Of a stretch of DNA of 64,000 nt, positions 1 through 64,000 are shown one piece after another. Where the stretch lies: positions 1 through 64,000 of the forward strand of contig CAMELR010000009.1 of NCBI GenBank assembly GCA_945923775.1, given 5' to 3'. Every line of letters starts with the position of its first letter. Positions within the stretch are counted from its first letter, which is position 1. Under the pieces are notes generated by a model that ran no database searches, was not told where the DNA came from, and worked only from the letters and a program-made list of their open reading frames with translations. Made by a program: the position numbers and the translations under genes. This DNA comes from an uncultured Clostridia bacterium (GTDB taxonomy: Bacteria; Bacillota; Clostridia; Oscillospirales; Ruminococcaceae).

Positions 1-135
1 TATTATATCACTTTGGGGGTGGGTGTTACAACTTTATTATAGCACGTCAGGTGGACACTAGCTGCACAAATTAGAGTTTGTCAAAAAAGCAAGGCTCATT
101 TCCTATCAGCCATTTAAAAATACCACTTTATCCTG

Positions 136-164
136 TTGCAAAAATTTGCAGTTTGTGGTACAAT
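136..164 (+). promoter_or_regulatory. Sigma-A type promoter for the PHP/PRTase/HAD/hemZ operon
   Basis: TTGCAA (136-141), a 17-base spacer, then TACAAT (159-164), with a CGGAGG ribosome site shortly before the ATG at 209. Positions 1-135 hold no gene that I can support. The promoter suggests the operon begins here rather than continuing from upstream. Confidence 0.7.
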
Positions 165-208
165 GATTCTGTATTAGCAACGAATAGTCCTACGGAGGAA
201 TAAATATA

Positions 209-901
209 ATGTACAAATATGAAACTCATCTCCACACAAAAGAGGGAAGCGCATGCTCTTCCGCTCCGGCCGCGGATATGGCAAGAGCTCACAAGGCTGC
301 GGGGTACGACGGTGTTTTCATCACCGACCACTTTTTTAATGCAAATACCGCAGTCCCGCGCGACCTTCCCTGGGAGGAGCGCGTAGACCGCTACTTCCTT
401 GGCTATGAGCACGCAAAGGAAGTCGGCGACGAGATCGGGCTGAAGGTGTGGTTCGGCTGTGAATTTACCGTCTACAATGCGGATTTCCTCATCTACGGCA
501 TGAAAAAGGACTGGATGAAGGCAAACGAGGAACTTCTCATGCACACCGACGAGCGCGTCCTTTTCAGCAAGCTCAGAAACGAACTCGACTGTTTCATAGT
601 ACACGCGCACCCGTTCCGTTATGACTCCTATATCCACCACATCAGCCTTTATCCCTATGACGTGGACGCAGTGGAGACCATAAACGCCAGCCACGACCCG
701 CGCAAGCTCTACAACGAGCGCGCCAAGCTCTACGCCGACAGTTACGGTCTGATAAAGACCGGCGGCTCCGACAGCCACCACCTTGACAAGCTTTTCGGCG
801 GCGGTATCGACGTTCCAGAGCCTATCAACTGCCCTGCGGATTACCACCGCCTGCTGATGGAAGGAAAGGTCTATCCGAGGGAAAGAACTCTGCCTGTCTG
901 A
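209..901 (+). CDS. PHP-domain metal-dependent phosphoesterase
   Basis: A 230-residue protein of the PHP (polymerase and histidinol phosphatase) superfamily, predicted to be a soluble, metal-dependent phosphohydrolase. The metal-binding motifs are visible in order: HLHT (residues 7-10), TDH near residue 40, GCEF near residue 90, HAHP near residue 135, and a C-terminal GSDSHH. The length fits a single free-standing PHP domain with no added polymerase or nuclease part. The ATG at 209 has a good AGGAGG-like site. It is the first gene after the promoter and sits 15 bases before the PRTase/TRSP/StiP/PELOTA gene, so it may act on the same phosphorylated metabolite. That link is inference; the substrate cannot be read from the sequence. 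Confidence 0.85.
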   Translation: MYKYETHLHTKEGSACSSAPAADMARAHKAAGYDGVFITDHFFNANTAVPRDLPWEERVDRYFLGYEHAKEVGDEIGLKVWFGCEFTVYNADFLIYGMKKDWMKANEELLMHTDERVLFSKLRNELDCFIVHAHPFRYDSYIHHISLYPYDVDAVETINASHDPRKLYNERAKLYADSYGLIKTGGSDSHHLDKLFGGGIDVPEPINCPADYHRLLMEGKVYPRERTLPV

Positions 902-916
902 CACGACAGTTTTGGT

Positions 917-3097
917 ATGAAAATGAACGAAACATCACATTTGTTCCTTGCAAAACGTGAAAATAATCCACTGCGCGGAAATATCCTGGTCAACACCAGG
1001 CAGTGCAAGCATTTCCCGGGCGACCCGGAGCGCTCCATTGCGCTCATGGAGGAGCTTGGCAGAAAGCTGGCTCAGGACGGCAGGGCGGACAAGACTACCG
1101 TTGTAATTGCATTTGCTGAGACCGCCACCGCTATCGGAGCGGTCGTTTCGGGTTTTTTCCACGACTGCTTTTTCGTAACCACCACCCGGGAGAGGCTCCC
1201 GGACTGGGCGACCGCCATCGGGTTTGAGGAGCAGCACAGTCATGCTCCTCAGCACTACCTCTGCGTTCGCGACGAGGACGCTTTCCGTCGCGCTGCACAG
1301 GTCATTCTTGTCGACGATGAATTCACCACCGGTCGGACCGCGATGAATCTTATCCGCGCCCTGGACGGCTGCCTTGCCCCAAGGTGCAGTATATACGCCG
1401 CCGCGCTTGCCGCCTCCGCTGAGAGCTGCGAGAATTTCCGCGCAGCCGGTATCACTCCGGTGTTCCTGGCTTCGTCGGACGGTATCGGCGGGTGCTCTGC
1501 TACGGAGCTTCCGATGCCTGACCGCGCGGTAACTCCCCGGGAGCCTGACAGAATAACGCATGTGAATTCAATATACGACCCGCGGCTCGGGGTTCACGCG
1601 GACAGCTACCTCGCGGAATGCAGCAGCTTTTGCACGCGTCTTGCCGGGGAGATCTCCGCTTCTGGCACAGTTGAGATAATCGGCACGGAGGAATTCTGCT
1701 ACCCGGCTCTGCTGCTCGGGAAAATGCTGGCGGGGAAGTGCCGCGCTGTGGTTCACGGCTCGACCAGAAGTCCTATGCTGCCGTGCGGCGGCCGGGACGG
1801 CTTCGCGGAGCCTGCCCCCGGAGAGTACCCCATAGTCAGCCGCGCGGCAATACGCAGCGTTTACGACCCGGAGCGCCGTGTGTACCTCTACAATAGCCGC
1901 CCGTGCGACCTTACAATTATCCTGACGGACGCGTATTCCCCCGATTTCTCAGCGCTGAATGAACTGTGCGGAGCGGCAGGCGGCGCGGAGGTCCAGATGA
2001 TATGCTGGCATGGAAAGAAGCTCCCGACATCGTATCTGCCGGAGGACGCCGAACTTCTGCTGACCGACATCACCGGTAAATTAGAGCCGCTTCCCGCAAA
2101 GGAGCGCGAGCCGCTGATACAGAGCGGAGTGCATTACAGCGAGCTTCTCCCGGCGGAATACCGTCCCTCCGACGCGTATTTCCGGGAGTACGAAAACGGG
2201 CTGAAGCTCTGGGCGAAGCCGAATGCCGACGCAGTGCGCACCGTAGCCGAGACGATATGGGCTGAAAAAGGACGGCATGCCGTGCTGGTATCGCTGGCGC
2301 GGGCGGGAACTCCTGCCGGAGTGCTGATAAAGCGCTATATCCGCAGAAAATACGGAGTTTCCCTGCCGCATTATTCGATTTCGATAATAGTCGGGCGCGG
2401 GATAGACCGCCGCGCGATGGAGTATATTCTTGCGCGCCACCCCGCTGACGGAATACAGTTTATCGACGGCTGGACGGGCAAGGGCATGATAACCCGCACT
2501 CTGCGCAGTGCGCTGGAGCAGTTCCCGCTGTACGAATACGGCATAGGCAGGGACAAACTAGACAGGCTGTGCGAAATCGCTGTGCTTGCAGACCCCGCCG
2601 GGCTTTGCAGGCTGTGCGGGACCCATGAAGATATGTTCATACCCTGCGCGTGCCTTAACAGCGTGGTTTCGGGGCTTTTCAGCAGAACGGTGCTGAAAAC
2701 TGGAGTGATACAGCCTGACGAGTTCCACGGCGCGGCGTATTTCGGGGAGCTTGCTCCTCTCGACCGCACGTATGAGTTCATCACGGCGATAGAGGCCGCT
2801 ATGACCTACGGTGAGGCTCAGCTTCCGCCGCCGGCTTCCGGGAAGGGTCTCGCGGAGACCCGGGAGATAGCCGAGCGGTTCGGGGTTCCTGATATTAAAC
2901 TTGTAAAGCCGGGAATCGGCGAGACGACCAGGGTGCTTCTGCGGCGCATTCCAGAGCTTATACTGCTCCGCGACCCTGACAGCCCCCTTACCCGCCACAT
3001 TTCCGAATTAGCCCGGGAAAAGGGCGTGGAGGTGCGGCAGTACCCGCTGAAATGCTACGAAGCGTGTGGCATTATCAGGGTGATGGACAATGTGTGA
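917..3097 (+). CDS. Four-domain PRTase-TRSP-StiP-PELOTA fusion protein
   Basis: A 726-residue protein that joins modules usually encoded as separate genes in Ter-type stress operons. Residues about 30-195 form a phosphoribosyltransferase with the PRPP loop VILVDDEFTTGRTA (129-142). Residues about 200-385 match the TRSP domain and carry a literal TRSP tetrad at 283-286. Residues about 400-630 resemble the StiP (cysteine protease/PRTase-like) family, with LARAGTPAG near 460 and FIDGWTGKG near 516. Residues about 645-726 look like the PELOTA-type RNA-binding domain. In the published Ter analyses these domains, together with a HAD enzyme, were predicted to make a nucleoside-like metabolite. The gene overlaps the HAD gene by 8 bases. 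No TerD, TerC or ATP-grasp gene is present in the window. Domain calls are from recall of family motifs and the exact boundaries are approximate. Confidence 0.8.
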   Translation: MKMNETSHLFLAKRENNPLRGNILVNTRQCKHFPGDPERSIALMEELGRKLAQDGRADKTTVVIAFAETATAIGAVVSGFFHDCFFVTTTRERLPDWATAIGFEEQHSHAPQHYLCVRDEDAFRRAAQVILVDDEFTTGRTAMNLIRALDGCLAPRCSIYAAALAASAESCENFRAAGITPVFLASSDGIGGCSATELPMPDRAVTPREPDRITHVNSIYDPRLGVHADSYLAECSSFCTRLAGEISASGTVEIIGTEEFCYPALLLGKMLAGKCRAVVHGSTRSPMLPCGGRDGFAEPAPGEYPIVSRAAIRSVYDPERRVYLYNSRPCDLTIILTDAYSPDFSALNELCGAAGGAEVQMICWHGKKLPTSYLPEDAELLLTDITGKLEPLPAKEREPLIQSGVHYSELLPAEYRPSDAYFREYENGLKLWAKPNADAVRTVAETIWAEKGRHAVLVSLARAGTPAGVLIKRYIRRKYGVSLPHYSISIIVGRGIDRRAMEYILARHPADGIQFIDGWTGKGMITRTLRSALEQFPLYEYGIGRDKLDRLCEIAVLADPAGLCRLCGTHEDMFIPCACLNSVVSGLFSRTVLKTGVIQPDEFHGAAYFGELAPLDRTYEFITAIEAAMTYGEAQLPPPASGKGLAETREIAERFGVPDIKLVKPGIGETTRVLLRRIPELILLRDPDSPLTRHISELAREKGVEVRQYPLKCYEACGIIRVMDNV

Positions 3098-3854
3098 TCC
3101 GCTTATTTTCTCCGACCTTGACGGCACGCTGATTTTTTCAGCTTCGAGGAAGCAGCCCGGGGACATCGTGTGCGAATACAAGGACAATAGGGAGATATCC
3201 TGCATAACGAAACGTCAGGCGGAGCTGCTCCCGGGGCTGGAGATCATTCCGGTGACCACCCGGAGCATTGAGCAGTACCGCAGGATACGCTTTCCGGAGG
3301 GATTCTCGCCGGAATATGCGCTGACCGACAACGGCGGCACTCTGCTGGTGAATGGAGCTCCCGACCCGGAATGGGCAAGACGTGCAATGCGTCTGGTTCA
3401 GGAAAGCTCCAAGGGGCTGGAGCGCTGCCTCAGCGTTATGGAGCAGGATCCCGGCAGGAACTTTGAGATACGCATGGTTGACGGAATGTTCCTTTTCACA
3501 AAGTCCACGGAGCCGGAAAGCATGCTCCGGAGGCTGAACGAGGTATCCGGGGCGGAGGTGCGCTGCTTCGCTGCGGGGGCGAAGGTATACGCGCTTCCGG
3601 CGGGTCTGTGCAAGGGGGCGGCGGTGAACCGCCTTGCAGGTATGTTAAAAGAGCGGCGCGGTCTCAGCAGGATAGTCTGCGCCGGGGACAGCGCAATGGA
3701 TATTCCCATGCTGAACGCCGCGGATACGGCGGTTTTCCCGGGGGATATTTCCGGGGTCACGGCTGCGGAAAAAGTCGTTTCTCGCCGGGAGAGGTTCCCG
3801 GAATTCGTAACGGAGTATTTTTACGAACTTTGCAAAGCAAAACAGAGGATATAA
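3090..3854 (+). CDS. HAD-superfamily phosphatase of the PRTase/TRSP module
   Basis: A 254-residue HAD hydrolase. Motif I is SDLDGTL with nucleophile Asp9 and general acid Asp11, and motif IV is GDSAMD near residue 205. The inserted middle region is consistent with a C2-type cap, as in Cof and sucrose-phosphatase-like enzymes. Its ATG lies inside the last codons of the preceding fusion gene (8-base overlap), so the two are probably translationally coupled and functionally linked. HAD genes in this position are a recurrent part of the Ter-associated metabolite module, where they are thought to dephosphorylate the product. The actual substrate is unknown. Confidence 0.83.
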   Translation: MCDPLIFSDLDGTLIFSASRKQPGDIVCEYKDNREISCITKRQAELLPGLEIIPVTTRSIEQYRRIRFPEGFSPEYALTDNGGTLLVNGAPDPEWARRAMRLVQESSKGLERCLSVMEQDPGRNFEIRMVDGMFLFTKSTEPESMLRRLNEVSGAEVRCFAAGAKVYALPAGLCKGAAVNRLAGMLKERRGLSRIVCAGDSAMDIPMLNAADTAVFPGDISGVTAAEKVVSRRERFPEFVTEYFYELCKAKQRI

Positions 3855-3855
3855 A

Positions 3856-5277
3856 ATGACACTTATTTTCAGCAATCACAGATTTCAGTACGAGGTTGAG
3901 CGGCTGTTCCGCAACTTTATTAACGAGCCGGGCATAAAGCTCTCCACCGATAAGGCGGACGCACAGGGCGATTTCTGCCTTACGGAAAAGGTGGAATACC
4001 CCGGCGGCGCGGAGCTTTCCGTGGAGCTTGTGCGCGGCGGGAAACGCTTCTGCATGAGCCGCAGCATTCCAGACGACATGCCCGAAAAGGAGCAGGAGCG
4101 GGAGCTGTGCATACTGCTCTACAAGGCGCTTCGCGAGTACACTGGGCGCGACCTCCCCTGGGGGATACTCACCGGAGTGCGCCCGGTCAAGGTGCTGTCG
4201 AAGCTCACCGACGCGCAGGCTTTGCAGTCGCTGCTTGTAAGCCCCCGGAAGCTGGCTATCTCGCGGCGTATCGAGCAGGTTCAGAAGCCGCTTGCCGACA
4301 GTATACCGGAGAATTCGTTCAGTCTTTATGTGTCTATCCCGTTCTGCCCTACGCGGTGCAGTTATTGCAGCTTTGTTTCGCATTCGGTGAATTCCGCGGC
4401 GGCAAGGCTGGAAGAGTATCTCGGGCGAATGGTGGAGGAGATGCGGCAGCTTTCTACGATTTCGCGGCATTTGGGGCTTGTTCCGGATACCATCTACTTT
4501 GGCGGTGGAACTCCCACGGTGCTTTCCGCTGAGCAGCTTAAAATGCTGTTCTCGGCGTTGGAGTGCTTCGATCTCTCGCATATCCGCGAATTCACGGTGG
4601 AAGCCGGCAGACCTGACACGATAACCCCTGAAAAGCTGGAAGCGATAAAGGCCGCTGGCGTCGGCAGGATAAGCGTCAATCCGCAGACGATGAACGACAG
4701 CGTTCTGAAGGCGATAGGCCGCTCCCACGACAGCCGCCAGACTGAGGAAGCGTTCCTGATGGCGCGGGAGACCGGGTTCGACGTTATCAACATGGATCTT
4801 ATCGCGGGGCTTCCTACGGATACATTCGACAGCTTTGCGGCGAGTCTTGACGCGGTGTGCGGTCTGTCGCCGGAGAATATCACGGTGCACAGCCTGTCGC
4901 TGAAGCGCGCGGCGGCGCTGTTCCATGAGGGCAAGGAAGGCGCAGCGGGCGAAACGGAGCGCATGATAGACTACGCTCACCAGAAGCTGGCGGAGCACGG
5001 TTATATCCCGTACTATCTCTATCGGCAGAAAAACACCGCCGACAACCAGGAGAACACCGGCTACGCAAAGCCCGGCACCGAAAGCCTCTACAACACCTAC
5101 ATCATGGAGGAGCTTCAGACGATTCTTGCGGTAGGCGCGGGAGCTTCTACAAAGCTTGTCGACCGTGCAACCGGCAGAATAAAGCGTATAACCAATCATA
5201 AATATCCGTACGAATACTTGGATAGATTTAACGATATTCTAGAAAACAAGCGGGAGATTTTTAGCTTTTTCGTATAA
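3856..5277 (+). CDS. hemZ: Radical SAM coproporphyrinogen dehydrogenase-like protein HemZ
   Basis: A 473-residue radical SAM protein of the oxygen-independent coproporphyrinogen III oxidase family, HemZ branch. The [4Fe-4S]/SAM motif CPTRCSYC supplies Cys164, Cys168 and Cys171. It is followed by the typical YFGGGTPT and the NPQT/GLPTDT blocks. The roughly 155-residue N-terminal extension before the radical SAM core is characteristic of HemZ rather than HemN or HemW. It starts one base after the HAD stop, so it is probably co-transcribed. No other haem or tetrapyrrole gene is nearby. In anaerobic Clostridia HemZ-family proteins are often present without a complete haem pathway, so the physiological substrate is uncertain. 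Confidence 0.9.
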   Translation: MTLIFSNHRFQYEVERLFRNFINEPGIKLSTDKADAQGDFCLTEKVEYPGGAELSVELVRGGKRFCMSRSIPDDMPEKEQERELCILLYKALREYTGRDLPWGILTGVRPVKVLSKLTDAQALQSLLVSPRKLAISRRIEQVQKPLADSIPENSFSLYVSIPFCPTRCSYCSFVSHSVNSAAARLEEYLGRMVEEMRQLSTISRHLGLVPDTIYFGGGTPTVLSAEQLKMLFSALECFDLSHIREFTVEAGRPDTITPEKLEAIKAAGVGRISVNPQTMNDSVLKAIGRSHDSRQTEEAFLMARETGFDVINMDLIAGLPTDTFDSFAASLDAVCGLSPENITVHSLSLKRAAALFHEGKEGAAGETERMIDYAHQKLAEHGYIPYYLYRQKNTADNQENTGYAKPGTESLYNTYIMEELQTILAVGAGASTKLVDRATGRIKRITNHKYPYEYLDRFNDILENKREIFSFFV

Positions 5278-5302
5278 TTTTTGTTACATTTCACCGATTT
5301 AG

Positions 5303-5331
5303 TTGACAAAAGCTGCATTTTGTTATATGAT
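5303..5331 (+). promoter_or_regulatory. Sigma-A promoter for the small membrane protein
   Basis: Perfect TTGACA (5303-5308), 17-base spacer, TATGAT (5326-5331). It leaves a leader of about 75 bases before the ATG at 5412. Confidence 0.75.
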
Positions 5332-5411
5332 ATATGTAAGCCGTGTGAAATTTTTGTCGTAGGTTTGTGGCACCAACGGCTGCGGCTGGTATATTTCAGG
5401 AGGTAATAAAT

Positions 5412-5726
5412 ATGGACTCTAATGATAAGGTATTTGGTATTCTCAGCTACATCGGTATTCTGTGGATAGTCGGACTTGCAGCAGGCAAGACCCCGTTCGC
5501 AAAGTTCCACGCTAATCAGGGACTGGTTCTGTTCCTGGCAGAAATCGTTATCGGCATAGCAGGCGGTATTCTTTCCGTTATTCCGTTTATCGGTTTCATC
5601 GGCGGTATCGTATCCGGACTTGGCAGCCTTGCTTCCCTGGTTCTCATGATCCTCGGCATCGTTAACGTTGCTCAGGGCGAGATGAAGCCCCTGCCCGTTA
5701 TCGGCGGTATCACCATCATCAAGTAA
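5412..5726 (+). CDS. Small multi-pass membrane protein, DUF4870/Tic20-like
   Basis: A 104-residue, very hydrophobic protein with about three to four membrane segments. The pattern of an early ILSYIGILW stretch, a KFHANQGLVL motif and two glycine/isoleucine-rich helices matches small DUF4870/Tic20-like proteins. The KFHANQ motif is the most family-specific part. The start is set by the strong CAGGAGG site just upstream; an in-frame start 45 bases earlier lacks such a site. It is monocistronic, between its own consensus promoter and a terminator. The molecular function of this family is not established. Confidence 0.75.
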   Translation: MDSNDKVFGILSYIGILWIVGLAAGKTPFAKFHANQGLVLFLAEIVIGIAGGILSVIPFIGFIGGIVSGLGSLASLVLMILGIVNVAQGEMKPLPVIGGITIIK

Positions 5727-5747
5727 TTTCGCAAGAACATAACAAAA

Positions 5748-5780
5748 ATCCACGGAGCGTTTGTTCCGTGGATTTTTTAT
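5748..5780. terminator. Bidirectional intrinsic terminator
   Basis: A 9-bp stem ATCCACGGA (5748-5756) / TCCGTGGAT (5766-5774) followed by TTTTTT and preceded by AAAAA, so it can stop both the membrane-protein gene and the converging flavoprotein operon. Confidence 0.85.
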
Positions 5781-5804
5781 TGCCCGGTTTAAGTCCGGTT
5801 CACA

Positions 5805-6512
5805 TTACTTGTTCATTTCCCAGTGAGCGAGGGTGATGGTCTCGAAGCCCTTCGGGGAAAGTATCGGCTTTGCGATACGCCTCTTTGTTTCCTCGGAGAG
5901 TGCGCGGTTCTGTGCGAATTCTGCGCCTGCCCTGGTTATCTCGGCAAGGTAGCCCTCGCGCTGGCGTTTTGCCTTATCGGCGATGAACAGCTCGCCCTCG
6001 GGACATAGTATCGCAGTGTAGTGTCCCTCGCCTGCGATAAGGTCAAGCTGCTTCAGCAGCGCGGGATACATCGGCTTTTCGTCGACATAGCCGCAGGTGG
6101 TGATGACTACAAGGCGCTTTTCATGCATGGATTCATCGCGCAGCTCGTGGAAGCTTGCGTTCTTGTCCTCGACAAGATTTCCCATATACGGCAGCATGAA
6201 CGGCAGGCAGCGGTCCGTTGTCGCCTTCATCTGGGACGGCATTCCGAAGAAATACAGCGGGAAACTCTCTATAACGATATCCGCAGCCTTGATCTTTTCG
6301 TAGATATCCTGCATGTCGTCCTTGATTACGCACTGTCCGGGAGTCCTGCTCCAGCAGGAGAAACAGCCCAGACAGGGCTTGATGTCCTTCTTGTAGAGGT
6401 TTACCTGCTCTACCTCTGTGTCAGCGGGGAAGCCCTTCAGAAACGCCTTTGTGATGTTCAGGGTATTGCTGCGCTCTGCCTTGGGGCTTCCGTTCAATAC
6501 TAATACTTTCAT
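5805..6512 (-). CDS. Flavodoxin-fold NAD(P)H-dependent FMN reductase / iron-sulfur flavoprotein
   Basis: A 235-residue member of the NADPH-dependent FMN reductase/iron-sulfur flavoprotein superfamily. The N-terminal LVLNGSPK loop binds FMN phosphate. The cysteine cluster CLGCFSCW...C near residues 48-63 resembles the Fe-S-binding motif of this family, and a SFPLYFFGMPSQMK block lines the flavin site. It is the last gene of the minus-strand type II FAS/PKS-like operon, 9 bases after the phosphopantetheinyl transferase gene. It could act as a tailoring oxidoreductase (for example on an enoyl or polyene intermediate), but this rests only on position. The family also includes general flavin and quinone reductases. 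Confidence 0.82.
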   Translation of the reverse strand: MKVLVLNGSPKAERSNTLNITKAFLKGFPADTEVEQVNLYKKDIKPCLGCFSCWSRTPGQCVIKDDMQDIYEKIKAADIVIESFPLYFFGMPSQMKATTDRCLPFMLPYMGNLVEDKNASFHELRDESMHEKRLVVITTCGYVDEKPMYPALLKQLDLIAGEGHYTAILCPEGELFIADKAKRQREGYLAEITRAGAEFAQNRALSEETKRRIAKPILSPKGFETITLAHWEMNK

Positions 6513-6521
6513 TTATTCTCC

Positions 6522-7157
6522 TTAATCGTCGTTTTCCGGCAGGGATATGCAGTAGTAATACTCCCCGCCGCACGCTCTGATGATCCCTTCTCTGAATATC
6601 CCGGACATTGGGAGATCGTCCTGACCGCACCTCTTGTAGTAGCTCTCGCGCCGGGTCCACTCGCGGTAGAACATGTCCTTCCTGTCCGCGGCGGGGCTTA
6701 TCTGGAGCATGTGAAGCTCACGCTGCTGCATGAAGGTTTTCGCCAGCTCCTCTATGCGCTGCGGGTCGGTTTCACGCGCGTGCTGGATATCCGCGCCTAC
6801 GGAAGCGTCGGCTCCAATGGCGAGGCAGCACAGCGCGGCTCCCTCGGAGTGCGATATGCTGAAATCAATATCGCTGCGGTTTATTATGCAGGGTCTGCCG
6901 CTGCTGTCGCGCATTATCGCGAGGTCGCGGCGGTCTATCCCGTTCTTTTTCAGGAGGTTGTCCAGCAGCAGGAATCCGCAGGCGCTTTCCTCGTAACGGT
7001 CGCCGTGTACGCCGGTTTTGCCCGCCTTCGAAACCAGGTAGTCGAAATAATCCGAGCAAACGCCGGAATACTCTGCCCGCGCCGCTTCTACCCGGTTTAT
7101 AAGCTCCGCGCCGCCCGACACTATGCAGGCGCTCCAGTCAAATTTCAGCTCAGCCAT
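6522..7157 (-). CDS. 4'-phosphopantetheinyl transferase, Sfp type
   Basis: A 211-residue Sfp-superfamily transferase that moves the phosphopantetheine arm of CoA onto a carrier-protein serine. The family signatures are present: SISHS near residue 110, GADIQ near 133 (magnesium-binding Asp) and the WTRRESYYK helix near 178 (family pattern WxxKExxxK, with R replacing the first Lys). Its ATG overlaps the end of the dehydratase gene by 8 bases. Co-location with the acyl carrier protein gene, rather than use of a genome-wide AcpS, argues that this pathway has a dedicated activating enzyme, as in polyketide and aryl-polyene clusters. Confidence 0.9.
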   Translation of the reverse strand: MAELKFDWSACIVSGGAELINRVEAARAEYSGVCSDYFDYLVSKAGKTGVHGDRYEESACGFLLLDNLLKKNGIDRRDLAIMRDSSGRPCIINRSDIDFSISHSEGAALCCLAIGADASVGADIQHARETDPQRIEELAKTFMQQRELHMLQISPAADRKDMFYREWTRRESYYKRCGQDDLPMSGIFREGIIRACGGEYYYCISLPENDD

Positions 7158-7599
7158 AAACCGCGCTCTTATCCATCGAGGTGAAAAGCATGCTGCCCTT
7201 TGCCTTGACTACTCCGTCAGCGGATATTACTGCGGAAAATTCGTACGCTCCGGCGGCTGCCATAGTGACCTTTACCGATATCTCCAGTCTGTCGCCGGGA
7301 ATGACCGGGCGCACAAACTTGAAATCCTTGACCTTCAGCAGGACGTACAGCTTGTTTTCATCGGAAGCTGCATCGTCCGGGGCGATAACGAGGCTGCAAA
7401 GCTGTGCAGCGCTCTCGATGAGCAGTACTCCGGGCATTATCGGGGTCTCGGGGAAGTGTCCCATGAAGTACGGCTCGTTGACGGAAACGCACTTGATGCC
7501 CTTAGCGGATTCATTCGGGACAAGCTCGGTGACGCGCTCTATCATCTGGAAAGGCGGGCGCTGCTTTATGCGCTGGTTGATCTCAAGAAGATTCATCAT
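7150..7599 (-). CDS. FabZ-like 3-hydroxyacyl-ACP dehydratase
   Basis: A 149-residue single hot-dog dehydratase. The FabZ signature GHFPETPIMPGVLLIE supplies the catalytic His and the downstream helix glutamate, and a PPFQMIERV stretch precedes it. It starts within the stop codon of the ketoreductase gene (ATGATG over TGA) and overlaps the transferase gene. A housekeeping fabZ in Clostridia would normally be beside fabD, fabK, fabF and acc genes, none of which is here, so this copy probably serves the local pathway. I leave the symbol empty for that reason. Confidence 0.85.
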   Translation of the reverse strand: MMNLLEINQRIKQRPPFQMIERVTELVPNESAKGIKCVSVNEPYFMGHFPETPIMPGVLLIESAAQLCSLVIAPDDAASDENKLYVLLKVKDFKFVRPVIPGDRLEISVKVTMAAAGAYEFSAVISADGVVKAKGSMLFTSMDKSAVYG

Positions 7600-8330
7600 A
7601 AGCTGAGACCTCCGTCAAGCACGATCACCTGTCCGGTAACATACGCGAAAGCGTCGGAGCAGAGCTGTGCAACTACGTCTGCGACTTCCTTAGCGGTGCC
7701 AAGGCGGTGCATCGGGATAGCCTTGAGGTATTCTTCCTTCTTGTCCTCGGGGATAGCGTCGAGCATTTCGGTCTCGATGAAGCCGGGAGCGACTGCGTTT
7801 ACACGGATACCGCGGGGGGCAAGCTCCTTTGCGAGGGTCGCAGTCATGGAGTTGACCGCGCCCTTTGTAGCGCTGTAAACGCCCTGTCCGTCAACGGCGA
7901 GAATGGAGCTTACAGAGGAAACGTTGATTATAACGCCCTGCTTCTTGCTCATCATCTTGAGAGCCGCCTGCTGTGCGCAGTGGAAGTATCCCTTGATGTT
8001 GATATCAAGGCTTCTCGTGAGGGAATCCTCGTTTATCATCAGCAGGAATGCGTCGTCGACTACGCCGGCATTGTTGACCAGCACGTCAAGCCTGCCGAAA
8101 GCCTTGTGAGCCTCGCGGAACATGTTCTGAACTTCCTTGAGGTCGGCGGTGTTCGCCTTTATCGCTACGGCTTTCTGACCGAGCGCTTCGATCGCGGAGA
8201 CTACCTCCTGCGCCTTAGCCTCGTTAGAGTTGTAATTCACCACTATATCGTAGCCGCATTCCGCCAGGCGAAGCGCGCACGCCTTGCCTATTCCGCGGGA
8301 AGCGCCTGTTACCAGTGCTACCTTTTCCAT
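7596..8330 (-). CDS. FabG-like 3-ketoacyl-ACP reductase
   Basis: A 244-residue classical short-chain dehydrogenase/reductase. It shows the NADP-binding TGASRGIGKA motif (residues 8-17), NNAG near 86, catalytic Ser, YSATKGA (Tyr/Lys) near 151, and the C-terminal ITGQ/LDGG-type ending typical of FabG. It is expected to reduce the beta-keto group of ACP-bound intermediates made by the adjacent KS-CLF protein. It is 153 bases downstream of that gene, the only large gap inside the operon; the gap holds a small repeat. Specificity for housekeeping fatty acids or a specialised product cannot be decided by sequence alone. Confidence 0.85.
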   Translation of the reverse strand: MEKVALVTGASRGIGKACALRLAECGYDIVVNYNSNEAKAQEVVSAIEALGQKAVAIKANTADLKEVQNMFREAHKAFGRLDVLVNNAGVVDDAFLLMINEDSLTRSLDINIKGYFHCAQQAALKMMSKKQGVIINVSSVSSILAVDGQGVYSATKGAVNSMTATLAKELAPRGIRVNAVAPGFIETEMLDAIPEDKKEEYLKAIPMHRLGTAKEVADVVAQLCSDAFAYVTGQVIVLDGGLSL

Positions 8331-8426
8331 TTGTCCTCCTTAAAAACGATTCGGAATCCGGGGTCTGTTAGACCGTTCCTCTGTACGGGATTCCGGTGCC
8401 TGCGTTCAGCGGGCGAATTAAAATCC

Positions 8427-8477
8427 GTCGCGAAGCGACACCATAATTCCGCATTCCGAATTCCGAATTCCGAATTT
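8427..8477. repeat. Palindrome plus 7-bp tandem repeat in the KS-CLF/FabG gap
   Basis: The 153-base gap 8331-8483 contains a small palindrome GTCGC-GAA-GCGAC (8427-8439) followed by four tandem 7-mers, AATTCCG, CATTCCG, AATTCCG, AATTCCG, then AATTT (8445-8477). Palindrome-plus-AATTC-type repeats of this sort occur as dispersed intergenic elements in some Clostridia, so this may be one copy of a multi-copy element. Only one copy was noticed in this window. Confidence 0.7.
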
Positions 8478-8483
8478 GAAATA

Positions 8484-10817
8484 TTACGCTTTCTTGAGCA
8501 CTACTGCGGAATAAGAACCGCCTGCGCCCCATGCCGCCGCCAGTACATACTTGTAACCGGAAACGTCCACGTCGGCAGCCTTGCCGCCGATGTAAGCCTT
8601 AGCAGTGCTTCCGAGCTTACCAGCCAGGAGCTTCGCAGCGTAAGCCGCCTGCTCTGTGCCTGCGGCCGCTCTAGCCTCGCCGATGGTCTCCCTTACTGCG
8701 AAAACAGGGATATCTCTGCCGAATACCTTCTTGTAGGTGGAAAGCTCCAGCTCGTCGATGGTCTTGTGACCGTTCGCGAAGCCGCTTACCGCGTCGATGT
8801 CTGATACGGAGATACCAGCGTCAGCGCAAGCGGACTCTATAGCCTTTGCGAGGGCGTCCTCAGAGCCGCTTACCGTGCCGAACTCGACCGCGTGGTGAGT
8901 CATAGCGCAGCCTGCTACCTCGGCGTATTTCTCAGCGCCGCGCTTTTCAGCGGAGGAAGCCTTCTCAACGATGAGGGAGACTGAACCTTCGCCGAGCACG
9001 AAGCCGGGCTTCTCAAGAGAATAGGGCTTTGTTTCCGCCAGCAGACCCAGCTTGCCGTAAAGCTCTGCGTCTACGTCGGTGTTCTCATCTGTGCCGCTTG
9101 CAACCATGATGTTCTCACTGCCGTTGTGGAGTACGTCAGCGGCGTAGCAGATACTCTGTAAGCCAGCCTGAACGCTGTTCGCTACGGTCACGTTGTAGCC
9201 CTTGATCCCGGCGAAAATGCTGAAATATCCGCCTGCGGCGTTATAAACTGTGTTCGGGAAGGAGAACGCGCTGCCGTTCGCAGTGCCGCCCTCTACTACC
9301 GCCTTCTGGAAGCCTACGATCTCGGTCATCGGGCCGTCGGACGTGCCGACTACTATGCCGATGTCGTTCTCGTTGCTCTCGTCAATGGTGATCTTGCCGT
9401 CTGCGAGAGCTCTCATGCCGCTTATGAGCTGTATCTGGCTGAAGCGGTCGAGCTTGCGGTAGAACGCCATCTTTATGCCGTGCTCCTTGTAGTCGTCGGA
9501 GGTGATGGAAGCGCGGATACCCTTGCCCTCTTCCTCTGTGTTGCCGACTACCTCGCCGATACCGGTGATATAGAGCTTCTCGGAGTTTGTGTTGTCGGGG
9601 ATCTCGTGGGGCTTCTTAGCAAATACGATACTTGCGTTGTTGCCGCCGAACGCAAAGGAGTTGGAAACCGCGTAGTTAACGGGCTTCTTGCGCTTGGTGT
9701 TCGGAACGAAATCTATCTCGCCAGCCTTTTCCTTCAGCACTGCAAGGTCCTCGTCGGAGTAGCCGATTGTGGGAGGTACAACGTCCTCGCATACTGACTT
9801 GACGGTCAGCACTGCCTCGATGGAGCCTGCCGCGCCCAGGCAGTGACCTGTCATGGACTTGGTGGAGCTTACGGAAAGGTGCTTGTTCTCGTCAAACAGC
9901 GTGTGCAGGGAGAGGAACTCAGCCTCATCGTTCTTGGCTGTGCCGGTTCCGTGGGCGTTGATGTAGTCGATGTCGGTGAACTCCAGGCCGGAGGTCTTTA
10001 CTGCGCGTCTGATAGCGCTCATCTGACCCTGACCGTCGGGACGGGGAGCGGTGATGTGGTGCGCGTCAGAGCTTACGCCGGAACCGAGTATCTCGCAGTA
10101 GATCTTAGCGCCGCGAGCCTTTGCGTGCTCGTAGCTCTCTACTATAAGTATACCTGCGCCCTCGCCGAGGGTGATGCCGTTGCTGTGGTTGAACGGGGAG
10201 CATGCGTCAGCCGCGAGAGCGTGCAGCGCGTGGAATCCCGCGAACGCCAGCGAAGAGAAGCTGTCGGAGCCGCCCGCAACGAATGCGTCAGCCTTGCCAG
10301 CGCGGATAAGGTCAGCGGCATAGGAAAGGCTCATCGTGCCTGCGGCGCATGCGTTTACGATGTTGGCGGTCGCGCCGTTCAGCCCGAAGTGCTTCGCAAC
10401 GTTGTTCGCGATGGCAGCGGCGGGCATTCTGAGAATATCGGACGGCTTTGCTGAGCCGGTCTTGAATTCATCGGTGTAGTACTTGTCAATGCTTGCGGCG
10501 CCTCCGACGCAGTTGCCGACGATAACGCCTATGCGGTTGGAATTATCCGCAGTTACGGTGTAGCCTGCGTCTGCAAGAGCCTCGCCTGCCGCCTTGATGC
10601 ACAGCAGGGAGCTGCGGTCGTAGTCCTCGCTTGAAAGCTGTTCGGAGCTTTCAGCTACCTCCGCGCCCTTGTTTGCGTAGCAGCCCTCGGTGCTCACGGA
10701 CTGTACCTCGCGGATACCGGTGATCCCGTTGGAAGCCGCGCTCCAGCACTTGTCGGTGCCGTCGCCGAGCGCACAGATAAGTCCCAGACCTGTTACAACG
10801 ATCCTTCTGTCGCTCAT
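8484..10817 (-). CDS. Fused ketosynthase plus chain-length-factor-like ketosynthase
   Basis: A 777-residue protein with two tandem FabF-type condensing domains. Domain 1 (residues about 1-405) keeps the catalytic triad: Cys157 in NACAAG, His289 in NAHGTGT and His325 in TGHCLGAAG. Domain 2 (about 413-777) is clearly homologous but by-eye alignment gives Val549 at the Cys position, Asn at the first His and Glu at the second, so it looks catalytically dead, like the chain length factor of type II polyketide synthases. A KS and CLF in one chain is unusual. The start at 10817 is one base after the ACP stop; a start at 10841 would overlap the ACP gene and has no better ribosome site. It probably builds an ACP-bound chain with the adjacent KR and DH. 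Confidence 0.88.
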   Translation of the reverse strand: MSDRRIVVTGLGLICALGDGTDKCWSAASNGITGIREVQSVSTEGCYANKGAEVAESSEQLSSEDYDRSSLLCIKAAGEALADAGYTVTADNSNRIGVIVGNCVGGAASIDKYYTDEFKTGSAKPSDILRMPAAAIANNVAKHFGLNGATANIVNACAAGTMSLSYAADLIRAGKADAFVAGGSDSFSSLAFAGFHALHALAADACSPFNHSNGITLGEGAGILIVESYEHAKARGAKIYCEILGSGVSSDAHHITAPRPDGQGQMSAIRRAVKTSGLEFTDIDYINAHGTGTAKNDEAEFLSLHTLFDENKHLSVSSTKSMTGHCLGAAGSIEAVLTVKSVCEDVVPPTIGYSDEDLAVLKEKAGEIDFVPNTKRKKPVNYAVSNSFAFGGNNASIVFAKKPHEIPDNTNSEKLYITGIGEVVGNTEEEGKGIRASITSDDYKEHGIKMAFYRKLDRFSQIQLISGMRALADGKITIDESNENDIGIVVGTSDGPMTEIVGFQKAVVEGGTANGSAFSFPNTVYNAAGGYFSIFAGIKGYNVTVANSVQAGLQSICYAADVLHNGSENIMVASGTDENTDVDAELYGKLGLLAETKPYSLEKPGFVLGEGSVSLIVEKASSAEKRGAEKYAEVAGCAMTHHAVEFGTVSGSEDALAKAIESACADAGISVSDIDAVSGFANGHKTIDELELSTYKKVFGRDIPVFAVRETIGEARAAAGTEQAAYAAKLLAGKLGSTAKAYIGGKAADVDVSGYKYVLAAAWGAGGSYSAVVLKKA

Positions 10818-10818
10818 A

Positions 10819-11064
10819 TTACTCACCCATGTGGTCCTCAACGTACTTTGTGAGGGTCTCGATGGTCTGGAAGTTCTCTCTTGCAGCGCCGGTCATCTGT
10901 ACGCCGAACAGGTTGTCGATACCTGCGATGATCTCGATGGAGTCGATGGAGTCGAGTCCGATGTCATCGCCGAACAGCTCGCTGGTGTACTCCAGCTCGT
11001 CAGCGGGGATTCTCAGGTTCTCTACCAGCATGTTCTTGATCTTCTCTGCAATCTCTGTGTTCAT
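10819..11064 (-). CDS. Acyl carrier protein
   Basis: An 81-residue acidic acyl carrier protein. The phosphopantetheine attachment site is Ser39 within GLDSIDSIE, a close variant of the standard DSL motif. The length and helical pattern match free-standing type II ACPs. It lies one base before the KS-CLF start, so it is probably the partner ACP. The phosphopantetheinyl transferase of the same operon is the likely activating enzyme. Ile in place of Leu after the modified Ser is more common in specialised ACPs than in the housekeeping fatty acid ACP. Confidence 0.92.
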   Translation of the reverse strand: MNTEIAEKIKNMLVENLRIPADELEYTSELFGDDIGLDSIDSIEIIAGIDNLFGVQMTGAARENFQTIETLTKYVEDHMGE

Positions 11065-11112
11065 AATTAATACCTCTCAAAATAAAATTTGTCCTGCGGA
11101 TTTCCCGCGTGT

Positions 11113-11811
11113 TTACTTGTTTTCTGCCGGAGCATAGCTTTCGGAATAGGTATCCGTTTTGCCGTATTTCTGCTCCAGGATCCCGTAAAGCCGCTTTGTT
11201 TCGTCCTCTGCCTGCTTCATGAGTTGCTTTGCGTACTGTGAGTGCCGCATGTTATCCGGGCATTTGCTCTCGATGGGGTTTCCGACCAGCAGCCGCTGCC
11301 GCTTTCCGAACACCATATGATAGCCGCCGTAGATAGCCGCCGGGACTACGCATGCGCCTGTCGAAGCGCACACCAGCGCCGCGCCGGGCTTGAACTTCTC
11401 GATTTTTCCTTCCCTGGCGATACCGCCTTCCGGGAAGATTATCAGAGAACCATTGCGGCGGATTATCTCCTCCGCAGTGGTGTACCAGCTCGCGTCCGCG
11501 CCGTCAAGGTCGATGGGGAAGCACCTGCACCAGCCTATCATAGTGCCGACGCCCTTCTTGTCGAACCAGCTCTTTTTTACGAGGACGTAGGGCTTGTACC
11601 GCCCCAGCACCGCGCCGGTGTAGGCTCCGTCGAAATGGTGCGTGTGGTTGAACACGAACACCGCGGGCTTTCCTTTGAGCTGCTTCTTCACGGACTTGTC
11701 GACCCACTCTACCTTTGGTCTGAACAGGAAATATACTATCCAGGTGATTATCACCTGATATATTTTTCCCCAGAGGGACTGATTCAAGGGGCTTTTCTTG
11801 TCGTTTTGCAT
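11113..11811 (-). CDS. PlsC-like glycerophospholipid acyltransferase
   Basis: A 232-residue LPLAT-family acyltransferase. The HX4D active site is NHTHHFD near residue 55, and the phosphate-binding block FPEGGIAREG lies near residue 125. An N-terminal hydrophobic stretch (about residues 13-27) suggests membrane association. It is the first gene of the minus-strand operon, with the promoter at 11857-11885 and a GGGAG ribosome site. In aryl-polyene clusters a similar acyltransferase is thought to place the finished chain onto a lipid, and the same role is plausible here. Alternatively it is an ordinary lysophosphatidate acyltransferase that happens to be co-transcribed. Confidence 0.87.
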   Translation of the reverse strand: MQNDKKSPLNQSLWGKIYQVIITWIVYFLFRPKVEWVDKSVKKQLKGKPAVFVFNHTHHFDGAYTGAVLGRYKPYVLVKKSWFDKKGVGTMIGWCRCFPIDLDGADASWYTTAEEIIRRNGSLIIFPEGGIAREGKIEKFKPGAALVCASTGACVVPAAIYGGYHMVFGKRQRLLVGNPIESKCPDNMRHSQYAKQLMKQAEDETKRLYGILEQKYGKTDTYSESYAPAENK

Positions 11812-11856
11812 TATACGCTCCCTTCAGGCGCCGCCTTTCAGCAGCACCTGTATGTA

Positions 11857-11885
11857 ATTATACCTGGATTTCTTTTTTATTTCAA
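11857..11885 (-). promoter_or_regulatory. Sigma-A promoter for the type II FAS/PKS-like operon
   Basis: On the minus strand TTGAAA (11885-11880), a 17-base spacer and TATAAT (11862-11857), about 45 bases before the acyltransferase ATG. Confidence 0.75.
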
Positions 11886-12139
11886 TGGACATTCCGCGCC
11901 ACTTAGCCCCATAAGGGGCAGTTTGTTGCATTTCTGTTGCGTAACAGTCAGAACACAACGTTTTTTCTCCGAAATCAACAAAAACCGTCCGCGGCTTCCC
12001 GGGAAATTGGTGATTTTTCCTCCGGAACCGGACTGTAAACGCGCACGCTGGATTTGTTCAATATTACTAATAAATACACCCGATTTTCGGTTTTAAAGTA
12101 AAATTCCAGAGCAAAAAAAATTGTTATCGTTTTCAGCCC

Positions 12140-12168
12140 TTGTAAATTTCGCCGCAATATTGTATACT
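12140..12168 (+). promoter_or_regulatory. Sigma-A promoter for cellobiose phosphorylase
   Basis: TTGTAA (12140-12145), 17-base spacer, TATACT (12163-12168). It gives a leader of about 125 bases, ending in GGAAGGAAGG before the ATG at 12298. No catabolite-repression site could be assigned. Confidence 0.65.
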
Positions 12169-12297
12169 AATTTATAGCGGCTTGTACTTTCCGAAACATT
12201 CATCTGCGGAAAGTGCACGGTAAAGCCGGAATAACCAACTGCGAGGGGCAGACCCCCCTCGGCTCCACACGGAGCAAGCAAGGAAGGAAGGTCACTG

Positions 12298-14772
12298 ATG
12301 AAATTCGGTCATTTTGATGACAAAAACCGCGAGTATGTAATTACCTCACCCCGCACCCCGTATCCGTGGATAAACTACCTCGGAACCCAGGGCTTTTTCT
12401 CTCTGATATCCAACACGGCAGGCGGCTACAGTTTCTATAAGGACGCTCGTCTGCGCCGTATCACCCGTTACCGCTACAACAACGTCCCGATAGACATGGG
12501 CGGCAGATACTTCTACATCAAGGACGGCGACACCATCTGGAATCCCGGCTGGTCCCCTGTAAAGACTGAGCTTGACAGCTACGAGTGCCGCCATGGCATG
12601 GGCTACACCATCATCACCGGCAAGAAGAACGGACTCAAGGCTGAGGCTACCTTCTTCGTTCCGCAGAACTACGACGGCGAGGTACAGCAGCTTGTTCTCA
12701 CCAACGAGAGCGGCTCCGCAAAGACCTTCAAGCTGTGGTCCTTCGCAGAGTGGTGCCTCTGGGACGCTCAGGACGACTGCACTAACTTTCAGAGAAACTT
12801 CTCCACCGGACGTGTTGAGGTAGTAGGTTCCACCATCTACCACAAGACCGAATACCGCGACAGACGCGACCACTTCGCATTCTACACCGTTAACGACTCC
12901 ATCGACGGCTACGACACCAACCGTGATTCCTTCATCGGCCTGTACAACGGCTTCCACAACCCGCAGGCTGTCCTGGACGGCAAGGCTAACAACTCCTTCG
13001 CCGACGGCTGGTCTCCGATAGCTTCCCACTACAAGGAGATCACCCTTGCCGCAGGCGAGAGCAAGACCCTCGTATTTATTCTCGGCTATGTTGAGATGCC
13101 CGTTGCTGAGAAGTTCGAGGCTGACGGCAAGACCATCAACAAGGTAAAGAGCAACGCAATGATCGAGAAGTACAACACTCCCGAGAAGGTCGCTGCAGGC
13201 CTTGCAGAGCTGAGAGAGACATGGGATAAGCTGCTCGGTATCCTCAACGTTGACACGCCTGACGACAAGGTAAACCGCATGGTCAACATCTGGAATCAGT
13301 ACCAGTGCATGGTTACGTTCAACCTGTCTCGTTCCGCTTCCTACTTCGAGAGCGGTATCGGACGCGGCATGGGCTTCCGTGACTCCAACCAGGACGTACT
13401 CGGCTTCGTTCACCAGATCCCCGACAGAGCAAGAGAGCGTATCATCGACATCGCTTCCACACAGTTCCCGGACGGCGGCTGCTATCACCAGTACCAGCCT
13501 CTCACCAAGAAGGGCAACGCTGATATCGGCGGCGACTTCTCCGATGACCCGCTGTGGCTCATTCTCTCCGTTTCCGCATACATCAAGGAGACCGGCGACT
13601 GGAGCATTCTTGATGAGATGGTACCCTACGACAATGATATGTCCGTCGCACAGCCGATGCTCGAGCACCTGAAGGTTTCCTTCTACCACATCGTGAACAA
13701 CCTCGGCCCGCACGGTCTGCCCCTCGCAATGCGCGCAGACTGGAACGACTGCATCAACCTCTCCTGCTACTCCGATACTCCCGGCGAGTCTTTCCAGACC
13801 TACACCAACCCGAAGTTCAAGGCAGAGGGCGGCTACTCCAAGGTCGCTGAGTCCGCATTCGTGGGCGCTCTGTTCACCTACGCAGGCCCGAACTACGTTC
13901 AGATACTCAACCACCTCGGCAAGACTGACGAGGCTGCAAAGGCACAGGCTGAGATCGACAAGATGAAGAAGGCTATGATGGATTCCGCTTGGGACGGCGA
14001 CTGGTTCCTCAGAGCGTATGACGCAGAGGGCAAGAAGATGGGCTCCAAGGAGTGCGAAGAAGGTCAGATCTTTATCGAGCCGCAGGGCTTCGCTATCATG
14101 TCCGACATCGACGCTGAGGCTTCCAAGAAGACCCTCAAGGCTATCGACGAGAGACTGAACACCCAGTACGGTCTGGTGCTCAACAATCCCGCATTCACAA
14201 AGTACTATATCCAGTACGGCGAGATCTCCACATATCCGGGCGGATACAAGGAGAACGCAGGTATCTTCACACACAACAACGCATGGATAATCTGCGCCGC
14301 TGCATACGCAGGCGAAGGCGACCAGGCGTTCAAGTACTACTCCGAGATCGCTCCGGCGTTCACTGAGGAGACTTCCGACATTCACAAGACCGAGCCGTAC
14401 GTTTACGGTCAGATGATCGGCGGTAAGGACGCAGGCGCTGATATCGGCAAGCAGGGCGACAACTTCGGTCAGGGCAAGAACAGCTGGCTGACAGGTACAG
14501 CGGCATGGAACATGGTCGCTATCTCCCAGTACATTCTGGGTATCGCAGCAGACTTCGACGGTCTGAAGATCGACCCGTCCATTCCTCATGAGTGGGACGG
14601 CATGAAGGCTACACGTCAGTTCCGCGGCGCTACATACGACATCACCGTTAAGAACCCGAACCACGTTTGCAAGGGCGTTAAGAGCATGACTGTTGACGGT
14701 AAGGCTGTTGACGGCAATGTTATCCCTGTAATGGACGGCGGAAAGCACACCGTTGAGGTCGTTCTCGGCTGA
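12298..14772 (+). CDS. Cellobiose phosphorylase, GH94
   Basis: An 824-residue cytosolic glycoside hydrolase family 94 enzyme that splits cellobiose with phosphate to glucose and alpha-glucose 1-phosphate, saving ATP during cellulose sugar use. The N-terminal beta-sandwich (about 1-300) precedes the alpha/alpha barrel. The RADWND motif near residues 479-484 carries the general-acid Asp, and the [20 protein letters not shown] block near 340 is typical of the family. Length agrees with ruminococcal and clostridial cellobiose phosphorylases, and there is no signal peptide. Codon choice is strongly biased (for example nearly uniform AAG, GAG and GAC), suggesting high expression. It stands alone between its own promoter and terminator, with no sugar transporter next to it. 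A cellodextrin or related beta-glucan specificity cannot be fully excluded. Confidence 0.92.
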
Positions 14773-14801
14773 TGACCTGATGACCCTAAAATAAATACAA
14801 G

Positions 14802-14832
14802 AGCGCCGGGGCTTATGCTCCGGCGCTTTATT
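14802..14832 (+). terminator. Intrinsic terminator after cellobiose phosphorylase
   Basis: An 11-bp GC-rich stem AGCGCCGGGGC (14802-14812) / GCTCCGGCGCT (14817-14827) with a TTAT loop, followed by TTATTT. Confidence 0.85.
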
Positions 14833-14849
14833 TAAAATGGAGGTGCGGA

Positions 14850-15530
14850 ATGTTCAGAGGAACGATACTGCTTATAGACCGGTTTTCCAGCATGAACACG
14901 CTGATAAACAGCTACTTGTCTGCTTCGGGCTTCGTGGTGGAGTGCATGCGCTCCGTTGACGAGCTTCGAGCAGTCAGGCTGAACACGATACATCTTGCGC
15001 TGCTTGATATCGACACCGCCGGCGGAAGGCTCAAGGAAATCCTCGAGCAGATGAAATCAGCGGGAGTTCCCGTTATAGTGCTGACCTCCGAGAGCGACCA
15101 CGCCGGGAGGCTCTCCGCGCTGGAGCTGGGCGCGGCGGACGTTATGAGCCGCCCGCTGGACATCGCGGAGCTTGTCGCAAGAATACGAGCGGCGCAGGCG
15201 CGCACGCAGGTGTCGATCACCGGCTTCGACCGCCCGCCGGTGAGCTTCGGAGGGCTTACCGTGGATATCTCGAAATACCGCGCCGAGATTGATGGCGAGC
15301 CGCTGAACATCTCCCCGAAGGAGACCGCCCTGCTGTACCTGCTGATAAGCAGTCCGGATACGGTTTTCAGCCGCGAGGAGCTTTCGCGCCAGCTCAGGAG
15401 CTCCGGGCATGCCTCGGAGCGCACGGTCAATGTGTTCATAAGCCGCCTGAAAAAAGCGATAGGCCGTTACAGCGCGAATATAGTGTCGGTTCGCGGCGTC
15501 GGGTACAAATTCGACGGAAGTGTTGAATAA
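14850..15530 (+). CDS. OmpR-family response regulator with degenerate receiver
   Basis: A 226-residue protein with an N-terminal receiver-like domain (1-115) and a C-terminal winged-helix DNA-binding domain (about 130-226) that has the expected SPKETALLYLL and RGVGYKF segments. The receiver departs from the canonical pattern: the acidic pair is replaced by IDRF (one Asp lost), and the conserved Lys of the KP motif is Arg (SRPLD). An Asp in LLDIDT remains at the usual phosphorylation position. No histidine kinase gene is adjacent, so it is an orphan that may work without phosphorylation. It follows the cellobiose phosphorylase terminator with a GGAGG ribosome site; its target is unknown. Confidence 0.85.
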   Translation: MFRGTILLIDRFSSMNTLINSYLSASGFVVECMRSVDELRAVRLNTIHLALLDIDTAGGRLKEILEQMKSAGVPVIVLTSESDHAGRLSALELGAADVMSRPLDIAELVARIRAAQARTQVSITGFDRPPVSFGGLTVDISKYRAEIDGEPLNISPKETALLYLLISSPDTVFSREELSRQLRSSGHASERTVNVFISRLKKAIGRYSANIVSVRGVGYKFDGSVE

Positions 15531-15565
15531 AAAAATGGGGGCTGTCCGAAAACAGCCCCATTTTT
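15531..15565. terminator. Bidirectional intrinsic terminator
   Basis: AAAAATGGGGGCTGT (15531-15545) pairs with ACAGCCCCATTTTT (15552-15565) with one bulged G. Flanking A and T tracts let it serve both the regulator gene and the converging metG-like gene. Confidence 0.85.
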
Positions 15566-15573
15566 GTATTTGT

Positions 15574-17592
15574 TTATTCCTCGCTGGTGTTGAACTGGCT
15601 CTGGTGCTTGGTGAAGAAATCCACCCTGGGCTCCAGGAACTTCAGCTTGTGATCCTTTCCACCAGTGAAATCGGAAATGGTGTCGAAGATCTTGTCCCAG
15701 CTCCAGAAGCTCTTGTCGAGCTGGAGGTACTCGAGTATCATCTCGGTTCCCTGCGGAGCCATCGGGTGCAGCAGAACAGCAGCTGTACGTATCATGTGGA
15801 ACACCTGAATGAGCGCGTGGCGTCTTGCCTCGTTGTCGTCCGCCTTGTCGGCGTCGCCGAGGTTCTTTGCCATGTACTTGCTTGCCTTTCTGATGTAGCT
15901 GTCAAGTACGTAGGTCGCCTGGTGGAACTCAAAGCGGTACATGAAGCGCTCGTAATCCAGGATCGCCTTCTTCGCGTCGGCGAGCACCTGCTCGTCTACC
16001 TCGCCCACCGGCATTACTCCGTCAAAGTACTTCTGAACGGAATAGATGCAGGTGCGGATAATGCGGTTGAATACGTTGGAGAGCAGGAAGCCGTCCTTTA
16101 CTACGGGATCCGGATCTTCCGGCTTTGCGTTGGGATTGTAGGGCTTCGGCATGAAGCTTACGCTGCGCTGACCCAGACCTAAGCCGAGGAAGTGCATGCG
16201 GAGCTGCTCGGGAGTGTAGAAGTCCAGAAGATCAGCCGCCATCGGGGGCTTTATCGCGCCGGAGCTGGAAGCCTTCTTGTCTAGGAACAGAATGTGGTTG
16301 TTCGCACACAGTATCGGGAGCTGCATTTCTCCTTCGGGCGGGTCGATGGTGTTTTCGCCTTCCTTGAGACCCATGAACATCGCCATTTCAGCCACGCCGT
16401 AGAAGTAGATGTTGTCGGCGCCGATGAACTGATATACGTTAGCGTCCTTGCTGCACCAGAAATCCTTCCACTCGTCGGGATTCCTGCCCTGCTGCTCAAG
16501 CGCCGCCTGCGTGAAGGAGATAGGCGCCCAGAGGGACTCCGGCCATACCCAGATGGTCAGCGGATCCTCGCCCTCGAGAACCGGAGCGGGAACGCCCCAC
16601 TCGATATTGCCTGTAAGTCTGAACGGAACCAGGGTTTTACCTGTACGGTAGCGTATTCCGTTCGCGGAGAGTATCTCGGTAGCCTTGTTCATCTCGTCGA
16701 GTTCCTTGAACTTGATGGTGAAGCTGGGCTTTTTCTTTTCCTCTATGAACTCGTGCTCCGGGAGCTGATCCTTGACTGCGTTGTAGCTGTCCAGAAGCTC
16801 GTTCTTAATGTGCACAACTGGGTCAGCGAGGAACTCCGAAATAGTGCTGGAAACGAGCTGGCGCACGTTCTTCTGCTTGGAGATCTTCGCAACGTATTCC
16901 TTGAGCAGCTTGTTGTACGCCGGAAGGTCGAAGTACCAGTTCTCGACGTCCTTCATTATGGGCGTGTCGCCGGTGAGGGTGCTCTTGGGGTTGATGAGGT
17001 TTTCCGGCATGTACTGATGACCGAGGTCGCACTCGTCGGCGTATGCCTTTTCGCTCTGGCAGCCGTCTACCGGGCACTTTCCTATTACCTGTCTGCCGTT
17101 GAGGAAGCAGCCCGCCTTCTCATCGTAGAACTGCTTTGTGCTGATACGGTGCAGATGTCCGTTTTTATATAACGTGCGGATAAACCAGTCGGATACCTTG
17201 TTGTGTATTTCGGCTGTTCTTCCAAGTCCGGAAGCGCCGAATATATTCAGGCTTATCATGTAGTCGTCGAGGGTCTTTTTCTGAGCCTTGTGGTTTTCCT
17301 CAACAAAGTCGTGGATAGTTCCCTTGAAGCCCTGCTCGGCAACCAGCTTGCGGTAGCTCTCCGCGATAGGGGAGCCGTAGCAGTCCGTGCCGGATACGAA
17401 AATTACATTCTCGTCGCCCAGCCTGTCGCGCAGGAATCTTGCGTATACGTCGGCAAATACGAACACGCCGCCGATGTGTCCGAAGTGCAGCTTCTTATTT
17501 CCGTAGGGCATTCCTCCGGTGATTATAGCGCGCTTAGGGAACTCCGGGCGGGGTGCCTCGTGCTTTACGAATTCCTTTTTCTCTTCGCTCAT
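15574..17592 (-). CDS. metG: Methionyl-tRNA synthetase-like class I aminoacyl-tRNA ligase
   Basis: A 672-residue class I synthetase that would charge tRNA-Met. The HIGH-type motif is HFGHIGG, near residue 37, and is preceded by GGMPYGNKKL. A zinc-knuckle segment with CPVDGC and DECDLGH lies in the connective region. The catalytic core contains TIWVWPESL and the YFYGVAE region. The KMSKS loop reads KKASSS, so the second Lys is lost, which is atypical. The C-terminal half has the helical anticodon-binding domain, but there is no C-terminal tRNA-binding (EMAP/CsaA) domain. The start at 17592 follows a GAAAGGAAAC site; longer in-frame starts have none. It is monocistronic, with its own promoter at 17740-17768. 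No T-box leader was found. It may be a second, divergent copy. Confidence 0.8.
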   Translation of the reverse strand: MSEEKKEFVKHEAPRPEFPKRAIITGGMPYGNKKLHFGHIGGVFVFADVYARFLRDRLGDENVIFVSGTDCYGSPIAESYRKLVAEQGFKGTIHDFVEENHKAQKKTLDDYMISLNIFGASGLGRTAEIHNKVSDWFIRTLYKNGHLHRISTKQFYDEKAGCFLNGRQVIGKCPVDGCQSEKAYADECDLGHQYMPENLINPKSTLTGDTPIMKDVENWYFDLPAYNKLLKEYVAKISKQKNVRQLVSSTISEFLADPVVHIKNELLDSYNAVKDQLPEHEFIEEKKKPSFTIKFKELDEMNKATEILSANGIRYRTGKTLVPFRLTGNIEWGVPAPVLEGEDPLTIWVWPESLWAPISFTQAALEQQGRNPDEWKDFWCSKDANVYQFIGADNIYFYGVAEMAMFMGLKEGENTIDPPEGEMQLPILCANNHILFLDKKASSSGAIKPPMAADLLDFYTPEQLRMHFLGLGLGQRSVSFMPKPYNPNAKPEDPDPVVKDGFLLSNVFNRIIRTCIYSVQKYFDGVMPVGEVDEQVLADAKKAILDYERFMYRFEFHQATYVLDSYIRKASKYMAKNLGDADKADDNEARRHALIQVFHMIRTAAVLLHPMAPQGTEMILEYLQLDKSFWSWDKIFDTISDFTGGKDHKLKFLEPRVDFFTKHQSQFNTSEE

Positions 17593-17739
17593 TGTGTCAG
17601 TTTCCTTTCTTGTGAAGGTTATCCGTTTCCTTTCCATAGGTCGCCCTCTAAACCTTGTGTGAGCGTAGGCGTGCGCTTCGCTTATCACATCGGTTTTCAG
17701 GGGTTTTCCGTATTTTATCCGGATTTATTTATAATCTAT

Positions 17740-17768
17740 ATGATACCACATAATTGCAAAAAAATCAA
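17740..17768 (-). promoter_or_regulatory. Promoter for metG-like gene
   Basis: On the minus strand TTGATT (17768-17763), 17-base spacer, TATCAT (17745-17740), leaving a leader of about 140 bases with no recognised riboswitch. Confidence 0.6.
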
Positions 17769-17798
17769 GAGCGGCGCAATAAAAATGCGTTTTGCCTA

Positions 17799-17827
17799 TT
17801 GACAAAACTGTTATTGCATGATATAAT
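17799..17827 (+). promoter_or_regulatory. Consensus sigma-A promoter of the GntR/ABC operon
   Basis: Perfect TTGACA (17799-17804), 17-base spacer and perfect TATAAT (17822-17827). Such a strong promoter would be expected to need repression, which fits the adjacent operator-like repeat. Confidence 0.88.
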
Positions 17828-17854
17828 AACTGTACCAACACAGATAATACAGTT
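17828..17854 (+). promoter_or_regulatory. Probable GntR operator (inverted repeat)
   Basis: A perfect 7-bp inverted repeat AACTGTA (17828-17834) / TACAGTT (17848-17854) with a 13-base spacer starts immediately after the -10 box. A repressor bound here would block transcription start. The likely ligand is the GntR/YtrA regulator encoded just downstream. Confidence 0.65.
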
Positions 17855-17890
17855 AATACAGAGCAGTACACGCCGAAAGGAGGAGTGAAA

Positions 17891-18301
17891 ATGCTCAACA
17901 TAAGGCTGGAGGGAAAGCTGCCTATCTACGAGCAGCTATATAATGGTATATCCCGGCTGATTGCCTCCGGGGAGCTGGAGCCGGACGAGCGGCTTCCGGC
18001 GGTGCGGGAGGTCGCGAAGCAGTTCGGGATAAACCCGAATACGGTTCAGAAATCGTACTCGCAGCTTGAACAGGCGGGACTGATATACTCCATACCAGCA
18101 AAGGGAAGCTATGTTTCGGGCGGCGGGGACGCAGCCGAGGCCGTCAGAAAAGAAGCCGTGCGGAAGGCAGGGCGTGAGCTTCGCAGCGCTTATGAAGCAG
18201 GGGTCAGCCTTGCGGAGATAGAATCCCTGGCACGGCAGATATGGTCAGGAGAGGCTGGAGAAACCGGGGAAACTGGTGAAAGGACGGGTGGTAATCAATG
18301 A
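17891..18301 (+). CDS. GntR-family (YtrA subfamily) transcriptional regulator
   Basis: A 136-residue regulator with an N-terminal winged helix (PIYEQLYNGISRLI at the start; the LPAVREVAKQFGINPNTVQKSY helix-turn-helix region at about 38-60) and a short C-terminal helical tail, as in the YtrA subfamily, which lacks a large ligand domain. The ATG at 17891 is 7 bases after AGGAGG; an in-frame GTG at 17885 would be too close to it. It overlaps the ATPase gene by four bases (ATGA). YtrA-type regulators typically repress their own ABC transporter operon, and the inverted repeat at 17828-17854 fits this. Confidence 0.9.
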   Translation: MLNIRLEGKLPIYEQLYNGISRLIASGELEPDERLPAVREVAKQFGINPNTVQKSYSQLEQAGLIYSIPAKGSYVSGGGDAAEAVRKEAVRKAGRELRSAYEAGVSLAEIESLARQIWSGEAGETGETGERTGGNQ

Positions 18302-19203
18302 TCGAGATAAAGAATGCGGTAATGCGTTTCGATGACAAAAACGCGCTTGACGGCGTGTCCCTCACTATTCCGGAGGGCTGCGCATACGGTCTGCTGGGTT
18401 CTAACGGCGCCGGAAAATCAACGCTGCTGCGGGCGCTTTCCGGAATCTACAGGCTCAGCGGCGGGGAGCTTTCCATCGACGGCGAGCCGGTGTACGACAA
18501 CGCGAAGATGAAGGAGCGCGTATTCTTCATCAACGATGAAACGGTGCAGTTCAACAGCATGACCCTTACCGAAATGAAGCAGTACTACAAGAGCTTTTAC
18601 GGCACATTTTCCGAGGAGCTCTGGCAGAAGCTCTACAGCGCGCTGAATCTTCCGCTGAAAAAGCGGCTGAACACCTTCTCAAAGGGTATGAAGCGGCAGG
18701 CGGCGGTGATTTGCGGGATCGCGTGCAGAACTCCGTATCTGTTCCTTGACGAGGCTTTCGACGGGCTTGACCCCACGATGCGCATAATCGTCAAGCAAAT
18801 GCTCATCGACGCTATGGTAGATTCCAAACTGACTGTAATTTTCAGTTCCCACAATCTCGGGGAGATAGACGAATTCTGCGACCGCGTGGGACTCCTCCAC
18901 GCCGGAAAGGTAGTGTTCGACCGCGAACTTGACAGCGTGAAGGGAAGCGTGTTCAAGATCCAGACGTCGTTCCCGGAGCCGGTCACAAAGGAACAGCTTT
19001 CCGCCGACGGCGTGGATATCCTCCATGTCGAGGAAAACGGCAGCGTAATGCACATCATCGCCCGGGGCGACCGCGAAAAGGTACGTGCGGCGGTGGAGAA
19101 GCACTCCCCGAAGCTGTACGACGAAGTTCCGCTTTCGCTGGAGGAGATATTTGTTTACGAAATGGAGGTGCTCGGCTATGACAGCTCAAAACTCGTCAAA
19201 TAA
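18298..19203 (+). CDS. ABC transporter ATP-binding protein
   Basis: A 301-residue ATPase subunit. Walker A is GSNGAGKST (about residues 34-42), the signature is FSKGMKRQ in place of the usual LSGGQ-type loop, Walker B is PYLFLDEAFDGLDP, and the H-loop is SSHN. The roughly 80-residue C-terminal extension is common in ABC-2/bacitracin-type exporters. It lies between the GntR gene (4-base overlap) and the permease gene (26-base overlap), forming a three-gene operon. The most likely role is drug, peptide or envelope-stress export, as in YtrBCDEF-like systems; the substrate is not readable. Confidence 0.92.
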   Translation: MIEIKNAVMRFDDKNALDGVSLTIPEGCAYGLLGSNGAGKSTLLRALSGIYRLSGGELSIDGEPVYDNAKMKERVFFINDETVQFNSMTLTEMKQYYKSFYGTFSEELWQKLYSALNLPLKKRLNTFSKGMKRQAAVICGIACRTPYLFLDEAFDGLDPTMRIIVKQMLIDAMVDSKLTVIFSSHNLGEIDEFCDRVGLLHAGKVVFDRELDSVKGSVFKIQTSFPEPVTKEQLSADGVDILHVEENGSVMHIIARGDREKVRAAVEKHSPKLYDEVPLSLEEIFVYEMEVLGYDSSKLVK

Positions 19204-21574
19204 GAGCGTTTTCTATAAATTCCTGCCGTATTATTTGAACAAGGTCAGGTATCTCAGGCCGCAGCTCATTATGAGCATTATTTTCAGCGTGCTGAGTTAT
19301 CCGGCGCTTATGCTCATCATCAATATTTTATGCCCGGTGGAGCGTGAGGTACTTGAACTTAACCAGTATATCGGCGACCCGACTCCGGAGCAGTACGAAA
19401 TGTATATGGCGCTCCTGGATAAGAGGAGCCTGCTGTATTCACTGCTGATCGCTGAGATAATAATCGGGGTCCTCAGCCTTGTGGGGCTGTTCATTTTCAC
19501 GTTCGTGACTACTCTGCGCAGCTTCCGATACCTTCACAACAAGTCGGTGGTGGATATGGATATGTCCCTGCCGATAAACCACAACACGAGGTTCTTCGGC
19601 GACCTCGCGGCGGTGTTCACGGTGAACATTCTGCCGCACCTCATTGCGATACTTCTGGGGCAGATACTTTTGCAGTTTGCCGACCTGTCGGCGTTCGACA
19701 CACAGGGCGAGACCCAGGCGATAATTGATGCTATAATGGGTCCGATGGCGTTCACGGGACTTTTCATGTGCATTATGGAAGTCGCGCTGACTCTGCTGAT
19801 GATATCCTTCTGCGGAAGGCTCGCGGAGGCGTGCATTTATCCGATACTCATGAATTTTGCTATCCCGGTCATTCATTCCATGAGTGTAAACCTTGTCGAG
19901 AGCGGAGTTTACGGCTCTGTGCTGTATCCCTCCTCGTTCACTGCCGTTATGGGCTCGGCGTATCCGATAACCGCTTCCTCGCCGCTTGGCATGCTTATAA
20001 TGACGCTTTATTCCATGATTTCCACTAACTGCAACGGAAGCGTCAGCGACTGTGCGCCTATATTCCGTCCGGAGTACGGGATACCCGCCCTGCTGGTGAC
20101 GCTCGCATGCTTCGCCGGGGCGTACTTCCTGATAAAATACCGCCGTGCTGAGCGCGTTGGAATGCCCTACGTCTACAAGGGAATGGGGCTTGTTATCCCG
20201 GGTATCGTCGTTTTCGCCATAACCGTTCCGGTATCCTATTTCATTGCTGTCAACCTGCGCGGTCAGGGGGATACGATGGATTTTTACAACTTCACGCAGA
20301 ACAATGTTCCGGGTGCGGTCATCGGCACGATAATCAGCACATTTATTCTGTATATCATTATGGAGCTTATCAGCGGGCGGAATTTCCGGAAGTTCGGCAT
20401 TTCCGTGGCAAAATGGGCGGGAACTCTCGCGGCGTGCGCGCTGATATGCCTCGGGCTGAATATGTCGAACGGATTCGGCACGGCGTATTACGTGCCCGAC
20501 CCGGCTAGGGTCGCTTCTGCCGGCGTTGCCTATAATAACACAAATGTTCCGGCCGGCGATTACCGTATGAGCGAGCTAAAGAAGTACAATTTCCAGATTT
20601 CTGCGATAAGCGGCGAAGATGATATGCTCCAGCTTATAAGCGAGCTTCACGCGGAGGTTCCCAAGAACAACGGCGACTGGGTGGATAACGGCTACATCGT
20701 CGAGTTCGGCTATGTTATGAAGGACGGCACCCAGCTTGAGCGGCGCTACTCCATCAGCGAGGAGCTTTTCGAGGAATTCCGCCGGAAGATGGTAACGCCG
20801 GAGGGTTGGTATGCTAACTGCTTCGCCCTGGACGAGAAAAAGCTGCTTGCCGATGGCTGGGATATCAACAATCTTTGGTTGAATAACACTGTTAATAAGG
20901 GCAGCCGCCAGCTCCTTGAGGCGATGAAGGAGGATTTCCAGAAGATCGACCCTGAATTCATCGAGAGCGAGCCGAGCTGGAAATATGTCGACATCTACTA
21001 CGATTTCGTAAAGGGTCAAAAGCAGCAGTCGCGCGGCTCCTCTATGAGGGTCTACGACTGGATGGAGAACACCATCGCTTACCTTGAAAGCCTTGATATA
21101 TATGTCGGCACTCAGTTCACGGGAGAGGGCTACTACACCGCGTTTATCCTCAAAAACCTGAATAATTACACCGACTGCGAGCTGTTCGGCCAGTCCGAGG
21201 GGTATTCCTACAATGAAATGTGCAGCATTATGGGGCGCGAGCATTACAGCGAGGACCCCGAGGATTATGAGCTTGATTTCAGCTACGGCAGGACGACCGC
21301 GTCAGATCCGGAGCTGAACAGGCTGATGAAGGTCTGCGGAACTGCTGATTATTACTATTACAGTTCCGATGAGGACATCTATACTATCCTGCTGTTCAAG
21401 GCGTACGACCTCAACGATTACGCAGTGAATTACCGTAATGCGGATCCTATCCATCTTGTTGTTCCCGAGGAATACAACGACCAGGCGGAAGAGCTTATGC
21501 AGAGCTGTCTGGTGCAGGAATATGATGATTCTGTTTCGGACGCGGATCATGCTTCGACGCGCGTTATTGCCTGA
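19178..21574 (+). CDS. Large ABC-2-type permease with extracytoplasmic C-terminal region
   Basis: A 798-residue membrane protein. The N-terminal half holds multiple hydrophobic segments (about residues 22-45, 88-110, 138-165, 195-225, 300-320, 345-370, 390-410, 425-445). The C-terminal roughly 340 residues after the last membrane segment are polar, rich in Tyr, Asp and Glu, and probably lie outside the cell. This layout resembles clostridial permeases with a DUF6449-like C-terminal part, though that family name is from recall. The ATG at 19178 follows GGAGG and lies inside the ATPase gene. The extra domain may sense or bind the exported molecule. Confidence 0.82.
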   Translation: MTAQNSSNKSVFYKFLPYYLNKVRYLRPQLIMSIIFSVLSYPALMLIINILCPVEREVLELNQYIGDPTPEQYEMYMALLDKRSLLYSLLIAEIIIGVLSLVGLFIFTFVTTLRSFRYLHNKSVVDMDMSLPINHNTRFFGDLAAVFTVNILPHLIAILLGQILLQFADLSAFDTQGETQAIIDAIMGPMAFTGLFMCIMEVALTLLMISFCGRLAEACIYPILMNFAIPVIHSMSVNLVESGVYGSVLYPSSFTAVMGSAYPITASSPLGMLIMTLYSMISTNCNGSVSDCAPIFRPEYGIPALLVTLACFAGAYFLIKYRRAERVGMPYVYKGMGLVIPGIVVFAITVPVSYFIAVNLRGQGDTMDFYNFTQNNVPGAVIGTIISTFILYIIMELISGRNFRKFGISVAKWAGTLAACALICLGLNMSNGFGTAYYVPDPARVASAGVAYNNTNVPAGDYRMSELKKYNFQISAISGEDDMLQLISELHAEVPKNNGDWVDNGYIVEFGYVMKDGTQLERRYSISEELFEEFRRKMVTPEGWYANCFALDEKKLLADGWDINNLWLNNTVNKGSRQLLEAMKEDFQKIDPEFIESEPSWKYVDIYYDFVKGQKQQSRGSSMRVYDWMENTIAYLESLDIYVGTQFTGEGYYTAFILKNLNNYTDCELFGQSEGYSYNEMCSIMGREHYSEDPEDYELDFSYGRTTASDPELNRLMKVCGTADYYYYSSDEDIYTILLFKAYDLNDYAVNYRNADPIHLVVPEEYNDQAEELMQSCLVQEYDDSVSDADHASTRVIA

Positions 21575-21600
21575 TAACCATTCTTCCCCCAATATAAACA

Positions 21601-21633
21601 TACCCCGGTTTCGCCATGAATCCGGGGTATTGT
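21601..21633 (+). terminator. Intrinsic terminator after the ABC operon
   Basis: An 8-bp stem TACCCCGG (21601-21608) / CCGGGGTA (21622-21629) followed by TTGTT. The U tract is short, so strength is uncertain. Confidence 0.6.
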
Positions 21634-21817
21634 TCTGTAAAGAGGAAGCTGATGGTAACAAATTTGTGTAGAAAATGTAACGTTTGTTTTGTAACCTATG
21701 CACAAAAAATGACCAAAAAATGACAAAATAAACAGAAAGTAATCATTTTTAGTCGACTAAGTTAAACGATTAGTACCCCGATTCTACATTGCGTAAAAAA
21801 ATATCATGAAAAAATTG

Positions 21818-21846
21818 TTGCAATATATTGTGAAATGGTGTATAAT
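21818..21846 (+). promoter_or_regulatory. Sigma-A promoter of the flagellar/chemotaxis locus
   Basis: TTGCAA (21818-21823), 17-base spacer, TATAAT (21841-21846), about 70 bases before flgB. It appears to be the main promoter for the roughly 26-kb locus. Confidence 0.78.
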
Positions 21847-21916
21847 TATAATACGAATAGCTATAGGGTATGGTATGCCATTTTGTGGAATTTACCCGTG
21901 ACAGAGAGGAAAATAT

Positions 21917-22282
21917 ATGGCACTTTTCGATACAAATGCATTCAGGATCTCTGAGCAGGGGCTGTCCGTCCTCTGGCAGAAGCAGCAGATAATCGCAGAA
22001 AACATTGCCAACGCGGATACGCCGGACTACAACTGCAAATACCTTGATTTTGCAGGAATTTTCAGGGACAAGCTCCGCAGCAACGGCACCGTCGATACCG
22101 AGATAGACCTCGTTCAGCGGCTGTTCATCGACCGCGTGACCGATGACCAGGCGGACGGCAACAACGTTGACAACGACGTACAGCAGGGCGAGCTTGCAAA
22201 GGCTCAGATACAGTACGACGCGATAATGAACTCGATGAACGGCAATTTCGCCAGAGTCAGATCCGCTATGACTACGAAGTAA
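21917..22282 (+). CDS. flgB: Flagellar basal-body rod protein FlgB
   Basis: A 121-residue rod subunit exported by the flagellar secretion system. The N-terminal block with AENIANADTPDY near residues 27-40 is the conserved rod/hook family motif, and the C-terminal helix with YDAIMNSMNGNF is typical of FlgB. It is the first gene after the main promoter and is followed 12 bases later by flgC. FlgB and FlgC form the proximal rod on top of the FliF ring. Confidence 0.93.
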   Translation: MALFDTNAFRISEQGLSVLWQKQQIIAENIANADTPDYNCKYLDFAGIFRDKLRSNGTVDTEIDLVQRLFIDRVTDDQADGNNVDNDVQQGELAKAQIQYDAIMNSMNGNFARVRSAMTTK

Positions 22283-22294
22283 CAGGGGGTACAT

Positions 22295-22753
22295 ATGGCA
22301 TTCTTAAGTTCGCTCAATATCCCGCTTTCCGGCATGACTGCCGAGCGGTTCAGGCTTGATATCATCGCTCAGAACATCGCGAACGCCGATAACGTGGCTT
22401 CCACTCCCGAGGAGGCTTACAAGCGCCAGATGGTGGTTTTCGGCGAGGACAAGACCTTCAAGAAGCTGCTGTTCGCTAAGCTGAACTCAGGTGAGATCGC
22501 GTCCTACAATTACGTGAAGTACCGCGGCGTTGAGGCTAAGGCAGTCGTTGACGACCCCACCCCGGCAGAGCCGGTCTACGACCCCACCCACCCGCTCGCA
22601 GACGAGCGCGGCTACATCTACGAATCCAACGTTGACGTGGCTACCGAGCAGCTCGACGCGACGGAAGCGGAGAACATGTATTCCGCGAATATGGCGGTGT
22701 TCGAAGTGGTGAAGTCCATGGCTTCGAAGGCGCTGACCCTCGGCAAGGGCTGA
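22295..22753 (+). CDS. flgC: Flagellar basal-body rod protein FlgC
   Basis: A 152-residue proximal rod protein. It shows the rod motif IIAQNIANADN near residue 24, a YKRQMVVF segment, the SNVDVATEQLDATEAENMYSAN-type region and the conserved C-terminal helix ending in ALTLGKG. The AGGGGG site before the ATG at 22295 supports the start. It lies between flgB and fliE, the standard order. Confidence 0.94.
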   Translation: MAFLSSLNIPLSGMTAERFRLDIIAQNIANADNVASTPEEAYKRQMVVFGEDKTFKKLLFAKLNSGEIASYNYVKYRGVEAKAVVDDPTPAEPVYDPTHPLADERGYIYESNVDVATEQLDATEAENMYSANMAVFEVVKSMASKALTLGKG

Positions 22754-22770
22754 TTGAAAGGACGATTTAA

Positions 22771-23100
22771 ATGGTTGACTTTACGACAATGAACGCGCTC
22801 ACCCGCATGAAGCCGATGGAGGCCATGACCCCCATGGGCGAGGATCCCAAGAAAAAGACCTATTCGGTGGACGCCAACGAGGCTTCCTTCCTCGATATAT
22901 TCAAGGGAATGGTTGATAATGTAGTCGAGACCAACGAACAGGTTGACCGCGACGCGATTGACCTCATGCTCGGCAATATCGACGATCTGGCGCAGGTGCA
23001 GTCGAACATCACCAAGGCGGGCATTGCAGTAGACCTGCTCGTTACAGTGAAGAACGAGGCGCTCAGCGCTTACAATACGATCATCAACATGCAGGTTTGA
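22771..23100 (+). CDS. fliE: Flagellar hook-basal body complex protein FliE
   Basis: A 109-residue protein that links the FliF ring to the rod and helps in early export. The C-terminal half carries the family pattern: VDRDAIDLMLGNIDDLAQVQSNI and then VTVKNEALSAYNTIINMQV. It is slightly longer at the N terminus than many FliE proteins, with a methionine-rich stretch. Position between flgC and fliF is diagnostic. Confidence 0.9.
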   Translation: MVDFTTMNALTRMKPMEAMTPMGEDPKKKTYSVDANEASFLDIFKGMVDNVVETNEQVDRDAIDLMLGNIDDLAQVQSNITKAGIAVDLLVTVKNEALSAYNTIINMQV

Positions 23101-23153
23101 TGACCTCAAAGCTGCCGCGCGGCAGCATAAAACTTCGGAGGACGTTCTTATAA

Positions 23154-24836
23154 ATGAATGAAAAGCTGAAAACTGTTGTAACGACAGTTAAAACGAAATG
23201 GACGGACGCTTCAAAAATGGCGAAGATCCTGATAATCTCCATTCCGGTGGTCGTTATTGCAATAATCATTGTGCTTTGCGTTATGCTCAATTCCAATAAG
23301 AGTACGGCGGTGCTGTTTTCCGGGCTTTCTACTTCGGAATCCGGCGAGATAGCTTCCGCAATCCAGGAGCTGGGCGTTACTGACGTCACGGTGAACACCA
23401 ACGGTGATATCATCGTGCCGGCGGAAAAGGCTGACTCGCTCAGAATGCAGATGTGGGCGCAGGGCTACCCCAAGACCACGATCAACTACGATATCTGGAA
23501 CAACGGCGTTGACCTGTGGAGCACCGACACAGACAAGCGCGAGGTAAAGCGCCAGCAGCTCGAAGCACGGCTGGGCGCAACCATCGCTTCGATGGACAAG
23601 ATACAGTCCGCGACCGCTAACATCACCCTGCCGGAGGTGTCCAACTACGCGCTTTCCGACAACAAGGGCGAGAGCCAGTGCGCGGTATTCATTCAGCTCA
23701 AGGCGGACGCTGAGCCGCTTACCAACGAAGAGGTACGCGCGATATACCGCGGCGTTACCACCAGCGTTGAGGGGCTTACCAAAGAGAACGTCTCCATCAT
23801 GGACAGCAAGCTCAACTCCTACGAGTGGGTAGATCCGGAGCTTGACCAGCCCGAAGAGGACGAGAACACCGATAAGTCCGGCGTTGACATCGCAAGGAAG
23901 CGCCTTGAGTTCGAGCAGGAGTTCGTGCAGGTGCTCAAGGACGGCCTCGGCGATATGTTCACCAAGATGTACGGCGAGGACGGATTCGCGTTCAACGTTT
24001 CTGCAAGGCTGAACTACGATTCCAGGAACACTGAGTCCACTCAGTATACCCCGGCAGAGGGAACCGACCACGGCGTAAAGGATCACGAGGACAAGGTAGC
24101 GTGGGGCGGCGCCCTCGATGAGGACGGCGGTATCGTCGGAGTAACACCGAACGCAGACCTTTCTCCGGATTATCCTACATACACCGGTCTTGAGGACGGT
24201 CAGAACTATTATTATAATAAGGAAGAAATACAGTACAGCGTTTCCAATGTCAAGGAGACCGTAACTAAGGACGGTTACTCCATCGACTCCCTGAGCGTTG
24301 GACTGGTCGTAAATCAGACCAACATGACCCAGGGCGAGCGCGACGCATTACAGGCGATAGTCGCTAACGCGGCGGGTACTACGGTCGATCTTGTTTCCGT
24401 TTATAACATTCCGTTCGCACTCAGCGCTACAAACAACGGCGGCGCAAACGGAGACGGAAACCTCCAGATCATCACTCCGCCTGTGGATACGTTCCGCAAT
24501 ACGCTCCTTTACGTTGTAGTCGGCCTTGGCATCGTGCTGATACTGCTTCTGGTGATGACGCTTATGATGAGCCATTCGAGAAAGAAGAAGATCAGACGCC
24601 GCCAGGAGGCTGCGTTTGCAGCAGCCGCACAGGCAGGTCAGACTCAGACTGCCGCCGGCGCGACCGCGCAGGAGCAGGAGTCTCCCGAGGAAGTGGACTT
24701 CAACATCGCGAGCCTTACAGAAGAGGCTGCGAAGGAGTCCCGCGAGACTATACTCAAGCGCGAGATAAGCGACTTCTCCAAGACGAACCCGGAGATCGTC
24801 GCACAGATCATCAAGAACATGATGAAGGCAGAATAA
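23154..24836 (+). CDS. fliF: Flagellar MS-ring protein FliF
   Basis: A 560-residue membrane protein that builds the MS ring. It has one membrane helix near residues 22-44 and a second near 447-469. The large periplasm-side/extracytoplasmic middle contains ring-building motifs, with the YscJ-like part including MQMWAQGYP. The C-terminal cytoplasmic tail (EISDFSKTNPEIVAQIIKNMMKAE region) is the FliG-binding segment. The start at 23154 follows CGGAGG at a normal distance. fliG follows 22 bases later. Confidence 0.94.
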   Translation: MNEKLKTVVTTVKTKWTDASKMAKILIISIPVVVIAIIIVLCVMLNSNKSTAVLFSGLSTSESGEIASAIQELGVTDVTVNTNGDIIVPAEKADSLRMQMWAQGYPKTTINYDIWNNGVDLWSTDTDKREVKRQQLEARLGATIASMDKIQSATANITLPEVSNYALSDNKGESQCAVFIQLKADAEPLTNEEVRAIYRGVTTSVEGLTKENVSIMDSKLNSYEWVDPELDQPEEDENTDKSGVDIARKRLEFEQEFVQVLKDGLGDMFTKMYGEDGFAFNVSARLNYDSRNTESTQYTPAEGTDHGVKDHEDKVAWGGALDEDGGIVGVTPNADLSPDYPTYTGLEDGQNYYYNKEEIQYSVSNVKETVTKDGYSIDSLSVGLVVNQTNMTQGERDALQAIVANAAGTTVDLVSVYNIPFALSATNNGGANGDGNLQIITPPVDTFRNTLLYVVVGLGIVLILLLVMTLMMSHSRKKKIRRRQEAAFAAAAQAGQTQTAAGATAQEQESPEEVDFNIASLTEEAAKESRETILKREISDFSKTNPEIVAQIIKNMMKAE

Positions 24837-24858
24837 GCCTCACCAAGGGGGGACAGAT

Positions 24859-25881
24859 ATGGCAGAAGCTAAGAATGCAGAAGAACTCACCGCCAACCAG
24901 AAGATCGCTCTGGTTCTCGCGGCAATGGGCGCGGATAATGCGTCCGCAATATACAAGCACCTGTCTGACGATGAGATCGAGGCGCTTTCCACCGAGGTCG
25001 CAAAGCTGGAATATCAGCCTATCGACGTGGTCGAGGGCGTTCTCAATGAGTTCTACGAGCTTTGCCTGACTCAGAAGGTAGTTACCGAGGGCGGCGTTGA
25101 CTACGCCCGTGAGATACTTGAGAAAGCTTTCGGCTCAGAGGCAGCTAACAACCTGCTTCAGAGGATAACAAAGCAGCTCAAGACCAAATCCTTCGACTTC
25201 GTGAGAAAGGCCGACTATAAGAACCTGCTCGCGATAGTTCAGAACGAGCACCCGCAGACAATCGCGCTCATACTTTCATATGCAAGAATAGATCAGGCGG
25301 CGGCTATCCTTGCGGAGCTTCCCAAGGAGAAGCGCGTCGAGGTAGTCGAGAGAATAGCGCGAATGGACAGAGCTTCTCCTGACGTCATCAAGGCGCTTGA
25401 AGCTACGCTGGAGAAGAAGTTCGCAAACCTTGTCAACACCGACAGCATGGAGGTCGGCGGTATCTCTTATGTTGCGGAGGTCATGAACAACGTAGACCGT
25501 GCGACCGAAAAGTACATATTCGACGAGCTGTCCGCAAGAGATCAGAAACTCGCGGATCAGATCAAGCAGAAGATGTTCGTATTCGAGGATATCGTCAACC
25601 TGGATTCCATGGCTATCCAGGAGTTCACAAAGCAGGTCGACCCGAAGGATCTTGCTATCGCTATCAAGGGTTCCACCCAGGAAGTTGCGGAGTGCATTTT
25701 CTCCAACATTTCCACCCGTGCAAGAGAGAGCCTTCAGGCAGATATCGAGTACCTGCACAACGTGCGTATGCGTGACGTTGAGGCTGCACAGCAGAACATC
25801 GTTGCGACTATCCGCCGCCTCGAGCAGGAACAGATCATCACCATCTCCCACGGCGGAGGCGGAGACGAGGTCATTGCGTAA
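24859..25881 (+). CDS. fliG: Flagellar motor switch protein FliG
   Basis: A 340-residue rotor protein linking FliF to FliM and making torque with MotA. The armadillo-type middle contains NEHPQTIALILSY (EHPQ motif) near residue 130. The C-terminal torque domain has the charged helix region around FEDIVNLDSMAIQEF, and the length is standard. A GGGGGG-type ribosome site precedes the ATG. It is followed by fliH after 49 bases. Confidence 0.95.
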   Translation: MAEAKNAEELTANQKIALVLAAMGADNASAIYKHLSDDEIEALSTEVAKLEYQPIDVVEGVLNEFYELCLTQKVVTEGGVDYAREILEKAFGSEAANNLLQRITKQLKTKSFDFVRKADYKNLLAIVQNEHPQTIALILSYARIDQAAAILAELPKEKRVEVVERIARMDRASPDVIKALEATLEKKFANLVNTDSMEVGGISYVAEVMNNVDRATEKYIFDELSARDQKLADQIKQKMFVFEDIVNLDSMAIQEFTKQVDPKDLAIAIKGSTQEVAECIFSNISTRARESLQADIEYLHNVRMRDVEAAQQNIVATIRRLEQEQIITISHGGGGDEVIA

Positions 25882-25930
25882 TGCGGCGTGACCCTTGGTT
25901 CAGAGTATTTCAGCGTAACGGAGGGATATT

Positions 25931-26887
25931 GTGTCAGTTTTAAAGAGGAACTCCGTTTATTTCGGCGGCGGCGTCGATATTTCGAACACCATCGACCTGA
26001 AAAGGTTCCAGCCCGCTCCGGAGCCGGCACAGCCCGCAAAGCAGGAGCCTCAGCCGGAGGAACCGAAAAAGCCCGACCCCGAGCAGGAACTGCTCGAGGC
26101 AAAGCGCAGGCTGGACGATAAGCTCCAGCAGGTGGCATTCCGGGAGAAACAGCTCGAACAGCAGAAGAAGGAGCTCGAGGAGCTCAAGGAGCGCTGCGTT
26201 CAGCAGGGCAAGGATATAATCCTTGAAGCGAAGAACCGCGCGGAGTCGATAATCCGAACCGCGAACGACAATGCTTCACAGATAGTCTCCGACGCCGAGG
26301 CGAACCGCGACAGCGTGTACATCAAGGCAAAGGCGGAGGGCTTCGAACAGGGTACCCGCGACGGCAGAGAAGCATGTCTCGCCGCCGGAAGGGATATCCT
26401 CGATGAGGCAAAATCCTATGCCGAAAGGATAAACTCCGAGAAGGAGCAGCTCTTCGCGGGCTACGAAAAAGAGATATACGACACCGTAATGCAGATAGCG
26501 AAGAAAGTCACGCTGGACAGCATTACTTCAAAGGACAGCGCGGCAGTCAAGCGCCTTATAAAGAAGGCGGCGAAGGAATTCCGCAACTGCGAGCGCATCA
26601 AGATAACCCTTAACGACAACGGCGCAAACGAGGAACTGACAGGCGACTACGAGTACCTGAAGGAGCTTTGCGGAGGCATTCCGAACGTTGAGGTGGAACT
26701 TCTGCCGGAGGCCGACCCGGGAACGGTGATAGTCGATAACGGTAGCGAGATAGTGGACGCGGGAATAATGACGCAGCTCCGCATGATTCAGGAGCTTGGC
26801 GATGGAAAGTTCCGCGAGCCTAAACCCACAAGGAAAAAGAAGAAACCCGCCCCGGAGCCTGCCGAAGAAGCAGACGACGAGGAATGA
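25931..26887 (+). CDS. fliH: Flagellar assembly protein FliH
   Basis: A 318-residue regulator of the export ATPase FliI. It starts with GTG at 25931, shown by the downstream reading frame and the upstream CGGAGG. Residues about 32-60 are rich in Pro, Glu and Lys. Residues about 55-110 are coiled coil rich in Gln, Lys and Glu. The C-terminal half (from about 160) has the FliH/V-ATPase E-like fold, including MQIAKKVTLDSI. The tail is Lys/Pro/Glu rich. It is longer than enteric FliH. The fliI start lies 20 bases downstream. Confidence 0.88.
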   Translation: MSVLKRNSVYFGGGVDISNTIDLKRFQPAPEPAQPAKQEPQPEEPKKPDPEQELLEAKRRLDDKLQQVAFREKQLEQQKKELEELKERCVQQGKDIILEAKNRAESIIRTANDNASQIVSDAEANRDSVYIKAKAEGFEQGTRDGREACLAAGRDILDEAKSYAERINSEKEQLFAGYEKEIYDTVMQIAKKVTLDSITSKDSAAVKRLIKKAAKEFRNCERIKITLNDNGANEELTGDYEYLKELCGGIPNVEVELLPEADPGTVIVDNGSEIVDAGIMTQLRMIQELGDGKFREPKPTRKKKKPAPEPAEEADDEE

Positions 26888-26906
26888 CCCGACAGCGGAG
26901 GAAGTC

Positions 26907-28226
26907 ATGGCACTTGAATTCGGAGCATTTCGCGATGAAATAACTAAATATGACACCTTCCGCTATATGGGCAAGATAGAGAAGATAGTCGGAATGACCA
27001 TCGAGGCAAGCGGCCCCGCCTGCAATATCGGCGATGTATGCCGCATTTACTCGAAGGACATGACGAGCTTCATACGCGCGGAGGTCGTGGGGTTCAACAA
27101 GAGCAACATTCTGCTCATGCCCTACACCGAGATCGAGGGTATCGGACCGGGAAGCATCGTCGATTCCACCGGGGACAAGCTCACCGTTAAGGCGGGGCCG
27201 GGTCTCATCGGGCGGATAGTCGATGCGGCGGGTATGCCGCTTGACGGCGGCGCCGACCCAGGGTGTACCGATTCTATTTCGATAACCGGCGCTCCGTCAA
27301 ACCCGTTCGACAGACCTCCGATAAAGTCGCAGATAGAGCTTGGCGTCAAGGCTATAGACGGTCTGCTGACCATGGGCAAGGGCCAGAGAATGGGTATATT
27401 CGCAGGCTCAGGCGTTGGTAAGTCCACGCTGATGGGCATGATCGCCCGGAAGGTCAAGGCGGATATCAACGTTATTGCGCTGGTCGGCGAGCGTGGCCGT
27501 GAGGTACGCGAGTTCATCGAGCGCGACCTCGGTCCGGAGGGCATGGCGCGCTCCGTGCTGGTGGTGGCTACGTCGGATCAGCCCGCCATGATGAGAAGCA
27601 AGTGCCCGCTGACCGCTACGGCTATCGCAGAGTACTTCATGAAACAGGGCAAGGACGTCCTGCTGATGATGGACAGCCTCACGCGTTACGCGATGGCGCT
27701 GCGCGAGGTCGGACTTTCCACCGGCGAACCGCCGATAGCAAGAGGTTACACGCCGTCCATCTACAGCAGCATGCCGAAGCTGCTCGAGCGCGCCGGGAAC
27801 TTCCCGGAAGGCTCGATAACCGGCATCTACACCGTGCTCGTTGAGGGCGACGACACCAACGAGCCGATAGCAGATACAGTCCGCGGTATCATCGACGGAC
27901 ACATCATTCTTTCGCGTAAGATCGCGGCGCAGAACCACTACCCCGCGATAGACATACTCCCGAGCGTCAGCCGACTGATGTCGGAGATAGACACTCCCGA
28001 GCACAAGCAGGCGGCGGGCAAGCTCAGAAACCTGCTGTCGCTGTACAATAACAACGCCGACCTCATTTCGATAGGCGCGTACAAGCACGGAACAAATCCG
28101 GCGCTGGACGAGGCTATCCGGAAGATCGACAAAATAAACGAGTTCCTCATGCAGCGGGTGGAGGAATCCTACACGCTGGAGGAAACAGTGCAGCTCCTGA
28201 TAGCTGCCGTTGGCGATGAACAATAA
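26907..28226 (+). CDS. fliI: Flagellum-specific ATPase FliI
   Basis: A 439-residue F1-type ATPase that powers flagellar export. Walker A is GIFAGSGVGKST, near residue 165. Walker B is VLLMMDSLTRYA, near 250. The GERGREVREF block and YTPSIYSSMPKLLERAG are typical. The ATG at 26907 follows AGCGGAGGAAGTC; a longer frame start at 26796 would overlap fliH and lacks support. fliJ follows 13 bases after the stop. Confidence 0.96.
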   Translation: MALEFGAFRDEITKYDTFRYMGKIEKIVGMTIEASGPACNIGDVCRIYSKDMTSFIRAEVVGFNKSNILLMPYTEIEGIGPGSIVDSTGDKLTVKAGPGLIGRIVDAAGMPLDGGADPGCTDSISITGAPSNPFDRPPIKSQIELGVKAIDGLLTMGKGQRMGIFAGSGVGKSTLMGMIARKVKADINVIALVGERGREVREFIERDLGPEGMARSVLVVATSDQPAMMRSKCPLTATAIAEYFMKQGKDVLLMMDSLTRYAMALREVGLSTGEPPIARGYTPSIYSSMPKLLERAGNFPEGSITGIYTVLVEGDDTNEPIADTVRGIIDGHIILSRKIAAQNHYPAIDILPSVSRLMSEIDTPEHKQAAGKLRNLLSLYNNNADLISIGAYKHGTNPALDEAIRKIDKINEFLMQRVEESYTLEETVQLLIAAVGDEQ

Positions 28227-28239
28227 GAGGTGACAGGCT

Positions 28240-28698
28240 TTGAAGAAATTTCAGTTCACTCTGCAAAAGCTGATGGACTTCCGTCAGCAGGAGCTTGACC
28301 GACAGAAGAACACGCTGAGCGCGCTCCAGGCCGATCTACAGAGGATCTACGCAGAGAAGGAACAGCTCATAAAGCAGGTGGAGGAGTTCAGCGTTGAGCT
28401 TGAGACCATCTGCCGACAGGGAGCGCAGGCTTTTGAGATCTCCGTGCGCAAGCGCTACATCGTAACTCTCCAGCAGGAGATACACGCGAAGGACGCCAGC
28501 GCCGCCCGCAAGCAGGAGGAGATCAACAAGCAGCTCGGAGTCGTGGTCGAGGCAACGAAGGACGTCCGCACGCTGGAAAAGCTCGAGGAAAAGCAGCTTG
28601 AGGACTACAAGGCGGCGGCAAACAAGGAAAACGAGCAGTTCATTGAGGAGTTCGTTTCCGGACAGTCGATACGCGCGGCTCAGACCCAGAGCGTCTAA
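28240..28698 (+). CDS. fliJ: Flagellar export chaperone FliJ
   Basis: A 152-residue, almost fully alpha-helical coiled-coil protein rich in Gln, Glu and Lys, with the FliJ opening KKFQFTLQKLMDFR. It starts with TTG at 28240 after an AGAGGTG site. FliJ sits under the export gate and stimulates FliI and FlhA. The position between fliI and fliK is standard. Confidence 0.88.
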   Translation: MKKFQFTLQKLMDFRQQELDRQKNTLSALQADLQRIYAEKEQLIKQVEEFSVELETICRQGAQAFEISVRKRYIVTLQQEIHAKDASAARKQEEINKQLGVVVEATKDVRTLEKLEEKQLEDYKAAANKENEQFIEEFVSGQSIRAAQTQSV

Positions 28699-28759
28699 CA
28701 AGTTTGCATATCCGGGCGGAAGCCCTGATATAGATACATTATTAAAAGGAGGTGAGTAA

Positions 28760-30388
28760 ATGGCAGTAGCATTCAGCACAGGCGGTTCCGGGTATACCCG
28801 CAGCGACTTCATGATATCCGACGCGGCTATTCCGGCAAGGGTAGAGGAAGCGGCAAAGGCAGACCAGAAGGAACAGTTCTCCAAGGTGCTGAGCGGTATC
28901 GGAAGTTCCAGGAACGCTTCGAACGCTTCGAATACATCGGGCGCAGGCAGTACGAGCAATGCGGCCAGCGGCTCTGACGCAGCTTCCGGGAAGATGGCGC
29001 AGAACAACGCGGTATCTGAGGCGGAAACTCCTGCAAGGTATGAGAAGTTCGAAATGCTTCGCAGCGAGCTGACGAAGTCTGACGGAAGTCTTGACCTTCG
29101 CAAGGTCGTTGCGGCGATTGCGGACGGAAAGCTCACTTTTGCGGATATTCCGCAGGAGTACATAACCAAGGCATTGCTGGCGGAGCTTATCAACACTGTT
29201 GAGAATGTGGACAATACCAAGTCCGACAAGGACGACGACTCTGAGCAGAACAATGACCCGGCAGTACAGCAGGTCATGACCGAGCTTACGGCAATGATGA
29301 ATCAGACGGCGCTGCCCGATGATATCAGCGACCTCAGCGATGAGATCTCCGCGCTGACGATCAAGATAACCGGAGCCGATGAGGTTCAGGCAGAGCAGCC
29401 GGCAGTTCAGCAGAACGTTCAGGAGCAGGCGGTTCAGACCGTGCAGACTCAGGCGGCGGAGCAGACCCAGGCTACAGGCGAAGCTGTGGAGTTCACAGTC
29501 AAGCCCGAAACAGAGCAGAAGCCCCAGGCAGAAGCAAAGCCCGTTCAGGAAGTCCAGCCCGAAGCAAAGCAGGCGGCAGTTACCGCGGCGGCAGTCCAGA
29601 CACCTGAAAACGCCGGTGCACAGAGCGAGGCTCAGGCGGACGCAGGTCAGTCAGATCAGCAGGACGGCGCGGCTCAGCTTCAGAAAGCTAAGGCGGGTCA
29701 GACCGAGCAGGCACCGCAGGAGGACGTTAAGTTCCGCAGCGATGTCCGCAGCGTTGAGGTCAGAACGGCTGAGAAGCCGCAGGAAGCTCCGCAGCAGGAG
29801 CAGACACAGGTCTTTGCAGACCACACGGCACAGCGCAGCAGGGTAGTTTTCAAGTCAGACGAGCTTGAGGCGATAAAGTCCGGCGGTGAAAAGACCGACG
29901 ACGCGGCTCAGGTACAGCCCCAGGGTATCCCCGCTGAAAGTCCCGTGGTATTCACACGGCAGGACGGCGCGGAGATCACGGTAAAACCTTCCGAGGTCGC
30001 ACAGCAGGTGTCCGGGAAGATCACAGAGCACGCGGCAGACCTTAAAGAGGGCGATGTTGAGTACAGCATAACGCTCGACCCTGAGGATCTCGGCAGGATC
30101 ACGGTCAGAATGACCAAAACGGCGGACGGCGCAGTTTCAGTGTCCATCGCAGCGGAGAATTCCAAGACCATGAAGATCATTGAGGACAACTGTTCCGCTA
30201 TCCAGGACACGCTCAGACAGAACGGCGTTCAGCTCGAGAACTGGCAGACCGTCAGCGAATCCCGTCAGGAGCCGCAGGCTCAGGACTACCAGGGCAGCAG
30301 CAAGAACCCCTACCGCGAGAACGAAAATCACCGTCAGGACGACGACCGCGACGGCGAGAGCTTCGCGGAGATAATCGCTTCGATGTAA
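28760..30388 (+). CDS. fliK: Flagellar hook-length control protein FliK
   Basis: A 542-residue secreted molecular ruler. The N terminus is Ser/Ala rich. The middle (about residues 210-400) is low complexity, rich in Gln, Ala, Glu and Val with repeated QAEAKP/QTQA-like motifs. The C-terminal Flg_hook domain (about 400-500) shows VEYSITLDPEDLGRITVRM. The AGGAGGTGAG site supports the ATG at 28760. A long unstructured middle is expected of a hook ruler. fliK-flgD is a common pair. Confidence 0.9.
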   Translation: MAVAFSTGGSGYTRSDFMISDAAIPARVEEAAKADQKEQFSKVLSGIGSSRNASNASNTSGAGSTSNAASGSDAASGKMAQNNAVSEAETPARYEKFEMLRSELTKSDGSLDLRKVVAAIADGKLTFADIPQEYITKALLAELINTVENVDNTKSDKDDDSEQNNDPAVQQVMTELTAMMNQTALPDDISDLSDEISALTIKITGADEVQAEQPAVQQNVQEQAVQTVQTQAAEQTQATGEAVEFTVKPETEQKPQAEAKPVQEVQPEAKQAAVTAAAVQTPENAGAQSEAQADAGQSDQQDGAAQLQKAKAGQTEQAPQEDVKFRSDVRSVEVRTAEKPQEAPQQEQTQVFADHTAQRSRVVFKSDELEAIKSGGEKTDDAAQVQPQGIPAESPVVFTRQDGAEITVKPSEVAQQVSGKITEHAADLKEGDVEYSITLDPEDLGRITVRMTKTADGAVSVSIAAENSKTMKIIEDNCSAIQDTLRQNGVQLENWQTVSESRQEPQAQDYQGSSKNPYRENENHRQDDDRDGESFAEIIASM

Positions 30389-30405
30389 GCGGGAAAGGAG
30401 AGAAA

Positions 30406-31416
30406 ATGGCAGGAACTTCAGGCATTCTTTCATCGTCAGAGCAGATCCAGGCGAATTACGAGAAGTACAAGAGCAAGTTTAAGGACGCCACCGAGAATAT
30501 GGTGAACTCCGATACCTTCCTCAGTCTGCTGGTTGCCGAAATGACGAACCAGGACCCGATGGAGCCTACCTCCAACACCGAGTTCGTTACACAGATGGCA
30601 CAGTTCACATCGCTTCAGTATTCCAAGGACGCTGCAACTTATTCCCAGTCGAACTACGCTTCAAGCCTGGTCGGCAAGACTGTTACCGCTTCAAAGATGG
30701 ACGGCAGCAAGCAGGTCACAAAGACAGGCGTTGTGCAGTCGGTAATGAAGAACGGCGACAGCTACACCATCAAGATAGACGGCGTCAGCTTCGAGCTTTC
30801 GAACATCACTTCCATTGCACAGACGGATTCTTCGGGCAGCAATAACCCGGGAACCAACACTTCCCTCGGCGAGCTTATCGCGAAGGCTTCCATGATGATC
30901 GGCATGAGCGCGACTGTTAATCCTAGTGTAGAGGGCGGTTCCATGCTCGATTCGGGACTTATAACATCTATCCAGGTCAAGGACGGTCAGGTAAGAGTAA
31001 TTATCAACGATAAGGGCTATGCTCTTGATGATATCGTTGAGGTCGCTTATCCCACTATAGACGGCGATGATTCCGACAGCACCGGCGGCACAGACAAGAC
31101 TCCTTCCGCTGATGACGCAGACAAGGCGCCTTCCATAGACGATAAGACGGAAACTCCTTCGGCTGACAGCACTGAGACCCACACGATTTCCGACGAGGAA
31201 CTCGACAGAATAATCGAGAGCCACCGTCAGGAAAAAGAGGACGAAGTATCCGCTGATGTCGTAAGCGACATGATGGCGGCAGTCGACAGAATGAACGAAC
31301 AGGCAAGAGAAGATACCGAGCGCCTTTACAGCGAGGATCTGCACGAGGTCACGGGCGAGATAACCCCCGACAGCTATACAGGCGAGGATATCCAGGATCT
31401 TGAGGACTTCGTTTGA
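30406..31416 (+). CDS. flgD: Hook-capping protein FlgD with long acidic C-terminal tail
   Basis: A 336-residue hook assembly cap. The N-terminal FlgD signature FLSLLVAEMTNQDPMEP (about residues 35-51) and NTEFVTQMAQFTSLQ are clear. A core domain lies to about residue 215. Beyond this, about 120 residues are rich in Asp, Ser, Thr and Glu with repeated (T/A)PSADD/TPSADS-like units and a helical acidic end. FlgD proteins are usually about 220-250 residues, so the tail is an extra. The stop at 31416 and the following gene show it is not a frameshift into a neighbour. Confidence 0.88.
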   Translation: MAGTSGILSSSEQIQANYEKYKSKFKDATENMVNSDTFLSLLVAEMTNQDPMEPTSNTEFVTQMAQFTSLQYSKDAATYSQSNYASSLVGKTVTASKMDGSKQVTKTGVVQSVMKNGDSYTIKIDGVSFELSNITSIAQTDSSGSNNPGTNTSLGELIAKASMMIGMSATVNPSVEGGSMLDSGLITSIQVKDGQVRVIINDKGYALDDIVEVAYPTIDGDDSDSTGGTDKTPSADDADKAPSIDDKTETPSADSTETHTISDEELDRIIESHRQEKEDEVSADVVSDMMAAVDRMNEQAREDTERLYSEDLHEVTGEITPDSYTGEDIQDLEDFV

Positions 31417-31448
31417 ACCTAAATTGAATAAAGCATGGAGGCTTTAAT

Positions 31449-31853
31449 ATGCTGATAAGCGAATACTTAGCGCTTCGCAGTCAGATCAGCGTTACCATGG
31501 GTAATACGGTGGTTCAGCCCGCAAACGGCACGGCAAAGGAAGCGGTGCAGGGCGGTTCCTTCGCAGAGGCTTTACAGGAGAAGCTGAACGAAAAACACGG
31601 CGTGGAGTTCTCAAAGCATGCGATACAGCGGCTTGAAGAACGCAACATAGACCTTTCCGAAAACGAAACGCTTGAACGCCTTAACAGGGGCGTGGAGCTG
31701 GCGGCGGGAAAGGGCAGCATCGAAACGCTTGTACTTGTGGGAAGAAACGCTTTCGTTGTGAGCGTAAAAAACAACAAAGTTATCACCACCCTTTCAGACA
31801 ATGAACTGCAGGGGAATGTATTCACAAATATTGATTCGACCGTTATAGTATGA
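31449..31853 (+). CDS. TIGR02530-type flagellar operon protein
   Basis: A 134-residue protein of a small family found next to flgD and flgE in Gram-positive flagellar operons. The core VEFSKHAIQRLEERNIDLS, the alternating LVLVGRNAFVVSVKNNKVITTL strands and the C-terminal TNIDSTVIV match it. The ATG at 31449 follows a GGAGG site. Its exact molecular role is not established; co-location suggests hook assembly or export. It is 87 bases before flgE. Confidence 0.83.
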   Translation: MLISEYLALRSQISVTMGNTVVQPANGTAKEAVQGGSFAEALQEKLNEKHGVEFSKHAIQRLEERNIDLSENETLERLNRGVELAAGKGSIETLVLVGRNAFVVSVKNNKVITTLSDNELQGNVFTNIDSTVIV

Positions 31854-31940
31854 ACGGACCTGAATGGAATTCATGCTCCGGCTGCGACTGAGACGGGGCG
31901 GCGGTCAGATCAATGACAATTTATTCTGGAGGTCAATAAG

Positions 31941-33917
31941 ATGGTTAAATCCCTTTACACCGGCGTATCCGGTATGAAAACCCACCAGCAGAAGATGGAC
32001 GTAATCGGCAACAACATCGCCAACGTAAACACCACTGGCTACAAGACGAACGTTGTTACCTTTGCCGACGTATATTATCAGACCAAGAAGTCGCCTTCCG
32101 GCGCTTCCACCACCCTGGGCGGCGTTAACCCGATTCAGGTAGGCTACGGCGTTAAGATGAACACCACCACGCCGAACATGACGCAGTCCGGATTTACCTT
32201 CTCCGACAGCATCTACGATATGGCTATCGACGGCGAGGGCTTCTTCCAGGTAATGGACGGCGCAGGAAATATCCTCTATACAAGAGCGGGTATCTTCAAC
32301 GTCGATGAGGAAGGCAACCTCGTTAACGCTTCCGGTTACAAGGTACTGGGCGTTTCCGGCGATTTCGACGGTCAGCCCGCAGGAAGCCAGCCTATCAAGA
32401 TAACTATTCCGGCTACCGACGCGAAGTGCTCCAGCGCTACCAAAACTATCAGCGGCTGCGATGTTACCATCGCCGTTTCCGACCCTTCGGACAACACTGA
32501 TATGTCCGTTACATTCAACCAGGCGGAGTTCCCGTTTGCTACATACTCCTCCGGCGTGCTGAACCTCTACTTCGATAAGGAGAAGCAGTTCGAGTCCGCG
32601 CAGGCTTTCGAGGATGAGATCCAGAGATGCCTTGAGGCAGGCGGTGTTACACTCCCGGACGATGTTTCCATCAAGTTCTCATTTGAGAATCTCCCGGCAA
32701 GCACCTCCTCCGTTGTCGCTAAGGCTAACGTTTCTGCAGGCGTGTGGGATAAGGCGCTGGATCAGGCAAGCGCTGACAAGCGTTTTGTTTGCCCCGCCGG
32801 CTCCACCACATATGCTAAGATCGGCTTTGCTACCAACGACGCTACCGATACAGAGTACAACAAGGCAAAGATCGTATTTGCTGACGCTGGTACTGCTGGT
32901 ACTTCCGCTTCCTATACTCCCGCAGCGGACGGCGGCACATGGACTATCAATATCGACGCTTCTACTACCATGGCTGATATCAACCAGGCTATCAAGAAGG
33001 CTATCGCAGACGACGCTGCGCTTGCTGCTCCTACATATCCTACCGGTATCAACCTTTCCTGCACATCTTACACTATCCCGTCCGCGGCTACTGTTGCTGA
33101 TGTTACCGGCGGCGTAGGTGCAGATTTCGCGCTCGTAAGATCCAACGCCAAGGTCGGTGCGGTTTCCGCAACGGCAGGCCAGGCGGGCGAGTTCGCTAAC
33201 GACTACAAGATCGTTTTCAAGTATGTTTCCAACTATGACGCTCCCAGCGCTCAGTGGGACGACAATACGCTCACCATCTCGGTCACTAACAAGGAGTACA
33301 CCGACGATGCTGACTTCGTTGCTGATGTCAATGCTGCCATCACAGCGGCTGCTGGCGGCAACTCCAAGAAGCTGTTCACATTCGACGACGGCATCTTTGA
33401 GGGTATAAAGGATCTCACCAATGGTCAGAGAAAGCAGCTCTTCGGCGGCAATCCCTCCCTTTCCTTCGGCGGCGGCGAGGACAGCTTCTACACCACAGTA
33501 GCTAAGAACCTCTCCACCTTCAACCTTACCGACGGACGCAAGGGCGGCGAGCAGACCTACAAGGATCTCGAGAACGTGACCGTTCAGCAGGACGGCACCA
33601 TCATCGGCAAGCATGCGGTACATGGTTACCTGAACCTCGGCCGTATCGACATTGCTACATTCGATAACCCGAATGGCCTTTCCGCGATCGGCGGCACTCT
33701 GTTCGAGCAGACCGTAGCTTCCGGTGAGCCTAAGGTTGCTATCGCAGGTCAGAACGGCGCAGGCGAGGTCGTATCCGGCGCGCTCGAGATGTCCAACGTT
33801 GACCTTGCTCAGGAATTCACCGATATGATCACCACCCAGAGAGGCTATCAGGCGAACTCCAGAGTTATCACAACTTCCGATACAATGCTTGAGGAGCTTC
33901 TCTCACTCAAGAGATAA
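31941..33917 (+). CDS. flgE: Flagellar hook protein FlgE, enlarged
   Basis: A 658-residue hook subunit. N-terminal residues 1-60 (SLYTGVSGMKTHQQKMDVIGNNIAN) and the C-terminal 45 residues (including EFTDMITTQRGYQANSRV) form the coiled D0 core. Residues about 150-530 are an enlarged outer domain rich in Ala, Thr, Ser and Asp. Five cysteines (163, 173, 230, 284, 374) fall in the outer part, unusual for an extracellular hook. A Gly-rich hinge lies before the C-terminal part. A GGAGG site precedes the ATG. It is larger than the FlgE of most model species but within the range of clostridial ones. Confidence 0.92.
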   Translation: MVKSLYTGVSGMKTHQQKMDVIGNNIANVNTTGYKTNVVTFADVYYQTKKSPSGASTTLGGVNPIQVGYGVKMNTTTPNMTQSGFTFSDSIYDMAIDGEGFFQVMDGAGNILYTRAGIFNVDEEGNLVNASGYKVLGVSGDFDGQPAGSQPIKITIPATDAKCSSATKTISGCDVTIAVSDPSDNTDMSVTFNQAEFPFATYSSGVLNLYFDKEKQFESAQAFEDEIQRCLEAGGVTLPDDVSIKFSFENLPASTSSVVAKANVSAGVWDKALDQASADKRFVCPAGSTTYAKIGFATNDATDTEYNKAKIVFADAGTAGTSASYTPAADGGTWTINIDASTTMADINQAIKKAIADDAALAAPTYPTGINLSCTSYTIPSAATVADVTGGVGADFALVRSNAKVGAVSATAGQAGEFANDYKIVFKYVSNYDAPSAQWDDNTLTISVTNKEYTDDADFVADVNAAITAAAGGNSKKLFTFDDGIFEGIKDLTNGQRKQLFGGNPSLSFGGGEDSFYTTVAKNLSTFNLTDGRKGGEQTYKDLENVTVQQDGTIIGKHAVHGYLNLGRIDIATFDNPNGLSAIGGTLFEQTVASGEPKVAIAGQNGAGEVVSGALEMSNVDLAQEFTDMITTQRGYQANSRVITTSDTMLEELLSLKR

Positions 33918-33934
33918 CGACTGAACGAGAACAG

Positions 33935-33963
33935 TTCCCCCGCCTTATCGCGGGGCGGGGGAA
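33935..33963 (+). other. GC-rich hairpin between flgE and flbD
   Basis: A perfect 10-bp stem TTCCCCCGCC (33935-33944) / GGCGGGGGAA (33954-33963). No U tract follows, so it is more likely an mRNA-stability or processing hairpin at the 3' end of flgE than a full terminator. Confidence 0.6.
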
Positions 33964-33984
33964 TATCTGTTTCTGAGGTAATGT

Positions 33985-34209
33985 ATGATTTTTCTTACCA
34001 AACTGGACGGTAAGGAGATACTGCTCAATGAGCTGCTTATCGAGACCGTCACAGAAACCCCAGACACGGTAATCACCATGTCGAACGGACACACCTACAT
34101 CGTGCGTGAGAGCATGAAGGAACTACGAAATAAGATACTTGAATACAACAGGCGGCGCAGACGCTACGGAAGAAAACCCGCGGCAGAAAGCAACGAACCT
34201 TTGACATAA
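33985..34209 (+). CDS. flbD: Flagellar FlbD-family protein
   Basis: A 74-residue protein of the short FlbD family found between flgE and motA in Firmicutes and spirochaetes. The pattern IFLTKLDGKEILLNELLIETV, a TVITMSNGHTYIV strand and a basic RRRRRYGRK tail match. The role is not well established; it is a marker of this operon type. It is 56 bases before motA. Confidence 0.87.
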   Translation: MIFLTKLDGKEILLNELLIETVTETPDTVITMSNGHTYIVRESMKELRNKILEYNRRRRRYGRKPAAESNEPLT

Positions 34210-34265
34210 CGTATAATATACTTGAGCAGGAAGCTCTGACAAATTTTGAAAAGTGAGGGATCATT

Positions 34266-35039
34266 TTGAATATCACGATTTTAATAGGCTGGGTAATCGC
34301 ATTCGGACTGGTCGTGTTTGGTATATTTAATGGCGGTCAGCTGGACTGGTTCATTGACCCTGCGTCGCTTGCTATCACGGTCGGCGGTACAATAGGCTGT
34401 CTTATAGCTTCCTACCCGCTGAGCTATCTTGCCGGTCTGGGCAAACGTTTCAAGCTGGTGTTCATGCCTAAGAAGTTCAAACCCGAAAAGTACATAGACG
34501 ATATCGTTGAGTATGCCAAGATCGCCAGAGGCCGTGGTCTGCTGGCTCTTGAGGAGAGCGCGAACCAGTGCACGGATCAGTTTATGAAGTCTGCCCTCAT
34601 GCTAATCGTTGACGCAAACGACACCGCTAAGGTGCGCGGAATGCTGGACGACGCGATCAACTTCATGTGCGAGCGTCACGATAACGGTCGTGCGTTCTTT
34701 GAGAAGGGCGTTGCGGTATTCCCCGCTTTCGGTATGCTGGGTACCGTTGTTGGTCTGGTAAACATGCTGAATACCATGGACTCCAACCCGGAGGGCCTTG
34801 CCGGAGGTATGGCGACCGCGCTTATCACTACGTTCTACGGTTCGTTCTTTGCGAACGTATTGTTCAACCCTATGGCGAGCTCGCTTCAGAACGCCCATAA
34901 CGACGAGCTGCTGTGCATGCAGATCATCGAGGAAGGCGTCCTTGCCATCGCGGACGGCTCAAACCCGCGTTATATTCAGGAAAAACTTGAGTTCATGCTT
35001 CCTGCAAGCAAGAAGCGCGCTGACAAGTCCGGCGGTTGA
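34266..35039 (+). CDS. motA: Flagellar stator protein MotA
   Basis: A 257-residue proton-channel stator subunit with four membrane helices (about residues 3-22, 31-52, 150-170, 180-200). The cytoplasmic loop with RGLLALEESA, the helix-3 segment FPAFGMLGTVVGLV, and conserved Pro residues are typical. It starts with TTG at 34266 after GTGAGGG. The following 177 bases separate it from motB, an unusually large gap for this pair, and contain a promoter. Confidence 0.93.
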   Translation: MNITILIGWVIAFGLVVFGIFNGGQLDWFIDPASLAITVGGTIGCLIASYPLSYLAGLGKRFKLVFMPKKFKPEKYIDDIVEYAKIARGRGLLALEESANQCTDQFMKSALMLIVDANDTAKVRGMLDDAINFMCERHDNGRAFFEKGVAVFPAFGMLGTVVGLVNMLNTMDSNPEGLAGGMATALITTFYGSFFANVLFNPMASSLQNAHNDELLCMQIIEEGVLAIADGSNPRYIQEKLEFMLPASKKRADKSGG

Positions 35040-35094
35040 TTTTCCGCTTTGTTAGAAAAATTACAATTTTTGCAGAAAAAAAGTCAAAAAGTAT

Positions 35095-35123
35095 TTGCAT
35101 TTTGAGCGGATTTATGCTACAAT
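35095..35123 (+). promoter_or_regulatory. Internal promoter between motA and motB
   Basis: TTGCAT (35095-35100), 17-base spacer, TACAAT (35118-35123). The leader of about 90 bases to motB contains an imperfect hairpin GCAGGG/CCCGC and a TTTTTT run near 35160. This could give motB and downstream genes extra or separately controlled expression. Confidence 0.65.
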
Positions 35124-35216
35124 AGTATAATGGCAGGGGTGTGATATCCCGCAGTATGCTTTTTTGTGTTTTTATTGCTCATGTGAGCTATATTTGAGTG
35201 CGAGGGAGGGACAGCA

Positions 35217-36191
35217 GTGGCAAAGATCGAGAAAAAGGCAAAGGAAGACCATAGTAACGACTGGCTGTCGACTTATGGCGACATGGTAACGCTGCTGCTG
35301 ACGTTCTTCGTTCTGCTGTATGCTTCGTCATCACAGGACGAACAGAAGTTCCAGTACATATATCAGGCGTTTACGTCCCACGGCAAATATCTGAACGAGT
35401 ATGTGGATTCTCCGAATCCCGTTCCCGAAGATGGCGAGGGCACCGTCAGCGAGAAGCCGGACAGCAACGGAGGTCAGGGAAATCTTCCGCAAACGTTCGA
35501 CCAGCTTTACCAGTACATTTCACAGTATGTTTCTGACAATAATCTCGAGCAGTCCGTTTCAGTTGAGAACGGAGCGGCTCACCTTAATATAAGGTTCGAC
35601 AACAATGTGTTCTTCGAACCAAACAGCGCGGTGCTGACGCAGGAGGGAAAGGATCTGCTTGACGGAATAAGTCCCGGCATCAAGGCCATGAAGGCCGCGA
35701 TCAAGACCTGCACCATCAATGGACACACCGCAAAGGCAATATCCGAGGTAAACGACTGGGATCTGTCGGCGGGGCGTGCTGTCAGCGTTGTTAAGTACAT
35801 GGATTTCCGCAAGGTGCTCGATACGGACCAGTTCCGTGCAAAGGGCAGCGGCTATGCGGAGCCTATTGCCGATAACGATACCGCGGAGGGCATGGCGAAG
35901 AACCGACGCGTCGAAATGGTGCTTCTGAAGGCAGATATCGACACAACGGATCCCGAGGTCATCAAGGATATCCTGCTGTACGACTACGGCATCAAGCTCG
36001 ACGACTTCGACCCGGACGGCGACAACAGCGGCGATACCACCAAGGTGCCGAACGATTACGCTCAGTCGATCATTGATTCCCTCGACCAGAAGTATCCGGA
36101 TCACGGCAGCACTTCAACAGCGGTAGGACCGGTTATCCCCGGTGACTACGATACGTTCATGATAACCACCGAGGCTGACAGCAATAGCTGA
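35217..36191 (+). CDS. motB: Flagellar stator protein MotB
   Basis: A 324-residue stator subunit. The single membrane helix near 19-38 contains the proton-binding Asp22 within STYGDMVTLLLTFF. The C-terminal OmpA-like peptidoglycan-binding domain (about 120-240) shows INGHTAKA, LSAGRAVSVV and KNRRVEMVLL. An acidic tail follows. The GTG start at 35217 follows GAGGGAGGG. It is normally next to motA; here a promoter intervenes. No fliL gene lies between it and fliM. Confidence 0.93.
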   Translation: MAKIEKKAKEDHSNDWLSTYGDMVTLLLTFFVLLYASSSQDEQKFQYIYQAFTSHGKYLNEYVDSPNPVPEDGEGTVSEKPDSNGGQGNLPQTFDQLYQYISQYVSDNNLEQSVSVENGAAHLNIRFDNNVFFEPNSAVLTQEGKDLLDGISPGIKAMKAAIKTCTINGHTAKAISEVNDWDLSAGRAVSVVKYMDFRKVLDTDQFRAKGSGYAEPIADNDTAEGMAKNRRVEMVLLKADIDTTDPEVIKDILLYDYGIKLDDFDPDGDNSGDTTKVPNDYAQSIIDSLDQKYPDHGSTSTAVGPVIPGDYDTFMITTEADSNS

Positions 36192-36244
36192 TCCAATGGG
36201 AAACCAGACGCAGTGGGCGCTGGTATAGTAATGGGGGGATACAG

Positions 36245-37234
36245 ATGGCTGACGTCCTGACGCAGGCGCAGATAGATGAAATGCTTAAAAACGTCGCTGC
36301 CGGCGCAGTTCCGGAGGTGACGCAGAAAGAGGAAGAAAAGGTCAAGGAGTACGACTTCCGCGCTCCTAAGAAGTTCACAAAGGAACAGATCAAGGTCCTC
36401 GACGGTATATTCGAGAACTACGCGAGACTTCTCTCGTCATACCTCACAGGTCTGCTCAGACTGTACTGCCGCGTTTCGCTGGTGAACATCGAGGAGCAGA
36501 GGTACAGCGAGTTCAATAACGCGCTTCCGGATTACGTCCTGATGGGCATGGTGGACATGGGTATCAAGAACGAGGAGGTCAGCGAGACCAACGTTATCAT
36601 TCAGATATCCAACACTATAACCTTTACGATGATAGACAGACTGCTCGGCGGCAGAGGCGAATACCGCGATGTCAACCGCGATTTCACCGAAATAGAGATC
36701 ACCATTATGAATGACGTCATGAATTCGATGGCGAATCTCCTCTACGAGCCGTGGGCCAGCCATATCGACCTCGAGCCGAAGCTCATCGGCATTGAAACGA
36801 ATTCCAGAGTGGTGCAGACCATAGGCCACGAGGATACGGTAATAATCGTAGCCCTCGAGGTCGAGATAAACGGCTCCAAGTCGATAATCTCGGTGTGCAT
36901 TCCTGCGATAAATCTGGACGAGATAATGAACAAGTTCATTTCCCGCTACAATGTTTCCAGAAGGAAGCTCGACGCCAACCGCGAGGCAGAGCGCCGCGAC
37001 ACTATCATGACCGGTATCAGCGATACCTACCTCAAGATCACCGCAGTTCTCGGCGAGATCAACCTTGACCTATACGAGGTGCTGACGCTTCAGGTGAACG
37101 ACGTTATCCCGCTTGGAAAGAGCATTACAAGCGATGTTGACGTGAAGGTCGGAAGCAAGCCCTGGTGCACCGGAAAGCTCGGAACCTACAATAACAAAAA
37201 GGCAATAATGATAGATAATTTTATAGAGAATTGA
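36245..37234 (+). CDS. fliM: Flagellar motor switch protein FliM
   Basis: A 329-residue switch protein. The N-terminal LTQAQIDEML peptide (residues 5-14) is the CheY-P docking motif. The middle CheC-like domain (about 45-230) and the C-terminal SpoA domain (about 250-325) are both present. A GGGGGG site precedes the ATG. It is followed 13 bases later by fliY. Confidence 0.95.
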   Translation: MADVLTQAQIDEMLKNVAAGAVPEVTQKEEEKVKEYDFRAPKKFTKEQIKVLDGIFENYARLLSSYLTGLLRLYCRVSLVNIEEQRYSEFNNALPDYVLMGMVDMGIKNEEVSETNVIIQISNTITFTMIDRLLGGRGEYRDVNRDFTEIEITIMNDVMNSMANLLYEPWASHIDLEPKLIGIETNSRVVQTIGHEDTVIIVALEVEINGSKSIISVCIPAINLDEIMNKFISRYNVSRRKLDANREAERRDTIMTGISDTYLKITAVLGEINLDLYEVLTLQVNDVIPLGKSITSDVDVKVGSKPWCTGKLGTYNNKKAIMIDNFIEN

Positions 37235-37247
37235 GGTAAAATGTCCA

Positions 37248-38471
37248 ATGGCTAATGAAAAGGATGCAAACGTTGAATTCAGCTCATATGAAATAGACGC
37301 CGTCGGCGAAATACTCAACATAAGCATGGGGTCCGCTGCGACTGCCGTTTCTGAGCTGCTCAACGCAAAAGTCTGGATCACCACACCGCAGGTGAACGTG
37401 GTCAAGGCAGCCGCCCTGAATTACGACCGTCTGGAGCCTGCTATCTGCGTTAAGATCGTCTATGTTTCCGGTATTTCCGGTCAGAACATGATGGTCCTCA
37501 AGCAGGACGATGTTCAGCTTATTCTTAATCAGCTCATGGGCAACCCGCTGGTAGTTTCTCCTGATTTTGAGTTCGATGAGATGAACATAAGCGCAGTTTC
37601 CGAGGTCATGAACCAGATGATGGGCGCCTCTGCGACAGCGCTTTCCGATTTGCTCGGTATTTCGGTCGACATCTCCACGCCGACCCCGTACCTTATCGAG
37701 CAGACCAACTTCTGCCAGCTAGCAGAGCTTGATCCCGATGAGACAATAGTTGCAGTTACGTTCAACCTGTCCGTTGACGGCGTTATGAACAGTGAGTTCA
37801 TGTCGGTTATGTCCGTTGAGCTTGCTAAGTCGCTGTCCGGCAAGATGATAGAGAAGTTCCACGGCGATGAGACCGAGGCTCAGCCCGCAGCACAGCCTGC
37901 TTCTGCTCCTGCTGCCGCAGCAGCTCAGCCGGCTCCTGCAGCTTCGCAGCCTGCTCCCGCTCCGGCACCCCAGTCGGCGGCTCCCGCGCCTCAGCCTGCT
38001 CCTGCACAGGGCATGGCTCAGCCGCAGCAGCCCGCTCCCGGTGCTTATCCTTATCCCTCGCAGGGTCAGCCTGCTTACCCCGGATACGGATATCAGAACC
38101 AGTACGCGGCTTACGGAGCTTATCCGCCGCCTGTTCCGCCGGTCAATATCCAGAATGCGCAGCTCCACCAGTTTGACGCAATGGATTTCGGCCTGCCTAC
38201 GGATCAGCAGGACAACCTCAAGCTGCTGATGGGCGTCCCGCTTGAGATCTCTGTTGAGATCGGTACGGCGAAGCGCAAGGTAAAGGATATCCTGGAGTTT
38301 ACTCAGGGTACTATAATCGAGCTGGAACGCCAGGCAGGCGCGCCGGTCGATGTGGTCGTAAACGGCAACCTGATCGCAAGGGGTGACGTCGTTGTTATCG
38401 ACGACAACTTCGCAGTGAGAATTACCGAGATCGTCAAGTCCAAGTTCATGGACAGCCTCGGCAAGGAATAA
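37248..38471 (+). CDS. fliY: Flagellar switch protein and CheY-P phosphatase FliY (FliN C-terminal domain)
   Basis: A 407-residue protein with a CheC-like domain (about 10-200) having both Glu...Asn phosphatase motifs (EIDAVGEILNISMG and SAVSEVMNQMMG). A Pro/Ala/Gln-rich linker (about 205-300) follows, then a FliN/SpoA domain (about 318-400). It lacks a clear N-terminal CheY-docking peptide seen in some FliY proteins. It should bind FliM in the C ring and remove phosphate from CheY-P. The low-complexity linker is longer than the typical short linker. Confidence 0.92.
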   Translation: MANEKDANVEFSSYEIDAVGEILNISMGSAATAVSELLNAKVWITTPQVNVVKAAALNYDRLEPAICVKIVYVSGISGQNMMVLKQDDVQLILNQLMGNPLVVSPDFEFDEMNISAVSEVMNQMMGASATALSDLLGISVDISTPTPYLIEQTNFCQLAELDPDETIVAVTFNLSVDGVMNSEFMSVMSVELAKSLSGKMIEKFHGDETEAQPAAQPASAPAAAAAQPAPAASQPAPAPAPQSAAPAPQPAPAQGMAQPQQPAPGAYPYPSQGQPAYPGYGYQNQYAAYGAYPPPVPPVNIQNAQLHQFDAMDFGLPTDQQDNLKLLMGVPLEISVEIGTAKRKVKDILEFTQGTIIELERQAGAPVDVVVNGNLIARGDVVVIDDNFAVRITEIVKSKFMDSLGKE

Positions 38472-38510
38472 AATACATAATACAACATATATCAAGGAGA
38501 TTTTTTAGTA

Positions 38511-38873
38511 ATGGACAAGAAGATTTTACTGGTTGACGACGCTGCTTTCATGAGAATGCTGATCAAGGACGCCCTCACTAAGAACGGCTACACCAATATC
38601 CTTGAGGCGGCAGACGGTGCTATCGCATGCGATGTTTACGCCGCTGAGAAGCCCGACCTCGTTATCATGGACATCACCATGCCCAACAAGACCGGTATTG
38701 AGGCTCTCAAGGACATTAAGGGAATGGATCCGATGGCTAAGGTCGTTATGTGCTCTGCAATGGGTCAGGAAGCTATGGTTGTCGAGGCTATCAAGCTCGG
38801 CGCCCTCGACTTCATTGTAAAGCCCTTCAAGCCTGACAGAATACTCCAGACCGTCAAGAAGGTACTCGGCTGA
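38511..38873 (+). CDS. cheY: Chemotaxis response regulator CheY
   Basis: A 120-residue single receiver domain with all catalytic residues: LLVDDAAF (Asp pair 9-10), phosphoacceptor Asp in VIMDITMPN, Thr/Ser switch in VVMCSAMG and Lys in VKPF. It lies between fliY and fliO, the usual site in Firmicutes. It is followed by an intrinsic terminator (38979-39020), so its transcript may be more abundant than that of the downstream export genes. Confidence 0.94.
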   Translation: MDKKILLVDDAAFMRMLIKDALTKNGYTNILEAADGAIACDVYAAEKPDLVIMDITMPNKTGIEALKDIKGMDPMAKVVMCSAMGQEAMVVEAIKLGALDFIVKPFKPDRILQTVKKVLG

Positions 38874-38978
38874 TTGCTGCGCGTCTGCCCTGATGGGCGT
38901 CCTGCGGAAATGCGGGAAGAAGTGCGGCGCAGCGTAAGTTCCCGGTTTTTCCGGGGACTGTCACGCAACATTTTCTCG

Positions 38979-39020
38979 CCGCACTGTTCAGACGAACGGG
39001 TCTGAATAGTGCGGTTTTTG
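38979..39020 (+). terminator. Strong intrinsic terminator inside the flagellar locus
   Basis: A 15-bp stem CCGCACTGTTCAGAC (38979-38993) / GTCTGAATAGTGCGG (39000-39014), one G-T pair, 6-base loop, then TTTTTG. A weaker hairpin with a TTTTT loop precedes it at 38938-38958. It lies in the 165-base cheY-fliO gap, so it probably reduces or conditionally stops read-through. Confidence 0.85.
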
Positions 39021-39038
39021 ATTCCGGGAGGTTCGGCA

Positions 39039-39377
39039 GTGGAATATTTTCAGATGATAATGGCGCTGCTGGGCGTTCTGGCGCTGGTTTTCCTGCTTTT
39101 CTGGGCGATGAAGAAGCTCAACAGGCGCGTGACACTGAGCGACAGCAAAAATATGAAGATCCTGGAGCGTATAAACCTGGGGCCTGACAAAATGCTGCTG
39201 CTTGTCAGCGTATGCGGGAAATGCATGGTCCTCGGAGTCACCAACGGCAGGGTGGAGAAAGTCCACGAGCTGGAGGAGACCGAGGAGGAACTAATGAAAA
39301 AAGACGAAAACGGCGGAAATCCCACCTTTAAGGAGAGCTTCAAGATCGTTTTCAAGGACATGATGAACAAGAAGTGA
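39039..39377 (+). CDS. fliO: Flagellar biosynthesis protein FliO
   Basis: A 112-residue protein with one membrane helix (about residues 5-25) and a cytoplasmic domain with LERINLGPDKMLLLVSVCGKCMVLGVT, the FliO core. The GTG at 39039 is supported by GGGAGG eight bases before it; an in-frame GTG at 39009 lies inside the terminator hairpin and has no ribosome site. FliO helps assemble the FliP/Q/R export gate. Confidence 0.87.
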   Translation: MEYFQMIMALLGVLALVFLLFWAMKKLNRRVTLSDSKNMKILERINLGPDKMLLLVSVCGKCMVLGVTNGRVEKVHELEETEEELMKKDENGGNPTFKESFKIVFKDMMNKK

Positions 39378-39392
39378 TCGGAGGGACGGCAG

Positions 39393-40328
39393 GTGTTCAG
39401 GCAGCTTGAGCTTACAAAAGAGAATAAGCGGCTTCTGATAAAGTTTGCGGTGTCGCTGCTGGTCACGGTGCTGCTGACTGTCATGCTGTGCACCCTTTCC
39501 GCGTTTGCGGAGCAGGGGACGGCTGATTCCGGCGCGGCGCAGGCGGTCTCCACAGCGGAGGCTCAGCAGAGCGCGACCGGGGAGGCTCAGCACAAGCCGG
39601 GAGATTATCTCGACACCGACCCGACCTACGTCAAGAACGACGCGGGTTCGTCGGTGATACAGGAACTGATAGGCGTTGACGCTTCCCAGCCGCTGGAGAT
39701 AATCATTCTGCTGACGCTTATCGCGCTGGCTCCGTCGATGCTGATCATGATGACCTGCTTCACGCGTATCGTCATTGTTCTCGGCTTCCTCAGGACTGCC
39801 ATGCAGACGCAGAGCACTCCGCCGAATATGGTGATCACCGGAATGGCGCTTTTCCTGACGTTCTTCATAATGGCACCGGTATTCTCGGAGATAAACGAGG
39901 TGGCTTATCAGCCCTACGTCAGCGAGGAGCTGACTACGGAGGAAGCCCTGGACGCGGCTTCCGTGCCGCTCAAGAAGTTCATGCTAAAGCAGACTTCCCA
40001 GGACGACTTGCAGTTCTTCCTCGACCTCTCGAAAACAGAGGAGCCGGAGGGCGGCTATACTGACGAGTACCTACAGAACGACCTCAGCCTGACGGTCATA
40101 GTGCCGTCGTTCATGATAAGCGAGCTTAAGCGCGCATTCCAGATGGGATTTCTGATATTCCTGCCGTTCCTTGTCATCGACCTGGTAGTCGGCAGTACGC
40201 TGATGTCCATGGGTATGATGATGCTGCCGCCCGCGATGATATCCATGCCGTTCAAGATACTGGTGTTTGTGTTGGCGGACGGGTGGAATCTGCTGATAGG
40301 CTCGGTAGTTGCAAGCTATAATTTGTAG
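39393..40328 (+). CDS. fliP: Flagellar export gate protein FliP
   Basis: A 311-residue export gate protein. The N-terminal signal peptide/helix lies near residues 22-45, followed by a small Ala/Gln-rich extracellular spacer. The core has TLIALAPSMLIMMTCFTRIVIVLGFLR, a MGFLIFLPFLVIDLVVGS segment and MMMLPPAMISMPFK, all typical. It starts with GTG at 39393 after GGAGGG. fliQ follows 30 bases later. Confidence 0.95.
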   Translation: MFRQLELTKENKRLLIKFAVSLLVTVLLTVMLCTLSAFAEQGTADSGAAQAVSTAEAQQSATGEAQHKPGDYLDTDPTYVKNDAGSSVIQELIGVDASQPLEIIILLTLIALAPSMLIMMTCFTRIVIVLGFLRTAMQTQSTPPNMVITGMALFLTFFIMAPVFSEINEVAYQPYVSEELTTEEALDAASVPLKKFMLKQTSQDDLQFFLDLSKTEEPEGGYTDEYLQNDLSLTVIVPSFMISELKRAFQMGFLIFLPFLVIDLVVGSTLMSMGMMMLPPAMISMPFKILVFVLADGWNLLIGSVVASYNL

Positions 40329-40358
40329 ACAGGTCAGGTAGTAAAGGCGGTGAGATAA

Positions 40359-40631
40359 ATGACGCAGGACGAAATGATGGAGATTTTCCAGGCGGCCATA
40401 ATGCTGGCGTTCAAGCTGGCTGTGCCGATACTCCTCGTTGCCATGATAGTTGGTCTGGTGATCGCGATATTACAGGCGGCGACACAGGTTCACGAGCAGA
40501 CGCTCTCCTTCGCTCCTAAGGCTGTCGCGGTGGGTCTGGCGCTGTTTATCCTTGCGCCGTGGATGACCTCGGAGTGCATTGACTTTGTCAATTTCATCTT
40601 CGAGAAGGTGTCCGCGGTCCCTATAACGTAA
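40359..40631 (+). CDS. fliQ: Flagellar export gate protein FliQ
   Basis: A 90-residue protein with two membrane helices (about 15-40 and 55-78) and the VGLVIAILQAATQVHEQTL signature between them. It begins at the ATG 40359 after a GGCGGTG site. It lies between fliP and fliR, the invariant order. Confidence 0.94.
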   Translation: MTQDEMMEIFQAAIMLAFKLAVPILLVAMIVGLVIAILQAATQVHEQTLSFAPKAVAVGLALFILAPWMTSECIDFVNFIFEKVSAVPIT

Positions 40632-40640
40632 GGCGGGGTT

Positions 40641-41420
40641 ATGTCTGAGATCTGGGAAGCTATCCAAACCAACTTCGTCATTATACTGATGGTAACGGCG
40701 AGGGTAAGCGGAATATTTACGTTCAACCCGATTTTCTCACGAAACGGCGTTCCGAATATGGTCAAGGCGGGGGCTTCGCTTATGCTGGCTCTGGTCATGG
40801 CAGCGGCGGGGGATTTCAGCTACACGATACCGCAGGGCGTGCTTCCGTTTGCGCTGGATATCGGCAAGGAGCTGCTCGTCGGCTTTACGCTGGGGTTCTT
40901 CGTGAACCTCATGCTGCAGCTTTTCAGCCTTGCCGGCGAGCTGTCCGACTATCAGATAGGCCTTTCAATGGCGAGGAGCTACGACCCTACGTTCGGTACG
41001 ACGAGCCTTGTCACGCAGTACTATAGTTGGTGGTTCATGATCTACTTCTTTATGGTGGGAGGGCATCTCTCATACATAAAGCTGTTTTTCATTTCATACG
41101 AGAGCATTCCGATGGGATTCAGCAGCTTCAATTTCAATGTTGGACTGCTGATTGTGAAATATTTCGAGACTGTCCTCACGCTGGGTCTCAAGCTGGCTAT
41201 GCCGGTGATCGCAGCCGGGCTGGTCACGGAGTTCTGTATCGGCGTGCTGATGAAGGCGGTCCCTTCAATACATGTATTCGTGCTCAACGTGCAGATAAAA
41301 ATGCTGGTGGGATTCGTCGTACTGGCGGGGTGCAGCGGCATGGTGTCTGAATTCATGGAGAAGATAATGGATCTGCTGTTCAGCAACCTGAATACTCTGC
41401 TCGGCGAGATGGCGGTCTGA
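40641..41420 (+). CDS. fliR: Flagellar export gate protein FliR
   Basis: A 259-residue multi-pass membrane protein of the export gate. It includes ARVSGIFTFNPIFSRNGVPNM near residue 17 and the helix-rich core with ELLVGFTLGFFVNLMLQ. Five to six hydrophobic segments fit the family. flhB follows 18 bases later. Confidence 0.93.
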   Translation: MSEIWEAIQTNFVIILMVTARVSGIFTFNPIFSRNGVPNMVKAGASLMLALVMAAAGDFSYTIPQGVLPFALDIGKELLVGFTLGFFVNLMLQLFSLAGELSDYQIGLSMARSYDPTFGTTSLVTQYYSWWFMIYFFMVGGHLSYIKLFFISYESIPMGFSSFNFNVGLLIVKYFETVLTLGLKLAMPVIAAGLVTEFCIGVLMKAVPSIHVFVLNVQIKMLVGFVVLAGCSGMVSEFMEKIMDLLFSNLNTLLGEMAV

Positions 41421-41438
41421 CTTTGAAAGGGTGGGAAG

Positions 41439-42503
41439 ATGGCAGGAGAAGAAAAAACCGAAAAAGCCACCCCGAAAAAGCGTAAGGATCAGCGAAAGGA
41501 AGGCAACGTCCTCCAGAGCAAGGAGATAGGCATTGCGGCTTCCGTTCTTGGCATATTCGCGGCGATGAGGCTGCTTCTCGGCTTCATTTCCGAAAATATA
41601 TTTTCCTACACTGGCTCCGTTTTCGAGGAGCTTGGCTCGACCTATGTCACCACTGACAATATAATGACGATATGGGTCGACGTTATAACAGTAGTCGGGA
41701 TTACCGTCGGGCCTGTCTGCCTGATCGCGATTTTCCTCGGAATTATCCCGACCATCGCGCAGACAAGGGGTCTGTTTACGATGAAGGCGCTCAAGCCGAA
41801 GTTTTCCCGGCTGAATCCGCTTTCCGGCATTAAGAAGCTGTTTTCGCTTCAGTCGATAGTCGGTATTTTAAAAGGGCTTATCGAGGTAATTATCATCAGC
41901 GTGGTGATTTACAACGAGATACGGGACAGGCTCCCGAAATTCGTCATGCTGATAGATACGGGCGTCGCCGCAGGCGTGACCTACGCGCTGGTGACGATCT
42001 TCGACCTTGTAATGCTGATATGCATAATGCTGGTGTTCGTGGCGGCTGCGGATTTCCTCTTCCAGTGGTGGCAGTTTGAGAAAAAGCTCAAGATGTCCAA
42101 GCAGGAGGTCAAAGAGGAATTCAAGCAGATGGAAGGCGACCCCCAGATAAAGAGCAAGATCAAGCAGCGCCAGCAGCAGATGGCTACGCAGCGAATGATG
42201 CAGGACGTCCCCAAGGCTGATGTCGTTGTCAGAAACCCTACGCACTTTGCTGTTGCGCTGAAATACGACCAGGACAAGAACAACGCGCCGCAGGTTCTCG
42301 CAAAGGGCAAGGATCTCATTGCGCTGAGGATAGTCCAGATCGCAGAGGAAAACGACGTCATGACGATAGAAAACCCGCCGCTTGCCAGGTCGCTTTACAG
42401 CATGGTCGACGTCGGGCGGGAGATACCCGCGGAGCTTTACAACGCTGTCGCGGAGGTGCTGACAGTCGTTTACCGCGAAAAGCACAAGACGCTTCACGCG
42501 TGA
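41439..42503 (+). CDS. flhB: Flagellar export switch protein FlhB
   Basis: A 354-residue protein with four membrane helices and a soluble C-terminal domain. The N-terminal EKTEKATPKKRKDQRKEG motif and the self-cleavage site NPTH (in VVRNPTHFAVAL, near residue 268) are intact. FlhB switches export from hook to filament substrates after the ruler FliK signals completion. Confidence 0.95.
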   Translation: MAGEEKTEKATPKKRKDQRKEGNVLQSKEIGIAASVLGIFAAMRLLLGFISENIFSYTGSVFEELGSTYVTTDNIMTIWVDVITVVGITVGPVCLIAIFLGIIPTIAQTRGLFTMKALKPKFSRLNPLSGIKKLFSLQSIVGILKGLIEVIIISVVIYNEIRDRLPKFVMLIDTGVAAGVTYALVTIFDLVMLICIMLVFVAAADFLFQWWQFEKKLKMSKQEVKEEFKQMEGDPQIKSKIKQRQQQMATQRMMQDVPKADVVVRNPTHFAVALKYDQDKNNAPQVLAKGKDLIALRIVQIAEENDVMTIENPPLARSLYSMVDVGREIPAELYNAVAEVLTVVYREKHKTLHA

Positions 42504-42567
42504 TTCGCATAATTCGTGAAAATCCGATACAATTCGTAAATTTATATAAAAATTCTACAGAGAGGAG

Positions 42568-44667
42568 ATGGGCGACATAGTACGCAAGCTGCTGAGCAAC
42601 TCGTTTGTTCTGTTTGTAATATTCATCGTAATTGCGATCATTATTCCGCTGCCTAGCTGGTTGCTGGACTTCATGATACTGCTTAACATCTCCCTGAGCC
42701 TTATCATTCTGGTAATGACAATGTTCATCAAGGAGGCGCTGGAGTTCTCCGTATTCCCGACGGTCCTGCTGTTAACGACGGTCCTGCGACTGTCGCTGAA
42801 CGTTTCTACGACCCGAGGCATTCTTTCCAGCGGCTACGCCGGAGAGGTAATTTCCGCGTTCGGTAACTTCGTTATGGGCGGCGACGCCATCGTCGGCTTC
42901 CTGATATTCATAATCATCGTATTAGTCAACTTCATTGTAATCACCAAGGGTTCCGAGCGAGTATCCGAGGTTGCAGCCCGCTTCACGCTGGACGCTATGC
43001 CAGGTAAGCAGATGGCGATAGACGCCGACCTCAACGCCGGAATAATCAACGAGGAACAGGCGAAGAAGCGCAGAAGCAATATCCAGCGCGAGGCTGACTT
43101 CTACGGCTCTATGGACGGTGCTACGAAGTTCGTAAAGGGCGACGCCATCATGTCCATCGTCACCACCCTCGTTAACCTTATCGGCGGCGTTATCATCGGT
43201 ATGGTGCGCGGCGGCGGTGACTTCAACACTATCCTCAACACCTATTCGCTGGCTACCGTCGGCGATGGTCTCTGCTCGCAGATACCCGCGCTGCTCATCT
43301 CCGTTGCTACTGGTATGATCGTTACCCGCGCGGCAAGCGAGGACAGTCTCATCAACGACCTCAAGAGCCAGTTCACCGCGCAGCCATTCGTTCTGATGAT
43401 CGCCGGTATCGTCATGGTAGTCATGATGGTGATCCCGGGATTCCCGACGGTGGTCTGCCTGGTTCTCGGCGTTCTGCTGATACTCGCGGCATTCCTGCTC
43501 AACCGCAACAAGAAGAAAATGGCGGAGCTGGAGCTTGCACAGCGCAAGAAAGCCGAGGAAAAGGAGATGGAAAAGCTCCCGGCGGACAACGACTACTACC
43601 GCGATATCGACAACGTGTTCAAGCTGCTGAACGTCGAGCCTATCGAGATGGAATTCGGCTACAGCCTGCTGCGGCTTGTCGATGAGAAATCCGGCGGCAA
43701 CTTCATCGAGCGAGTCGTTATCTTCCGAAAACAATTTGCGCTTGATATGGGTATGGTAATCCCGTCCGTTCGTATGACGGATAACCCCGAGATTAACCCG
43801 AACATGTACATAATCAAGATAAAGGGCGAGGAGGTAGCCCGCGGCGAGATACTCGTCGACCACTACCTTGCGCTCGACAGCGGCGACGTCACCCAGCAGA
43901 TAGAGGGTATCGACACGGTGGAGCCTGCGTTCGGGCTTCCGGCAAAGTGGATATCCGAGGACAAGAAGATAATGGCGGACGTTGCAGGCTACACGCTGAT
44001 AGACCCGGTTTCCGTCATGATAACCCACTGGTCGGAGATAATGAAGCGCTATGCGCATGAGCTGCTCTCACGTCAGGACGTAAGCACCATGCTGGACAAC
44101 GTTAAAAAGACCAACCCCATCGTGGTGGACGATATTATACCGAAAGTTATATCTGTCGGATATTTGCAGAAAATACTGGCGAATCTGCTCAAGGAAGGTA
44201 TACCGATACGCGACCTGGAGACTATTCTGGAGACTATCGGCGATCACTCCAACGTGCTGAAGGACACCGACATCATCACGGAGTACGTAAGGCAGTCGCT
44301 CAAGCGCACGATAACCCACCGCTTCGCGGAGGCGAACTCGCTGCGCGTGATAACCCTCGATACCCAGATAGAGGATCTTATCGTAAGCTCCGTAAAGAAG
44401 TCGGATCAGGGAAGCTACCTCGCTATGCCGCCGGATATGATACAGCGCATAGTCACCGCTTCCAACCGGGAGATAGACAAGATAAAGGACGTTATACCGA
44501 CGGTCATCGTCCTGACGTCTCCGGTGGTGCGTATTTACTACAAGAAGCTCACCGAGCAGTTCATTCCGAACATCACGGTACTTTCCTACAGCGAGATAGA
44601 CTCCACCGCCCAGATACAGGCGATAGGAAACATCTCACTGAACATCGCAGCAGCTCCTGCTGTTTAA
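42568..44667 (+). CDS. flhA: Flagellar export protein FlhA
   Basis: A 699-residue export gate protein with about eight N-terminal membrane helices (to about residue 320) and a cytoplasmic substrate-docking domain. LRLSLNVSTTRGIL and the FHIPEP-region segment VAARFTLDAMPGKQMAIDADLNAG are conserved. The AGAGGAG site ends directly against the ATG at 42568, so spacing is almost zero; either initiation is weak or a start slightly downstream is used. The gap to fliA is only 22 bases: flhF and flhG are not here. Confidence 0.94.
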   Translation: MGDIVRKLLSNSFVLFVIFIVIAIIIPLPSWLLDFMILLNISLSLIILVMTMFIKEALEFSVFPTVLLLTTVLRLSLNVSTTRGILSSGYAGEVISAFGNFVMGGDAIVGFLIFIIIVLVNFIVITKGSERVSEVAARFTLDAMPGKQMAIDADLNAGIINEEQAKKRRSNIQREADFYGSMDGATKFVKGDAIMSIVTTLVNLIGGVIIGMVRGGGDFNTILNTYSLATVGDGLCSQIPALLISVATGMIVTRAASEDSLINDLKSQFTAQPFVLMIAGIVMVVMMVIPGFPTVVCLVLGVLLILAAFLLNRNKKKMAELELAQRKKAEEKEMEKLPADNDYYRDIDNVFKLLNVEPIEMEFGYSLLRLVDEKSGGNFIERVVIFRKQFALDMGMVIPSVRMTDNPEINPNMYIIKIKGEEVARGEILVDHYLALDSGDVTQQIEGIDTVEPAFGLPAKWISEDKKIMADVAGYTLIDPVSVMITHWSEIMKRYAHELLSRQDVSTMLDNVKKTNPIVVDDIIPKVISVGYLQKILANLLKEGIPIRDLETILETIGDHSNVLKDTDIITEYVRQSLKRTITHRFAEANSLRVITLDTQIEDLIVSSVKKSDQGSYLAMPPDMIQRIVTASNREIDKIKDVIPTVIVLTSPVVRIYYKKLTEQFIPNITVLSYSEIDSTAQIQAIGNISLNIAAAPAV

Positions 44668-44689
44668 ATCAACAAAAGGAGGGAAAAGC

Positions 44690-45481
44690 ATGGAAGGCAG
44701 CGTAACAACGGCTCTTTTAGAGGAATACAGCATGAGCCGCAGCGAAGCAGTCCGCAATGAGATAGTTCTGAAGAATCTCGGGCTGGTGCGTTCCTGTGCG
44801 CTTTCCCTGCGGAACACCTACATAAAGTACGGCGAGGTCGACGACGTGGTTAACGAGGGCGTTATCGCACTGATGGACGCAATCGAGACCTACGACCCTT
44901 CAAGGGGCGCAAAGTTCGAGACCTACGCTTCGCTGAAGATACGCGGCGCGATTATAGATTACGTCCGGAAACAGGATTGGGTTCCAAGACCTGTAAGAAA
45001 ATTTGCCCGCGACCTTGACAACGCGAACACAATATTGTATAATCAATATGATAGGGCTCCGACGACCGCCGAGCTTGCAGAGTACCTCCAGATAAGCGAG
45101 GAAAAGCTGCTGCGCGGCATGGCGGACGCTTCAAATACCGTTACGCTCTCATTCGAGGAGCTGCTGTACGAGGATAATTTCGATGACGGCAGCGTTACCG
45201 CTTCTGAATCCACCGATTCCCGGCTCATGCGCGAGGAACTCCGCGCGGTCATCGCCGGCGCTATCGAGGGCCTCAAGGAGAAGGAGCGGCAGGTCATCAC
45301 ACTGTATTACTACAAGAGCATGAAGTATTCCGATATCGCTAAGGTAATAGGCGTGTCGGAATCCAGAGTGTGCCAGATAAACACTAAGGCTATGCTTTCG
45401 CTAAAGGCAGCGCTGGAGCCGTACATAAACGGCGGCGCAGTCCCGGGGAAGCATGGGGCCAGTCAGGAGGTACGTTCTTGA
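44690..45481 (+). CDS. fliA: Flagellar sigma factor FliA (sigma-28/SigD)
   Basis: A 263-residue sigma-70 family factor. Region 2 has VDDVVNEGVIALMDAIETYDPSRGAKFETYASLKIRGAIIDYVR motifs near residues 42-98. Region 3 lies near 120-150. Region 4 has a helix-turn-helix with YSDIAKVIGVSESRVCQI near 217. The AAGGAGGG site supports the ATG at 44690. It overlaps the next gene (TTGA). It should transcribe late flagellin and chemotaxis genes, which lie outside this window. No anti-sigma flgM gene is adjacent. Confidence 0.92.
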   Translation: MEGSVTTALLEEYSMSRSEAVRNEIVLKNLGLVRSCALSLRNTYIKYGEVDDVVNEGVIALMDAIETYDPSRGAKFETYASLKIRGAIIDYVRKQDWVPRPVRKFARDLDNANTILYNQYDRAPTTAELAEYLQISEEKLLRGMADASNTVTLSFEELLYEDNFDDGSVTASESTDSRLMREELRAVIAGAIEGLKEKERQVITLYYYKSMKYSDIAKVIGVSESRVCQINTKAMLSLKAALEPYINGGAVPGKHGASQEVRS

Positions 45482-46212
45482 ACAGAGGTTTCTACTACGC
45501 CTGCAACGGCATGATAATGAACCAGCGCAAGCTGGACTGCATAGGCAACAATCTAACTAATATGTCCACGCCGGGCTACAAGCGCGACACGATAATCACC
45601 AACCGCTTCCAGGAGCAGATGATACTCGTGAAGCACCGCGAGGAGCTTTCCGGAACATTCGCGCAGACATATGTCGATACTTCCTACACCGACCTGGGGC
45701 AGGGTACTTTCGAGTACACCGGGACTCCGTTCGATGTTGCGATAAACGGCGACGTTTACTTCAACATCGCGGGCTACAACGGCGAGAACATGCTCACCCG
45801 CAACGGTCAGTGGGAGCTTGACGCTGAGGGCTATCTGTGCCTTTCCAACTCCGGCAGGATACTCGGCGAGAACGGCGAAATATACCTCGGAAACAAGGAT
45901 TTCGTCATCGACAACGACGGCGCGATTTATCAGGACGGTCAGCTTGTGGACAGACTGCGGCTCTCATACATCGACCCCGAGGGCAACGTCGACAAGTTCG
46001 GCGCGAATATGTTCACTTCCGTGCAGGCCGGGGACGTTCCGGCGGGCACACGCTATGAGATAATCCAGGGCGCTTATGAGCGCTCCAACATAGACGTCAA
46101 CTACGAAATGACCATGATGATGAACGCCAACCGTATCTACGAGGCTTCCAGCACGCTTGCAAAGCTGTATGACTCGATGAACCAGAAGGCAACGTCACTC
46201 TGCAAGATTTAA
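45478..46212 (+). CDS. flgF: Flagellar basal-body rod protein FlgF/FlgG-like
   Basis: A 244-residue rod protein. The N-terminal MNRGFYYACNGMIMNQRKLDCIGNNLTNMSTPGYK and the C-terminal helix with ERSNIDVNYEMTMMMNANRIY are the rod/hook family ends. It starts with TTG at 45478, overlapping the fliA stop. Together with the following gene it forms the distal-rod pair that in Bacillus is named flhO/flhP. Which of the two corresponds to FlgF is uncertain. Confidence 0.8.
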   Translation: MNRGFYYACNGMIMNQRKLDCIGNNLTNMSTPGYKRDTIITNRFQEQMILVKHREELSGTFAQTYVDTSYTDLGQGTFEYTGTPFDVAINGDVYFNIAGYNGENMLTRNGQWELDAEGYLCLSNSGRILGENGEIYLGNKDFVIDNDGAIYQDGQLVDRLRLSYIDPEGNVDKFGANMFTSVQAGDVPAGTRYEIIQGAYERSNIDVNYEMTMMMNANRIYEASSTLAKLYDSMNQKATSLCKI

Positions 46213-46222
46213 GGAGTAAGTC

Positions 46223-46948
46223 ATGAATATAGCTTTCCATACCGGAAAAACCGCCATGATCGCTCAGGCGCAGGCTCTGAACGTTTACGGCAACAACATC
46301 GCGAACATCAACACCTACGGATACCAGACCGTGCGCCCGTCCTTCGCTGACTGTCTGTACTCCACGCAGCGCGCCACCGAGGCTGACTGGCAGACTGGTC
46401 ACGGCGCTTATATCCAGCGCACCGGCGTTATGTTCGATGAAAGCTCGTTCTACTACACCGAGAGGCCGCTGGATTTCGCGCTTCCCAACGAGGGATTCTT
46501 CGCGGTGGAGGATCGCTACGGCGACATCAACTACACCCGCGACGGCGCATTTGCAATGACCCAGGCGGACACCGGCGAGTGGTATCTCGTTTCCGGCAGC
46601 GGCGAGTATGTGCTTGACTACGACAACAACCGGATAGTTGTTCCGTTCAACGAGGACGGCACGGCTCCGGATTACGATACGCTCCGCGATATGGTGGGTG
46701 TGTTCAAATTCGACAACGTTTACGGTATCGACGCTGCGGCGGACAACCGCTACGCGGCTACCGAAAGAAGCGGCCCGGCTACGGCTGAGCGTACCTTTGA
46801 CAAGCTCCAGGGCGCCCTCGTTACTTCCAATGTCAGCCTTGCAGACCAGATGGTGAAGCTCATCGAAACTCAGCGCGCTTATCAGATAAGCTCCCGCGTG
46901 GTGACTACCTCGGACGAGTTCACCAGACTTGCTAATAACCTCAGATAA
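46223..46948 (+). CDS. flgG: Flagellar distal rod protein FlgG-like
   Basis: A 241-residue rod protein with ALNVYGNNIANINTYGYQT near residue 18 and the typical C terminus LIETQRAYQISSRVVTTSDEF. The ATG at 46223 follows AAGGAGTAAGTC. The FlgG-type C terminus supports the call over FlgF, but the family members are very similar. Confidence 0.8.
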   Translation: MNIAFHTGKTAMIAQAQALNVYGNNIANINTYGYQTVRPSFADCLYSTQRATEADWQTGHGAYIQRTGVMFDESSFYYTERPLDFALPNEGFFAVEDRYGDINYTRDGAFAMTQADTGEWYLVSGSGEYVLDYDNNRIVVPFNEDGTAPDYDTLRDMVGVFKFDNVYGIDAAADNRYAATERSGPATAERTFDKLQGALVTSNVSLADQMVKLIETQRAYQISSRVVTTSDEFTRLANNLR

Positions 46949-46953
46949 TAGCC

Positions 46954-46990
46954 TGCGGGACACGGCGCGAGCTGTTCCCGCATATTTATT
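46954..46990 (+). terminator. Weak terminator-like hairpin before cheC
   Basis: TGCGGGACA (46954-46962) pairs with TGTTCCCGCA (46973-46982) with one bulge, followed by TATTTATT. The imperfect U tract makes partial termination more likely than full. Confidence 0.4.
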
Positions 46991-47007
46991 AAAATCAGGA
47001 GAAAAAG

Positions 47008-47625
47008 ATGCTAAAAAATTATGACGACCTGTCACCGGTGGCTATCGACTGCCTCCGCGAGATAGGAAATATCGGTTCCGGAAGCGCGGCTTCCTCGCTC
47101 TCAGAAATGCTCGGCAAGACCATCGAGATGAAGGTGCCGAATGTCTGCGTGCTTGAATATCAGCAGATAATCGACGCGATGGGAGGTCCCGAGAAGGTCA
47201 TTACAGGTATCCTTGTGCGCCTTGAGGGCGACATCAAGGGCATGATGATGTTCCTGCTGGAGGACAGCTTCGCTCAGGTGGTGCTTTCCACATTCATGAA
47301 TGCGGAAAACGTCCAGGTCACAAAGCTCGGCGATATGGAGCTTTCAGTCATCACCGAGATGGGCAATATCATGGCGGGCAGCTACCTCCGCGCGCTCAGC
47401 ACGCTGACAGGGCTTACCATTGATATGAGCATTCCTTCCATGACCGTGGATATGCTCGGCGCTATAATGAGCGTCCCGATAACCGAATTTGCACAGGTCG
47501 GCGATAAGGTGCTGTTCATCGACGACGGCTTCAAGATCGACGGCGTTGCAATCAAGTCTAATATTATTCTTATCCCCGAGATGGAGTCTCTCGAAACTCT
47601 CATGAAGAAACTTGGTGTTATGTGA
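47008..47625 (+). CDS. cheC: CheY-P phosphatase CheC
   Basis: A 205-residue chemotaxis phosphatase. Both active-site motifs are intact: CLREIGNIGSGSA near residue 15 and VITEMGNIMAGSY near residue 115, each with the Glu and Asn needed to remove phosphate from CheY-P. CheC is also inhibited by binding CheD, which is encoded immediately downstream and overlaps its stop codon. An AGGAG site precedes the ATG. Confidence 0.93.
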   Translation: MLKNYDDLSPVAIDCLREIGNIGSGSAASSLSEMLGKTIEMKVPNVCVLEYQQIIDAMGGPEKVITGILVRLEGDIKGMMMFLLEDSFAQVVLSTFMNAENVQVTKLGDMELSVITEMGNIMAGSYLRALSTLTGLTIDMSIPSMTVDMLGAIMSVPITEFAQVGDKVLFIDDGFKIDGVAIKSNIILIPEMESLETLMKKLGVM

Positions 47626-48104
47626 TGGCTAATCTGACGATAGGTATTTCCGACCTGAAGGTGTGCAGGCCGCCGGACGTCCTTGTCACCTATGCGCTTG
47701 GCTCCTGCGTCGGTATCTGCCTGCTGGACAGCGTTGCGGGCGTCGGAGGTCTTTCGCATATCATGCTTCCGGACAGCACCCAGGCTACCAACGGAGCCGC
47801 TACTCCGATGAGATTCGCGGATACCGCTATCCCGATGCTCATCAGGGAGATGGTGAAGCTCGGAGCAAGCAGAAACCGCATTAAGGCGAAGATCGCCGGG
47901 GGCGCCGTAATGTTCGCGACGGCGAGCGAGCGTTTCAACATCGGCGAGCGGAACATTCAGGCGGTAAAGGCGGCGCTCCGCAGGGAGGGTATCCCGATAG
48001 TCGCCGAGGATACGGGACTGAACTACGGCCGCACAGTGTTCTTCTACCCCGAAACGGGCATAATGGAGATACGCGCAGCCTCCATGGGCAACAAACAACT
48101 TTAA
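47625..48104 (+). CDS. cheD: Chemoreceptor glutamine deamidase CheD
   Basis: A 159-residue deamidase that converts receptor Gln to Glu and binds CheC. Catalytic Cys28 in ALGSCVGICL, His45 in LSHIMLP and Thr22 are all present. The ATG at 47625 shares a base with the cheC TGA; an in-frame GTG three bases earlier is also possible. It is the last gene of the locus, followed by a terminator. The matching receptors, cheA and cheW, are not in this locus. Confidence 0.93.
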   Translation: MANLTIGISDLKVCRPPDVLVTYALGSCVGICLLDSVAGVGGLSHIMLPDSTQATNGAATPMRFADTAIPMLIREMVKLGASRNRIKAKIAGGAVMFATASERFNIGERNIQAVKAALRREGIPIVAEDTGLNYGRTVFFYPETGIMEIRAASMGNKQL

Positions 48105-48107
48105 ACG

Positions 48108-48129
48108 ACCGCCGAAAGGCGGTTTTTTT
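48108..48129 (+). terminator. Intrinsic terminator ending the flagellar/chemotaxis locus
   Basis: A 6-bp stem ACCGCC (48108-48113) / GGCGGT (48118-48123), GAAA tetraloop, then TTTTTT. Confidence 0.88.
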
Positions 48130-48226
48130 CTGCACCCGGTTAGCATGCACTAAGCCTTAATGGTTAATTCCAACATGATGATTATGTGAAAATTGCATAA
48201 AAAAACTAAAACAAAACCTTTACCTA

Positions 48227-48255
48227 TTTACAAATTGAAGAATTTGTGATAAAAT
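48227..48255 (+). promoter_or_regulatory. Sigma-A promoter of the pyruvate:ferredoxin oxidoreductase gene
   Basis: TTTACA (48227-48232), 17-base spacer, TAAAAT (48250-48255). It leaves a structured leader of about 95 bases. Confidence 0.65.
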
Positions 48256-48272
48256 AAAAATAAGCTTAATGG

Positions 48273-48332
48273 ATACCCTGACTGCCTGGCGCGGACAGGG
48301 TATTAGTCGCAGGCGGGACGTTCGTCAGCCTG
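48273..48332 (+). promoter_or_regulatory. Structured 5' leader of unknown function
   Basis: Two consecutive stem-loops: ATACCCTG (48273-48280) / CAGGGTAT (48296-48303), and CAGGC...GAC (48310-48319) with a GTTC loop closing on GTC...GCCTG (48324-48332). They end about ten bases before the AGGAGG site. No known riboswitch motif was recognised. It could stabilise the mRNA or be regulatory. Confidence 0.55.
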
Positions 48333-48355
48333 TATAATTAAAGGAGGAAAATCCA

Positions 48356-51300
48356 ATGGCAAAAAGAGAAATGCAAACAATGGATGGCAACAACGCTGCG
48401 GCTCACGTGTCCTATGCGTTTACTGATTTAGCTGCTATCTACCCCATCACCCCGTCGTCAGTTATGGCAGAGGTGACCGACTCCTGGTCCACCGCAGGCG
48501 TTAAGAACATCTTCGGCGAGCAGGTAAAGGTAGTTGAGATGCAGTCCGAGGCGGGCGCTGCAGGTGCAGTTCACGGCTCCCTTTCCGCAGGTGCGCTGAC
48601 CACCACTTACACCGCGTCACAGGGTCTGCTGCTCATGATCCCGAATATGTACAAGATCGCAGGCGAGCTTCTTCCGTCGGTTATCCACGTTTCCGCACGT
48701 GCCGTAGCTTCCCATGCGCTTTCTATCTTCGGCGACCACAGCGATATCTACGCATGTCGTCAGACCGGTTATGCAATGCTCTGCTCCACTAACCCTCAGG
48801 AGGTTATGGACCTCGGCGCAGTTGCTCACCTTTCCGCTATCAAGGGCAGAGTTCCGTTCCTGCACTTCTTCGACGGCTTCCGTACCTCCCATGAGATCCA
48901 GAAGATCGAGAAGTGGGACTACGAGACTCTCAAGGGCATGGTTGATATGGACGCTGTTCAGGCGTTCCGCGACAGAGCCCTCAATCCTGAGAAGCCCGTA
49001 CTCCACGGCACAGCTCAGAACCCGGATATCTTCTTCCAGGCTCGCGAGGCTTGCAACACCTACTACAACAACGTACCGAACGTAGTTACCGAGTACATGA
49101 ACAAGGTAAACGCAGAGATCGGTACAGATTACAAGCTGTTCAACTACTACGGCGCTCCCGACGCTGAGGAAGTCATCGTAGCAATGGGCTCCGTATGCGA
49201 CACCATCGAGGAGACCATCGACTACCTGCTCAAGCAGGGCAGAAAGGTCGGCCTTGTAAAGGTAAGACTGTACAGACCGTTCGTTTCCTCCGCATTCACC
49301 GCCGCTATCCCTGCAACAGTTAAGAAGATCTCCGTACTCGACAGAACAAAGGAGCCTGGTTCCCTCGGCGAGCCGCTGTACCTCGATGTAGTTGCAGCCC
49401 TCAAGAAGGAGAACAAGTTCCAGGACGCTCAGGTATTCACCGGCCGTTACGGTCTTGGTTCCAAGGACTGCAACCCGGCTCAGATCATCGCTGTTTACAA
49501 CAACACCACAAAGCCGGTATTCACACTGGGTATCAACGACGATGTAACTCATCTGTCCCTCGATATCACCGAGAACCCGAACACCACTCCGGAAGGCACA
49601 ACATGCTGCAAGTTCTGGGGTCTTGGCTCTGATGGCACCGTTGGCGCTAACAAGAACTCCATCAAGATCATCGGCGACCACACCGACATGTACGCGCAGG
49701 CTTACTTCGCTTACGACTCCAAGAAGTCCGGCGGCGTTACAATTTCTCACCTGCGTTTCGGTAAGACTCCGATCAAGTCCACCTACTTCATCAACAAGGC
49801 TAACTTCGTTGCCTGTCACAACCCGTCATATATCGACAAGTACGATATGGTTCAGGACGTTGTTCCGGGCGGCTCCTTCCTGCTGAACTGCCACTGGTCA
49901 GTTGACGAGCTGGACGAGAAGCTCCCCGCTCCGGTTAAGGCTTACATCGCTAAGAATAACATCAACTTCTACATCATCAACGCTAACAAGGTGGCAAGAG
50001 AGATCGGTCTGGGCAACAAGACCAACACCGTGCTCCAGTCCGCGTTCTTCTCCATCGCTAACATCATTCCGCCCGAGGACGCTATCACCTACATGAAGAA
50101 AATGGCGTACAAGTCCTTTGCAAAGAAGGGCGACGATATCGTCAACATGAACTACGCCGCTATCGAGAAGGGCGCCGGTGAGGTTATCAAGGTTGACGTT
50201 CCTGCAAGCTGGGCGAACGCCGAGGGCGAGCTTCCTACCCACAAGGCTGAGGGCGACAACAAGTTCCTGGTCGACTTCGTTAACAAGGTACAGATCCCCG
50301 TTAACGCACAGCGCGGCGACAAGATTCCGGTTTCCACATTCGTTGACATCGCCGACGGTACGTTCCCGCAGGGCTCCGCTGCTTACGAGAAGCGCGGTAT
50401 CGCGGTTGACGTTCCCGAGTGGATCCCCGAGAACTGTATCGAGTGTAACCAGTGTGCATTCGTCTGCCCGCACGCTGTAATCCGTCCGGTTATCATGAAC
50501 GCTGAAGAGGCTGCTGCGGCTCCCGCTTCCGTTAAGACCAAGGACGCTATGCAGCTCCCCGGCATGAAGTACACAATGGTCGTTTCTACTCTGGACTGCA
50601 CAGGCTGCGGCGTTTGCGCAAACATCTGCCCGGCTGGCGCAAAGGACAAGAGCAAGAGCGCTCTCGTTATGAAGCCCATCGAGACACAGATGGATCAGCA
50701 GCCGGTATTCGACTACGCTGTTTCCAAGGTTTCCGACAAGCCCGAGGTTCACGAGAAGTTCAAGGAGACCACCGTTAAGGGCTCCCAGTTCAAGCAGCCG
50801 CTGCTTGAATTCTCCGGCGCATGCGCAGGCTGCGGCGAGACTCCGTACGCTAAGATCGTTACTCAGCTCTTCGGCGACAGAATGTACATCGCAAACGCTA
50901 CAGGCTGCTCCTCTATCTGGGCAGGCTCTGAGCCGTCCACTCCGTACACCACCAACAAGGAGGGCAAGGGTCCGGCTTGGGCTAACTCCCTGTTCGAGGA
51001 TAACGCAGAGTTCGGTTACGGTATGTTCCTGGCTCAGGATACTCTGAGAAAGAGAGTTCAGAAGAAGCTGAAGGAAGCACGCGAGGTCGCTCATGATGAC
51101 GCTAAGGCACTCATCGACGAGTATTTCGCTACTGAGAACGACGGCAAGGCAAACGCAGCGGCTACCAAGAAGCTGGTAAGCGCTCTTGAGCAGTGCCCCG
51201 CAAAGGACGGCATCGTTGGCGAGATCCTCGCAGCTAAGAACTACCTCTCCAAGAAGAGCCAGTGGATCTTCGGCGGCGACGGCTGGGCTTACGATATCGG

Positions 51301-51925
51301 CTATGGCGGACTTGACCACGTTATTGCTTCCGGCAAGAACGTAAATATTCTCGTATTCGATACCGAGGTTTACTCCAACACCGGCGGACAGGCTTCCAAG
51401 GCTACCAACGTGGGCGCAGTTGCTCAGTTCGCAGCCGGCGGTAAGGACGTCAAAAAGAAGGATCTCGCAGGCATCGCAATGAGCTACGGCTACGTTTACG
51501 TTGCACAGATCTCCATGGGCGCTGACAAGAACCAGTGCTTAAAGGCTATCGCAGAGGCTGAGGCTTATGACGGTCCGTCCCTCATCATCGCTTACGCACC
51601 GTGCATCAACCACGGTATCAAGGGCGGTCTGACCATCGCTCAGCAGGTAGAGAAGGAAGCTGTAGAGGCTGGTTACTGGCACCTGTTCCGCTTCAACCCG
51701 GCTCTGGCAGACGAGGGCAAGAACCCGTTCTCCCTCGACAGCAAGGCTCCGACAGGCGATTACAAGGCATTTATGATGAGAGAGGTTCGCTACAACTCCC
51801 TCATGCGTGCTAACCCCGAGAGAGCCACCGTTCTGTTCGACAAGGCAGTTAAGAACGCGGCTGCTAAGTACAAGCACCTCGTTGAACTCCAGAACATGTA
51901 CGGCGACGAGTTCAAGCAGGACTAA
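48356..51925 (+). CDS. nifJ: Pyruvate:ferredoxin (flavodoxin) oxidoreductase
   Basis: An 1189-residue single-chain enzyme that turns pyruvate and CoA into acetyl-CoA and CO2 and reduces ferredoxin. The N-terminal domain has YPITPSSVMAE near residue 29. Two 4Fe-4S motifs, CIECNQCAFVCP (near 697) and CTGCGVCANICP (near 752), lie in the ferredoxin-like insert. The C-terminal TPP domain has CAGCGETPY, FGGDGWAYDIGYGG and TEVYSNTGGQ, plus the cluster-binding Cys. Codon use is strongly biased, as in cellobiose phosphorylase, indicating high expression. An AGGAGG site precedes the ATG. It is the central fermentative enzyme of obligate anaerobes. Confidence 0.97.
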   Translation: MAKREMQTMDGNNAAAHVSYAFTDLAAIYPITPSSVMAEVTDSWSTAGVKNIFGEQVKVVEMQSEAGAAGAVHGSLSAGALTTTYTASQGLLLMIPNMYKIAGELLPSVIHVSARAVASHALSIFGDHSDIYACRQTGYAMLCSTNPQEVMDLGAVAHLSAIKGRVPFLHFFDGFRTSHEIQKIEKWDYETLKGMVDMDAVQAFRDRALNPEKPVLHGTAQNPDIFFQAREACNTYYNNVPNVVTEYMNKVNAEIGTDYKLFNYYGAPDAEEVIVAMGSVCDTIEETIDYLLKQGRKVGLVKVRLYRPFVSSAFTAAIPATVKKISVLDRTKEPGSLGEPLYLDVVAALKKENKFQDAQVFTGRYGLGSKDCNPAQIIAVYNNTTKPVFTLGINDDVTHLSLDITENPNTTPEGTTCCKFWGLGSDGTVGANKNSIKIIGDHTDMYAQAYFAYDSKKSGGVTISHLRFGKTPIKSTYFINKANFVACHNPSYIDKYDMVQDVVPGGSFLLNCHWSVDELDEKLPAPVKAYIAKNNINFYIINANKVAREIGLGNKTNTVLQSAFFSIANIIPPEDAITYMKKMAYKSFAKKGDDIVNMNYAAIEKGAGEVIKVDVPASWANAEGELPTHKAEGDNKFLVDFVNKVQIPVNAQRGDKIPVSTFVDIADGTFPQGSAAYEKRGIAVDVPEWIPENCIECNQCAFVCPHAVIRPVIMNAEEAAAAPASVKTKDAMQLPGMKYTMVVSTLDCTGCGVCANICPAGAKDKSKSALVMKPIETQMDQQPVFDYAVSKVSDKPEVHEKFKETTVKGSQFKQPLLEFSGACAGCGETPYAKIVTQLFGDRMYIANATGCSSIWAGSEPSTPYTTNKEGKGPAWANSLFEDNAEFGYGMFLAQDTLRKRVQKKLKEAREVAHDDAKALIDEYFATENDGKANAAATKKLVSALEQCPAKDGIVGEILAAKNYLSKKSQWIFGGDGWAYDIGYGGLDHVIASGKNVNILVFDTEVYSNTGGQASKATNVGAVAQFAAGGKDVKKKDLAGIAMSYGYVYVAQISMGADKNQCLKAIAEAEAYDGPSLIIAYAPCINHGIKGGLTIAQQVEKEAVEAGYWHLFRFNPALADEGKNPFSLDSKAPTGDYKAFMMREVRYNSLMRANPERATVLFDKAVKNAAAKYKHLVELQNMYGDEFKQD

Positions 51926-51955
51926 TTATTTGAATTAATGCGCATTTGCGCGTTT

Positions 51956-51986
51956 AAGCCCCAGCGGAGTCCGCTGGGGCTTTTCC
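51956..51986 (+). terminator. Intrinsic terminator of the pyruvate:ferredoxin oxidoreductase gene
   Basis: A 13-bp stem AAGCCCCAGCGGA (51956-51968) / TCCGCTGGGGCTT (51970-51982), then TTCC. The one-base loop implies that the inner pairs open. TTTT is present at 51981-51984. Confidence 0.8.
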
Positions 51987-52063
51987 TTGTTATGCAACTT
52001 TCTCATTGTGATTTTTCTGCAACTAATGACTTCCATCACCATATAAGTCGCAGAAAAGGTCAG

Positions 52064-52093
52064 AAAAATGCGCCCTCCATGAAAAAGGGCGCA
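52064..52093 (-). terminator. Intrinsic terminator of the ten-gene minus-strand operon
   Basis: On the minus strand TGCGCCCT (52093-52086), loop, AGGGCGCA (52076-52069), then TTTTT (52068-52064). Confidence 0.85.
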
Positions 52094-52098
52094 ATATT

Positions 52099-52929
52099 TT
52101 ATGCGTTGTGGATATCCTTTATCGCCTGAGTTACCAGCTTCTTAAAAAGCGGAGCAACTCTGTCGGCGGTCTCCTGAACCTCCGCGTGGGTGAGGGGATT
52201 CACCGATATTCCCGCCGCGAGGTTGCTTATGCAGGAGATACCGCATATCTCCATTCCTGCGTGGCGCGCCGCTATCGCTTCGATGGCGGTGGACATTCCC
52301 ACTGCGTCAGCGCCCAGGCGCTCGTATGCGCGTATCTCAGCGGGGGTCTCGTACTGCGGACCGGTGGTCTGGATATACACGCCCTTGCGGAGCGGTACTC
52401 CGGCAGTAACTGCGGCGTTTTCGATTATCTTCCGCAGGCGGCGGCTGTACACCTCGGACATATCCGGGAAGCGCACGCCCAGTTCGTCAATATTCTCACC
52501 GATGAGCGGCGAGGGAACCGACATGGATATCTGGTCGGTTATCAGCATGAAATCGCCTGCGTTGAAGCTGCGGTTTATTCCGCCTGCCGCGTTCGTCAGG
52601 AACAGCACCTTTGCGCCCATCAGCTTCATCAGCCGAATGGGGAGCACTACGTCCTGCGGCTTGTAGCCCTCGTAGTAATGCACTCTGCCCTGCATTGCTA
52701 CTATCGGAACGCCGCCCGCATAGCCGAACACGAAGCGTCCCTTGTGACCCGGGACTGTAGATACCGGGAATCCCTCGATATCGTGGTAATCCAGCGTTTC
52801 AACGACTTCCATCGTGTCCGCGTAGTCGCCGAGACCGCTGCCCAGTATCAGCGCTATCTCAGGCTTGAATGTGATCTTCTTCTGCACGCATTCGAAGCAC
52901 TTCATCAGCTTTTCGTAATTTTCGTTCAT
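52099..52929 (-). CDS. punA: Purine nucleoside phosphorylase (trimeric PunA type)
   Basis: A 276-residue enzyme that splits inosine or guanosine with phosphate. Motifs: ILGSGLGDY near residue 27, GHKGRFVFG near residue 64, GRVHYYEGY near 85 and TNAAGG near 117. These place it in the PunA/human-type (trimeric) family, not DeoD. It overlaps the DUF2625-like gene by four bases and is the last gene of the operon, two genes after ahcY. Adenosine from AhcY is usually a poor substrate of this family unless deaminated first. Confidence 0.93.
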   Translation of the reverse strand: MNENYEKLMKCFECVQKKITFKPEIALILGSGLGDYADTMEVVETLDYHDIEGFPVSTVPGHKGRFVFGYAGGVPIVAMQGRVHYYEGYKPQDVVLPIRLMKLMGAKVLFLTNAAGGINRSFNAGDFMLITDQISMSVPSPLIGENIDELGVRFPDMSEVYSRRLRKIIENAAVTAGVPLRKGVYIQTTGPQYETPAEIRAYERLGADAVGMSTAIEAIAARHAGMEICGISCISNLAAGISVNPLTHAEVQETADRVAPLFKKLVTQAIKDIHNA

Positions 52930-53549
52930 TCTGCACCTCCATCGTTCGGCTCAGCATTATCCTGGCTGCTCAGTTTTTTCATGACCTCTATCTCAACGTC
53001 CTGGAGCTCTTTCATGGACACCGCCGCCGTGGAGCGCGGGTCATTCCCAGCTTCCGACCACAGGGGAGGGTACACGCTCACGCCCTTGTCCGCGGGAAGC
53101 TCGTCATAGAGCACACCGGGGCACTCCTTGATGTAGGGTCGGTAGAACTGTTCCATTTCCTCCCTGTTGCAGGCGAACTCAAGAAGCTCGTCGAAATTAT
53201 CGCCGAACTCCTCGACCATCAGCTCGTCCGGTGCGAGGTAAAGCAGCGTTCCCTGCTTGTCCAGACCGTAGATTCCTCCGAAAACGTCCTCGGCGACTAT
53301 CGTCATGCCCATTTCGGAAAGCCGTTCGTTGCGCTCAAAGAAATCCATTATTCCGCTGCCGAGGAAACGCAGCATTCCGTTTACGGAAACTCCGCCGGTT
53401 CCTGCGAGTATCGCCGCAAGCGGAGTGAACTCGCCGCCCTGGGCGCGGAGCTTCTTCGCCTTTTCTTCGTCCGGGGGGAGCACCTCTATGTCGCATTCCG
53501 AGGAATCGAACATTTTCTGGAGCTGCTCAAACTGTTCTTCGAAGGTCAT
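52926..53549 (-). CDS. DUF2625-like protein
   Basis: A 207-residue soluble, acidic protein. The pattern resembles DUF2625: a GGVSVNGMLRFLGSG segment, the VFGGIYGLDKQGTLLYLAPDEL block, and a helix ending in CNREEMEQFY. The family has no known function. It is tightly coupled on both sides: one base after ahcY and a four-base overlap with punA. An AdoHcy or purine-salvage related role is suggested only by location. Confidence 0.65.
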   Translation of the reverse strand: MTFEEQFEQLQKMFDSSECDIEVLPPDEEKAKKLRAQGGEFTPLAAILAGTGGVSVNGMLRFLGSGIMDFFERNERLSEMGMTIVAEDVFGGIYGLDKQGTLLYLAPDELMVEEFGDNFDELLEFACNREEMEQFYRPYIKECPGVLYDELPADKGVSVYPPLWSEAGNDPRSTAAVSMKELQDVEIEVMKKLSSQDNAEPNDGGAE

Positions 53550-53550
53550 G

Positions 53551-54807
53551 TCAGACCTCCCAGCTTCCGAGGTACTTTTCCTGCTCGGGTGTGAGCTTGT
53601 CTATTTCAAGGCCCCAGTAGCTTATCTTGCGGAGCGCTACCTCGCGGTCTATCTCCTTGGGTACGTTGACGGTCATGTGTCCGCTGGACTTCACTGCGGC
53701 GCTGTTCTGCGCGATGTACTTTGCGGAGAGCGCCTGTATAGCAAAGCTCATGTCCATGATCTCGGCGGGGTGTCCGTCGCCGGCGGCGAGGTTCACAAGT
53801 CTGCCCTCGGCGATAACGAATACGGTGTTGCCGTTAGCCAGCTTGTAGCCTATGATGTTGTTGCGTGCAAGGTAGGATTCCGTTGCCATCTCGCGCAGCT
53901 TCGCCATGTTTACTTCCACGTCGAAGTGACCTGCGTTGCAGCAGATAGCGCCGTCCTTCATGTTGAGGAAAGCTTCCTCGCCGATAACGTCGGCGCAGCC
54001 GGTCACGGTCACGAAGAAATCGCCGATCTTTGCTGCTTCGCGCATGGGCATTACCTTGAAGCCGTCCATTACGGCTTCCATAGCCTTTATCGGGTCTATC
54101 TCGGTGACGATAACGTCGGCGCCGAGGCCCTTCGCGCGCATTGCAACGCCCTTTCCGCACCAGCCGTAGCCTGCGACTACGACGTTCTTTCCTGCTACGA
54201 TAAGGTTTGTCGTGCGGTTGATGCCGTCCCATACGGACTGTCCGGTGCCGTAGCGGTTATCGAACAGGTGCTTGCAGTCGGCGTCGTTTACCAGCACCAT
54301 CGGGAATTTCAGCGCGTGATCCTTGTCCATGGCCTTCAGGCGGATAATTCCGGTGGTGGTCTCCTCACAGCCGCCGAGCACCTCGGGGATAAGCTCGGGG
54401 TATTCGTTATGGATAAGGTTCACGAGGTCGCCGCCGTCGTCGATTATCACGTTGGGGCGAGCCTTGATGACCTGCGAAATGTGGCGGTGGTACTCCTCGT
54501 TTGAAGCGTCGTACCATGCGAATACGTTCAGTCCGTCGTGGACGAGCGCCGCAGCAACGTCGTCCTGTGTGGACAGCGGGTTGCTTCCGGTGACGTACAT
54601 TTCAGCTCCGCCGGCTGCAAGCACCTTGCAGAGGTACGCGGTCTTAGCCTCGAGATGTACCGAGAGCGCTACGCGCAGCCCTGCAAAGGGCTTCTCCTGC
54701 TCAAATTCCTTTTCGATTCCGTTAAGCAGCGGCATGTTGCGCTTTACCCACGCTATCTTGCGTGCGCCGCTTTCCCAGAGGTCAGGGTTTCTTATTTCGT
54801 GTGCCAT
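53551..54807 (-). CDS. ahcY: S-adenosylhomocysteinase
   Basis: A 418-residue NAD-dependent enzyme that splits S-adenosylhomocysteine into adenosine and homocysteine, keeping methylation reactions running. It has SVHLEAKTAYL near residue 49 and DDGGDL near 119. The NAD fold VVVAGYGWCGKGVA lies near 205, and CNAGHFD near 288. The length fits bacterial and archaeal forms lacking the roughly 40-residue insert of mammals. An AAAGGAG site precedes the ATG. Many Firmicutes use Pfs/LuxS instead, so AhcY here is informative about the methyl cycle. Confidence 0.94.
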   Translation of the reverse strand: MAHEIRNPDLWESGARKIAWVKRNMPLLNGIEKEFEQEKPFAGLRVALSVHLEAKTAYLCKVLAAGGAEMYVTGSNPLSTQDDVAAALVHDGLNVFAWYDASNEEYHRHISQVIKARPNVIIDDGGDLVNLIHNEYPELIPEVLGGCEETTTGIIRLKAMDKDHALKFPMVLVNDADCKHLFDNRYGTGQSVWDGINRTTNLIVAGKNVVVAGYGWCGKGVAMRAKGLGADVIVTEIDPIKAMEAVMDGFKVMPMREAAKIGDFFVTVTGCADVIGEEAFLNMKDGAICCNAGHFDVEVNMAKLREMATESYLARNNIIGYKLANGNTVFVIAEGRLVNLAAGDGHPAEIMDMSFAIQALSAKYIAQNSAAVKSSGHMTVNVPKEIDREVALRKISYWGLEIDKLTPEQEKYLGSWEV

Positions 54808-54872
54808 GTTTTTCTCCTTTGTTTTCGTATGGTCTTTTCTAATGGACTACAGCCGGAGGAATTCCCGGTCTG

Positions 54873-55472
54873 TTAAAGTACTTCTGTGAATATCCCGCAG
54901 GCTATCCGTTTTCCGGAGCCGCCGGAGGGCTGTGTGCTGAAATCGTCCGGCATGTCGTGCAGGATTATCGGCTTCCCGGAATAATCGAATATCAGCGCCT
55001 TGCCGATGTAGACCTCCATCGCCGCGTATCCGTCGGAATCCGAGAATATCGGCGGAAGCTCCCCGGCGTGATATGGGTGTCTGCCGCACCAGGTGCCTTC
55101 AGGGCAGAGGCTCAGGTGCGACCCGGCTTCGGCGAAGGCTCCGGAAGCTCCGCTGCTGTCCGGGGAGCCGCATATTATTCCGTCGTGGATATGGAATCCG
55201 AACACCCTGTCCGGAGGAAGTCCCACAAGCTCGGCTTGCAGGTACAGCGCTCCGTCCAGCCAGTAGGCGAATATGCTCCCTTCGGCTGTCGGGTGGTCGG
55301 CGCTGCCGCGAAGCTCTCCGCGAAGCGCCGGGGCTTCCGCGGACATGTAAGCGAAGCGGTTTACGCTGCTGCGGGGTTCGGAGCGTTCGGTGCGTTCGTA
55401 GCGTTCAGACTGCCCGGTCTGCTCGGCTCCGGCGGTTTCGTATAGGTTCTGTTCAGCTTGTTCGTTTTGCAT
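54873..55472 (-). CDS. Cu/Zn superoxide dismutase-like protein
   Basis: A 199-residue member of the SodC superfamily. The fold motifs are clear: FGFHIHDG (His94, His96), GSHLSL (His119), HPYHAGELP (His132, His135), LHDMPDDFSTQP (His172) and SGKRIACGIF (Cys192, likely paired with Cys101). The usual Zn-ligand Asp in HAGDLP is Glu138 here. The first 45 residues are polar, Gln/Glu/Arg/Ser rich, with no signal peptide. The ATG at 55472 follows AGGGAGG; longer frames upstream overlap the next gene. It could be an intracellular dismutase, or a SodC-fold protein with another role, like YojM. Confidence 0.83.
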   Translation of the reverse strand: MQNEQAEQNLYETAGAEQTGQSERYERTERSEPRSSVNRFAYMSAEAPALRGELRGSADHPTAEGSIFAYWLDGALYLQAELVGLPPDRVFGFHIHDGIICGSPDSSGASGAFAEAGSHLSLCPEGTWCGRHPYHAGELPPIFSDSDGYAAMEVYIGKALIFDYSGKPIILHDMPDDFSTQPSGGSGKRIACGIFTEVL

Positions 55473-55518
55473 ATGCTGTACCTCCCTTTCAGGTAAGTAT
55501 ATGCGCGCGAGCCGTGAA

Positions 55519-56148
55519 TTACGCCTGGGCAGCGAGGGAATTAAGCAGGCGGACAAGCTCCTCCTCAAGGCAGGAATAGAACAGCGTAAAGAGTATATCG
55601 GCGCTTCCCAGCAGGAACACATTCTTGTTCGTGATGGCGGCAAGCGTGGGCACGTAGGTGTAGATATATCCCTTGTACCACTCCGCGTCGTAGGCGGGAA
55701 CAGGCTTCCCGGACTTCACCATGCGGCGTATCTCCTCGAAGTCGTCGGCGATAACGTTGTCGTAGTTTCCGGCGCCCTTGGATATCACCATATCGTAGAT
55801 GGCCTTTATCTGCTTGTCGTTGAGGTATCCGCCGGGGGTCTTGACGTTCTTCAGCACCGGCAGCCTTACCGCAAAGGAATACACCATAAGGGAGAGCACG
55901 CGCTCGTACTCCGGGGTGTTCATTTCGGCGCAGCGCTCCTTGTCGAGCTTTATCCCGGTGTTGTAAAGGCAGGTGGTGTCGGAGATGTTGTTCAGCGCTA
56001 TCTTGAAGATATCCTTGATGTTGATGTTGTAGAAGTCCTTGTCGGCTATCATGTAGATGTACTTGACCGCGTTGAACAGCGACACTCCTGCCTTGACGAC
56101 TGTTTCGGATATCATGGTGCAGGCTGTTCTTTCACTGATGAATTCCAT
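55519..56148 (-). CDS. Uncharacterised protein downstream of a two-component system
   Basis: A 209-residue protein that I do not recognise. It has no clear signal peptide and only weakly hydrophobic helices (near 20-35 and 175-195). A YIYMIADKDFYNINIKDIFKIALNN stretch, a central segment rich in Asp/Lys and a C-terminal FLLGSADILFTLFYSCLEEE region are the notable parts. The ATG at 56148 has an AGGAGGG site. It lies 14 bases after the histidine kinase gene and 46 before the SodC-like gene, so it may report to, or be controlled with, the two-component system. Confidence 0.7.
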   Translation of the reverse strand: MEFISERTACTMISETVVKAGVSLFNAVKYIYMIADKDFYNINIKDIFKIALNNISDTTCLYNTGIKLDKERCAEMNTPEYERVLSLMVYSFAVRLPVLKNVKTPGGYLNDKQIKAIYDMVISKGAGNYDNVIADDFEEIRRMVKSGKPVPAYDAEWYKGYIYTYVPTLAAITNKNVFLLGSADILFTLFYSCLEEELVRLLNSLAAQA

Positions 56149-56162
56149 TTTTGCCCTCCTGT

Positions 56163-57275
56163 TTATTCTTCGCCGCCGAGGTTGAGTTCGCTCCGGCTGC
56201 TGTTTTTGCCTAAAAGATTGCCGCCGTCGGGGAGTATCACGGTGAATTCCGTGCCCTTCCCGAGGTCGCTCTGTACGCCTATCCTGCCGCCGCACATCTC
56301 GACTATCTTCTTTGCCAGCGGAAGCCCCAGCCCGTTGCCCTTTGTGGCGTGGGAGCTGTCCGCCTGGTAGAATTTCTCGAATATGTGCGGGAGGGCGTTC
56401 TGCGGTATTCCGGTTCCCGTATCCCGGACGCGTATCGTGATGACTCCGGCGCTGCGGTGGCAGCTCACGAATATGCTGCCGCCTTCCGGGGTGAACTTCA
56501 CCGCGTTGTCGAACAGGTTGTTCCAGACATGCGCCAGCATCTGCTCGTTCCAGCAGAATTTCACTTCGTCAAGCTCCATCGAGAGGTCGATGTTTTTTTC
56601 AGACCAGTGTGGCTCCAGGCGCAGCATGCAGGTGCGGAGCTGCTCGTCAAGCGAAAACTCCTCCTTGGAAATGATGTCCGTGGTCTCAAGCCTTGTCAGA
56701 AGCAGCGTGTTGGTGGAAAGCTCCGAAAGGTATTCGGTCTCCTCCAGGATTATCTTTGAGAATTCCTTCTGCTGTTCCGGGGTGAGGTTTCCGTTGTAGA
56801 GCTGCTGCGCAAATCCGCGTATCGACACCAGCGGGGTCTTGAATTCGTGCGAGAAGCTCGCGATGAAATCCTGATTGAACATCGCGTTGTTGTTGAGCTC
56901 CCGGGTCATTTCGTTGAACACCTTGATGAGGTCGGAAAGCTCCCGGACGGTGTGCTTTTCAGCCCAGCCCATGTCCACCTGCACGGAGTAATCTCCCTGG
57001 GACACCTGCTTTGTCGCCTTGATAAGCTCCACCAGCGGTTTCAGGAACAGCCCGCCCACTATGAACGACAGCAGCGTACCGATGATGATACTGCTGACAA
57101 CGGAGGCTATGATGTTTTCCGTGTCGCTGCTTCCGTTGGAGACTATCATGTCTATTGAAATGCGGGCGGAAAACGAGAGCACGTCCGCACTGACGGTTAT
57201 CATGAGTATCAGCAGGCTGAGCTTCGCGCCCAGGCGGGTGAATATAGGGTAGCTTTTCCGCTTTTTGTCTTTCAT
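56163..57275 (-). CDS. Sensor histidine kinase
   Basis: A 370-residue membrane kinase. Two membrane helices (about 14-36 and 58-80) flank a very short extracytoplasmic loop of about 20 residues, so it is likely an intramembrane sensor. A HAMP domain (about 80-130) follows. The phosphoacceptor is His in SFSHEFKTP, near residue 144. The ATPase has N box (WNNLFDNAVKF), G1 (DTGTGIP) and G2 (GNGLGLPLAKK) motifs. It overlaps the regulator gene by four bases. The stimulus cannot be read from the sequence. Confidence 0.93.
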   Translation of the reverse strand: MKDKKRKSYPIFTRLGAKLSLLILMITVSADVLSFSARISIDMIVSNGSSDTENIIASVVSSIIIGTLLSFIVGGLFLKPLVELIKATKQVSQGDYSVQVDMGWAEKHTVRELSDLIKVFNEMTRELNNNAMFNQDFIASFSHEFKTPLVSIRGFAQQLYNGNLTPEQQKEFSKIILEETEYLSELSTNTLLLTRLETTDIISKEEFSLDEQLRTCMLRLEPHWSEKNIDLSMELDEVKFCWNEQMLAHVWNNLFDNAVKFTPEGGSIFVSCHRSAGVITIRVRDTGTGIPQNALPHIFEKFYQADSSHATKGNGLGLPLAKKIVEMCGGRIGVQSDLGKGTEFTVILPDGGNLLGKNSSRSELNLGGEE

Positions 57276-57967
57276 GACGCCCCCTGCGGCTTGTCCGCGG
57301 TCTTTACCGCCTTATAGCCAAGCCCCCGGACAGTCACTATCTGGATATCCTTGTTGTCCTTGAGGCGGTCGCGCAGGCGGTTGATGTGGACGTCCACCGT
57401 GCGAGCCTCGGATTCGCTGTCCATGTCCCAGAACTCCTCCATAAGGTTCGCGCGGGTGAAGGTCTTGTTCGGGAATGACAGCAGCTTGAACAGTATCTGG
57501 AACTCCTTCTTCGGCATCTGGACTTCCGTGCCGTTCTGTATCAGCGTGAAGGAATCGTATATCAGCGTTGTGGAGCCTACAGTTATCTTCTGCTCCTCGG
57601 ATATCCTCGCACGGCGCAGCAGCGCCCGGATACGCAGTATCATCTCCACGTCGTCCACCGGCTTCACCATGAAGTCGTCGGTGCCCATCGTGAACGCCTT
57701 GCGGACGTCCTCGGCGCTGTCACGGGCGGTGATTATCAGCACTGGAATGCTGCTTCCGCTGTCGCGCATCGTTTTCAGGAACGTGTAGCCGTCCATCGTG
57801 GGCATCATCAGGTCGAGTATCACGAGGTCGATGTGGGTGGTCTCCATCAGCTTCAGCGCCTGCGCGCCGTCTCCGGCGGTGTAGGGCTGGTAGCCGTTCT
57901 TTTCAAGTGTGTATTCGTACAGGCGGCGTATATGCGCCTGGTCGTCGACGACCAGAATATTGAACAT
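57272..57967 (-). CDS. OmpR-family response regulator
   Basis: A 231-residue regulator, partner of the adjacent kinase. The receiver is complete: ILVVDD (Asp pair), LDLMMPTMDG phosphoacceptor, ITARD and VKPVDD. The C-terminal winged helix has EFQILFKLL and VRGLGYKAV. The start at 57967 is chosen because it gives the standard ILVVDD opening and follows GGAGGTAA; a start at 58069 lies inside ispD. It begins two bases after ispD. Confidence 0.94.
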   Translation of the reverse strand: MFNILVVDDQAHIRRLYEYTLEKNGYQPYTAGDGAQALKLMETTHIDLVILDLMMPTMDGYTFLKTMRDSGSSIPVLIITARDSAEDVRKAFTMGTDDFMVKPVDDVEMILRIRALLRRARISEEQKITVGSTTLIYDSFTLIQNGTEVQMPKKEFQILFKLLSFPNKTFTRANLMEEFWDMDSESEARTVDVHINRLRDRLKDNKDIQIVTVRGLGYKAVKTADKPQGAS

Positions 57968-57969
57968 AA

Positions 57970-58647
57970 TTACCTCCGTAAAACAGCTTCGGCTATCGCC
58001 AGATCCTCCGGGCGGGTCACTTTCATGTTGCAGGCGGTCACAGGAGTTATGTGCACCGGTTCGCCGCACAGCTCCAGCAGGGCGCTGTCGTCGGTGAGTT
58101 CCTCGGCGTGGCTCCCCAGCTTTTCCATGCAGGAGGCGTACAGCTCCCTGCGGAACGCCTGCGGGGTCTGGGCGGCGTAGAGAGTGCTGCGGTCCGGGGT
58201 GGACGTTATCACTCCGCCGCTGACCTGCTTTATCGTGTCAGTCACCGGAGCGGCGGCTATCGCTGAGCCGTACTGTACGGCGTCAGTCAGCACGCGGTCG
58301 ATATCCGCAGTGGATATCAGCGGGCGCGCTCCGTCGTGTATCGCGATGTACGCGTATCCTGAGGATACGTACTCGAGCGCGTTTTTTACCGAAAGGAAAC
58401 GCGTTGCGCCGCCGTGTACTGCGGCTTTCAGCTTCGTTATGCCGTACTGGCTGCATAGCGCGGCGTAGCGCTCCTCCTCGCCGGAGGGTACGGCAAGAAT
58501 TATTTCCCCGACCTGCGCCGAATTCTCGAACGCCAGTGCGCTCCGGATAACTACGGGGATACCGTCCAGGAGCGCGAGCTGTTTGTTTATCCCGTTCATG
58601 CGGGAGGCGCTACCTCCGGCGAGTATCACAGCGGAAAACATCGCCAT
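57970..58647 (-). CDS. ispD: 2-C-methyl-D-erythritol 4-phosphate cytidylyltransferase
   Basis: A 225-residue enzyme of the MEP isoprenoid pathway. The nucleotide-binding loop VILAGGSASRM is at the N terminus, IHDGARPL lies near residue 105, and TQTPQ-like AAQTPQAF near 155. The length is normal. It begins one base after the pheA stop, where ATGGCGATG offers two starts two codons apart. Other MEP pathway genes are absent nearby, so its place in this operon is incidental or reflects growth control. Confidence 0.92.
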   Translation of the reverse strand: MAMFSAVILAGGSASRMNGINKQLALLDGIPVVIRSALAFENSAQVGEIILAVPSGEEERYAALCSQYGITKLKAAVHGGATRFLSVKNALEYVSSGYAYIAIHDGARPLISTADIDRVLTDAVQYGSAIAAAPVTDTIKQVSGGVITSTPDRSTLYAAQTPQAFRRELYASCMEKLGSHAEELTDDSALLELCGEPVHITPVTACNMKVTRPEDLAIAEAVLRR

Positions 58648-58648
58648 G

Positions 58649-59782
58649 TCAGTTCACCGCGAGGAAGTTTCCGTGGAAACGGAAGTAGTTGTACTCGGTC
58701 TGGAAGTTGTTCAGCAGGCGGAGCACCACCGGCTGACCGATGTTCCCGGAGAACTCAAGGTAGAACATGAACTCGTCCTCCTCGGTGCGAAATTCCAGCG
58801 GGAGCGGCTTACTCTGTATCTTGGTTAGGTCAAGCTCGTTGACCGCGAATTTTGTCAGCATTCTGTAAAGGGAACCCGAAATATGCGGCAGGGAAACAGA
58901 CACCGCGATAGTGTCCGCGTCGTCATAGACCTCGGTCTCCTTTGAGATGCAGAAGAATCTTGTCGCGTTGTTGGGGTCGGCGGCTATCGCGGGGTTCACG
59001 ATGTCCAGGCCGTGCATTTCGGCACACTCCCGGGAGCAGATACAGCCAAGCTCGCTGCTGCGGTTCTCAGCGACCATCTGCGCCGCCATCGCGTTGTTTG
59101 CGTAGGGGATAATGGTAAGCTCCGGGCGGGAGGAGGTGTACTCGCTGCACTGGCGTATAGCCTGCTCGTGGCCGAACAGTATGCGGATATCCTGCTCCTT
59201 CACGCCGTGCTTTGCCGCGAGGACATGAGTGCAGGGTACGGTAACGGTGCGGTTCACGAAAACGTGGTGCTTTTCCAGCAGCTCCATGTTAACGCTGACT
59301 TCCCCGGCGGTGCTGTTTTCCACCGGGATAACGCCGTAATCGGCGCTTCCGTTTTCAACTGCCTCGAACACCTCCGCAAAGCTCGCGCGGAAGTTCATGC
59401 GGCCGTCCGGGAACAGCTTCTGCGCCGCCGCATGGCCGTATGCGCCTTCGATTCCCTGCACTGCGACGTCGGGGGTATGCTTTATCTGCGTGCCGTGGGG
59501 AATGCTCACGGCGGGGGTTATCGCGTTGTTCTGGCCGCACTTCGATATATCCATGATGTTGGTGAACAGGAACTCCGCGGAGCTTTTCAGCTCCTCCGGG
59601 GAGCGGTCCCTCACAGAACGGATTATCGCCTTTTCGCGCTCGCTCTGGAACACCACCATATTGTGCGCCGCCTTGTACTCAGCGACCTTGCGGGTCAGCC
59701 CCATTCTCTGCTTGAACAGCTCAAGGAGCTGGTCGTCTATCGCGTCTATATTCTTTCTGATCTCGCCTAAATCAAGCTCCAT
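58649..59782 (-). CDS. pheA: Bifunctional chorismate mutase/prephenate dehydratase
   Basis: A 377-residue enzyme making phenylpyruvate from chorismate. Residues 1-90 are an AroQ-type chorismate mutase with LGEIRKNIDAIDDQLLELF. Residues about 108-290 are the prephenate dehydratase with GIEGAYGHAAA, VIPVENSTAG and NNATRFFCI. Residues about 295-377 are the ACT domain for Phe feedback, with HISGSLYRML and QSKP in place of the usual ESRP. It starts two bases after the pseudokinase gene. Confidence 0.93.
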   Translation of the reverse strand: MELDLGEIRKNIDAIDDQLLELFKQRMGLTRKVAEYKAAHNMVVFQSEREKAIIRSVRDRSPEELKSSAEFLFTNIMDISKCGQNNAITPAVSIPHGTQIKHTPDVAVQGIEGAYGHAAAQKLFPDGRMNFRASFAEVFEAVENGSADYGVIPVENSTAGEVSVNMELLEKHHVFVNRTVTVPCTHVLAAKHGVKEQDIRILFGHEQAIRQCSEYTSSRPELTIIPYANNAMAAQMVAENRSSELGCICSRECAEMHGLDIVNPAIAADPNNATRFFCISKETEVYDDADTIAVSVSLPHISGSLYRMLTKFAVNELDLTKIQSKPLPLEFRTEEDEFMFYLEFSGNIGQPVVLRLLNNFQTEYNYFRFHGNFLAVN

Positions 59783-59784
59783 GC

Positions 59785-61533
59785 TTAGTTTTCCTCAACT
59801 TCCTGTGTTTCGTCGCCGATTACCGGGATACCTTCGCTGGTGAACCACGGCTCTGCTGTGCCGTCCATGGTCGCTTCCGCTGTGGGCGGGTAGTTCTCGG
59901 CGCAGTATACTGTTACTTCCTGACCGTTTTCAACGTCCACGAGGTCGCCTATCTCAACGCTGCACTTGAACACGTATCCGTCCTCGGCTTCGTTGGAGCG
60001 CTCCGTCGTTACTGAATACTTGATGTTGAGCTTGCTCAGCTCAGCTATATACTTGTCGGGGGTCTGACCGGTGTAGTCCGGCAGGGCTACCCTGCTGGGT
60101 CCCTTGCTGACCTTTACGACTACAGTTATCCCGGCGGTGACTTCCTTTCCGGCTTCAATGCTCTGGTCGTACATCAGTCCGTTTGCGTAGGTGTCGGAAT
60201 ACTCATACTTCGGCACGAATGTGAAGGTGCTTCCGTAGCGCTCGGTCTCGTAATCGTAGCTTCTTCCGGAGAAGTCCGGCATTTTTATCGTATCCGACGT
60301 GATGATCTGATCCTGCTCCGGCTGGGAGGACGTGGTTTCCGCCTGGCTGGTTTCCGGCTCGCGGGTCTCTGCGGTGGCTTCCGCGGTGGAAGTGCTTTCT
60401 GATGGAGCGCTGTTTCCGCCGGTGAGAGTCCCGTTGAGGGTCAGCACGAACAGCACGATGAACGCCGCAAGAACGACTCCTGCTATGACCATTACGGCGA
60501 TGGTCTTGTTGCGCTCGCGGCGCTGCTTCTGCTCCCTGCGGGTGAGCTTCGCCTTCTCAGCGGGAGCAGGCTCGGCTGCCTTCGGCTGGGTGAACAGGCG
60601 GTCGACAAATTCGGTTATGGTGCGGACGCGGGCTTCCGGCGAGATGTCAAGACCTGCCATTATCACGGAGGATACATTTGCCGGAATGTTCCGGTTTATC
60701 ATCATCGGCTCCATAAGGCTGGTGCCGTTTCTGGCTATTGCCTCGGTGGGAATGCAGCCGGTCAGGCAGCGGTAAAGCACTGCGGATATGCCGTAGACGT
60801 CGGTCCAGGTGCCGTTTATCTCGTTGGTGTACTGCTCGGGGGCTGCGAATCCCGCGAACATCTCGCAGGGGATCTCAGTGCCGGTGGTGCGCGCCGCGCA
60901 TATTGCGAATCCGGTGAGCTTCAGCTCCAGCTTATCGGTGACGAAAATCGTGGAGGGGGATATCCCGCGGTGGATTATCCCAGCGGAATGGATAAGGCTC
61001 AGCGTTGTGAAGAACGGCGAGAAAAGCTCCTTCGCCTGCTCCCAGGTTATCACTCCGGAGGAGTTCGCAAGGTATGTCTTGAGGGAAATGCCGTTGATGT
61101 ACTCGAATACCACGTAGGCGGTGTTGTTCTCGCAGAAGACGTCGAGGACGGTCTGAACGTGGGACATTCCGCGCAGCTTCATCAGCGTGCGGTTGAGGTC
61201 GATGAATTCCGACAGGTAGGTCTTGTAGAGCGCCGCCGCGGACGGGTCGACCGTTATGTCGGTCTCGCCCTTTCTGCGGGAGCAGAGGGTATCCGGCATG
61301 AATTCCTTTATTGTGACCTTCGCGCCCGCCGCCGTGTCGTAGCCGATATATACCGCGCCTTCGCCGTTGTAGCTTATCACCTTACCGACGATGTAGCGGT
61401 CGGCAAGGAAGGTCTTGGGTGCCAGGTATGTGGGGATATTCGGCGTGTTGTCGCTGTATCCGCACAGTTTGCAGGGACCGTCATAGGTTTTGTCGTTCAT
61501 GCAGCCCATGCAAAGTGAAGTTTCCTTGATCAT
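59785..61533 (-). CDS. PASTA-domain pseudokinase with N-terminal zinc ribbon
   Basis: A 582-residue membrane protein. An N-terminal zinc-ribbon has Cys8, Cys11, Cys21 and Cys24. A kinase-like domain (about 45-315) has Lys76 in VTIKEF and an APEQY motif at 231-235, but HRD is HRG (188-190) and DFG is GFA (208-210), so the catalytic and metal-binding Asp residues are lost. One membrane helix (about 344-366) is followed by a Ser/Thr/Glu-rich linker and two PASTA domains (about 410-475, 476-545). It is probably a signalling scaffold that senses cell-wall fragments without phosphorylating. First gene of the minus-strand operon; AGGAGA site. Confidence 0.85.
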   Translation of the reverse strand: MIKETSLCMGCMNDKTYDGPCKLCGYSDNTPNIPTYLAPKTFLADRYIVGKVISYNGEGAVYIGYDTAAGAKVTIKEFMPDTLCSRRKGETDITVDPSAAALYKTYLSEFIDLNRTLMKLRGMSHVQTVLDVFCENNTAYVVFEYINGISLKTYLANSSGVITWEQAKELFSPFFTTLSLIHSAGIIHRGISPSTIFVTDKLELKLTGFAICAARTTGTEIPCEMFAGFAAPEQYTNEINGTWTDVYGISAVLYRCLTGCIPTEAIARNGTSLMEPMMINRNIPANVSSVIMAGLDISPEARVRTITEFVDRLFTQPKAAEPAPAEKAKLTRREQKQRRERNKTIAVMVIAGVVLAAFIVLFVLTLNGTLTGGNSAPSESTSTAEATAETREPETSQAETTSSQPEQDQIITSDTIKMPDFSGRSYDYETERYGSTFTFVPKYEYSDTYANGLMYDQSIEAGKEVTAGITVVVKVSKGPSRVALPDYTGQTPDKYIAELSKLNIKYSVTTERSNEAEDGYVFKCSVEIGDLVDVENGQEVTVYCAENYPPTAEATMDGTAEPWFTSEGIPVIGDETQEVEEN

Positions 61534-61606
61534 TAGCTGTTCTCCTGTATCTGAATTTTATCTTTCGGATATTATTATCGTGTGATACACAAACTACCAC
61601 TATAAT

Positions 61607-61635
61607 AATATACTCCAAACGGCGGTGATTGTCAA
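61607..61635 (-). promoter_or_regulatory. Consensus promoter of the ten-gene minus-strand operon
   Basis: On the minus strand TTGACA (61635-61630), 17-base spacer, TATATT (61612-61607), about 75 bases before the pseudokinase ATG. No other promoter of similar quality was seen inside the operon. Confidence 0.85.
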
Positions 61636-61759
61636 CAGTTTTGCGCGTTTTGTAACTGCCCGGAAACAAATTGTAGCCAATTTGTAATAATTTGATGACA
61701 AATCGACGGACAGCGGCGGTTATTATGACGGAAATATGTGCAGAATTTTCGTACCGCCG

Positions 61760-61788
61760 TTGCAATTTCCGGCGAGTTGTGATATACT
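61760..61788 (+). promoter_or_regulatory. Sigma-A promoter of the YcxB-like gene
   Basis: TTGCAA (61760-61765), 17-base spacer, TATACT (61783-61788), about 40 bases before the ATG at 61826. Confidence 0.75.
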
Positions 61789-61825
61789 AGATACAAGAGA
61801 TACATTATCCGTGAAAGGAATCGTT

Positions 61826-62554
61826 ATGTTCAGAAGCAAAAGACAGCAGGAGATATTGGAATCCACAGAATCAAAGCTCGCGAAGATGTTCGAGGAGATG
61901 AACACCGAGAAGCGCCCCGACAACGGCAGGATCGTATGCGAGACGGAATGCACCATGGCGCGTATCCGCTCGTTTTCCGACTTTATGTACCTGATGAAGG
62001 TGCGCCCGCTTCAGACTGCGTGCTACTATGCGGCGGCGGTGCTTTTCCTGCTTATGCTGGCGGCGTTCTGGTGCACGGAGTGGCTCCTGGGCGCGGTTTT
62101 CGCGGTGCTTTTTCTCGTCTGCGCAACGCTTCCGCACAACATGCGGATACAGTATTTCAACAAGCGCGCCGACAAGCTGGAGAACAGCTTCGGCAAGGTC
62201 ATCAGCGTGGATCTTTCCGCGGAGGATAAGCTCACGCTGACCATCAGCGCGCCCGATCAGGCGGAGTCCGACGGCGCCGCCGTCCCGGAACGCGGTGAGG
62301 CTTCCGCGAGGGTTTCCGAGGCGCTCCGAGACAAGAACGCCCGCGTTGTCGAGATACCATATAAAAATATCTACAGAGCCTACGAGTGCAGCCACAGCTT
62401 CTATCTCTTCCCGGTGATGGAAAACAAGGACGAGCAGCTCGACGCCATTATCTGCGACAAGACGCAGTTCATCTGCGGGACCCCCATGCAGGCAAGGGAC
62501 AGGCTCGCAAGAGGCTGCGGCAAACGGTTCAAGATAAAGGTCAAAAAAGCCTGA
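61826..62554 (+). CDS. YcxB-like membrane protein
   Basis: A 242-residue protein. Residues about 62-102 form two membrane helices in a hairpin. The C-terminal half resembles the YcxB-like domain, with a VVEIPYKNIYRAYECSHSFYLFP segment and an end that aligns with the family pattern. The family's function is unknown. The start at 61826 follows GAAAGGAA; a longer frame from 61736 overlaps the promoter. It is monocistronic, with a weak AAAAAGCC/GGCGTTTTT hairpin overlapping its stop. Confidence 0.7.
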   Translation: MFRSKRQQEILESTESKLAKMFEEMNTEKRPDNGRIVCETECTMARIRSFSDFMYLMKVRPLQTACYYAAAVLFLLMLAAFWCTEWLLGAVFAVLFLVCATLPHNMRIQYFNKRADKLENSFGKVISVDLSAEDKLTLTISAPDQAESDGAAVPERGEASARVSEALRDKNARVVEIPYKNIYRAYECSHSFYLFPVMENKDEQLDAIICDKTQFICGTPMQARDRLARGCGKRFKIKVKKA

Positions 62555-62659
62555 GGCGTTTTTACACAATGTGGTATGAAACAGCATAGCAGGGTTTTGT
62601 TATGTTTGCCAAAAATCACAAAAAAATTTGTTCAATTATTAGAAAATCAACATTATGCC

Positions 62660-62689
62660 TTGATTTATTAGGAATGTTTATTGTATAAT
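62660..62689 (+). promoter_or_regulatory. Promoter of the PilZ-domain gene
   Basis: TTGATT (62660-62665), 18-base spacer, perfect TATAAT (62684-62689). The leader of about 120 bases has no motif that I recognise. Confidence 0.65.
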
Positions 62690-62814
62690 GTAAACAAGAG
62701 TATTCTGGCAAATAGCGTGCTTTCATGGTTTGTTTGATGGTATCTAAGGGGTTCGGGCGCTGTTCTGCGTGCGGGCGGGGTTGCTCTGTTTACTATTTTA
62801 TTGTAAGAGGATTG

Positions 62815-63486
62815 ATGCGGTTGTTATTTGGAACTAAAATAGTTAAGACAGAAATTCTGGCTCAGAATGGAACCTTACTTGCCTCGGCAGAGCGCAATTT
62901 CGTTTTCCCGAAAAACATAGAATCCAGCGAGGAAAGTATCCTTATCATCAAGGGAAAGGATCTCCCGGAGCTTGAGCGCGGCACAAGAGTGGACGTTATC
63001 GCTTACTCCAAGGCGGGCGACCGCATAAAATACGCCGGGGATATCTCTATGTCCCACAACAGGCAGATGAATATTTCCCTGCTCAAATCCAACAGCACCC
63101 AGGTGCTCGAGGAACGCAGGCGGTACTTCAAGATAAAGGTCGAGCTGTCCGGCAGGGCGCTTTTCGTGGTTCGCGATGAGAACACCATTCGCTTTGAAGA
63201 GCCCGTCGCTGTAGAGATCCACGACATCAACGTCGGCGGTATCTTCCTGACCAGCGCGTACGAGTTCCACAAGGACGACAGCGCATGCGTTGATATCGAG
63301 CTGATGGACGGTTATCACCTCAACACGATGGCTACCATACTCAGGGTGCAGACCGACAGCGACGGCGAGACCACCGGCTACGGCTGCGCGTTCGAGGCGC
63401 TCACCGCCGCACAGGAGGACGCTATCGGCAGATACATAAACTATGTGCAGCTCCTTATGCGCGCAAAGCAGGGCGAGCAGGACTAA
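62815..63486 (+). CDS. YcgR-like PilZ-domain protein with altered ligand motif
   Basis: A 223-residue protein. Residues about 1-90 look like a YcgR N-terminal beta domain and residues about 95-210 a PilZ domain. The canonical c-di-GMP motifs are RxxxR and (D/N)xSxxG; here they read RRRYFK (Lys for the second Arg) and DINVGG (Asn for Ser), so ligand binding may be weakened or changed. YcgR-family proteins slow flagellar motors when c-di-GMP is high. The ATG at 62815 follows AAGAGGA; the frame extends upstream to 62725 without a ribosome site. Confidence 0.8.
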   Translation: MRLLFGTKIVKTEILAQNGTLLASAERNFVFPKNIESSEESILIIKGKDLPELERGTRVDVIAYSKAGDRIKYAGDISMSHNRQMNISLLKSNSTQVLEERRRYFKIKVELSGRALFVVRDENTIRFEEPVAVEIHDINVGGIFLTSAYEFHKDDSACVDIELMDGYHLNTMATILRVQTDSDGETTGYGCAFEALTAAQEDAIGRYINYVQLLMRAKQGEQD

Positions 63487-63555
63487 CGCATTTTCACACA
63501 GCGCGGCGATACCGCGTCAGGTGACAGATAAAATATTATTCAGGGGGATAAGATA

Positions 63556-64000
63556 ATGGGCAATTTGAAGCTGAAGATCGTGCTTACCGCTGTCATGCTG
63601 GTATTCGCGATAGTTCCGGCGGTGATCGTCGGGGCAATAGGCACATTTTCCGTTATGGGATACGAAAGGTCTGCCAAGGAGAATACCCTCCAGCAGGTGG
63701 GTGAGTCCAAATCTGCCGCAATTAAGCAGGCGTTCAAAAGCTATTCCTCCATCGTGGGGGCTATCGCAAAGAGCGAGGCGGTTGTTGACGTCGCCCACGG
63801 AATGGGCAGCGCTGACGCGGAGCTTGAAGCCGCAGTTGCTGCGGATCCGGATATCCTCGATATGATGATCCTCGATGACAGCGGTACCGTTATCGCGGCT
63901 GTCAACGGCAGCGAGGGCGGAGTTTTTGAGAACCTCCCGATGAACGATCAGGGCGTTATCAATATGCCGTCTGTTTCTGAAATGCTCAACTGGACCAGCT
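63556..64000 (+). CDS. Methyl-accepting chemotaxis protein, N-terminal part (cut by window edge)
   Basis: The first 148 residues of a membrane receptor. An N-terminal membrane helix (about residues 6-34) is followed by an extracytoplasmic helix with YERSAKENTLQQVGESKSAAI and then a Cache/PAS-like sensor segment with ILDMMILDDSGTVIA. This layout is typical of clostridial chemoreceptors. The signalling half lies outside the window, so it could also be another sensor with a Cache domain. CAGGGGG before the ATG is a good ribosome site. It lies 69 bases after the PilZ gene and may be co-transcribed. Confidence 0.75.
   Translation, partial: MGNLKLKIVLTAVMLVFAIVPAVIVGAIGTFSVMGYERSAKENTLQQVGESKSAAIKQAFKSYSSIVGAIAKSEAVVDVAHGMGSADAELEAAVAADPDILDMMILDDSGTVIAAVNGSEGGVFENLPMNDQGVINMPSVSEMLNWTS

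Follow-up and report, generated by a model that had tools for sequence, protein, structure and literature searches.

The window analysed here, the whole 64,000-nucleotide stretch of contig CAMELR010000009.1 from an uncultured Clostridia bacterium, contains a seven-gene operon on the minus strand (11811-5805) encoding, from 5′ to 3′, a PlsC-like acyltransferase, an acyl carrier protein (ACP), a KS-CLF fusion, a ketoreductase (KR), a FabZ-like dehydratase (DH), a phosphopantetheinyl transferase (PPTase), and a flavodoxin-like protein. All seven open reading frames were confirmed at their coordinates and each product scored above the curated Pfam cut-off for its named family in profile searches, as an earlier note on this DNA had it when describing seven co-directional genes with these functions. 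The gaps between genes measure 48 nt (PlsC/ACP), 1 nt (ACP/KS-CLF), and 9 nt (PPTase/flavoprotein), and the KR and DH genes overlap by 4 nt and the DH and PPTase genes by 8 nt. The single large intergenic gap, from KS-CLF to KR, is occupied by a MITE-like hairpin with AATTCGG repeats (8331..8483, no strand assigned), and this repeat element is no functional part of the pathway. A consensus scan placed a promoter-like site (TTGAAA-17-TATAAT, 11/12; 11857..11885, minus strand) upstream of the operon, which alone is no evidence of function because the region holds 8 such sites where 3.6 would be expected. The same kind of scan placed an intrinsic-terminator-like hairpin with a 13-pair stem (5744..5777, minus strand) directly 3′ of the last gene; its stem is the longest among the 10 terminator-like sites found in the region (7.6 expected). 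The Rfam scan of the window returned no family at gathering score. A GH94 phosphorylase-family gene adjoins the operon.

The PlsC/LPLAT-like acyltransferase (11113..11811, minus strand; 232 aa) matches PF01553 (2.4e-19; Pfam Acyltransferase, 69.9 bits against a cut-off of 23) and carries HX4D and PEGG motifs, the motif residues being kept in 64/64 (His), 61/64 (Asp), and 63/64 (Glu) aligned rows. The ACP (10819..11064, minus strand; 81 aa) matches PF00550 (3e-10; PP-binding, 40.6 bits against 20.8), with the Ser at position 39 present in 84/84 rows. The KR (7596..8330, minus strand; 244 aa) is a FabG-like SDR protein whose Ser139-Tyr152-Lys156 triad is found in 88/88 rows; it scores 223 bits with adh_short_C2 (cut-off 27) and 264 bits with TIGR01830, below the cut-off of 298. 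The DH (7150..7599, minus strand; 149 aa) scores 84 bits with the FabA-like Pfam family (cut-off 23) and keeps His48 and Glu62 in 85/85 rows. It passes the FabZ model NF000582 (123.8 bits, cut-off 113), stays under the cut-off of the fabZ model TIGR01750 (118.6 against 155), and reaches 29 and 23 bits with FabA models, whose cut-offs are 124 and 238. The PPTase (6522..7157, minus strand; 211 aa) is of the Sfp/HetI/AcpT kind and matches PF01648 (4.4e-10; ACPS, 40 bits against 25), while its 54.9 bits with the HetI model lie below the cut-off.

The third gene starts at ATG 10817, one base past the ACP stop, and encodes 777 aa; the listed 785-aa form begins at a TTG within the ACP gene. Since our queries began at codon 2 (window 10814, 776 aa), residue numbers of this protein count from there, and the true number is one higher. 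The fusion matches ketoacyl-synt (159.6 bits) and Ketoacyl-synt_C (163.8 bits; cut-off 20.8) in two stretches each, and therefore holds two KS units in one protein. The KS half (9591..10817, minus strand; TIGR03150, 496 bits) has Cys156, His288, Lys319, and His324, catalytic residues kept in 89/89 rows of the alignment. In the CLF-like half (8484..9590, minus strand; 368 aa), which has a KS fold without the catalytic Cys and His, both of these positions are replaced. Judged by these residues, the KS half would be of the active type and the CLF half inert. A Gln in a CLF can mark decarboxylation, and the motif VQAG made KSQ-type self-priming by the CLF half a candidate, which we rejected. The conserved Gln549 is aligned at Cys+1, the Cys position itself being variable; in the two aromatic CLFs aligned, the Cys position is taken by Gln (L138) and Gly (L137). 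Decarboxylative self-priming is unsupported because the Gln does not stand at the Cys position as it does in L138.

With the KS phylogeny that the earlier note had suggested, the KS half fell in its own clade outside FabF (support 95/92 for the FabF clade and 100/100 for the gut KS clade). Its grouping with the FabF of the same genome was rejected (pAU 2e-6), while FabF and gut KS sequences as a single clade were not rejected in the other KS tree (pAU 0.114). The KS half clades with its fused relatives and 9s5h_B, PDB 9s5h being the closest solved KS by sequence, in a tree whose sequences do not include Iga11. Its bit score is 287 with FabF chains and 203 with 6kxd_A, which we take to be the polyene KS Iga11. 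AlphaFold2 models the fusion as two domains (pLDDT 88.6, pTM 0.93), the CLF half having the complete complement of KS-like elements. The best match of this model in a fold search was 6riw, the KS-CLF didomain of the PUFA synthase PfaC (E 4.6e-47; TM 0.79 by query length, rmsd 7.7, identity 18%), the sole match spanning both halves among the best 50 listed.

This match brings in a reading in which the operon would encode a dissociated (type II) PUFA-synthase-like system that makes methylene-interrupted or partly reduced chains; the flavoprotein would serve as an enoyl/ene-reductase of an unconventional type, and PlsC would pass the chain to membrane lipid. Among the phrases for such fusions, "KS-CLF didomain" was the only one found in the literature text available, all in PUFA-synthesis work. 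PfaC likewise carries KS and CLF in one polypeptide; however, as far as its accessible description goes, it belongs to a type I megasynthase, whereas the present fusion stands alone at the low identity given above, next to separate single-domain proteins. No FabA-like isomerising dehydratase was seen, the DH being of the FabZ kind by its passed model and invariant Glu62, and there is no PfaD-type gene among the seven. The flavoprotein, discussed below, speaks for this reading, which we nevertheless regard as rather unlikely.

The genome has its own housekeeping fatty acid synthesis: a fabH-fabG-fabF-accB-fabZ-accCDA-acpP operon lies on a separate contig (C3), FabD on C5, and FabV on C60. Because this separate FAS II with FabD and FabV exists, and because the KS trees place the fusion outside FabF, the operon is not the housekeeping cluster, as had been claimed; it is supported as a dedicated second FAS/PKS-like system distinct from housekeeping FAS II. 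The outcome that the earlier note named as refuting its view, a KS within the FabF clade in a genome with no other fab set, thus did not occur. The whole genome gave three ketoacyl-synt matches, namely FabF and the two halves of the fusion. This bears on a pathway for the yellow affinity substance (celluxanthene/flavoaffinin) of cellulolytic Clostridia, in which yellow pigments are known (PMC12144888, in the text available) and to which the neighbouring GH94 gene would be suited in a cellodextrin user. The pathway assigned to celluxanthenes there comprises an iterative type I PKS, two KASIII, and a ligase; our genome has neither that PKS (CexF of the cex cluster) nor any ketoacyl-synthase domain beyond those three. 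The gene content contradicts this pathway, to which we give hardly any credence. Ruminococcus flavefaciens, whose strain DSM 25089 is described in the same text as lacking the celluxanthene cluster (PMC12144888), is named in no title of the 80 relatives retained out of 126.

The last gene encodes a flavodoxin-like FMN protein (5805..6512, minus strand; 235 aa; PF03358/PF02525; FMN_red, 67 bits against a cut-off of 24) with a C-x2-C-x2-C-x7-C motif, whose four Cys columns are kept in 77/78 rows, the remaining row being a gap. We assume that this motif resembles that of iron-sulfur flavoproteins. Its best PDB sequence match is 7d38, the flavone ene-reductase FLR, a weak one of 30 bits over 106 residues; the likeness covers the flavodoxin-like N-terminal part, four aligned Cys, and a DD pair, as far as FLR is described in the available text (PMC7862272). 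No paralogue was found in its own genome at 1e-5. The protein is thus weakly suggested to be an FLR-like candidate ene-reductase, and the product may be partly reduced because of this weak resemblance. The operon has no fabD, acc, or fabH, as the earlier note claimed; its further claim that an enoyl reductase is lacking stands for the classical gene and has to be qualified for this flavoprotein. A role as the sole enoyl reductase of the cell was rejected, since FabV is present in 15/16 genus genomes examined; FabK was found in 0/43 genus genomes at 1e-20, and FabI was not found in the own genome. The missing gene does not prove that double bonds survive, as FabV or FabK might supply the activity in trans, which reminds us of cispentacin biosynthesis, where housekeeping FabI was proposed and tested for the enoyl-reduction step (PMC10698177, in the portion available).

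The fusion was matched in 37/43 genomes of the genus. The cassette is probably not essential, because the other 6/43, including two that are at least 97% complete, yielded nothing at the E limit. These absences argue against an accessory branch that makes common membrane fatty acids, saturated or monounsaturated, with housekeeping FabV. Such a branch would suit the scores of KS and DH, which pass some FabF/FabZ cut-offs, the high scores of KR with FabG models, and the wide presence of FabV. On the other hand, a dedicated ACP, PPTase, and CLF would be superfluous for it, and the cell already has its own FabF, FabG, FabZ, and AcpP; we judge it unlikely.

The cassette also occurs in Ruminococcus bromii, in Lachnospiraceae, and on a megaplasmid of Lachnospira eligens; R. 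bromii and L. eligens are starch- and fibre-degrading gut Clostridia. The seven genes stand in identical order in 28/89 compared loci, and core genes within 6 kb share the KS-CLF strand in all 89, so the association of these genes exceeds chance. Gene by gene, the flavoprotein is present in 77/89 loci, PlsC in 70/89, and PPTase in 30/89, and the cassette DH was not found in L094, L097, and L104. Protein distances co-vary with those of KS-CLF (PlsC,.96; KR,.94; flavoprotein,.89; ACP,.88; PPTase,.87; DH,.81), with 0/999 permutations as high, a pattern that plain vertical descent gives as well. Relatives appear to recruit malonyl supply: FabD is added in 19 loci, in 16 of them within 220 bp of DH (counted over gene clusters that leave out L126-L128), and AccD with AccA in 15. 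A patatin gene is found in 18 loci, co-directional in 17 and at most 46 bp from a core gene in 10, and PlsX lies 3′ of the flavoprotein gene in L. eligens; together with the frequent PlsC, these neighbours speak for a connection with lipids. A search for FabH, FabK, and FabV gave 4/89, 3/89, and 0/89 loci, respectively; in three of the loci concerned a fab operon begins downstream, and the fourth FabH match is a KASIII belonging to the Streptomyces cluster.

We lean towards the reading that the operon encodes a second acyl-chain synthase, dedicated and of the highly reducing (HR) type II PKS kind, whose polyene or polyunsaturated chain would be esterified to a glycerolipid; a polyene or modified lipid in a Gram-positive gut anaerobe, as first suggested, thus stays the best reading of a product that we infer. 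Housekeeping FabD would load malonyl on the operon ACP, activated by the operon PPTase. From a presumed starter unit, the KS half would carry out the malonyl condensations in a pocket common to both halves, the inert CLF half would set the chain length, and KR and the FabZ-like DH would turn each beta-keto group into a trans double bond. Because a classical enoyl reductase is missing from the operon, these bonds would stay, giving a conjugated polyene or other polyunsaturated acyl-ACP. The PlsC-like enzyme would then esterify the chain to a (lyso)glycerolipid, the presumed acceptor, whose lyso form could be supplied in some relatives by the adjoining patatin-like phospholipase, and the flavoprotein may act on one double bond, trimming or reducing it. 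More tentatively, we propose a membrane-lipid pathway of gut Clostridia in which the fused KS-CLF builds a conjugated polyene on the operon ACP; PlsC, joined by a patatin in certain lineages, would then transfer this chain to phospholipid, and a flavoprotein of the FLR type would set the last double bond. It is conceivable, at a similarly speculative level, that such a polyene phospholipid is the analogue, in Gram-positive anaerobes, of the aryl-polyene lipids of Gram-negative bacteria.

If the reading is true, gut anaerobes such as R. bromii make an undescribed polyunsaturated lipid from a cassette that cluster callers may miss, and its single-chain KS-CLF, outside PUFA megasynthases, lends itself to studies of chain-length control. 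Aryl polyenes are said to protect against oxidative stress and to aid biofilms (PMC10904984, in the text available), and a polyene lipid could likewise do so here. Cultured strains for lipidomics exist in R. bromii ATCC 27255 and L. eligens ATCC 27750.

The operon had been likened to aryl-polyene (APE) clusters, and a true APE pathway with an aryl starter from elsewhere in the genome has to be weighed. KS, KR, and DH are in common with APE systems (PMC8358021, in part), and in the APE cluster of E. coli CFT073 an LPLAT-like acyltransferase lies between the CLF and two ACP genes. However, close kinship is not borne out: APE CLFs are half-size (ApeC; 240 aa in CFT073), whereas our 368-aa CLF half is full-length and fused, and the available description of APE clusters gives two ACPs, two KSs, an acyl-CoA synthetase, a methyltransferase, and a glycosyltransferase (PMC8358021), while our operon has one ACP and one KS and no aryl-starter genes, ammonia lyase, ligase, thioesterase, or glycosyltransferase. 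Synteny puts an AMP-dependent synthetase beside the cassette in 9 loci; as a starter ligase it was dismissed here, since neither the window nor the remainder of the contig yielded a match. Two surveys of metagenome-assembled genomes (including PMC10904984) give arylpolyene calls for other phyla and none for Clostridia in the portions available. A true APE pathway is therefore improbable.

An aromatic type II PKS agrees poorly with the Gln at Cys+1 and with an operon that has no cyclase. The same fused KS-CLF occurs on plasmids of Priestia megaterium (pBM500) and Streptomyces sp. NBC_00536, and both halves group with ours; these fusions differ in having 34-35% identity, the conserved Gln replaced (V, A), and other gene neighbours, with no PlsC or flavoprotein match within the stretches compared. 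In HR type II PKSs, KS-CLF, KR, and DH act in repeated cycles to give aliphatic polyenes (PMC10698177, in part), and ishigamide Iga11-Iga12 is the example in the texts available (PMC10698177; PMC8358021). Our operon resembles them in its dissociated KS-CLF, KR, DH, and free ACP, in a KS with seemingly intact catalytic residues beside a KS-fold CLF without them, and, apart from the FLR-like flavoprotein, in having no classical enoyl reductase gene. It differs from them in that KS and CLF are fused in one chain, the KS scores nearer to FabF, and PlsC and the flavoprotein are regular partners, in anaerobic gut Clostridia.

All seven genes of the operon claimed in the earlier note, namely those for the PlsC-like acyltransferase, ACP, KS-CLF fusion, KR, FabZ-like DH, PPTase, and flavodoxin-like flavoprotein, were found at 11811-5805 on the minus strand, with the families as earlier named. 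On that strand, a promoter-like site (TTGAAA-17-TATAAT, 11885-11857; 11/12 match) precedes the first gene and a terminator-like hairpin with a 13-pair stem (5777-5744) follows the last, which makes it likely, judging from sequence, that the seven genes are a single transcription unit; the consensus scan that detected both sites returned 8 promoter-like sites (3.6 expected) and 10 terminator-like ones (7.6 expected). A MITE-like hairpin with AATTCGG repeats (8331-8483) lies between the KS-CLF and KR genes, a gap that measures 53-60 bp in two of the three nearest relatives and 285 bp in the third (L055). A similar AATTCGG hairpin separates the housekeeping fabG and fabF on contig C3 of the same genome (~2958-3100; L044), and the repeat motif occurs genome-wide at 87 + 86 places versus 0 for the reversed control (≤2 mismatches, overlapping matches included). 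The surroundings of the operon include a divergent GH94-family gene (12298-14772) and, at 917-3097, a gene of the tellurite-like stress kind whose product carries PRTase_2, TRSP, StiP, and PELOTA_1 domains.

The operon had been held not to be the housekeeping fatty acid cluster, and this is borne out by the rest of the genome (2.97 Mb, completeness 93.8%), in which fabH, fabG, fabF, accB, fabZ, accC, accD, accA, and acpP are grouped on contig C3 (named from ORF translations, fabF additionally by Pfam), FabD lies on contig C5, and a FabV-type enoyl reductase lies on contig C60. Only three ketoacyl-synthase domains are present, those of FabF and of both fusion halves. FabV was found in 15/16 genus genomes and FabK in 0/43 at 1e-20, unlike three cassette-bearing Ruminococcus bromii genomes, where FabK is present; searching the genome of the window with E. 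coli FabI yielded three proteins at 22-25% identity, including the operon KR and FabG. In one rival reading, the operon would be an accessory fatty-acid branch, with FabV acting in trans.

The KS does not fall within the housekeeping FabF clade, the placement that, together with the lack of any other fab set, the earlier note had set against its own reading. In a 53-row tree the KS halves of the gut proteins make up a clade of their own (100/100), distinct from 16 FabF rows (85/93), and group with the KS halves of fused proteins encoded on Priestia and Streptomyces plasmids as well as with PDB 9s5h_B (98/91). A 33-row KS-only tree gave FabF 95/92 and gut KS 100/100, and rejected the grouping of gut KS with the FabF of the same genome (pAU 2e-6), but a single clade of FabF plus gut KS was not rejected in the 53-row tree (pAU 0.114), which counts against separateness. 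The gut CLF halves, too, fall together in a single clade (100/100) and group with the CLF halves of the Priestia and Streptomyces fused proteins (100/99), a junction at which the tree program warned that long branches meet. Because both halves group with those of the same fused proteins, the fusion appears to be ancient and to have arisen once.

The KS-CLF product (777 aa, ATG at 10817, minus strand) retains Cys156, His288, Lys319, and His324 of the KS half, numbered from codon 2, in 89/89 rows (88 loci and the window). The catalytic residues are gone from the CLF half, where the Cys position is variable and the His positions are mostly N/D/C and G. Gln stands at Cys+1 in 87/89 rows, the exceptions being the Priestia and Streptomyces proteins; since this is not the Cys position itself, where the aromatic CLF of locus L138 has its Gln, we do not claim KSQ chemistry for the gut CLF. 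An AlphaFold2 model of the two-domain chain (32 sequences; pLDDT 88.6, pTM 0.93) had as its top Foldseek match the KS-CLF of the PUFA-synthase protein PfaC (6riw, 18% identical; E 4.6e-47, rmsd 7.7, TM 0.79 by query length); the remaining 49 among the matches listed are single FabF-type chains. The PfaC match bears on another rival, a dissociated PUFA-like system.

Of 297 genomes in the family sample, 10 have the full-length fusion (5 of these belong to the genus, counting that of the window), as do 4 of 391 in the class sample, again counting that of the window. Within the genus it was matched in 37/43 genomes (25/27 of good quality), 35 matches being near full length and 2 partial. A named-genome scan gave 126 relatives, the best 80 each covering at least 736 of 776 query residues and including R. 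bromii ATCC 27255, 5AMG, and YE282, Ruminococcaceae P7, and Lachnospiraceae G41, among others. These 80 are labeled Oscillospiraceae (28), Lachnospiraceae (20), without family name (29), or as three single others, two of which (Bacteroides and Anaeroplasma) are possibly mistaken MAG labels. The fusion is also present on the L. eligens ATCC 27750 megaplasmid. There ([Eubacterium] eligens; L126) the cassette sits on a 627-kb replicon, next to FabD, carboxyltransferase, and PlsX, with an alpha/beta hydrolase where PlsC would stand. The fused KS-CLF of Priestia megaterium pBM500 (L127) and the Streptomyces NBC_00536 plasmid (L128) belong to PKS/FAS-like clusters quite unlike the cassette.

The loci compared number 89: 9 stretches of genomes, 80 loci from the scan, and 3 from plasmids, with 3 duplicates removed. 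KS-CLF was found in 89, KR in 87, DH in 84, ACP in 83, flavoprotein in 77, PlsC in 70, and PPTase in 30, several loci being broken off by contig ends and the DH counted for L094, L097, and L104 lying >6 kb off, within a downstream fab operon. Core genes within 6 kb are co-stranded in 89/89; the full window order recurs in 28 and the same order minus PPTase in 17. Distances among cassette proteins co-vary (r 0.81-0.96), as vertical descent alone could yield. FabD is added in 19 loci (within 220 bp of DH in 16) and AccD plus AccA carboxyltransferase in 15. A gene for a patatin-like phospholipase accompanies the cassette at 18 loci; it runs in the same direction in 17, stands no more than 46 bp from a core gene in 10, and overlaps PlsC in L041. 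A TetR-type regulator occurs in 20 loci, on the opposite strand in 15. FabH had matches at 4 loci and FabK at 3; at three loci these belong to a fab operon lying downstream, and the fourth FabH match is a KASIII of the Streptomyces cluster. FabV had no match in any of the 89, the enoyl-reductase search covering FabK and FabV. Beside the Lachnospiraceae-type cassette, seven loci (L100, L111, L112, L114, L116, L123, and L124) carry an opposite-strand trio of a zinc-ribbon membrane protein, a 418-aa protein without Pfam match, and an alpha/beta hydrolase.

The flavoprotein, which has no paralogue in its own genome at 1e-5, carries a C-x2-C-x2-C-x7-C motif whose four Cys columns are retained in 77/78 rows, the remaining row being a gap. 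Among PDB sequences it matches 7d38 best (30 bits, E 2.8e-6), a structure of FLR, a flavone ene-reductase (PMC7862272), with which the four Cys align. The flavoprotein model has pLDDT 83.6 and pTM 0.84. We hypothesize that the flavoprotein is an ene-reductase.

Given that relatives have gained genes for malonyl supply, that no FabH and no FabK/FabV of the cassette's own was found, and that PlsC recurs (as do patatin or PlsX in some lineages), we favor as product a glycerolipid carrying an esterified polyunsaturated acyl chain, probably a polyene. A hidden aryl-polyene pathway is a further rival to this reading. No paper describing the cassette was found among those listed by searches of open-access literature. 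Highly reducing (HR) type II PKS are described in PMC10698177 as a polyene-making subfamily. The gene set of the operon fits this system, and we regard the cassette as a variant, which we take as new, of HR type II PKS, itself a known kind.
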